A program made the translations under genes and the position numbers. DNA of 32,283 nucleotides from a bacterium (lineage in GTDB: Bacteria; ARS69), in contig JALGZR010000042.1 of assembly GCA_025774805.1 (NCBI GenBank), positions 1-32,283 of the forward strand. The letters are read 5' to 3'. Shown piece by piece: positions 1 through 32,283 of this stretch. The notes below the pieces were generated by a model. It had not been told where the DNA came from. It was given only the letters and a program-made list of their open reading frames with translations, and did not search any database. How positions within the stretch are numbered: position 1 is the first letter of the stretch; each line of letters starts with the position of its first letter.

Positions 1-2
1 CC

Positions 3-86
3 CTGGAGGTCCGGAGGAGCAATCTGGTACAGACCCTCTACGCGGGATCGCCCCGCGGGACTTCCACCGAGGAGAGACGATCATGA
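3..86 (+). CDS. C-terminal end of a possible upstream gene, cut by the window edge
   Basis: A reading frame enters from the left edge and stops with TGA at 84-86, so its stop overlaps the ATG of the next gene in an ATGA arrangement. Only 27 codons are visible, ending in a polar tail (Glu-Glu-Arg-Arg-Ser). Most third positions are G or C, as in the real genes here. The overlap is typical of translational coupling, so this could be the previous gene of the ubiquitin-like operon, for instance a JAB peptidase or a target-recognition subunit. Nothing in the tail identifies a family. It could also be a chance open frame: the modifier's own frame is open back to base 2 too. Confidence 0.35.
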   Translation: MEVRRSNLVQTLYAGSPRGTSTEERRS

Positions 87-313
87 GTGCGACCATGACC
101 AAGACCGGAGAGGTGAACGTCACGTCGTTCGGACAGGGGACGTTCAAGTCGCGCGTCGCCGGCGGCCGGACGAGCGTGGGAGAGGTGCTCGAGGAGCACG
201 GCGTCGAGGTCGAAGGGCGTCGAATCGCCGTCAACGGACATCATGCCGACGCGAGCACCACCGTTCTGGAGGGAGACCAGGTCTCGGTCGTCCCCCGAGT
301 CCAGGGCGGGTGA
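83..313 (+). CDS. Ubiquitin-like beta-grasp modifier (ThiS/MoaD type) ending in Gly-Gly
   Basis: This 76-aa protein is the size of ThiS, MoaD and SAMP-type beta-grasp proteins. The last third carries the family pattern of an alternating Asn-Gly strand (IAVNGHHAD), a Leu-x-x-Gly-Asp turn (LEGDQVSVVP) and a C-terminus of Val-Gln-Gly-Gly directly before the stop. In this family the terminal glycine is adenylated by an E1 enzyme and then joined to sulfur or to a protein amine. Because Gly-Gly is already terminal, no peptidase is needed for maturation. The ATG has an AGGAGA-like site about eight bases upstream and overlaps an incoming stop codon. The two following genes look like E2 and E1 enzymes. 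That favours a protein-conjugation role over thiamine or molybdopterin synthesis, since no thi or moa genes are present. The fold assignment is strong; the role is inferred. Confidence 0.8.
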   Translation: MSATMTKTGEVNVTSFGQGTFKSRVAGGRTSVGEVLEEHGVEVEGRRIAVNGHHADASTTVLEGDQVSVVPRVQGG

Positions 314-338
314 ACGGACGCGGCAACGCGGCGGGGGC

Positions 339-360
339 GGCGGCGCGAGGCGGCGCCGCC
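339..360 (+). repeat. Perfect 8-bp GC inverted repeat between modifier and E2-like gene
   Basis: GGCGGCGC (339-346) and GCGCCGCC (353-360) are perfect reverse complements separated by a 6-base loop. The hairpin lies 26 bases after the modifier stop and ends 25 bases before the next ATG. There is no T-run after it, so it is not a canonical intrinsic terminator. It may stabilise the upstream mRNA end or partly attenuate transcription, which would make modifier more abundant than enzymes. Confidence 0.5.
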
Positions 361-385
361 GTCACCCCGTATCGGAGGGTGAGAG

Positions 386-1513
386 ATGAACACGCGAACG
401 TCGCATCGCTCGAGGAGAGAGATCGAGAGTGTGCAGCTCACGCAGTCCATTCACGACCGGCTGGAACGGCTGGCGACGTCCCGCCACGCGACGCTTCTCG
501 ATGACGCCGAGATCCCGATCCCGCCGGGGGATCCCGAGTCCATCGTGTCGGCGGTTCCCGCCGTGCGGCTCGTCCACGGGCGGCGGATCTACGAAGGGCG
601 ACGACAGAGATTTCGGTTCGGACGGGGAGGCAGCCACGCGACGATGCTCGCACGGCACCGCGCGCTGCCGGTCGATTCGGCCGGCTCGGACCGGATCGTC
701 CGGTGGGCGACGAATCGACACGGTCGACGGGTTCCCGTCGCGTGCGCGGACCGTGCGACCCGATCGATCCATGTGCTCGTCGACCTGTCCTCGGCCTGCG
801 TCGTCGGGCGCGAGGGGAGCCTGGACCCCGCCGATCTGCTCGTCGGCGAGCTGTTCGAGAGGCCGCTCGGCTTCCTCTTGGACGGGCGAGACGAGCCGAC
901 GGTGGGGCCCCGGGTCCGTGAGGCGGTGCGGCTGCTCCTGTCGGGGCGGACCGATCTCCTCTACGACCTGGCTCGGGGCGAGCTGTCGGTCCTCCAGCGT
1001 CTCGCCGCCACCGGACGGCTCCCGCGGGCGTTGGTGAGAAAGCTCGATACGCTGAAACGGACCACGGAACGGCGGGCGGAACGGGAGACGTCGAAGCCGG
1101 TGGATCCCCGACGCGTGGATCGTGAGATCTCTCGACTGCGCCATCTCGTCTCCCGGCGGGCCTGCTCGGCCCTCCGGTTCACCGACAGCGACATCGTCGG
1201 ACTCATGAACCCCCGGCGGTTCAAGGACGGCTGGACGCTACGACCGATGATGTTCCGCTTCCGGCCGAACCGATGCCGGGGTCGTCCCTTTCTGACGTTC
1301 TGGAATCCGTCGCGATCGGAGCCGCGCGACGGAAACGGCGTCTGTCTGGGGGAGGGGATCTTCATCCTGCGGGAGATCGAGAGCGGGGGCGACGTGTACG
1401 GGCTGGTGGACGGCGTCCTCAACTTCGTCGAGACGAATCTCGTGGGCGCCATTCCTCCGAACGGACGGCGGCGGAGGCGGCTGCTGCCCGAGTTGATCGA
1501 GGCCTGGTTCTGA
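386..1513 (+). CDS. E2-like conjugating protein with a large novel N-terminal region
   Basis: This 375-aa protein starts at an ATG seven bases after GGAGGG and sits 72 nt after the modifier gene. I recognise no family over residues 1-240, which are Arg-rich with a basic, probably helical stretch around residues 195-260. Residues about 278-355 resemble prokaryotic E2/UBC folds. They show a Phe/Arg-rich strand, then RPFLTFWNP in the place of the usual His-Pro-Asn segment, then a Gly-Val-Cys-Leu-Gly motif with Cys320, followed by a predicted helix. In E2 enzymes the Cys before Leu in this motif forms the thioester with the modifier. The Cys lies about 13 residues after the Asn-Pro, somewhat further than in eukaryotic E2s. 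Placement between a modifier and an E1 gene is the strongest support. The E2 assignment is by motif only; an adaptor or target protein is the alternative. Confidence 0.6.
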   Translation: MNTRTSHRSRREIESVQLTQSIHDRLERLATSRHATLLDDAEIPIPPGDPESIVSAVPAVRLVHGRRIYEGRRQRFRFGRGGSHATMLARHRALPVDSAGSDRIVRWATNRHGRRVPVACADRATRSIHVLVDLSSACVVGREGSLDPADLLVGELFERPLGFLLDGRDEPTVGPRVREAVRLLLSGRTDLLYDLARGELSVLQRLAATGRLPRALVRKLDTLKRTTERRAERETSKPVDPRRVDREISRLRHLVSRRACSALRFTDSDIVGLMNPRRFKDGWTLRPMMFRFRPNRCRGRPFLTFWNPSRSEPRDGNGVCLGEGIFILREIESGGDVYGLVDGVLNFVETNLVGAIPPNGRRRRRLLPELIEAWF

Positions 1514-1522
1514 AGTGCCCGG

Positions 1523-2323
1523 GTGATTCGTGCCGATCTGGCGGCGGCCGAGGCGGCTGCCGCCCGATTCGACCGGAGCCCGGTTCCGTTTCGATCCGGC
1601 GGTCCGCCGGGGGAGGTTGTCGTGGACGCGTTTCATCGCCAGCGGGACATCTTGACGTTGGCCGATCTGGCCGGACTGGACGTCGAGATCGTGGGGGCGG
1701 GGTCGCTCGGGGGGGCGATCCTGCTCTGCCTGGGCAAAATGGGTTTCGGATTCCACAACCGGATCACGGTGACCGACTTCGATCGGTGTGAGATGCACAA
1801 CCTGGCCACGCAGTGGTTCCGGCCGAGCCACGTCGCGCTCGAGGAGAGAAAGGTGGACGCGCTCGCCGAGCTGATGGCCTGGGTCTGCGATCTGGAAATC
1901 CGGACGGTCCCGGATCGGTTCACCGGAGACGAGGCGCGCCGGCTGGGTCCCGTGGTCGTCCAGTCCGTCGACACCCTCGAGGAGCGCCGCCGCATCTGGC
2001 AACGCCTGAGGAGCCGAGAGGACGTCCGGTTCCTCGTGGACGCGCGGATGGGGGCGGAGGTCCTCGAGATCCTGTGCGTCGATCTGGAGACCGACTCCCG
2101 GGAGGGCTACGAGCGCAGCCTCGACGACGAGGGGGAGCCCTACGTCGAGCCCTGCACCGGGCAGGCGATCCTCTACACGGCGCTCGGGGCGGCCGGGTTC
2201 GTCGGAAGCCTCCTGCGGGCGTACGCCCGGGGAGAGGACTTCCCGCGACGGATCGTCTTCGACTTCCGCCACTATCTCGTGAGCACGGAGAGCGCGGAGT
2301 TGTTGAGCGCCCAAGCGGGGTAG
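1523..2323 (+). CDS. E1-like ThiF/MoeB-family adenylating enzyme
   Basis: The 266-aa reading frame contains a ThiF/MoeB/E1 Rossmann fold. It has a HRQRD segment before the fold, the nucleotide loop GAGSLGG (residues 58-64), an acidic ribose-binding strand followed by CEMHNLATQ (the family's NLxRQ position), a conserved RKVDAL helix, and a Val-Asp-x-Leu-Glu-x-Arg region. Cys211 in EPYVEPCTGQ is the best candidate for the transthiolation cysteine. E1 enzymes use ATP to adenylate the modifier's C-terminal glycine, then transfer it to a cysteine. The gene begins nine bases after the E2-like stop. The GTG at 1523 has no clear ribosome site, whereas an in-frame GTG at 1622 follows GGGAGG by five bases and would still give the whole fold (233 aa). 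No rhodanese or other fused domain is present. Confidence 0.82.
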   Translation: MIRADLAAAEAAAARFDRSPVPFRSGGPPGEVVVDAFHRQRDILTLADLAGLDVEIVGAGSLGGAILLCLGKMGFGFHNRITVTDFDRCEMHNLATQWFRPSHVALEERKVDALAELMAWVCDLEIRTVPDRFTGDEARRLGPVVVQSVDTLEERRRIWQRLRSREDVRFLVDARMGAEVLEILCVDLETDSREGYERSLDDEGEPYVEPCTGQAILYTALGAAGFVGSLLRAYARGEDFPRRIVFDFRHYLVSTESAELLSAQAG

Positions 2324-2487
2324 TCGGAGGAACTCCCGACGCGGTCGCGGGTTGAGGGCGGAGCGGGGCGGAACGCGACAGCCGAAAACGGCCGGTCACC
2401 TCCCCGGTGGTCGGTTATTCTCCCTGCCTCGCCGGTGCTGTTCACTCCGCCGGACCCGGCGGTGCCCACCTCTCCCCCGGAGGTCCC

Positions 2488-3642
2488 GTGGACCGGCTGC
2501 TCTCCCCGGCCGCGGCCGGCGCTTCGCGATCCCCGAAGTCGTGGGTGGCGGTGCCGCTCGCGTTCTTCGCGATCTACGTCATTTGGGGCTCGACGTATCT
2601 CGCGATCCGCTTCGGCGTGGAGTCGCTTCCGCCGTTCCTGATGGCCGGGGTGCGCTTCGTCGTTCCGGGTGCGGTTCTCGTTCTCTGGGCGCGCATGCGC
2701 GGGGCAACGGCCGCAACCTCCCGCCAGTGGCGTTCCGCCGGGATCGTCGGCACGTTCTTGCTGCTCGGGGGCAACGGGATCGTCACGTGGGCGGAGCAGT
2801 GGGTGCCGTCCGGACTGACCGCGCTGATCATCGCCTCGGTGCCGATCTGGATGGGGCTCATGACTTGGATGATCGAGCCCGCCGCCCGCCCGCGGGCCCA
2901 GGGGATCGCGGGGCTCCTCCTCGGTTTCGCCGGGGTGGCGATCCTCGTGGACTTCGCGGGGAGCACGGGGGGAGACGGACGGCTTCTCCCCGGGTCGCTC
3001 TCCCTCCTCCTCGCGGCGGCGTTCTGGGCGGCGGGATCCCTGGTCGCCCGCCGCATCGATCTCCCCGAGAACCTGCTCCTCTCGACCGGCATGCAGATGC
3101 TCGGAGGGAGCGCGGCGCTCCTCCTGACCGGGACCCTCCTCGGCGAATGGGGGCGGCTCGATCTCGGCGCGGTGACCGTGAAGAGCCTCCTGGCGCTCGG
3201 CTACCTCATCGTGTTCGGCTCGATCGTCGCGTTCAGCGCGTACGTCTATCTGTTGCGAGCCACGACCCCCGCGAAGGTCTCGACGTACGCCTACGTGAAT
3301 CCTACGGTGGCGGTACTCCTGGGCTGGGCGCTGGCGGATGAAGCGATCACGGAACGGATGCTCGTCGCGGCCGCGATCATCGTGACTTCCGTGATCATGA
3401 TCACCACCGAGAGGACGGAAAGCGGGATCCGAACGCGGTCCCCGGCGAGCCGACCGGGCGGGCGCGGTTCGGTCCGCGGCGATCGGGGGGAAAGTCGCCT
3501 CGAGCGACTACCCACCGCTCCGTTGGAGGAGCTCCACGAGGTCGGTGTCGTAGGGGTCCTCCCGGAGGGCCCGAAGAAACGCGGCCCGCGCCGCGGCATC
3601 GTCCCTCCGAAGGAGGGCGAGGATCCCACTCTTCTTCAGTAG
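2488..3642 (+). CDS. EamA/DMT-superfamily transporter (RhaT/YedA-like)
   Basis: The protein has about ten hydrophobic segments arranged as two EamA halves, starting with the typical first helix and motif YVIWGSTYLAIRFGVE. A hallmark of the second half is YVNPTVAVLLGWALADE near the end. Family members export amino acids, nucleosides or other small metabolites across the inner membrane; the substrate cannot be read from sequence. The GTG start at 2488 is preceded by CCGGAGGT; an open extension to 2407 has no such site. After the last helix (ending near 3410) a hydrophilic tail of about 75 residues continues and overlaps the 3' end of the convergent glycosyltransferase gene by 135 bases. That is longer than usual for the family and may reflect a missed stop or a base error. 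Confidence 0.85.
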   Translation: MDRLLSPAAAGASRSPKSWVAVPLAFFAIYVIWGSTYLAIRFGVESLPPFLMAGVRFVVPGAVLVLWARMRGATAATSRQWRSAGIVGTFLLLGGNGIVTWAEQWVPSGLTALIIASVPIWMGLMTWMIEPAARPRAQGIAGLLLGFAGVAILVDFAGSTGGDGRLLPGSLSLLLAAAFWAAGSLVARRIDLPENLLLSTGMQMLGGSAALLLTGTLLGEWGRLDLGAVTVKSLLALGYLIVFGSIVAFSAYVYLLRATTPAKVSTYAYVNPTVAVLLGWALADEAITERMLVAAAIIVTSVIMITTERTESGIRTRSPASRPGGRGSVRGDRGESRLERLPTAPLEELHEVGVVGVLPEGPKKRGPRRGIVPPKEGEDPTLLQ

Positions 3643-5662
3643 GGCGGGATCGGTGGGCCACGTGTGGAGGGCGGCCCGGAGGAGCCCCTCCGCCTCCCGG
3701 TGGCGCCCGAGCGCGGAGAGGCAGTCGGACTCGAATCCGAAGAGGTCCGCGATCTCGTTTCCGCCGGTCCGCCGGTATTCCGCGAAGAGCTCGAGCGCAC
3801 GCTCCCACTCTCGAGAGCGAAGGGCCGCCACCGCTCGCTCGAAGGGCGTGGGAGCGTACGCCGCCCCCGCGGCCGTCGTCGCCGGCAACCGGTAGAGCTC
3901 CACGCGGCGAAGGAATCTCGTCCGAAACGACCACCCCTGGACGAACTCCAGCCGGGCGAGGAGGCCCGGATACTCGGTGCGGTACTCGTCGAGGTCCCGG
4001 GGCAATCCCACCAGGAGGTGCGTGACTCCGTACTTCTCCAGGAGATCCTCCTCCGTGAGGCTCGTGAAGTACGGAACGCCGACCACGTTCGTGTCCTGAA
4101 CGAGAAGCGGGGCGAGCGCGCCGAACACGACGGCCGAGTCGTCGAGAATGACCGCGAGGGCCGCCTTGGTCTCCTCGACGACGGTGCGACGATGCGCGGC
4201 CCACCACCCGAGGAGCGCTCCGTTCACGATCACCGCGAGAACGAGGAGGCCACCGCCGAGTCGGCGCCGGAGAAGATCGATGTTCGGGGGATCCCGGCGA
4301 CCCGGCGTCAGAACCCGCGGGACTCCGACGGCGGCCGCTCCGAGAAGACATGCGAGACCGAGTCCCCACCCGAGATTGCGGCCGAACCGATCCCCCTGGA
4401 CGAACTCGACCAGGGCCAGAAGCGGAGCGGACGGTGTCACACCCGGCGTGAGGAGGTGCTCCGTCGCGATCGACCCGTAGTGGGTCAGCGCGTCCATCAC
4501 GGCGAATCCGAAGAACGCGAGCCAGAGGCCGAGGGCGAGGAACTCGGTTCCGCCCCGCGGCCCCCGAAGGGGTCACGAAATACCGGGGAGCGTGATAGGG
4601 AAGAAGCCCGTGGTAGGCCCACGCGCCCAAAAACCAGAGCGCGAAGACCGCCGACCCGTCCTCGAGGCGGCGGCGAAGGGCGGAGCGGGAACCGAGGGTC
4701 CAAAACGCGTACAAGCTGCCCAGAGCTCCGAGAACGGGCATCTGGTGAAAGACCCAGGCGGAGCTCACGGTGCGGAAGTACTCCACCACGCCGTCGAGGG
4801 GAGACTGCAGGAACGGGTACGAGCCGTGGGTCCCGACCGACTGTCGCTGGACGTGATCGAGGATCTCTTCCCGATGCGGAACGAAGAGGACGACGAGCCA
4901 GACCAGAAAGACCGCGGTTCCGCCGGCGAGGACGGGAACGACCGCCCGAAGGCTGCGGTGTCGCAGAAGGAAGAAGACCAAGAGCCCCGGGAGGAACCCG
5001 ACGGCGTGGAACTTTCCGAAGAGGACGGCCGCGACTCCCATCGCGCCGGCGAGAGCCCGTCTCCCCGCGCTCCGTCCCATCGCGAGTCCGCACGCGATCA
5101 CGAGGAGCAGCGCGACGCCGTTCTCCGTGGTCGGGATCCGGGAGAACATGACGTGCCAGTACGCGATCGCGCCGAGGGTTGCCGCGAGGCCCGCCGCGAG
5201 CGGTCCCGGACCCCGGCGCAAGAGCAGCACGACGACGGCCAGTCCTGCGGCTCCAAGGGCGCCGGCCAGGAGCTGCGTCGACAACCGACCCACCCCCAGA
5301 AACTGGAACGCGAGCCACGTCAGGCCCTCCATGAAGGGATAGACGTAGCGAAAGGGGCTGTCCTCGAGGTTCCAGTCGCCGAAGAGAACCGCGTTGCGGG
5401 CCGCGACCGTATTGATGGAGGGGTCCGTGAAGATCCCGCTCGACCAGGAGAGACGGGAGGCGGGATCCGCCAGGGGCCAGATCCACCGGAGCAACAACGC
5501 CACCGCGAGCGCGCCGGCGAGAACGGCGCGGCCGGAGAGAACGAAGGGGAGGCGCTCGAGGATTCTCATTCGGAACGGGCCGGAGTCGGGATCGTTCGTG
5601 ACGTCAGAGAGGTTGGCGCAGAGGTTGCCGGGTCGCGATCGAGGGGTCAAGGAGTGGGGCAT
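3508..5662 (-). pseudogene. GT39-like membrane glycosyltransferase with TPR tail, split by a frameshift
   Basis: Two open frames on the minus strand form one protein. The upstream part starts at an ATG at 5662 (AAGGGGAGG just before it; MRILERLPF at 5569 is an alternative). It carries an ArnT/PMT-like first loop with FTDPSINTVAARNAV and about eight hydrophobic helices up to RYFVTP. The downstream part (to 3508) resumes with TEFLALGLWLAFFGFAV, then a periplasmic domain and two or three TPR-like helices. The span is one base too long for a single frame. Removing one C from the C5 run at 4561-4565 joins them smoothly. GT39 enzymes transfer sugars from polyprenyl-phosphate donors on the outer face of the inner membrane. 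Both parts look otherwise intact, so an assembly or sequencing error is as likely as a true pseudogene. Confidence 0.72.
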
Positions 5663-5757
5663 CCGCCTCCCCTTGCCACGCCCGGCAACGGCGCCTAGAA
5701 TTGCCGTCTTCCTTTCCCTTCCGATTCCCGGATCGCGCACCACCGCAGGAGAGCCCC

Positions 5758-6522
5758 GTGAACCGGTACGAGTTGATTCGCTACGAGGAACGGGCCGACG
5801 GCCTCGCGGTCTGCACGCTCGATCGCCCCGAGGTTCGAAACGCTCTGAACGAGGCCATGGTGGAGGAGATCCGCTCCCTTCTCCGCAAGGCGGCCCGCGA
5901 TCCGAACCTCCGCGTGCTGATCCTCGCCGGCGGGGGAGAGGGGGGGCACCTCGCCGGAGCCGACGTCCGGGAGCTCCGGGACCGCCGGGCGGCGGACGCC
6001 CTCCGGCGCATCAACAGTGCTCTGTTCCGGGAGCTGGAGCAGTTCCCGCGGCCGACGATCGCGGTTCTCCGGGGCGTGGCCGTCGGTGGGGGACTGGAGC
6101 TGGCGATGGCCTGCGACCTGCGCGTCTGCGCGGAGGACGCGAAGCTGGGGCAGCCGGAGGTCGGGATCGGAATCATTCCCGGGGCGGGTGCAACCTATCG
6201 CCTGCCGCGCCTCGTCGGTCTCGGGCGGGCCAAGGAGATCATCTTCACCGGGCGGATCTTCGACGGACGGGAGGCCTACCGCATCGGTCTCGTCGACCGG
6301 GTCGTGCCCCGCGATCGCGTGATGGCCGAGGCGGAGAGCCTGGGCAGAAAGATCGCCGACAACGGCGAGCTCGCGGTCCGGCTCGCCAAGATCGCGCTCA
6401 ACGCCGCCTTCGAGACGAGCATCGATGCCGGACTGGCGCTCGAGTCGTCGCTGCAGGCGATCCTCTTCGACGACGACGAGAAGATCGAGCGGATGACGAG
6501 GTTTCTCGAGAAGAAGAAGTAA
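5758..6522 (+). CDS. Enoyl-CoA hydratase/isomerase (crotonase) family protein
   Basis: The 254-aa protein matches the usual length of single-domain crotonases. It has the CoA/oxyanion segment HLAGADVREL and the second oxyanion loop GVAVGGGLELAMACD. Both catalytic glutamates are at the expected 20-residue spacing: Glu114 in GGGLELA and Glu134 in GQPEVGIGIIPGAGATYRL. It should therefore hydrate a trans-2-enoyl-CoA to the 3-hydroxyacyl-CoA rather than act as a divergent isomerase. The GTG start at 5758 follows AGGAG by about six bases; the open extension back to 5701 lacks a ribosome site and conservation. It is divergent from the glycosyltransferase gene and stands alone. The natural partner dehydrogenase at 20584 lies about 14 kb away, so pathway linkage is only possible. 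The preferred substrate is not determinable from sequence. Confidence 0.88.
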   Translation: MNRYELIRYEERADGLAVCTLDRPEVRNALNEAMVEEIRSLLRKAARDPNLRVLILAGGGEGGHLAGADVRELRDRRAADALRRINSALFRELEQFPRPTIAVLRGVAVGGGLELAMACDLRVCAEDAKLGQPEVGIGIIPGAGATYRLPRLVGLGRAKEIIFTGRIFDGREAYRIGLVDRVVPRDRVMAEAESLGRKIADNGELAVRLAKIALNAAFETSIDAGLALESSLQAILFDDDEKIERMTRFLEKKK

Positions 6523-6821
6523 CGGGGTCCGGCCGCCCGTCTCATCCGCTGATCCCTCGCCAAGAGTCCCCGGGCCGAGGGCCGCTCCCGGTCCTGGCCT
6601 GCATTCCTCACCAGACTCGCCGCCGGGCGCGGCATTGCCTCTACCGCAGCAGAGGCCTGTGAGAGACGCAGCCTACATCGCCCGGGCGCGAGGAGGCGGC
6701 GGAGTCGTCCCGTCGCTGTCCCCCTTCGGGTGCGGCTCCGGCCGCGCCCGGAGTCTCCCTGTCTATCTGATCGGCGGGTGGGGTCGCCGCCGTTTGCTTG
6801 CGCGCGACCCCGTATCCACGG
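6523..6821. other. 299-nt intergenic region between convergent genes
   Basis: No convincing ORF or RNA gene is visible here. A perfect 6-bp inverted repeat, GCCTCT (6637-6642) and AGAGGC (6651-6656) with an 8-base loop, could form a weak bidirectional hairpin between the convergent hydratase and lipoprotein genes, but there is no T-run to support termination. Confidence 0.4.
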
Positions 6822-8147
6822 TCACGGGATGATCGATCGCGCGTAGCGGAAACCCAGCCGGTCCTGCCCGATGGGTTCGTAGTTCTCGGTGCCGAAACGA
6901 TCGCCGACACGCAGCCGCTCCGCGGAGTCCCCCCAGAACCCCCCTCGATACGTGCCGGAACGTCCGGGGGCCGCGGGGGGGCCCACGGGGTCGACCGACG
7001 GCTGAGCTCCCAGGTCGCACTCGAACCAGTCGTTCACGCACTCGGCGATGTTCCCGGCCAGATCGTAGATCACGTACCCGCCGATCAACTCCACTCCCGC
7101 GTGGCTCCCGACCGGGGCGTTCCAGCTACCGCAATCCCGGAACCGGGCCCGGTCGCAGTCCGGAGCCTCGTTTCCCCAGGGAAACAGGCGGCCGTCGCCT
7201 TGGCCGGCGGTGAGCTCCCACTCGGCGTCGGTGGGAAGTCGATAGCCCACGGCCCCGTATGGATCACCTCCGTTGCACCGCCACGTCGAATGGTCGTAGG
7301 CACGCGGCAGACCCTCTTGCAGGCTTTTCCAGTCGCAGAACGAGGCCGCCGCCCTGCGTTCGACGGCCCAGATCGGATGATCCTGGTTGATGCCGAAGCC
7401 GAAGTCCACGAGAACGAACCTCGTGCCGTCAAACCCGATCTCGCGCGTGCCGCCGTGCGTCGACAGCAGCATCAACCGATCGGAGCTTCCGTCGAGCGCG
7501 TCGATCAGCTCACCGTGCGGAAACGCCGAGACCGTCACGTAGCCGTTGTCGTAGGCCCACTGAGCCATGTCCAGGAACTCCTGATTCGTGACCTCGTGTT
7601 GGGCGATGAAGAAGCTCCGGGTGAGAGTCACCGGGCGGACGGAGGCGCCGCATTGCGAAACGCCGTCTCCCATGGAGAACGACCGGCCCCGCACCGGGGC
7701 CATTCCGGGAGGGGGCTCGACCCTCGAGCGCGTGTCCACCGAGACGACGTTCGAAAGCGAGGACCGGTTGCCGCTGCCGTCCAACGAGCGGAGGGCGAAG
7801 TGATACCGCGTTAGATCGGCGAGGTCCTCCGCGATGACCGTATCCCGGGCTCCCGCGGCACTCGGGGCGGGAGGACTCGCGATCGCGGTGAGCGCGTCCC
7901 ACGCGCTCTCCGTGATCGCCGATCCGAACGTGGAGTATCGGATGTCGTAGGCTTCGACTCCCGCTTCGGAATTGTCGGGAGGAGCCGTCCAGGTCAGGGT
8001 CACGCTGGTCGGGGTGCTGCCCGAAACCCGCAGGTCCGAGACCGGCGATGGGGGCTCCTCGTCGACCGGAGGACGGATGACGTCGTCCTCGCCGCAGGCG
8101 GAGACGAGCAGCAACAGGACGCTCATTTCGATGGGAGCGGCCCTCAC
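6822..8147 (-). CDS. Lipoprotein with FN3 domain and FGE-sulfatase (SUMF1-like) domain
   Basis: This 441-aa protein begins at a GTG (8147) five to seven bases after GGAGAGA. It has a short signal peptide ending in the lipobox LVSAC, with lipidated Cys18. Residues about 33-135 form a fibronectin type III domain (PVSDLRVSGSTPTSVTLTW and YHFALRSLDGSGN). Residues about 145-440 match the formylglycine-generating-enzyme/sulfatase-modifying fold: FFIAQHEVTNQEFLDMAQW, YRLPTDAEWELTA, LFPWGNEAPD, YDLAGNIAECVNDW and TYRGGFWGD. True FGEs oxidise a sulfatase cysteine to formylglycine, but many bacterial members are only binding or surface domains. The protein is exported and lipid-anchored, which argues against a cytoplasmic sulfatase-maturation role. 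It is co-oriented with the secreted protein at 8358. An open extension upstream to 8222 lacks a signal-peptide arrangement. Confidence 0.85.
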   Translation of the reverse strand: MRAAPIEMSVLLLLVSACGEDDVIRPPVDEEPPSPVSDLRVSGSTPTSVTLTWTAPPDNSEAGVEAYDIRYSTFGSAITESAWDALTAIASPPAPSAAGARDTVIAEDLADLTRYHFALRSLDGSGNRSSLSNVVSVDTRSRVEPPPGMAPVRGRSFSMGDGVSQCGASVRPVTLTRSFFIAQHEVTNQEFLDMAQWAYDNGYVTVSAFPHGELIDALDGSSDRLMLLSTHGGTREIGFDGTRFVLVDFGFGINQDHPIWAVERRAAASFCDWKSLQEGLPRAYDHSTWRCNGGDPYGAVGYRLPTDAEWELTAGQGDGRLFPWGNEAPDCDRARFRDCGSWNAPVGSHAGVELIGGYVIYDLAGNIAECVNDWFECDLGAQPSVDPVGPPAAPGRSGTYRGGFWGDSAERLRVGDRFGTENYEPIGQDRLGFRYARSIIP

Positions 8148-8245
8148 GGCTCTCTCCGGGTCGGGCACAAGATCGGCGGAAGTCGAGCGGACATGCGACC
8201 GCCTTGGAGTCGGAGTCCGCATCGAAACAACTCGTCCAAGCGATT

Positions 8246-8260
8246 CGACTCTCGGAGTCG
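8246..8260. repeat. Short inverted repeat upstream of the FGE-domain lipoprotein
   Basis: CGACTC (8246-8251) and GAGTCG (8255-8260) form a perfect 6-bp stem with a 3-base loop, about 100 nt upstream of the lipoprotein start. It may be an operator half-site pair or a leader hairpin. Chance occurrence is possible in GC-rich DNA. Confidence 0.25.
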
Positions 8261-8357
8261 GTACGGTATCATGCCGAAGACACCGCGCAAGTCACTTCGA
8301 CGGCGGACAGGGGCGGCGGACGGCCTCCCTGGATCAGCCCGATAGCATCCCGGGAAT

Positions 8358-9119
8358 TCAGCGATAGAGCGCGCGAATCGATCCCCACGAAGCCGACTTC
8401 ACGGAGACCGGGATTCCCTCGAATCCCGCCATGGCGATGAGCTCCGCGTCGCAGAATCCGTCGAAGAACGTGGCCCCGGGGCAGAGGGGCGAGCCCACCG
8501 TTCCGTACAGGTAGGAGTGGGTCTGCCTCGTCGTGGGATAGCAGGTGCCGCAGGCGATCGGGCCGGTCGGCCCCGGGGCCGGCCGGTCGGTGACGACCTC
8601 GACGGGGATCGGCTCACCGGGCTCGGACGACGAGCCGAGCGTGACCAGGTGCACGAAGGGCACGCTGCAATACCCTTCCCAGACGAATTGGTTCCAGCCT
8701 TCCTCCGGTAGAAACGGCACGGTCTCGATCGCCGGTTCGATCGGACAGTTCTCCTCGTCCAGTGCGTGAATGGACGACGATCCGGTATACCCGTAACCAC
8801 TCGGGGTGCTCCGCGCGAAGAACAGGTACGACTCGGTGAGATCGGTGAGATTCGGAGGCGTGTAGTGAACTCCGAAGCGCGCCTGGTCCTCGAAGCCGGA
8901 CCAGACCCAAACCCACCCCGTGCACGTGTTGTGATAGGAGACCCACGGGCTCGACATGGCGGACTTCCAGGCCTCCGCACGCGCGCTCGGCGCCCGGCTC
9001 GGCACCTTCTCGAGCGCCGACCCGCCGCCGGGGACGAGGAGAACGACGGCCCCCGCCCCGCAGAGCGTCGGAGCGAGCATGCGAATCAAGGAGAGGATTC
9101 GTGGGAAGGCTCGGCTCAT
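8358..9119 (-). CDS. Secreted protein of unknown function, Cys- and Trp-containing
   Basis: This 253-aa protein starts with a basic n-region and a hydrophobic core (LAPTLCGAGAVVLLVPGGG) that looks like a Sec signal peptide, probably cleaved near residues 34-36. A shorter start at the internal Met14 would also keep the signal. The mature part has about six cysteines, two in a CGTCYP motif near residue 190 and two around LCPGATFFDGFCD, which suggests disulfides in the periplasm or outside the cell. It is rich in aromatic residues (GWVWVWSGF) and resembles a beta-sandwich, but I recognise no family. It lies upstream of and in the same direction as the FGE-domain lipoprotein, with 210 nt between them, so co-expression is possible but not shown. 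Confidence 0.6.
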   Translation of the reverse strand: MSRAFPRILSLIRMLAPTLCGAGAVVLLVPGGGSALEKVPSRAPSARAEAWKSAMSSPWVSYHNTCTGWVWVWSGFEDQARFGVHYTPPNLTDLTESYLFFARSTPSGYGYTGSSSIHALDEENCPIEPAIETVPFLPEEGWNQFVWEGYCSVPFVHLVTLGSSSEPGEPIPVEVVTDRPAPGPTGPIACGTCYPTTRQTHSYLYGTVGSPLCPGATFFDGFCDAELIAMAGFEGIPVSVKSASWGSIRALYR

Positions 9120-9144
9120 GGCGCACCCTCGTGCCCGGGAGGCG

Positions 9145-9162
9145 CCTCTCCCGCGAGAGAGG
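9145..9162. repeat. Inverted repeat in the leader of the secreted-protein gene
   Basis: CCTCTC (9145-9150) and GAGAGG (9157-9162) are perfect complements around a 6-base loop, 26-43 nt upstream of the ATG at 9119 on the minus strand. It could be a leader hairpin or operator; no other evidence supports a role. Confidence 0.25.
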
Positions 9163-9298
9163 GGGAGGCCGCTCCCTCAACGTCGATCACTGTAACAGAT
9201 TGTCGGGGCCAAGTCATCTCGTCCGTCCCGGCTCTCCGTCCGATCGTGCGGGAACGGCGCGATCCGGGTCGGCGACGGTGGGCGCGGGCCGGAAACCG

Positions 9299-9327
9299 TT
9301 GAATCGGTCGCCCCGGTTTTGTACGCT
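9299..9327 (+). promoter_or_regulatory. Possible sigma70-type promoter of the beta-helix/repeat protein
   Basis: TTGAAT (9299-9304) and TACGCT (9322-9327) are separated by 17 bases and lie 28 nt before the ATG at 9355. The -35 match is four of six; the -10 match is weak (three of six). Position and spacing are good, but the sequence match alone is not decisive. Confidence 0.25.
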
Positions 9328-9354
9328 GGGAGCCTCCTTCCGGAGGACGCGACC

Positions 9355-12300
9355 ATGCTCTGTCCCGTCCACGCGCGTCCCCGTGCCTCTCGGGCGCTTC
9401 CGTCGATTCCCCTCGCGATCGTGGGCCTTCTGGTCTGCCTTCCGCCCGCCGGCGCCACGACGATCCACGTTCCTCAGCAGCAGCCGACGATTGCCGACGG
9501 CCTCGCCGCCGCCGTTCCCGGAGACACCGTGCTGGTGGCCTGCGGGACGTATCCGGAGCACGGGCTGGAGCTCGTCACCGGCGTCGTCCTTCGAAGCGAG
9601 ACCGGGCAGGCCGACTGCGTGACGATCGACGGTGAGCGCCAGGGGCGGGTCTTGACCGGCGTGACCCTGAGTCCCCAGACCCGCGTGATCGGGTTCACGA
9701 TCACCGGGGGGTACGACGACAGCGGGCCGATCCACGGGGACCGGAGCTTCGGCGATCCCGAGGAGGAGTACGCGGAGGGGTTGACGAGAGACGTCGAGCT
9801 GGGGCCCTGGGAACGCGACTACGGCGGAGGGGCGGGGTCTCACCTCATCCTGTCCGACCTGACGTTCGAGAGCTGCCGATTCGTGGACAACGAGGCGCTG
9901 ACCTACGGTGGGGGGGTCCGGGTCGAGGGAGGCTCACCCTTCTTCATCGACTGTGAATTCGAGGGCAACCTCGCGGGGACCCAGGGGGGCGGGCTCTTCG
10001 TCGCCGGATCGGCCGGCACCCCCGGAGGCACGAACGAGATCACCTTCATCGATTGCCTGATCACGGGGAACCGGGCCCGCAGCGGCGGCGGACTCTATGC
10101 CAGCCGAACCACGATCTCCGCGACGCGAACGCACGTGCGCGGAAACGTGGCGGAGCGGACGGGCGGCGGGATCGCCTCCGCCTTCTCCGGTCACGTTTGG
10201 ATCGAGGGTCTGATCGTCGAGAACGGGACCGAGGATCCGCTTCCCTCCCGCGGGGGCGCCCTGGCCCAGTTCGGGGGACTCGCCTCGTTTCAAGGATGCA
10301 CTTTCGCCCGCAACGACTCCCGGAACGCGAGCGCCGTTCTGGCCCACGATGCCGACGTGACCCTCGAGAACTGCCTCGTGGCCCTGCAGACCGAAAGCGC
10401 TCCACTCGACTGTGTCTACGGAGGCACCATCGATCTCACCTGTTGCGACCTCTTCGGAAACGCCGGCGGCGACTACGTCGGCTGCGTGGCGGACCAGTTC
10501 GCCGTCGACGGGAACATCCGGGCGAACCCCTTTTTCTGTGATGCGGCCAACGGGGACTACTCTCTCGCCATCGGATCTCCCTGCCTTCCCGACGGCAACC
10601 CGTGCGGCCTCCTGATCGGTGCGCTCGGGCCGGGCTGCGATCTGGGCGCACTGGTCCTCGTGACGACCGTCCCGCCCGGACTCTTCATTCTCGTCGACGG
10701 GGACACGATGACGGCCCCGGCCTACTTCGGGTGGGTCCCCGGGTCCCCGCACGAGATCGGCACGATCGCCCCCCAGGAGCCGGCCCCGGGGGTGCGTCAC
10801 GACTTCGTCGCCTGGAGCGATGGGGGCGCGCTGATTCACACGGTGATCGCTCCCGACACCGCCCTCGTCCTCACGGCCGAGTTCACCACCGAATACCACC
10901 TGACCACGGCCTCGAGTCCCGGCGGGACGGCCCTTCCTCCCTCCGGGTGGTTCTCCGCAGACGTTCCCGTCGAGCTGACGGCGGTTCCCGACCCGGACTA
11001 CGAGTTTTTCCACTGGGAGGGCTCCGGTCCGGGATCGTACACGGGACCCGAAAATCCGGTCACGATCACGATGATGGGTCCCGTCGAGGAATTCGCCCAC
11101 TTCATGTTCTCCGGGGACTACCTGCTCACGATGGTCGCGGACGGAAACGGATCGGTGTCTCCACCGACCGGTCCGTATCCCGTCGGAACCGAGGTGACGA
11201 TCGAGGCGGTCCCCGACTCCGGCCACCACTTCACGGGCTGGACGGGGCAGGGGCCCGGCTCCTACACGGGGCCCTGGCCGACGGCGACGGTGACGATGCT
11301 CGGTGACATCACCCAGATCGGGCACTTCGCCCCGACCCTCTACACGCTCACGATGTCGGTGCAAGGGCAGGGGACCGTGGAGCCGGGCTCGGGTCAGTAC
11401 CCGGAGGGGGCGACCGTCGCACTGGCGGCCTACCCCGCTCAGGGCTGGCTGTTTCACGAGTGGATCGGTGCCGGCGACGGCTCCTACTCGGGCCCCGATT
11501 CGACTCCGACCATCGTCATGAACAGCGACATAACGGAAGTCGCCGTCTTCACCTACATCGAGTCGTATCCCCTCACGATGACCGCGGGGCCGGGGGGAAG
11601 CGTGACGCCGCCGAGTGGAGACTACCCGAACGGGGCGACGATCGAGATCACCGCGATCCCGGACCTGGGACACTCTTTCGTATACTGGACCGGAACCGGT
11701 CTCGGCTCCTATACGGGGGGAGACAATCCCGCCACCATCACGATGCTCGACGCGATCACGGAGTTCGCGACGTTTCAGCCGGAGTCCGACGTCACGCTCA
11801 CGACGGTGGCGGACACGGGGGGCACGGTGACTCCGCCCTCGGGGGAGTACCCGTACGGCAGCGTGGTGACGCTGGAGGCCGTTCCCGACTCGGGATACGC
11901 CTTCGCCGCCTGGGTCGGCGAGGGTGAGGGATCCTACACGGGGAATCTGAATCCCGTCGACGTGACTCTGGTGAGCTCGATCACCGAGACGGCGCTGTTC
12001 GAGCCCACCGTCTCGGTCACGATCACGACGGATCCCGTCGGATTCCCGATGGTCGTCGACGGTGACTCTGTCCTCTCACCTCAGACCTACGACTGGGCGC
12101 GCTGGTCGAGGCACGATGTCGCGGTGGACTCGCTCGTCGCGGGACCGCCCGGAGAGCGCCACCGCTTCCTGGCCTGGAACGACGGTTACACGCATCCCGC
12201 CCGGCAGATCCGTCCGGTTGAGGACGTCGAGATCCATACGGCGTTCTACACTCTCGAGTACTTCCTGGATTTCGTCGATCCACCCGAGGGATGGTCGATT

Positions 12301-13512
12301 CCGGGCGATACGTGGTGGGAGCCCGGGGCGATCGTGGAAATCGAGGCGATTCCCGTTCCGGGTCACGAATTCGACCAGTGGACGGGGGAGGGCGACGGAT
12401 CCTACACGGGGTCGCAGAACCCGGTCTCCGTCACTTTGAACGAGCCCCTCGTGCAGATCCCGTCCTTCCTGCCGATCGTTCCCGATCCCTTCGGTCACGA
12501 GTTCTCCATCAGCGCGAGCGACACCGATCCCTTCGTGAACACCGCGGTGCCGGCCGGGGGAACCCGCCCCCTCTACTTCTGGGCGACGTGCCTCGAGGAG
12601 GGGCTCTCGGCGCTGGAGGCCGGGGTCGTCACGGACATGCCGGTCACCGGGTTCACGACCTCACCTGACGTCTACAACGTCGGGACTGCGACCGATCTCC
12701 TCCTGGCGATCGGCGGCTGCCCGGAAGGCCCGGAGGTCGACTTCCTGATCGGTCACTGGAGCGTCGTCGACGAAGGGGGCACGTTCTGCCTGGGTCCCTC
12801 CTCGGGGGGTCTTTTCGCGTCGATTGAATGCTCCGCGAACTTCATGGTCGAGAATCCGCGTCTTCTCGGCTTCTCCTCGACCGAGGAGGGCCCCTGTCTC
12901 ATCGACGACAATCCGTGCGTGGGGGGACGGACGCTCGCCTTGGAAGGGGAGATCCGATTCGAGGAACGGGAACACGCGCTGGAGCTCCGCTGGACACCGA
13001 GTGAACCGCGATCTTCGCGAGGGTGGCACGTCTACCGCTCGCTCCGCACCGGGGGACCCTACGAGCGGCTGACCCGCACCCTCGTCCCGGGCGGGGTCGT
13101 CCCCCGGTTCCTCGACGAAGCGGTCACGGGCGGCCTAGTCTATCATTACAAGCTTCTCGAGATCCGCGCGGGACGCCCCGGCTCCTCGGCGGGCCCGGCG
13201 ATCGGGGAAGCGCCGGTGTGGGCTCCCGCATACACGGCGTTCACCGACGTCGGCCCGAATCCGTTCCGGGAGAGAACGACCCTCCGCTTCTCCGTTCGGG
13301 ATCGGTCCCGAACCCGCCTCCGCCTGTACGACGTGAGCGGTCGTCTCGTCCGGCGTCTCGTCGACGGCGAACGAGAGAGCGGGTACCATGATGTCGTCTG
13401 GAACGGTCGGGACGATGCGGGACTTCGGGTGACCGGCGGGGTCTACTTCGCGCGACTCGAGATCGGCGGCTTCCGCGCCACTCGGAAGGTGTTGGTGCTG
13501 GGACCGAAATAG
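9355..13512 (+). CDS. Large exported beta-helix protein with GSYTG repeats and FlgD-like C-terminus
   Basis: The 1385-aa protein starts at ATG 9355, eight bases after CGGAGGA, with a signal peptide (AIVGLLVCLPPAGATT). Residues about 30-440 look like a right-handed parallel beta-helix of the pectate-lyase/DUF1565 kind, beginning TTIHVPQQQPTIADGLAAA with recurring GGG and C-x-F rungs. Residues 514-980 carry six InlB-B-like (Flg_new_2) repeats of about 72-75 residues, each with a GSYTG or GSYSG turn, interspersed with two larger VDGD modules. Residues about 990-1230 are an unassigned Cys-containing domain. A fibronectin-like segment follows, and the end (from residue 1296, DVGPNPFRERTTLRF to GGVYFARLE) is a FlgD Ig-like/sorting-type domain. 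This architecture indicates a surface or secreted adhesin, or a polysaccharide-interacting protein. Substrate and export route are not visible. Confidence 0.85.
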   Translation: MLCPVHARPRASRALPSIPLAIVGLLVCLPPAGATTIHVPQQQPTIADGLAAAVPGDTVLVACGTYPEHGLELVTGVVLRSETGQADCVTIDGERQGRVLTGVTLSPQTRVIGFTITGGYDDSGPIHGDRSFGDPEEEYAEGLTRDVELGPWERDYGGGAGSHLILSDLTFESCRFVDNEALTYGGGVRVEGGSPFFIDCEFEGNLAGTQGGGLFVAGSAGTPGGTNEITFIDCLITGNRARSGGGLYASRTTISATRTHVRGNVAERTGGGIASAFSGHVWIEGLIVENGTEDPLPSRGGALAQFGGLASFQGCTFARNDSRNASAVLAHDADVTLENCLVALQTESAPLDCVYGGTIDLTCCDLFGNAGGDYVGCVADQFAVDGNIRANPFFCDAANGDYSLAIGSPCLPDGNPCGLLIGALGPGCDLGALVLVTTVPPGLFILVDGDTMTAPAYFGWVPGSPHEIGTIAPQEPAPGVRHDFVAWSDGGALIHTVIAPDTALVLTAEFTTEYHLTTASSPGGTALPPSGWFSADVPVELTAVPDPDYEFFHWEGSGPGSYTGPENPVTITMMGPVEEFAHFMFSGDYLLTMVADGNGSVSPPTGPYPVGTEVTIEAVPDSGHHFTGWTGQGPGSYTGPWPTATVTMLGDITQIGHFAPTLYTLTMSVQGQGTVEPGSGQYPEGATVALAAYPAQGWLFHEWIGAGDGSYSGPDSTPTIVMNSDITEVAVFTYIESYPLTMTAGPGGSVTPPSGDYPNGATIEITAIPDLGHSFVYWTGTGLGSYTGGDNPATITMLDAITEFATFQPESDVTLTTVADTGGTVTPPSGEYPYGSVVTLEAVPDSGYAFAAWVGEGEGSYTGNLNPVDVTLVSSITETALFEPTVSVTITTDPVGFPMVVDGDSVLSPQTYDWARWSRHDVAVDSLVAGPPGERHRFLAWNDGYTHPARQIRPVEDVEIHTAFYTLEYFLDFVDPPEGWSIPGDTWWEPGAIVEIEAIPVPGHEFDQWTGEGDGSYTGSQNPVSVTLNEPLVQIPSFLPIVPDPFGHEFSISASDTDPFVNTAVPAGGTRPLYFWATCLEEGLSALEAGVVTDMPVTGFTTSPDVYNVGTATDLLLAIGGCPEGPEVDFLIGHWSVVDEGGTFCLGPSSGGLFASIECSANFMVENPRLLGFSSTEEGPCLIDDNPCVGGRTLALEGEIRFEEREHALELRWTPSEPRSSRGWHVYRSLRTGGPYERLTRTLVPGGVVPRFLDEAVTGGLVYHYKLLEIRAGRPGSSAGPAIGEAPVWAPAYTAFTDVGPNPFRERTTLRFSVRDRSRTRLRLYDVSGRLVRRLVDGERESGYHDVVWNGRDDAGLRVTGGVYFARLEIGGFRATRKVLVLGPK
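10894..12480 (+). repeat. Tandem protein repeats (six GSYTG-type, one interposed VDGD module)
   Basis: Repeat starts at the protein level fall near 10894, 11119, 11341, 11566, 11791 and 12259, with a VDGD-type module at 12016 and a related one just before 10894. Each unit runs from a Leu-Thr strand through a PPSG turn and a GHxFxxW core to a GSYTG loop and an ITMxxxITExAxF strand. The DNA is diverged between units, so the duplication is old. Confidence 0.8.
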
Positions 13513-13566
13513 AGTCGGCGCCCTGGATCCTCCGAGATCACGATTCCGGGAGATTGCCGCGTTTCT

Positions 13567-15405
13567 TCAAATGCGGACCTGGTAGGTGTACAGCTCTCGA
13601 TAGCGCCCGTCGCTCGCGATCAACCGGTCGTGGGTCCCACGTTCCACGATACACCCGTCCTCGAGAACGAGGATCTGATCGGCGCGCCGGATGGTACTCA
13701 GGCGGTGGGCGATCACGAGCGTGGTCCTCCCCGACATCAGACGACCGAGGCTCTCCTGGATGTACGCCTCGCTCTCGTTGTCCAGGCTCGAGGTCGCCTC
13801 GTCGAGGATGAGAATCCGGGCGTCGGCCAATACCGCGCGGGCGATCGCGACCCGCTGTCTCTGCCCGCCGGAGAGCTTCACCCCGCGCTCGCCGATGAGC
13901 GCGTCCAGACCGTCGTCGAAGCGATCCGTGAACTCCTTGACGTGGGCGGCGGCCACCGCGGCCAGAAGCTCCTCTTCGGTCGCCTCCGGGCGTGCGAACA
14001 GGATGTTCTCGCGAATGCTCCCCTCGAAGAGGAACTCGTCCTGGAGCACGACGCCCAGCCGGCGGCGGTAGGAGTCGAGCCGGACACTCGCGAGGTCGTG
14101 ACCGTCGATCCGCACGACGCCGGTCGTCGGGGTCCGGAAGGAAGCGGCGAGACCCGCCGTCGTCGTCTTGCCCGAACCGGAGCTTCCGACCAGCGCGGTG
14201 ACCGACCCCGCCGGAGCTTCGAAGGTGACATTCTTCAGGACGTCCTTGCCCTTCTCGTACGCGAACGAGACGTTCTCGAAGGAGAGATCTCCACGAACGT
14301 CATCCAACCGGACGTGGCGCGTCTCCTCTTCCCCCTCCGGATCCATTTCGAGGATCTCCTCCATGCGATCCAGCCCGGCGAACGCCTCCGTCATCTGCGT
14401 GCCGATGTTGCTCATCTGGATGATCGGCGTGATGAGGAAGGCGAGATACAGCGTGAACGCGACGAAGTCTCCGACCGTCATCTGGCCGTTCATGATCATC
14501 GTGCCGCCGACGCCCATGATGATGACGCTGGTCAATCCCATGAGCAGCGTCGCCATGCTCGTGACGAGGCTGGTGGCCGTGAGCGATTGCCTGACGTTGT
14601 CGAAAACCCGGGCGACACCCTTCTCGAACACCTTGCACTCGTGTTCCTCGGCGCTGAATCCCTTGACCACGCGAATGCCGCCGAGAGTCTCCGTGACCCG
14701 GCCGGTCACCTCCGCGTTGATGGCTCCGCGCCTTCGGAAGATCGGCCGGATGTGGGCGAACGCCTTCATCGAGATCAACCCGAAGACAACGAGCGGAACG
14801 AAGGCGTAGAGGGTCATCAGCGCGTTGATCCGGATGAGGAGGACGAACGCGACGACGGCGGTGAGCACCCCGCCGACGAGCTGGACGAGCCCCGTGCCGA
14901 CGAGATTCCGCACGCCCTCCACGTCCGTCATGATGCGCGAGACGAGGGCACCGGACTTGTTGTCGTCGAAGAACGCGATCGGGAGGCGGATGATCTTTCT
15001 CTGCATCTGCGCGCGAAGAACGGAGATCAAGTGCTGCGCTTCCACGCTGAGAAGACGGGTCAGGAGAAACGACGTCACCGACTGGACGATCAGCGCGAGG
15101 GCGACGACGAGGAGCAGCAGCCGCAAAAGCGACGTGTCGTGCTCCACGATGACGTCGTCGATGAGGAACTTCGTCGATCCGGGAAGGACGAGGCCCGCCA
15201 GACGGTTGATGCCGACGAGGAGGAGACCCACGAAAACCAGCTTCTTCCGTGGCCAGATGATCGTGCGGACCGCGTGGCGGACGCTGGCAAGGGAGACGGG
15301 CCGGGAGCCCCGACTCTCGCCGTCGAGCGCACGGGAGCCGCGGCGGTACCGGAGCCCCTTCCCGACCTCTCGCGCGATCTTGTCCGGATTGCCGGTGACA
15401 GTCAT
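13567..15405 (-). CDS. ABC exporter, fused permease-ATPase (MsbA/LmrA-like)
   Basis: This 612-aa half-transporter has an N-terminal six-helix ABC exporter domain (residues about 55-345) and a C-terminal ATPase. Motifs are complete: Walker A GSSGSGKTT (about 405), Q-loop VVLQDEFLFEGSIREN, signature LSGGQRQR (about 510), Walker B ILILDEATSSLD (about 530) and the switch histidine in IAHRLST (about 563). It would homodimerise in the inner membrane and use ATP to export lipids, lipopolysaccharide precursors, peptides or drugs. MsbA-like lipid flipping is the common role, but the sequence does not fix the substrate. The N-terminus has a polar extension of about 45 residues before the first helix. 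AGGAGG lies about 15 bases before the ATG. The gene is convergent with the beta-helix gene and divergent from the aromatic operon, with no partner permease nearby. Confidence 0.92.
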   Translation of the reverse strand: MTVTGNPDKIAREVGKGLRYRRGSRALDGESRGSRPVSLASVRHAVRTIIWPRKKLVFVGLLLVGINRLAGLVLPGSTKFLIDDVIVEHDTSLLRLLLLVVALALIVQSVTSFLLTRLLSVEAQHLISVLRAQMQRKIIRLPIAFFDDNKSGALVSRIMTDVEGVRNLVGTGLVQLVGGVLTAVVAFVLLIRINALMTLYAFVPLVVFGLISMKAFAHIRPIFRRRGAINAEVTGRVTETLGGIRVVKGFSAEEHECKVFEKGVARVFDNVRQSLTATSLVTSMATLLMGLTSVIIMGVGGTMIMNGQMTVGDFVAFTLYLAFLITPIIQMSNIGTQMTEAFAGLDRMEEILEMDPEGEEETRHVRLDDVRGDLSFENVSFAYEKGKDVLKNVTFEAPAGSVTALVGSSGSGKTTTAGLAASFRTPTTGVVRIDGHDLASVRLDSYRRRLGVVLQDEFLFEGSIRENILFARPEATEEELLAAVAAAHVKEFTDRFDDGLDALIGERGVKLSGGQRQRVAIARAVLADARILILDEATSSLDNESEAYIQESLGRLMSGRTTLVIAHRLSTIRRADQILVLEDGCIVERGTHDRLIASDGRYRELYTYQVRI

Positions 15406-15542
15406 GGCGTCCCCCGGGGCCTCCTGGCGCGACGTGAGAGCCGCAATCTAAGGGATTTCGCGGGAATCCGCGCCCCTGCGATGGGTCGCGGTCGTCTGTC
15501 CGTCCATTTGCTCCATCATATTGCTCCGAGAATGATGAGTTC

Positions 15543-15556
15543 GCAATCCGGATTGC
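15543..15556. promoter_or_regulatory. Perfect 14-bp palindrome, candidate operator
   Basis: GCAATCCGGATTGC is its own reverse complement. It lies in the divergent region about 140 nt upstream of the exporter gene and 410 nt upstream of the dehydrogenase. The length and dyad symmetry fit a homodimeric repressor site (TetR or GntR type). No regulator gene is in the window to pair with it. Confidence 0.4.
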
Positions 15557-15892
15557 AGAGATCTCGATCGGCCCTGCCCCCCGGGGCCCGCCGACATCGA
15601 AGGGGCGCGCCGCCGATCGCGGACGAGGATCCTCCGCGTCCCGGACACGACGATCGCCGAGTAATCGAGCGGATGACCCGGTTTCGCCCCGAACAAGACC
15701 GAGGATTCCGCCGGGAAGCCGTTTCTGATTGGAGGGAGGGACCGTTTCGCCGAGGACGAACAAGGTCGAGAAGCGGACCCGGTTTCCGGGTCCGACCTCC
15801 GAGAAACTCTGGATGGCCTCCGGTGAGGCGAAGACTCGTGGGGTACCCCATCCGCGGTCGGTCCCCGCCGAACGAATGGGCGGAGTCCACGC

Positions 15893-15928
15893 TCGACCGA
15901 GTGGCGATCGGGGGGTTATACATGTACA
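15893..15928 (+). promoter_or_regulatory. Possible promoter and operator of the benzoyl-CoA (box) operon
   Basis: TCGACC (15893-15898) and TATACA (15917-15922), 18 bases apart, resemble a sigma70 promoter about 45 nt upstream of the dehydrogenase ATG. The -10 overlaps the near-perfect 12-bp dyad TATACATGTACA (15917-15928), a placement expected for a repressor site. Each hexamer matches the consensus in only four positions. Confidence 0.35.
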
Positions 15929-15965
15929 CGGAGACCCATGCAACCCGGTATCAGGACGGAAAAAG

Positions 15966-17402
15966 ATGCGTACGGAGCTCCTGATCGACAACGATTGGCA
16001 CGCCTCCGCGTCCGGCGAGACCTTCTCCGTCGTCAATCCGGCGACCGAGGAAGTCATCGCCGAGGTGGCCAAGGGGGGCCGGGAGGACGCGGATCGGGCC
16101 GTGAAAGCCGCGCGCCGCTGCTTCGACTCGGTCGCCTGGCAGTCCATGGGTCTGCGAAAGCGGGGGCGCCTGCTCCTCCGCACGGCGGACCTGCTGGAGG
16201 CCCGGCTGGACGAGTTCGCGAAGCTCGAGACCGCCCAGAACGGCAAGACGTTCTTCGAGTCCCGCATCGAGATCGGCCTCGTCGTGAAGAGCCTGCGCTA
16301 TTTCGCCGGCTGGGCCGACAAGATCCACGGTGAGAGCGTTCCCGTCGAGGGTCCCTACTTTTGTTACACGCTCAAAGAGCCCGTCGGCGTGGTGGGGGCC
16401 ATCGTGCCCTGGAACTTCCCCCTCAACATCGCGAGCTGGAAGTTCGCGCCCGCCCTGGCGGTGGGATGCACGCTGGTTCTCAAGCCCGCCTCCGAGACTC
16501 CGCTCACGTCCCTCCTGTTCGGGGAGCTCCTCCTCGAGGCCGGCTTCCCGCCCGGAGCCTTCAACGTCATTACGGGCGCGGGCTCGGTCGCGGGTCGCGC
16601 GCTCGTCACGCACCCCGACGTCGACAAGATCACGTTCACGGGGTCGACCGAGGTCGGACGGGGTCTCATGAAGGACGCCGCCGAGACGAACAAGCGCGTC
16701 ACCCTCGAGCTCGGGGGCAAGAGCCCGAACATCGTCTTTGCCGACGCGGACATCGACGCGGCGATCCGTGGGGCGCAGACCGGGATCTTCTACTCCAAGG
16801 GTGAGGTCTGCGCCGCCGGATCGCGCCTTCTCGTGGAGAGAAGCGTCCACGACCGTGTCGTGGAGGGCCTCGCGGCGCGCGCGCAGAAGCTCAAGATCGG
16901 CGATCCCATGGACAAGAGCACCCGGCTCGGCGCCGTCGTCTCGCGAGGTCAGCTGGAGAGCGTGATGTCGTTGATCGAGACGGGAAAGAGAGAGGGCGGC
17001 AAGCTGATCGCCGGAGGCAACGCCCGCACCGTGAACGGCAAGGGCTTCTTCGTCGAGGCGACGGTGTTCGACGCCGTCGATCCCGGAATGACGATCGCTC
17101 GCGAGGAGATCTTCGGGCCCGTTCTCTCCGTTCTCACGTTCGAGGGCTACGACGAGGCCGTGTCCCTCGCCAACGACACGATCTACGGTCTCGCCTCCGG
17201 CATCTGGACGCGAGACATCGGCAAGGCCCACCGGACGGCGCGCGCGCTTCGCGCCGGGACGGTGTGGATCAACGCTTACAACGCCTACGATCCGGCCGCC
17301 TCCTTCGGCGGAACGAAGGCCTCCGGCTTCGGCCGGGATCTCGGTCGCGAGGCCCTCGAGGGGTACCTCGACACCAAGACGATCTGGGTCGCCTTGGACT
17401 GA
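15966..17402 (+). CDS. NAD(P)+-dependent aldehyde dehydrogenase of the box operon
   Basis: The 478-aa protein is a typical ALDH-superfamily enzyme of the betaine/phenylacetaldehyde-dehydrogenase type. It has Asn150 in PWNFPLN, the nucleotide-binding FTGSTEVGR segment, general base Glu248 in LELGGKSPN, nucleophile Cys282 in GEVCAAGSR and EEIFGPVLSV near the end. The chosen ATG at 15966 gives the standard N-terminus; upstream in-frame codons are not conserved. It is the first gene of an operon with boxC and boxB. In the box pathway a semialdehyde (3,4-dehydroadipyl-CoA semialdehyde) must be oxidised, so this enzyme may replace BoxD. It is, however, shorter and of a different ALDH type than BoxD as I know it. 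Oxidation of an aromatic aldehyde to benzoate is the alternative. Confidence 0.9.
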   Translation: MRTELLIDNDWHASASGETFSVVNPATEEVIAEVAKGGREDADRAVKAARRCFDSVAWQSMGLRKRGRLLLRTADLLEARLDEFAKLETAQNGKTFFESRIEIGLVVKSLRYFAGWADKIHGESVPVEGPYFCYTLKEPVGVVGAIVPWNFPLNIASWKFAPALAVGCTLVLKPASETPLTSLLFGELLLEAGFPPGAFNVITGAGSVAGRALVTHPDVDKITFTGSTEVGRGLMKDAAETNKRVTLELGGKSPNIVFADADIDAAIRGAQTGIFYSKGEVCAAGSRLLVERSVHDRVVEGLAARAQKLKIGDPMDKSTRLGAVVSRGQLESVMSLIETGKREGGKLIAGGNARTVNGKGFFVEATVFDAVDPGMTIAREEIFGPVLSVLTFEGYDEAVSLANDTIYGLASGIWTRDIGKAHRTARALRAGTVWINAYNAYDPAASFGGTKASGFGRDLGREALEGYLDTKTIWVALD

Positions 17403-17468
17403 CCCGAAGCGAGCGTGCGGCGTTGCGCGATCGCCCGGATCGGTCCGGCGTTCCGACCGGCCAAGGTC

Positions 17469-19133
17469 ATGAACGAGAAGGACGACAGATCGATGATTCC
17501 TCTGGACTTTGAGAGACATCCCGACGACTACCACCATTGGCGACTGACGATCGATGGAAGCGTCGCCACGCTGGCGATGGACGTCGACGAGAGCCGTCCG
17601 GCGACCGGCGACTACGCCCTGAAGCTGAATTCCTACGACATCGGAGTGGACATCGAGCTCGCAGACGCGATCCAGCGGCTGCGTTTCGAGCACCCTGAAG
17701 TGCGCTGCCTCGTCGTCTCCAGCCTCAAGGAGCGGATGTTCTGCGCAGGGGCGAACATCTTCATGCTCGGCGCCTCGGATCACGGCTTCAAGGTCAACTT
17801 CTGCAAGTACACGAACGAGACCCGGCTCGCCATCGAGGACTTGAGCGAGAACAGCGGCATCGGGTCTCTCTGCGCCGTGAACGGCACCTGCGCCGGAGGG
17901 GGATACGAGCTGGCCTTGGCCTGTGACGAGATCCTCCTCGTCGACGACGGGAGCTCCACCGTCAGCCTGCCCGAGGTGCCCCTCCTCGGAGTTCTCCCGG
18001 GAACGGGGGGCCTGACTCGGGTCGTCGACAAGCGCAAGGTCCGCCGGGACCGCGCCGACTTCTTCTGCACGGTCGCGGAGGGGATCAAGGGGAGGCGGGC
18101 GCGGGAGTGGGGCCTCGTGGACGCTCTGGCGTCGCGCAGCAAGTTCGAGAACGCTGTGGCGGAGAGGGCGGAGGCCCTCGCCGCGCGCTCCGACCGCCCC
18201 GAGGGGGCGCGGGGAATCGTTCTCGAGAAGCTCGACCCCGAGGTCAGCGAGTCTTCCATCGAATACCGACACGTCACGGTGAGCCTCGACGGTGGCCAGC
18301 GAACCGCCGAGATCACGGTGCGCGCCCCCGATGGAGACGAGCCGGACGATCCCGAGGGGGTCCGGGAACGGGGCTCCCGGTACTGGCCGCTCGCGGCGTT
18401 TCGCGAGCTCGACGACGCTCTCCTCCGGCTCCGATTCAACCGGATCGAGATCGGGACCTTGGTTCTGAAGACGGAGGGAGATCCCGAGCGGGTGCTCGCC
18501 GTCGACCGGGCCCTCGACACCCACCGGGGTCACTGGCTGGTCCGCGAGATCATCCACTTCGTCAAGCGCACGCTCAAGCGGCTCGATCTCACGGCCCGGA
18601 CTACGTACGCGCTCATCGAGCCGGGATCCTGCTTCGCCGGCACGCTGCTCGAGCTGGCTCTCTCGGCCGATCGCGCCTACATGCTCGACGATCCCGACGC
18701 GGAGAACCGGGTGCATCTGTCGGTCATGAACCGCGGATCCTATCCGATGTCGAACGGCCTCTCCCGCATCGGAATGCGCTTCCTCGGAGATCCCGACGGG
18801 GCGGAAGCGGTCTTCGATCACGCCGGACCGTTCGATCCGCAGGAGGCCCTGGACGCGGGACTCGTGACGTTCGCGCCCGACGACATCGACTGGGAGGACG
18901 AGGTTCGCATCGCGCTCGAGGAGCGCGCGACGCTCTCGCCCGACGCGTTGACGGGCATGGAGGCAAACCTGCGCTTCGCGGGACCGGAGACGCTGGAGAC
19001 CAAGATCTTCGGCCGGCTGTCCGCGTGGCAGAATTGGATCTTTCAGCGGCCCAACGCCGTCGGCGACAGCGGCGCCCTGAAAGTGTACGGAAAGGCCGGG
19101 CGCCGGCCGGAGTTCGATTGGAGGCGGACATGA
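17469..19133 (+). CDS. boxC: 2,3-epoxybenzoyl-CoA dihydrolase (benzoyl-CoA-dihydrodiol lyase) BoxC
   Basis: The 554-aa protein has the size and two-part crotonase architecture of BoxC. The N-terminus DFERHPDDYHHWRL is characteristic of the family. The first crotonase half contains MFCAGANIFMLG and GTCAGGGYELALACDEI, followed by PLLGVLPGTGGLTRV; the second half carries YALIEPGSCFAGTLLELALSADR. BoxC hydrolyses the epoxide product of benzoyl-CoA epoxidation and cleaves the ring, giving 3,4-dehydroadipyl-CoA semialdehyde and formate. ATG 17469 is chosen because it gives the usual BoxC length. ATG 17493, with AAGGA upstream, is a close alternative, and the GTG at 17415 adds only unconserved residues. 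The stop overlaps the boxB start (ATGA at 19130-19133), so the two are translationally coupled. The enzyme would act in the cytoplasm. Confidence 0.95.
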   Translation: MNEKDDRSMIPLDFERHPDDYHHWRLTIDGSVATLAMDVDESRPATGDYALKLNSYDIGVDIELADAIQRLRFEHPEVRCLVVSSLKERMFCAGANIFMLGASDHGFKVNFCKYTNETRLAIEDLSENSGIGSLCAVNGTCAGGGYELALACDEILLVDDGSSTVSLPEVPLLGVLPGTGGLTRVVDKRKVRRDRADFFCTVAEGIKGRRAREWGLVDALASRSKFENAVAERAEALAARSDRPEGARGIVLEKLDPEVSESSIEYRHVTVSLDGGQRTAEITVRAPDGDEPDDPEGVRERGSRYWPLAAFRELDDALLRLRFNRIEIGTLVLKTEGDPERVLAVDRALDTHRGHWLVREIIHFVKRTLKRLDLTARTTYALIEPGSCFAGTLLELALSADRAYMLDDPDAENRVHLSVMNRGSYPMSNGLSRIGMRFLGDPDGAEAVFDHAGPFDPQEALDAGLVTFAPDDIDWEDEVRIALEERATLSPDALTGMEANLRFAGPETLETKIFGRLSAWQNWIFQRPNAVGDSGALKVYGKAGRRPEFDWRRT

Positions 19134-20572
19134 AGCAGTACGATCAGGGAAAGATCCCCAACAACGTAAACCTGTCCGAGGACCGACGACTGCAACGAGC
19201 CCTCGAGCGCTGGCAGCCCGCCTACATCGACTGGTGGAAGGACATGGGTCCGTCCGGTTTTCAGGAACACCACCTGGTCTACCTGCGGACCGCCATCGGC
19301 ACCGACGCCAAGGGTTGGGCCCACTTCGAGTACGTCAAGATGCCCGACTACCGATGGGGGATCTTCCTCTCGGAAGCCGAGGCGAACCGACAGATCGGGT
19401 TCGGAGACTTCTACGGCGAAGAGGTGTGGCAGGAGCTCCCGGGCGAGTACCGGAACCCGCTCCGCCGGCTGATCGTCACCCAGGGCGACACGGAGCCCGC
19501 CTCCGTCGAGCAGCAGCGGTTCCTCGGGCAGAGCTGTCCGAGCATCTACGACATCCGGAACCTCTTCCAGGTGAACGTGGAAGAGGGGCGGCACTTGTGG
19601 GCGATGGTTTACCTTCTCCACTCATTCTTCGGACGGGACGGTCGCGACGAGGCCGAGGAGCTCCTCGAGCGCCGGAGCGGGAACGAGGACAAGCCTCGGA
19701 TTCTGGGCGCGTTCAACGAGCCGGTGACGAACTGGCTCGACTTCTTCGCCTTCACGATGTTCATCGATCGCGACGGGAAGTACCAGCTCCTCGCCCTCTC
19801 CGAGAGCGCCTTCGATCCGCTGTCCCGCACGACGCGGTTCATGCTGCGTGAGGAGGCCCACCACATGTTCGTCGGGGAGACGGGCATCGCCCGGATCGTG
19901 GATCGGACGGCTCAGCTTCTCAAGGAACAGAAGGGAGTGGCGGAGGACGTTCGGAAGGCGGGAGGCATCGATCTCGAGACGATTCAGAAGACCATCAATC
20001 TCTGGTTCAGTCTCGCGCTCGATCTCTTCGGAAGCGAGATCTCCTCGAACGCGGCGACGTACTTCGCGAACGGTCTCAAGGGTCGCGTGAACGAGCGGGA
20101 CTACGACGATCACGTCGCCAAGGACGACGCATACCGGCTTCAGGTCCCGCACACGGAGAACGGCGGCGCGATCCGGCTCGTCTCGGAGGAGATCCCCATC
20201 CGCAACGCCATGAACGAGGTCCTCCGCGACGACTACGTGAAGGACTGCCAGCGTGGCCTCAACAACTGGAACAGAGTACTCGCGAAGCACGGGCTGTCCG
20301 ACCGACTGAAGCTCCCCAGCAAGCGGTTCCACCGGAACCAGGGAATCTACGCGGGCCTGCACTTCGACCCCGAGGGGAATCCGGTCGACGAGGCGACCTG
20401 GAACCGGCGGCGCGACGAATGGGTGCCGTCCGAAGAGGATCGCAAGTTCATCGGGAGCCTCCAGAAGACGGCGATCTTCGAGCCCGATCAGATGGGTTAC
20501 TGGATCGCCCCTCCGAAGCGGGGGATCGACGGCAAGCCGGTGAACTGGGAGTACGTTCGCGTCGAGGCCTGA
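19130..20572 (+). CDS. boxB: Benzoyl-CoA 2,3-epoxidase oxygenase component BoxB
   Basis: This 480-aa protein matches BoxB in length and sequence from its start (NNVNLSEDRRLQRALERWQP). It is a class I di-iron monooxygenase. Two ExxH iron-ligand pairs are visible: Glu152-His155 in VEEGRHLW and Glu241-His244 in REEAHHMF. BoxB inserts one oxygen atom into benzoyl-CoA to form the 2,3-epoxide, using electrons from the reductase BoxA. The ATG lies four bases after TGGAGGCGG and overlaps the boxC stop. BoxA is not encoded anywhere in the window, so electrons must come from a reductase elsewhere in the genome. The gene is followed 11 nt later by the dehydrogenase gene, completing an apparent four-gene operon. 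Identification is confident; activity depends on the missing partner. Confidence 0.95.
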   Translation: MKQYDQGKIPNNVNLSEDRRLQRALERWQPAYIDWWKDMGPSGFQEHHLVYLRTAIGTDAKGWAHFEYVKMPDYRWGIFLSEAEANRQIGFGDFYGEEVWQELPGEYRNPLRRLIVTQGDTEPASVEQQRFLGQSCPSIYDIRNLFQVNVEEGRHLWAMVYLLHSFFGRDGRDEAEELLERRSGNEDKPRILGAFNEPVTNWLDFFAFTMFIDRDGKYQLLALSESAFDPLSRTTRFMLREEAHHMFVGETGIARIVDRTAQLLKEQKGVAEDVRKAGGIDLETIQKTINLWFSLALDLFGSEISSNAATYFANGLKGRVNERDYDDHVAKDDAYRLQVPHTENGGAIRLVSEEIPIRNAMNEVLRDDYVKDCQRGLNNWNRVLAKHGLSDRLKLPSKRFHRNQGIYAGLHFDPEGNPVDEATWNRRRDEWVPSEEDRKFIGSLQKTAIFEPDQMGYWIAPPKRGIDGKPVNWEYVRVEA

Positions 20573-20583
20573 CGGAGGCGCAC

Positions 20584-21435
20584 ATGAACCGGATCACGGT
20601 CCTCGGTGCCGGCACCATGGGCCGCGGGATCGCGCAGGTCGCGGCGACCGCCGGACACTCCGTGGTCCTTCACGACCTCGACCCCGCCGCGCTCGACGGG
20701 GCCCGCGCAAAGATCGAGAAGACCCTCGCCGGGGGCGTTGAGCGGGGGAAGCTCACGCCGGCGGAGCGGGACCGGGCCCTCGCCGGAATCGCCTACGAGG
20801 CGGACTTCGCGACGTCGCTGGCGCACGCCGACTTCGTCATCGAGGCCGTGGTCGAGAAGCTCGAGGTCAAGAAGGATCTCTTCGGCCGGGCGGAGGGCAT
20901 GGTGGGGGAGGACACGGTGCTCGCGAGCAACACCTCGTCCCTCCCGATCACGAAGATTGCCGGCGACCTCGCGCGGCCCGAGCGCGTGATCGGGATGCAC
21001 TTCTTCAATCCGGTGCACATCATGAGTCTGGTCGAGGTGGTCGTCGGGCGGGAGACGTCCCCGTCCGTGAAGGAGCGGACCCTCGAGCTCGTCTCCACTC
21101 TCGGCAAGGAGCCCGTCGTGGTCAACGACGCCCCCGGATTCGCGTCGAGCCGGCTGGGAATCGTGCTCGGACTCGAGGCGATGCGCATGGTCGAGCAGGG
21201 TGTCGCGTCCCCCCGGGACATCGATCGGGCGATGGAGCTCGGCTACCGGCACCCGATGGGGCCTCTCCGCCTGACCGATCTCGTCGGGCTCGACGTGCGC
21301 CTCTCGATCGCGGAGGCCCTCAGCCGCGAACTCGACGGCGACCAGTACCGGCCCCCGGAGATCCTCCGGCGTCTGGTGGCGGAGGGGAAGCTCGGGAAGA
21401 AGTCCGGCGAGGGCTTCTATCGCTGGGACGAGTAG
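20584..21435 (+). CDS. 3-hydroxyacyl-CoA dehydrogenase (Hbd/PaaH-like)
   Basis: The 283-aa protein has the length of short-chain single-unit 3-hydroxybutyryl-CoA dehydrogenases. The NAD-binding loop is VLGAGTMGRGIAQVAA at the N-terminus. The catalytic segment HFFNPVHIMSLVEVV contains the His of the His-Glu pair, followed by VVNDAPGFASSRL and a C-terminal dimer domain (YRHPMGPLRLTDLVGLD). It oxidises an L-3-hydroxyacyl-CoA to the 3-ketoacyl-CoA with NAD+. It is last in the box operon, 11 nt after boxB. There it would logically produce 3-oxoadipyl-CoA from 3-hydroxyadipyl-CoA after ring cleavage, as PaaH does in phenylacetate degradation. That substrate is inferred from context. A hydratase for the previous step is not in the operon; the one at 5758 is a candidate. 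Confidence 0.93.
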   Translation: MNRITVLGAGTMGRGIAQVAATAGHSVVLHDLDPAALDGARAKIEKTLAGGVERGKLTPAERDRALAGIAYEADFATSLAHADFVIEAVVEKLEVKKDLFGRAEGMVGEDTVLASNTSSLPITKIAGDLARPERVIGMHFFNPVHIMSLVEVVVGRETSPSVKERTLELVSTLGKEPVVVNDAPGFASSRLGIVLGLEAMRMVEQGVASPRDIDRAMELGYRHPMGPLRLTDLVGLDVRLSIAEALSRELDGDQYRPPEILRRLVAEGKLGKKSGEGFYRWDE

Positions 21436-21474
21436 TCGGCCCACCGCGAGGAACGAGCGAGGAACGGCCGCCCG

Positions 21475-23988
21475 TCAGCGGATCTTCACGACTCTCCGGA
21501 CGCGATCTCCTTCGGCGGACCGGAGGAGGAGGTGGTAGACGCCGGCTGCGGCCGGACGACCATTCTCCGCTCGACCGTCCCACCACACTCGATGCGGTCC
21601 TGCCTCTCGAAGGCCGGATTCGAGGACCCGCACCCGCCGGCCGGCGATGTCCAGCACCTCGAGCCGCACCGGCCCTTCCCGGGGAAGGGCGTACTCGATC
21701 GTGGTGCTCTCCCGGAAGGGGCTCGGTCGGGGGAGGCTCATCCGGAATCGCGTCGGGTCGGCCCCCGGACTCTCCGCCCCGGTCCCGTTCCAGCTCACGC
21801 GGACGGTGGATTCCGGTCCCGAGAATCCCTGGAGCGTCAGGATGCCTTCCTCGTAGGTCCAGCCGGTCGCGCCCGTCACCCCCACGGGAGCTCCGTACCC
21901 ACCCGGGTCGATCGAAAGGGACCCCGCGCCCGCGGGTTCCTCGTCTCCCGAGATCGTGAGCTGCAGCGAAGGGAGATCGAAGGTGGCGCCGCGGAGGGTG
22001 AAGCGGTCCGCGAGGAGGACTCGGATGTCGTCGACTCGGACCGCCACCCGTTCGGGAGGGATCCCGCGCGCCGGAGGGGTCCTCACGAAGCAGAGCGGAT
22101 TGCCGTAGACCATCTCCTCTCCCGCTCCGTCGTAGACCTCGATGCGCACGAGGGAGGAGAGGGCGGTGTCGATCGAGAGCGTATCCGTGAACGTGTTCCC
22201 GACGACGGATCCGGAGAGGATCTCGTCCCGAAGGTAGTTCACGGTGGGGTACTCTCCGGGGGGAACCTCCCGGATCTCCGCCTGCAACAGACGGACCTGG
22301 ACGTCCCCCGGGACGTTCGCGACCTCGGCCACGAGCTCGTGCTGGCCCCGGTCGGTGAAGACCACCTGGCCCATCCGAAAGCCGTCCGTCGACCGAAGGT
22401 CGAGCGTGCCCTGCCATCGGTAGGGGTCGCCGAAGTACGCGCGGCCTCGCTTCATGGCCTTCACGAAGCCCGCCTCCGAGAGCGCCTCCGTGTAGAGCCA
22501 GGTCACGAAGTTGTTCGTCGTGCTCAGGCTTCCGTCGTCCGGCCCCCACCCGATCAGGTTGTGCACTCCTCGGCCGTGAGTGTCGGATACGCCGTTCCCG
22601 GTGATCCAGATCGAGTTCCCGTTGAGGGCGTCCCACAGATCGAGGAAGTGCTCGATCTGCATCCCCCCGCGCTGACGGTACCCGACCTCGAGGAGATCCG
22701 CGCCATAGGCCCGCACGTCGATCAGCAGGTTCTTCGTGTAGAGGTGGCGCACCGCCTGCTCCTCGGGAGTCTCATCCGGGTTCCACATGTTGTAGAAGCC
22801 GGTTCCGAAGGCGTGATTGAGGGAGAGCGCTCCCCCCTGGTCGTGAATCTGGTCGACGGCGTAGTAGATCGTGTCACTCCATCCGTACCCGTCGTAGTTC
22901 ACGAGCTGGAGATCGGGAGCGAATCCGTTGAGGTGGGGCTGGGCGTTGAACCGGGAGATCTCGGTGCCGACGTACTGGGTGACGCTCGGATACAGAAGCT
23001 CGTAGTAGCTCTCGATGTCTCGGGCCCGATCCAGCAAGACGTCGTCGACGAGAGCCGTGTCGGGAAGGATCCGATAGTCGTCGAAGAGAACTCGGGCGCT
23101 TGTGCCGTTCCGCGTCTCCAGTCCGATGCGAACCATTCCGAGGGTATTGTCCTCGGCCCGCAGTGTGTCCATTCCCCCCGACGAGAAGTGCTCGATGGCG
23201 TCCGAGGTGACCGGGAGGAGGTACTCGTTCCAGTTCCCCGGGGTGAACGAAATCGGAATGGAGTGGACTCCCTCCCCGTCCATCGTACCCGCCACGTACC
23301 GGAGGATCTTCACTCCGTCCGGATGGTCACTCAGCTCGACCTCCACGACGAAACGGGCATCGACGGGATCGAGGACTTCCGGGAAGAGAGCGAGTGCGAG
23401 CGACAGTCGTTTGGCCAGGGAGTACCGGTTGTTGAGCTGCATCGTGGTCTGGTCGAAGTACCCCGTCGAGAAGGACGGTCCGGGCTGTCCCCTCGTCTCC
23501 AGTACCAGACTCCGCGAGCCCTCGAAGGCGAGCGTGTCGGAGATCGATGTCTGCACGAACGCGTTCGATTGGGAATCCGTCTGCCAGTAGCGGAAGTTCG
23601 TCGGCCACGCATCGTCGACCTCCTTCCAGCGAAGCCAGCCCGGCTCCCAGACCGCGGATTCGAAGTCGTACCGGTTCATGCGACGCCAGTTCGAGAGCAG
23701 TCCGTCGTGGTCCGACCACCAGATGACGTCGACCCCGAGGCTTTCGGCCTTGGCCGTGTGCCACTCCATGCTGCCGAACTGCTCGCTCATGGAGCCGTGA
23801 ATGTGGAGGGCGAGGGAGAAGGCGGACTCGGCGGGATAGCCGGAGGAGGGATCGCGGGCGGGAGTGGCCCTCACGCTCCCGGGGGGCGTCTCCTCCGCCC
23901 GTTCGGTTTCCGGATCCCCGAATCCGAAAACGGTCAGGGCGGCGGCGAGGAGCAGAGCGGACAGAGCCCGACCCGCGGAGAGGGGCAT
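21475..23988 (-). CDS. Secreted PHP-type metal-dependent hydrolase with FlgD-like C-terminus
   Basis: This 837-aa protein starts at ATG 23988, preceded by GGAG, with a signal peptide (ALSALLLAAALTVFGFG). Residues about 45-85 hold PHP-superfamily motifs: the His-x-His pair in ALHIHGSMSE, then WHTAKAESLGVDVIWWSDHD. Residues about 100-290 look like an inserted carbohydrate-binding-type beta-sandwich. Further possible metal-site residues follow around SLNHAFG and GVSDTHGRG. The last about 85 residues (SPFRESTTIEYALP to AAGVYHLLL) are a FlgD Ig-like domain matching the end of the 9355 protein. PHP enzymes hydrolyse phosphoesters with two or three metals; secretion suggests an extracellular or surface substrate. 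Two long open frames antisense to it are shadows. The gene is convergent with the box operon and divergent from the ParB-like gene. Confidence 0.8.
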   Translation of the reverse strand: MPLSAGRALSALLLAAALTVFGFGDPETERAEETPPGSVRATPARDPSSGYPAESAFSLALHIHGSMSEQFGSMEWHTAKAESLGVDVIWWSDHDGLLSNWRRMNRYDFESAVWEPGWLRWKEVDDAWPTNFRYWQTDSQSNAFVQTSISDTLAFEGSRSLVLETRGQPGPSFSTGYFDQTTMQLNNRYSLAKRLSLALALFPEVLDPVDARFVVEVELSDHPDGVKILRYVAGTMDGEGVHSIPISFTPGNWNEYLLPVTSDAIEHFSSGGMDTLRAEDNTLGMVRIGLETRNGTSARVLFDDYRILPDTALVDDVLLDRARDIESYYELLYPSVTQYVGTEISRFNAQPHLNGFAPDLQLVNYDGYGWSDTIYYAVDQIHDQGGALSLNHAFGTGFYNMWNPDETPEEQAVRHLYTKNLLIDVRAYGADLLEVGYRQRGGMQIEHFLDLWDALNGNSIWITGNGVSDTHGRGVHNLIGWGPDDGSLSTTNNFVTWLYTEALSEAGFVKAMKRGRAYFGDPYRWQGTLDLRSTDGFRMGQVVFTDRGQHELVAEVANVPGDVQVRLLQAEIREVPPGEYPTVNYLRDEILSGSVVGNTFTDTLSIDTALSSLVRIEVYDGAGEEMVYGNPLCFVRTPPARGIPPERVAVRVDDIRVLLADRFTLRGATFDLPSLQLTISGDEEPAGAGSLSIDPGGYGAPVGVTGATGWTYEEGILTLQGFSGPESTVRVSWNGTGAESPGADPTRFRMSLPRPSPFRESTTIEYALPREGPVRLEVLDIAGRRVRVLESGLREAGPHRVWWDGRAENGRPAAAGVYHLLLRSAEGDRVRRVVKIR

Positions 23989-24193
23989 CGTGCATCTCCA
24001 GGATTTCGTGACGATTGTAGAAGGATGCGACGATCGAATGCAAGGAGCTCGGATTTCGGACGGGTCGGGGAGGGGCGCGTCTCGATGGCCGCCCGTCGTG
24101 GCACGCCCGCGCGATCGGGCTCGACGTGGGCCCCGCGATCGGGGAAGCTCTCCGCGGGGAGCTCGAAGGCGAACGGAAGGAGGCGGTCGCGCC

Positions 24194-25279
24194 ATGTCAT
24201 CGAGGAGTGCATCCGGCAGAGGCGCCGGAGCGAAGAAGACGGCCGGGAAGAGAACCACCGCGAAGAAGGCGGCCGGAAAGCGCGCGGCGAAGGGGAAGGC
24301 CGCCCGCAAGAAGCGGGTGACCGCCCGCAAGAGCCTCGCGCCCCGCAAGGAGAAGCGTGGGCTCGAGGCGACCGAGATCTCCCTCGACCTCGCGTCCGGA
24401 GACGTCGCCTCCCTCGTGGCTCAGGTCGGGAAGGCGGGCGGAGCGGCCATCGGAGCCTACCGCGAGCCCTTCTCCGGCAAGCCGATCGTGCTCGCCGCGC
24501 TGCCTCTCGCGTCCGTTCAGCCCACGCCGTTCCAGCGAGATCTCTCCCCGACCCACACGAAGCGTCTGGCCGCCAAGATCGAGGAGACGGGGTCGTTTCT
24601 CGATCCGCTGATCGTGGTGCGGGGACTCGACGGCCGGCTCTGGACCCCGAACGGTCGACACCGTCTCGCGGCGGCCAAGGTCCTCGGGCTGCGACAGATC
24701 ACGGCGCTCGTCACCGCCGACGAGGAGATCGCATTCCGTATTCTCGCCCTCAATACGGAGAAGGCGCACAACCTCAAAGACCGCAGCCTCGAAGTCATTC
24801 GGATGGCCCGCGAACTGGCGGTCCGTCGCAAGCGCGCCAAGGAGTCGGATTTCTCCGCGCAATTCGAAGCCCCGGAGCTCGTGACGCTCGGAATCGTGTA
24901 CGAGGAGAACGGCCGCTTCGCCGGAGGGGCGTACAGCCCCTTTCTGAAGAAGGTCGACCGTTTCTCGGATCGGACGTTGCCCGCGAGCCTCCGCCAGCGC
25001 GAGGGCTGGGCCGCCCGGCTGCTCGAGATCGACCATCGGGTTCGGGAGCTCATCGGGCAGCTCCAGGACCGGGGCTTCAAGTCCCCCTACCTGCGCAACT
25101 ACGTCGTCGCCCGGATCAACCCGGTGCGCTTCCACCGCGCGAAGAAGGGGGAGACGGAGCCGCCGATGTCCATGCCGGCGGCCCTGACCCGCATGGCGGC
25201 GTCGGCGAAGGGCTTCGACCCGGACAGCGTGCGCCCCGGAGACCTGGCGCTCGTCGCCGCCCTTTCGAGCGGGGATTGA
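24194..25279 (+). CDS. ParB/Srx-domain protein with histone-H1-like basic N-terminal tail
   Basis: The 361-aa protein starts at ATG 24194, ten bases after AAGGAGG. Residues about 1-55 are almost entirely Lys, Ala, Arg, Gly and Thr with KKTAG/KRAAKGK-type units, like the tails of bacterial histone-H1-like or AlgP proteins. Residues about 95-185 are a ParB N-terminal/sulfiredoxin-type fold: PTPFQRDLSPTHTKRLAAKI, then FLDPLIVV and the nucleotide-motif region TPNGRHRLAAAKVLGL, a variant of the ParB GERRxxA box. The remaining part is helical and lacks a clear helix-turn-helix. ParB proteins bind CTP and DNA to segregate chromosomes, but no parA or parS-like context is nearby, so a nucleoid-binding or regulatory role is more plausible. 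Function is inferred only from the domain. Confidence 0.8.
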   Translation: MSSRSASGRGAGAKKTAGKRTTAKKAAGKRAAKGKAARKKRVTARKSLAPRKEKRGLEATEISLDLASGDVASLVAQVGKAGGAAIGAYREPFSGKPIVLAALPLASVQPTPFQRDLSPTHTKRLAAKIEETGSFLDPLIVVRGLDGRLWTPNGRHRLAAAKVLGLRQITALVTADEEIAFRILALNTEKAHNLKDRSLEVIRMARELAVRRKRAKESDFSAQFEAPELVTLGIVYEENGRFAGGAYSPFLKKVDRFSDRTLPASLRQREGWAARLLEIDHRVRELIGQLQDRGFKSPYLRNYVVARINPVRFHRAKKGETEPPMSMPAALTRMAASAKGFDPDSVRPGDLALVAALSSGD

Positions 25280-25330
25280 GAGCCCGGGTCGCGTCTTGAC
25301 GCCGGGAAGGCGGCGGGACAACCTGGGGCG

Positions 25331-25342
25331 GGAGTCGACTCC
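25331..25342. promoter_or_regulatory. Perfect 12-bp palindrome upstream of elbB
   Basis: GGAGTCGACTCC is its own reverse complement and lies 28 nt before the elbB ATG, where a repressor site or 5' leader hairpin would act. The ribosome site (AGGAAGG) lies downstream of it and is not sequestered by the dyad itself. Confidence 0.35.
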
Positions 25343-25370
25343 ACAAAACCCCTCCCAGGAAGGTCTTGCC

Positions 25371-26042
25371 ATGTCCAAGAGAGTCGGTGTCGTTCTGTCG
25401 GGCTGCGGCGTGAACGACGGCAGTGAGATCCACGAGGCGGTTCTGACCATGCTCGCGCTGGATCGCTCCGGCGCCGAGATGGTGCTCATGGCGCCCGACA
25501 AGGAGCAGATGGACGTCGTCGACCATCGGTCCGGAGAGGCGACCGGTGAGAAGCGCAACGTCCTGGCCGAGTCGGCCCGGATCGCGCGCGGCAACATCCG
25601 GGACGTCAAAGACGTGCAGGCGAGCGAGCTCGACGCGATCATTCTGCCGGGAGGCTTCGGGGCGGCGAAGAACCTGTGTGACTTCGCGACCCAGGGGGAC
25701 AAGTGCACGGTGGACGAAGGGGTGCAGAGGATCCTGCGCGATGTGCACCAGGCCGGCAAGCCGGTCGCCGCGCTCTGCATCGCTCCCGCAATCCTGGCTC
25801 GGGTCTTCGGTGAGGAGATCCAGCCCGAGATCACCATCGGCACCGACGCGCCGACCGCGGCCGCTCTCCAGTCGATGGGCGCGCGGCACCGGGACGCGAA
25901 GGTCACCGACGTGGTCATCGACGATCGGAACCGGATGATCACCACCCCCTGCTACATGCTGGCCGGTCGCATCAGCGAAGTGGCGACGGGGGTCGAAAAG
26001 GCGGTCGACGCGCTCCTCGAGATGGCCAAGGCGGGTTCTTGA
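25371..26042 (+). CDS. elbB: Isoprenoid biosynthesis glyoxalase ElbB (DJ-1/PfpI family)
   Basis: The 223-aa protein matches ElbB/YhbL from the first residues (VGVVLSGCGVNDGSEIHE). It has the DJ-1/PfpI core with Gly-rich IILPGGFGAAKNLCDFA and the nucleophile-elbow cysteine Cys136 in ALCIAPA. It also has the family's Asp-Ala segment (TIGTDAPTAAALQSMGA) and the closing TTPCYMLAGRISEVATGVE. Escherichia coli ElbB has weak glyoxalase activity and was linked to isoprenoid production; its true cellular role is uncertain. The ATG at 25371 follows AGGAAGG by seven bases. The stop overlaps the TTG start of the next gene by four bases (TTGA at 26039-26042), so it leads a coupled set with the MFS/spermidine-synthase-like gene and the HAD gene. 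Confidence 0.92.
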   Translation: MSKRVGVVLSGCGVNDGSEIHEAVLTMLALDRSGAEMVLMAPDKEQMDVVDHRSGEATGEKRNVLAESARIARGNIRDVKDVQASELDAIILPGGFGAAKNLCDFATQGDKCTVDEGVQRILRDVHQAGKPVAALCIAPAILARVFGEEIQPEITIGTDAPTAAALQSMGARHRDAKVTDVVIDDRNRMITTPCYMLAGRISEVATGVEKAVDALLEMAKAGS

Positions 26043-29000
26043 GACCGATTCGCGGTCCCTTACTCCTGCTCTTCTTCCTGTCGGGCCTGACCGGCCTCGT
26101 TTACGAGGTCGTCTGGACGCGTCTCTTCTCGATCATCTTCGGCTCGACCGCTCTCGCGGTGAGCTCCGTGCTCGCCGCGTTCATGGCGGGGCTCGCCCTC
26201 GGGAGCCGGTACTTCGGCAGGCTCATCGACCGGCGCGGCGAGGAGCTTCGGATCTACGGAGCGCTGGAGATCGGGGTCGGAGTCTCCGCTCTCCTCCTGC
26301 TGCCGGGCATCGCGGCGATCGGGTGGATCTTCGTGGAGGTCTACCGGGCCTGGCACCCGTCCTTCTTCTGGATGAGTCTCATCCGGTTCGGGCTATCGTT
26401 CGCCCTTCTCGTCGTGCCCACGGCCCTCATGGGCGGAACGCTCCCGGTGCTGGTCCGCTACTGGGTCCGCGCCCGCGACGATGTCGGGCGGTCCATGGGT
26501 CACCTCTACGCGGTCAACACGCTCGGGGCGATGGCGGGTTGCTTCGCCGCTGGCTTCTGGGCGATCGCGACGTTCGGAGCGCGGGGAACGGTTTTCGTGA
26601 CGGCGGCGCTCAACGTCGTGATCGGAGCGATCGCGGTCGGGCTCGGGCGGAGGAGAGAGCGGGTGGACCTGGCGGAGGCCGCGCCCGTTCCCGAGGGGCC
26701 TTCCCCGCTCGCCGCCGAGGCCGCGACCGCCGTCGGGGCCCCTTCCGCGGCCGGGGCCCGCCTCACTTCGCGTGGCGTCCGGATCGCCCTCGTGGCCATC
26801 GGTCTCTCGGGGTTTCTGGCCCTCGCCTACGAGGTCGTGTGGACCCGCGTCCTTCTCTACGTGCTCTCCGCCTCCGTTCACGCGTTCACGATCATGCTGA
26901 CGACGTTCCTGGGAGGGCTCGCGCTCGGGAGCCTCCTCCTCGCGCGGAGAATCGATCGGCTGCGATCCGGCTTTCGCCTCTTCGGCGTCCTCGAGATCGG
27001 GATCGGGATCGCGGCCCTCGGCACCGTGCTTTTCCTCAGCCGCTTTCCGGCGGTCCACGACTTCCTGTTGATCCTGTTTCGCGTGCGCTCCTGGACCGGT
27101 CTGTCCGCGGTCAAGTTCGTGGAGGCCGCGCTGATCATCCTCGTCCCCACGTTGCTCATGGGGATGACGTTCCCTCTCGTCACTCGTCTCTACGCCCGGG
27201 ACCTGCCGCGCCTCGGATCGCGCGTGGGCAACATCATCGCGGTCAACACGCTCGGGGCCGTCCTCGGCTCCTTCGCGGCCGGCTTCCTGCTGATTCCGCT
27301 GATCGGGACGCAGGCGACGATCGTCCTCCTCGCGGTCGGGAACGCCCTGCTCGGGGGCGTCCTCCTCGTGGCGGGAGGGGATCTCCGCGGTCCGCGCGCC
27401 GCCCTCGCCGTTCTCGCCCCCGCCGCTCTCGTCCTCGGTCTCGGCCTCCGACTCCCCGAGAACGCCTTCCTGCCGGTCTTCGGCATCAACCTGAGGGGGG
27501 GAGAGATCGCGTACTGCGAGGAGGGCATGACGGGAACCGTGACGATCCACGACTCGGGCGGGACGCGCCTTCTCTCGATCAACGGGGCCGACGTCGCCGG
27601 CACGAGCCTCATGCTCCGCACGACCCAGAAGCTGCAGGCGCACATTCCCCTTCTGCTGCACCCGGAGCCCCGGAGCGTGCTCCAGGTCGGTCTGGGAAGC
27701 GGCGAGACCGCGCGCTCGATCCTCCTCCATCCGGTCGAACGGCTCGTGGGATGCGACATCTCGCCCGAGGTCATCGAGGCCGGGGCCTACTTCGACGCGA
27801 TCAATCGAAACGTGTACGAGAACCCCCGGCTCGACATCGTGATCGAGGACGCCAAGAACTTCGTGACCTACACGGAGGAGACGTACGACCTCATCATGAA
27901 CGACTCGGTACACCCGATCTTTCGGGGGAGCTCGGACCTCTACGCCCGGGACTACTTCGTGAAGTGCCGGAACCGTCTCGCGGACGGCGGCATGATGTCG
28001 TCGTGGTTTCCTACCGCCCTCCTCTCGGAGAACGATCTGAAGATGCTCCTCCGGACGTTCCAGGACGTGTTCCCCCAGTGCAGCGTCTGGATGGGCACGA
28101 ACTGCGTGACCCGGAACGCGCTCCTCCTCGGCTGGACGAGCGAGAAGCCCTTCGAGATCGATTTTCTGCGGGTCGCCCGCCGCATCCGGAGCGACCCGGC
28201 CGTCCAGGCGGACCTGGCCGAGGTGAACCTCCCCAACCCGTTCGCGGTGATCGACTGCTTCGTGCTCGACTCCGACGCGATTCGCGAGTACGTGCGCGAA
28301 TCGCGGGTGAACACGTACGATCGCCCCTACATGGAGTTCTCCGCCCCGAAGGTGCTGGCGGCGGGGGATCGGACCCTGTGGGCGAGGAACGTGGAGGCGA
28401 TGGCGGCGCGCCGATCCCCGATTCTCCCTCGACTCGTGAATCTCGGAGACGACGAGGAGACGCGGGACCGCGTCCGCGAGCGGCTTCGGAAGCGGCGCGA
28501 GGCCTCCGCGTACATCCTACGGGGACTCGTGCACGAGATCCGCCAGAGGCCGCTGGACGCGCACGCCGAGTACACGAAGGCGCTCGACATCCTGCCGCGG
28601 GATCCGATCGCCCACTTCCTGCTCGCGTCGGACGAGCGCTCGCTCGCGTCCCTGGAGGACCGGGTAGCGGCCGGGACGACGGACATCGCCGAGCTCCTCC
28701 GTCTCGCGCGGGAGTACCGAACCCGGGGCCGGGCCGCGGAGGCGGCCGAGCTCTGTCGATCCGCGCTGGAGCTCGACCCGGCGCACCCGCGCGCCCACCG
28801 GGAGCTGGCGCCGCTGCTGTACCAGCTCGGCGAAGCGGGAGAGGCGCGTCGCATCGTCGATCGCGCGATCGAGCTCGACCCGAGGTACGCTGGCTCCTAT
28901 GCGATTCGCGGACGCCTGAAGGCGGACGGGGGAGACCTCTCGGGGGCGGAGGCGGATCTCCGCCGCGCCGCGGACGAGGGCGCGGCGCCGCCCTGGGCCG

Positions 29001-29467
29001 AGGCTCTCCTGGCGGAGATCCTCGAATCGACCGGACGGGGTGAAGACGCGTTGGCCCACTACCGCGCGGCCCTGGACCTCGATCCCGAGCGCGCCGAGAC
29101 CCACAACCGCCTGGCCCTCGTCCTGATCGAGCGACCCCAGGGGACCGAGGAGGCGCTCGCCGCCGCCCGCCGGGCGGTCGAGCTCGAGCCGGAAGACGGG
29201 TACTTTCTCGACACGCTCGGTTGGATCCAGTTCTCGGCGGGCCGACCCCGGGAGGCGCGAGCGACCCTCCAGAAGGCGCTGGAGTCTCTGCCGCCCGGAG
29301 ATCGCATGGCCCGGGCCGCCGTCTCGGGTCACCTCGGGCAGGTTCTCCTCGCGCTCGGTGAGGACGACGCCGCACGCGAGAAGCTCGACGCGGCCCTCGA
29401 GCTCGCGTCGGAGTTCCCCGGGGTGGAGGAAGTGCGCCGGGCCCGGGAGACATTGGAGTCGCGCTGA
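26039..29467 (+). CDS. Fused MFS-like/spermidine-synthase-like protein with TPR tail
   Basis: The 1142-aa protein begins at a TTG overlapping the elbB stop. Residues 1-205 and about 245-480 are two related membrane halves, each starting with the signature YEVVWTR (GLTGLVYEVVWTR and GFLALAYEVVWTR), so the membrane part arose by duplication. Residues about 490-765 are a SpeE-like Rossmann methyltransferase fold with VLQVGLGSGETA, an acidic VGCDISPEV strand and YDLIMNDSVHP. The usual spermidine-synthase GGGDG loop is replaced by GLGSGE, so aminopropyl transfer is doubtful. Residues about 820-1140 form tetratricopeptide repeats (ELDPAHPRAHRELAPLLYQ and similar). Proteins of this architecture are found in many candidate phyla and their function is unknown. 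The three parts suggest a membrane-anchored small-molecule transferase or sensor that recruits partner proteins by its TPRs. Confidence 0.85.
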   Translation: MRPIRGPLLLLFFLSGLTGLVYEVVWTRLFSIIFGSTALAVSSVLAAFMAGLALGSRYFGRLIDRRGEELRIYGALEIGVGVSALLLLPGIAAIGWIFVEVYRAWHPSFFWMSLIRFGLSFALLVVPTALMGGTLPVLVRYWVRARDDVGRSMGHLYAVNTLGAMAGCFAAGFWAIATFGARGTVFVTAALNVVIGAIAVGLGRRRERVDLAEAAPVPEGPSPLAAEAATAVGAPSAAGARLTSRGVRIALVAIGLSGFLALAYEVVWTRVLLYVLSASVHAFTIMLTTFLGGLALGSLLLARRIDRLRSGFRLFGVLEIGIGIAALGTVLFLSRFPAVHDFLLILFRVRSWTGLSAVKFVEAALIILVPTLLMGMTFPLVTRLYARDLPRLGSRVGNIIAVNTLGAVLGSFAAGFLLIPLIGTQATIVLLAVGNALLGGVLLVAGGDLRGPRAALAVLAPAALVLGLGLRLPENAFLPVFGINLRGGEIAYCEEGMTGTVTIHDSGGTRLLSINGADVAGTSLMLRTTQKLQAHIPLLLHPEPRSVLQVGLGSGETARSILLHPVERLVGCDISPEVIEAGAYFDAINRNVYENPRLDIVIEDAKNFVTYTEETYDLIMNDSVHPIFRGSSDLYARDYFVKCRNRLADGGMMSSWFPTALLSENDLKMLLRTFQDVFPQCSVWMGTNCVTRNALLLGWTSEKPFEIDFLRVARRIRSDPAVQADLAEVNLPNPFAVIDCFVLDSDAIREYVRESRVNTYDRPYMEFSAPKVLAAGDRTLWARNVEAMAARRSPILPRLVNLGDDEETRDRVRERLRKRREASAYILRGLVHEIRQRPLDAHAEYTKALDILPRDPIAHFLLASDERSLASLEDRVAAGTTDIAELLRLAREYRTRGRAAEAAELCRSALELDPAHPRAHRELAPLLYQLGEAGEARRIVDRAIELDPRYAGSYAIRGRLKADGGDLSGAEADLRRAADEGAAPPWAEALLAEILESTGRGEDALAHYRAALDLDPERAETHNRLALVLIERPQGTEEALAAARRAVELEPEDGYFLDTLGWIQFSAGRPREARATLQKALESLPPGDRMARAAVSGHLGQVLLALGEDDAAREKLDAALELASEFPGVEEVRRARETLESR

Positions 29468-29489
29468 GCGGACGGGGACGGGAGTGCCG

Positions 29490-30092
29490 ATGGATCTTCG
29501 CGATCGAGAGTTCTGGGTCTTCGACATGGACGGCACGTTGACCGTCCCCGCGCACGACTTCGACGCGATTCGGAAGGACCTCGAGCTCGCCGAGGGGATT
29601 CCGATCCTGGAGCAGTTGAAGAAGATGTCGCGCGAGGAGGCCGCTCCGAAGCTCGCCTGTCTCGATGCGATCGAGAAGGGGATCGCGGACGGCGCCCGCC
29701 CCCAACCGGGGGCGGAGCCGCTTCTCCGGACGCTGCGCGAGGGCGGGGCTCGCGTCGGCATCCTCACCCGGAACAGCAGGGACAATGCCTGGCGCACGCT
29801 GTCGAACTGCGGGCTCGATGCACAGTTCGAACCGGCGAGCGTGATCGGGCGGGACTGCTGCGAGCCCAAGCCGAGCGGTGACGGCGTCCGGCGACTCCTG
29901 CGCGCCTGGGAGGCCTCCCCGACCCGCGCGGTCATGGTCGGGGACTTCCTCTTCGATCTCCTGGCCGGACGGGACGCCGGCACGGCGACGGTGTACCTGG
30001 ACTCGGAGGGGGCGGGGCGCTGGTCGGCCCACGCCGACGTCACGGTGACGAGCCTCGCGGAGCTGCACGGGATGATCGGCGGTCGGGTCTGA
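29490..30092 (+). CDS. HAD-superfamily phosphatase
   Basis: The 200-aa protein has all HAD motifs: motif I FDMDGTLT (nucleophile Asp12 and acid/base Asp14), motif II LTRNSR, the motif III lysine in EPKPSGDG and motif IV VGDFLFDLLAG. A small helical cap lies between motifs I and II, as in HAD-IA phosphoglycolate-phosphatase-like enzymes. It would hydrolyse a phosphate monoester; the substrate is not predictable. The ATG at 29490 follows GGGAG by seven bases. A GTG two codons upstream is an alternative, and the longer frame from 29358 is a GC-rich extension lying inside the previous gene. It lies 22 nt after the MFS/spermidine-synthase-like gene, probably in the same transcript. A housekeeping damage-repair or metabolite-clearing role is the usual reading for such proteins. 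Confidence 0.88.
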   Translation: MDLRDREFWVFDMDGTLTVPAHDFDAIRKDLELAEGIPILEQLKKMSREEAAPKLACLDAIEKGIADGARPQPGAEPLLRTLREGGARVGILTRNSRDNAWRTLSNCGLDAQFEPASVIGRDCCEPKPSGDGVRRLLRAWEASPTRAVMVGDFLFDLLAGRDAGTATVYLDSEGAGRWSAHADVTVTSLAELHGMIGGRV

Positions 30093-30168
30093 GGGCCGCT
30101 CGGTGATCACCCGCGGTCCGGCACGACGCGGAACGGCGTGACGGGCGGCCGGGCCGATCTCCCTCCTC

Positions 30169-30378
30169 TCAGTCCTCCAGGGCGAAGCCGATCTTGAGGG
30201 TGACCTGCCACTCGGCGACCTCTCCCTCCCCGATGGCGCCCCGTTGCTCGACGACCTCGAACCACCGCATGTTGCGCACGGTCCGGTTCGCCCGCGCGAT
30301 CGCGTTCTGGATCGCGTCGTCGGAGCTCACCGTCGAGGTCCTCGTGATCTCGGTCTTCTTGAACACCTTGCCGCTCAT
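30169..30378 (-). CDS. Dodecin-family flavin-binding protein
   Basis: This 69-aa protein is the usual dodecin size and carries the family pattern: KVFKKTEITRTSTVSSDDAI, a helix with AIARANRTVRN, then a WFEVVEQRG strand and a final strand (EWQVTLKIGFALE). Dodecins form hollow dodecamers that bind and store flavins, mainly riboflavin or FMN, in the cytoplasm and limit photodamage. ATG 30378 is preceded by AAAGGG at good spacing; an in-frame ATG two codons upstream (30384) would be too close to that site. The longer frame to 30552 adds only low-complexity residues. It is convergent with the HAD gene and divergent from ychF, and is probably transcribed alone. Confidence 0.9.
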   Translation of the reverse strand: MSGKVFKKTEITRTSTVSSDDAIQNAIARANRTVRNMRWFEVVEQRGAIGEGEVAEWQVTLKIGFALED

Positions 30379-30606
30379 CAGCATACCCTTTCCGTGAGGG
30401 TTCCCACCGGCCGGGCCGTGCCGCTTCGAGCCGGGTCCGAACACGGATCCGGTTCTCCGGCGGCCCGCCGCCTCCCGAGTGACCGGGGCAACCCCTAACA
30501 CATCCCGCACCGGAAGTCCCGCGCCGAGCGGATCGGAGCCCGACGGTACCATCTACCTGCTCGCCGGCGCCTGCGCTAAGATCTTCCGGACGGGAAGGGG
30601 GCGACG

Positions 30607-31692
30607 ATGGCGCTCTCCGTGGGGATCGCGGGTCTGCCGAACGTGGGCAAGTCCACGCTGCTCAATGCGCTCACTCACGCCGGCGCCGAGGCGTCCAACT
30701 ACCCGTTCTGCACGATCGATCAGAACGTCGGCGTCGCGGTGGTTCCCGACCCCGACCTGAAGAAGCTCGAGGAGATTCTGGCTCCCGAGGAGACGGTTCC
30801 CACCACGGTTCGCTTCGTCGACATCGCGGGGCTCGTCGAGGGCGCCAGCCGTGGCGAAGGGCTGGGGAACCAGTTCCTCGGTCACATTCGCGACGTCGAC
30901 GCCATACTGCACCTCGTCCGCTGCTTCGCGGACGAGGCCGTCGTCCACTCCCCTGGGGCGCCCGACCCTCTCCGCGACGTCGCCATCGTGGAGACCGAGT
31001 TCCTCCTCGCGGATCTGGAAGCGGCGCGGCGAGGACTCGAGCGCTGGTCGAAGACATCCAAGGGCGGTCAGGTCGGGCAGCGCGAGAAGGAGGTCTTCGC
31101 GCGGGCCGTCGAGGCGCTCGAGGGGGGGACCCCGATGAGAGCGCTGGACTGGACGGAGGAGGAGTGGGGGATTCTCTCGGAGTCGCGCTTCCTCACTGCG
31201 AAGCCGTGTCTCTATCTCGCGAACACGGGAGAGGACGATCCGGCCGGCGAGGGGCCGCTCGCGCGGGCGCTGCGAGAGGCGAAAGGGGAGGGGGCCGTCC
31301 TTCCGGTGTCCGTGCGGATCGAGGAGGAGATCTCCGAGCTCGCCCCGGAAGAGCAGATCGCGTTCCTGAACGAGCTCGGACTCGAGGACACGGCGCTGGC
31401 TCTCGTCATCACCGCGTGCTTCCGCCTGCTCGATCTGATCACGTTCTACACGATCGCCCACGACAAGCTGCGGGCCTGGCCGCTCCGGCGGGGAGGCACC
31501 GCACCGGAGGCGGCGGGGAGAGTCCACACCGACATGGAGCGGGGCTTCATCCGCGCCGAGGTCATGGCCCTACAGGACCTGCTGCGGCACGGAAGCAAGC
31601 AGGCGCTCCACGAGCACGGGCTGATCGTCACCGCAGGCCGCGATCACGTGGTGGAGGACAAGGAAGTTCTACAGTTTCACTTCAAGGCCTGA
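30607..31692 (+). CDS. ychF: Redox-regulated ATPase YchF (OLA1 family)
   Basis: The 361-aa protein matches YchF in length and order. It has a P-loop GLPNVGKST at the N-terminus, switch [23 protein letters not shown], the NxxE motif (NTGE, in place of the GTPase NKxD, which explains ATP preference), a central coiled-coil and a C-terminal TGS domain ([19 protein letters not shown] to [12 protein letters not shown]). YchF is an almost universal P-loop ATPase that binds ribosomes and is linked to stress and redox responses. The ATG is preceded by AAGGGGGCG. The gene is monocistronic as far as seen, divergent from the dodecin gene, with 172 nt before the next gene. A large hydrophilic insert after NTGE ([20 protein letters not shown]) is typical of the family's variable region. 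Confidence 0.95.
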
Positions 31693-31816
31693 TCGCGGCG
31701 GCGCGGCGTTCATGCACTCCCTCCGGATCGTGCGGCCACTTCCGTCGCGCGAGAGATGCCGGACGGAACTGCGGACCGGGATCTCGGAAGAGCCTACGAA
31801 TCTCGACAAAAGCTGG

Positions 31817-31822
31817 TAGAAT
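31817..31822 (+). promoter_or_regulatory. Possible -10 element upstream of the FAD-subunit gene
   Basis: TAGAAT differs from TATAAT at one position and lies 43 nt before the GTG at 31865. No good -35 hexamer is found at the right spacing, so this is a weak call. Confidence 0.25.
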
Positions 31823-31864
31823 GCCCGCCGACCGGGACCGGAAGGGACCGACGGGGAAGAGCGC

Positions 31865-32283
31865 GTGGAGATCACGGATTTCGTCTACCACCGGCCATCC
31901 ACCCTACCGGAAGCGTGCGCGCTCCTCTCCGAGCTTGGCGAAGACGCCCACGTGCTCGCCGGGGGCACGGAGGTCCTCGTCGACCTCAAGCAGCACACGT
32001 TCCGCACCCGCCATCTCGTTTCGCTCCGGGATCTCACCGAGTTGGCCGAGATCCGGGTCGACCGCGACGGCCTCCACGTGGGCGCCACGGTGACCCAGGC
32101 CCGGATCGCGCGGAGCGAAGACGTCCGGGGGGTATACCCCGCGCTGGCCGACGCCGCGTCCACGATGGCGGCGACGCAGGTCCGCAACCGCGGGACCATC
32201 GGAGGCAACTTCTGCTCGGCCGTTCCCTCGGCGGACCTTCCCCCGATCTGCATCGCCGGTTCGGCCCGGGTCCGACTCGCCGG
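31865..32283 (+). CDS. FAD-binding subunit of a molybdenum hydroxylase (CoxM/HcrB-like), 3' end outside window
   Basis: At least 139 residues are visible, reaching the right edge without a stop. The start is GTG 31865 with GGGGAAGAG a few bases upstream. The N-terminal FAD-binding pattern is clear: FVYHRPSTLPEACALLSELG, the pyrophosphate-binding AGGTEVLVDLK, and the second FAD-binding block TQVRNRGTIGGNFCSAVPSA. This is the medium subunit of xanthine-dehydrogenase-type enzymes (CO dehydrogenase CoxM, xanthine dehydrogenase, 4-hydroxybenzoyl-CoA reductase HcrB). The FAD passes electrons between the 2Fe-2S subunit and an acceptor. An HcrB identity would fit the benzoyl-CoA genes nearby, but the extra 4Fe-4S loop of HcrB would lie beyond the window. 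Catalytic and iron-sulfur subunits should follow to the right. Confidence 0.85.
   Translation, partial: MEITDFVYHRPSTLPEACALLSELGEDAHVLAGGTEVLVDLKQHTFRTRHLVSLRDLTELAEIRVDRDGLHVGATVTQARIARSEDVRGVYPALADAASTMAATQVRNRGTIGGNFCSAVPSADLPPICIAGSARVRLA

Follow-up and report, generated by a model that had tools for sequence, protein, structure and literature searches.

Three genes at the edge of a contig from a small uncultured phylum raise the question of whether a ubiquitin-like modifier, an E2-like protein and an E1-like enzyme form a protein-conjugation system there and, if so, whether that system belongs to a known type. The contig, C221 of a 5.1-Mb metagenome-assembled genome, constitutes the whole stretch of 32,283 nucleotides analyzed here (the window). 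The genes are collinear on the plus strand within window positions 83 to 2323, with gaps of 72 and 9 nt, and the contig edge lies 82 nt 5' of the modifier gene (Table 1). The original prediction had described a 76-amino-acid beta-grasp open reading frame (ORF) ending exactly in Gly-Gly, a 375-amino-acid ORF with Cys320 in a GVCLG motif, and a ThiF-type E1, on one strand with short gaps; the ORFs confirmed all three at their positions, and the modifier and E1 exceeded the cut-offs of the Pfam ThiS and ThiF families. Because the same gene order recurs in two other genera with 35 to 62% protein identity, the three ORFs are not a product of chance.

Table 1. Positions of the operon, its proposed functional residues and associated loci (window coordinates unless a locus is named)
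Feature	Position	Strand	Evidence or remark
5' leader of the operon	1..82	+	First 114 bp (1-114) common to contig C2, exact end overlap
Ubiquitin-like modifier (beta-grasp, ThiS/SAMP-like), 76 aa	83..313	+	Pfam ThiS, E 1.1e-8
E2-like carrier, 375 aa	386..1513	+	Present also in a further two genera; E2 position in the homologous operons
Putative E2 (UBC-like) domain, residues about 239-358	1100..1459	+	Profile alignment above 200/200 shuffles
Codon of Cys320, proposed thioester-forming residue	1343..1345	+	Cys-x-Gly invariant in 3 window-type and 29 four-gene E2s
E1-like adenylating enzyme, single ThiF domain	1523..2323	+	Pfam ThiF, E 1.7e-12; start at 1523 or about 1622
Codon of E1 Cys211 (E-P-C-T), proposed E1 thioester cysteine	2153..2155	+	Invariant in eight-E1 alignment
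Orphan 477-aa gene	L005:364-1794, contig C2	+ (divergent from operon)	About 280-330 bp upstream of modifier
Loci with 313-397-aa / ~498-aa neighbors	L031, L068, L071, L074, L076, L077, L080-L083, L085, L087, L092, L093		

The modifier matches PF02597 (ThiS) with 35.9 bits (cut-off, 22.5), and its nearest solved relatives are SAMP2 and PF1061. Its reading frame closes with VPRVQGG-stop, which makes Gly75-Gly76 the mature end, and the Gly-Gly end is conserved in the modifier homologue of another genus. The E1 matches PF00899 (ThiF) with 47.5 bits (cut-off, 28.1), has UBA6 and other E1s as its best PDB relatives, and is 58 to 62% identical across the three genera. A GTG start at 1523 gives an E1 of 266 amino acids; since conservation begins near 1622, the true start may lie there. 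The cysteine of its PCT motif (Cys211) is invariant. A second ThiF-family E1 is encoded elsewhere in the genome, at C57.

The middle protein consists of an N-terminal half of no recognized fold, central helices and a C-terminal putative E2 domain. Searches of Pfam, NCBIfam, PADLOC and PDB sequences gave no significant match. Homologues with 35 to 39% identity to it occur in a further two genera of its bacterial family, and Cys320 and the Cys-x-Gly motif are invariant in all three of these window-type proteins. Weaker genome matches (in G071, G187 and G295) were short, one of them with stops.

When 386 genomes were searched with a profile of the window E1, seven relatives came from unrelated genomes. 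These E1s are collinear with the window E1 over the full length where they stand in four-gene operons (27 to 35% identity), as five of the seven do; those operons also encode a modifier, a protein of the JAB metalloprotease family and a protein of 365 to 470 residues carrying an HPH-x(n)-C-x-G pattern. With a profile of the latter protein, more copies were found in the large phylum of genome G139, planctomycete-like by inferred affiliation, one genome holding as many as five. All four genes are present in 29 of 29 loci, 24 of which were found through the E2 profile alone. The JABs retain the JAMM motif (H-x-H...S-x2-D), the CT motif of the E1 recurs in most planctomycete-like E1s, and the HPH, the Cys, the Gly and the following Leu are invariant in the 29 E2-slot proteins. 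E2 active sites have the layout His-Pro-x ... Cys, and the HPH...Cys pattern of the four-gene proteins is that layout. No model in Pfam, NCBIfam or PADLOC matched this E2 family; missed by every profile library used, such systems are probably more numerous than present annotation shows. They may be partly known, as a review reports related ubiquitylation operons in Actinobacteria, Planctomycetes and Acidobacteria (PMC4197634).

Several further features of the four-gene loci were observed. The C-terminal Cys cluster of the planctomycete-like E2s (L068-L087, L091-L094) matches B-box/RING domains (best, Midline-1; E, 6.5e-4), so these proteins could possibly be E2s with a built-in E3-like part. 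Beside many of the operons stand a conserved protein of 313 to 397 amino acids and an AAA-like protein of about 498 amino acids; such conserved neighbors, and five operon copies in one genome, make a larger repeated module likely. A distant E1 of the same family in G176 (L030:5024-5629) has no recognizable modifier, E2 or JAB adjoining it.

The middle protein of the window occupies the slot between modifier and E1 that the E2 takes in the homologous four-gene operons. Profile-profile alignment with the four-gene E2s places Cys320-Leu-Gly on their Cys-x-Gly (E, 0.003 to 0.017) and an LNFVET stretch on their FLxxYN helix. The score exceeded all 200 column shuffles in each of four set-ups, one margin being narrow: hhalign gave 25.8 against maxima of 22.5 (domain) and 25.6 (whole protein) over 200 shuffles each, with the Cys-x-Gly as the anchor. 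A direct HMM search with a deep four-gene E2 profile was not significant (E, 0.2), and PRTRC-type E2s gave a weak Cys-on-Cys alignment (E, 0.09). AlphaFold models were of low confidence (mean pLDDT, 42 for the whole protein and 55 for the domain), and the whole-protein model was left out of the fold search. The domain model nevertheless runs helix, four strands, Cys, helix, helix, which is the E2 order. Its top 50 Foldseek matches contain 9 chains of UBC fold, among them the bacterial E2 of 8tyz/8tz0, but no single one of the 9 reaches significance; VIA-align returned no Z of 5 or above. Where the four-gene E2s have the HPH, the window-type proteins show unrelated residues surrounding an invariant Arg310; the three-sequence alignment contains no conserved His after the Cys. 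Taken together, support for an E2-like middle protein is good but not final, and with models of this confidence its E2 fold is a candidate rather than a demonstrated one.

The phylum comprises five genomes in our collection, and the set is present in three of them, representing the window genus and two others. The middle protein is missing from the other two, which belong to the same family and of which one is 100% complete. Among the carriers, one is filed at NCBI as a Gemmatimonadota MAG and another simply as "bacterium." The E1 directly follows the middle gene in both other genera; one has a Gly-Gly modifier in front, and the contig of the other begins inside the middle gene. At the loci of these genera, no gene separates the middle gene from the E1, and no JAB gene follows the E1 on its strand, so that the predicted absence of a JAB holds for the operon. 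The four-gene JAB profile likewise had no match in any of the phylum's five genomes, in a search run without a positive control.

Downstream of the window E1 is a drug/metabolite exporter gene (YedA-like, slightly below the NCBIfam cut-off). In the other two genera the genes behind the E1 differ from it and lie on the opposite strand, which indicates that the operon ends at the E1. The surrounding genes that were read are those of chromosomal metabolism, with no sign of a defense island or mobile context, and no relatives were found in viral contigs or plasmids. A promoter and terminator scan gave nothing scoring above shuffles.

The four-gene systems are the nearest relatives by homology of E1 and modifier, by the order Ub-E2-(JAB)-E1 in most of them, and by the Cys-x-Gly in the E2 slot. 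The window type differs from them in having neither JAB nor HPH (0 of 3 versus 29 of 29) and in lacking the C-terminal Zn-cysteine cluster of most four-gene E2s. Whereas four-gene modifiers mostly extend beyond the glycine, the window modifier stops exactly at Gly-Gly and so needs no processing, which fits the absence of a JAB. A distinct subtype had been predicted, and these differences uphold it; the large N-terminal half proposed as its mark does not distinguish it, because the four-gene E2s also carry a long N-terminal part before the E2-like domain. An E1 tree sets the window clade apart with full support, and the PRTRC E1s branch separately from it; in its root and in the nearest relative of the window clade, the tree fits derivation by loss and a sister lineage that never had a JAB alike.

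The reading that we favor, at a probability of roughly 0.7, is that the set is a protein-conjugation system cut down to three proteins. A conjugation system had been claimed from the outset, and the E1, the Gly-Gly modifier, the invariant Cys, the homology to the four-gene operons and the profile alignment measured against shuffles all argue for it. By analogy with homologous enzymes, the E1 would adenylate the Gly-Gly tail, a thioester would form on E1 Cys211, and the modifier would be handed to Cys320 of the 375-amino-acid protein. This protein would then transfer it to an amine, either of a target or of its own. Without a JAB, the tag would probably be long-lived or be taken off by a protease of another kind. 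Against this reading count the loss of the HPH, which is probably catalytic in the four-gene E2s, the lack of a conserved His after the Cys, the low-confidence models and the nonsignificant direct HMM search.

The main rival is a role in sulfur transfer, in which the Gly-Gly protein would be converted to a thiocarboxylate and the Cys320 protein would be a sulfur acceptor or transferase in another pathway. The modifier is indeed closest to ThiS, MoaD and SAMP2, which can carry sulfur, and the E1 consists of one ThiF domain. We nevertheless consider this role unlikely, because the separate ThiF-family E1 at C57 could cover such a job and because no sulfur or cofactor genes are nearby: among the ORFs read, no thiamine, molybdopterin or cysteine genes adjoin the operon in any of the three genera, in keeping with the prediction that its neighbors would not be thiamine or molybdopterin synthesis genes. 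The closest operons in other phyla, moreover, contain an E2 and a JAB. Somewhat more doubtful still is a middle protein that is a dead, UEV/RWD-like scaffold of E2 fold, with conjugation performed by the E1 alone or by another protein, much as archaeal SAMPs need no E2 for their conjugation. The loss of the HPH with no histidine in its place would suit a dead scaffold, but every window-type protein retains the Cys, although much of the remaining sequence is down to 35% identity, and eukaryotic E2s that lack the HPN, such as UFC1 and ATG3, are active. A decaying, drifting remnant of a four-gene operon after loss of the JAB would account for the missing JAB and HPH and for carriage by three of the five genomes, yet it is highly improbable given that in three genera the frames stay open and the core residues of the E1 and both cysteines are retained, with E1s of 58 to 62% identity.

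A three-protein conjugation system can be set against the named bacterial types. Of the five operon types distinguished by Iyer et al. (2006, PMC1779556), type 6d, which likely corresponds to the PRTRC systems, is nearest in layout. In that type the classical His in front of the Cys is missing from the E2-like protein, which has one after the Cys (PMC1779556), whereas the window type has a His in neither place. PRTRC systems resemble the window in having Ub, E2-like protein and E1 as separate genes, in a Cys-x-Gly in the E2, and in the weak Cys-on-Cys alignment. The window type differs from them in having no JAB and no conserved His after the Cys; its E1 scores 30.9 bits against the PRTRC ThiF model TIGR03736 (cut-off, 144.75), and the middle protein does not match PRTRC Prok-E2_D (PF14460). 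Bil systems contain BilA with two Ub domains, BilB with a CEHH motif, the JAB BilC and BilD with two adenylation domains (PMC11354881). Like the window set, they combine a modifier, an E2-like protein and an E1 within a single operon, but all four components differ, the window having a single-domain modifier of 76 amino acids, no His after Cys320, no JAB and an E1 of 266 amino acids. Cap2 of type II CBASS is an E1-E2 fusion whose PADLOC models the window E1 matches weakly; in the window, E1 and E2-like protein are separate, and no cGAS-like gene occurs among the neighboring ORFs. Bub is not known to use the usual cysteine intermediates. It resembles the window set as a diverged bacterial Ub/E1/E2 operon, and the window type would differ from it in that both cysteines are invariant; the profile searches yielded no match to Bub and no model of it. 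In the literature searched we found no description of a variant without JAB and HPH that has a divergent partner.

That partner is the orphan gene on contig C2, whose end overlaps window bases 1 to 114 exactly. A homologue with 43% identity (L099) is present in G004, where its contig overlaps the operon contig likewise, in the same orientation and by exactly 114 bp. The gene is absent from the two operon-less relatives, and it was not found in G003 (an 82% complete genome) or beside the four-gene operons; a weak, partial relative occurs in G323 (L100), and the protein matched nothing in Pfam, NCBIfam, PADLOC or PDB. We regard it as a conserved partner of the operon and a candidate fourth component, as a regulator, as a target or possibly as a factor acting after conjugation. 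The assemblies of both genera break at a near-identical point, some 32 nt past the start of the modifier gene (window 1-114, L033:1-114); the assembler (k=115) meeting a variable site may account for this, or coincidence. An invertible segment at the break was considered and rejected, no repeats being found nearby.

A fuller reading, which we put forward only tentatively, is one-way conjugation by an E2 without HPN or HPH, with no dedicated deconjugase, with the 477-amino-acid protein as the system's own target or regulator, and confined to a little-known phylum. The locus suggests that bacterial modifier-E2-E1 systems can dispense with both a deconjugase and the HPH while keeping the cysteine relay. 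It offers a natural minimal set for testing E2 catalysis without HPN-type residues, and the 477-amino-acid protein is a concrete candidate target or regulator.

Two other regions of the window deserve mention. Genes of the aerobic benzoyl-CoA (box) pathway occupy 15729-21435, with BoxC (17415-19133) and BoxB (within 18107-20572) both above the NCBIfam cut-offs, and this region also has an aldehyde dehydrogenase and a 3-hydroxyacyl-CoA dehydrogenase. Positions 9319-13512 encode an apparently exported protein of 1397 amino acids, with a beta-helix-like start, repeat units of the YTLTM...GxGSYTG kind and a sorting-like C-terminal end.
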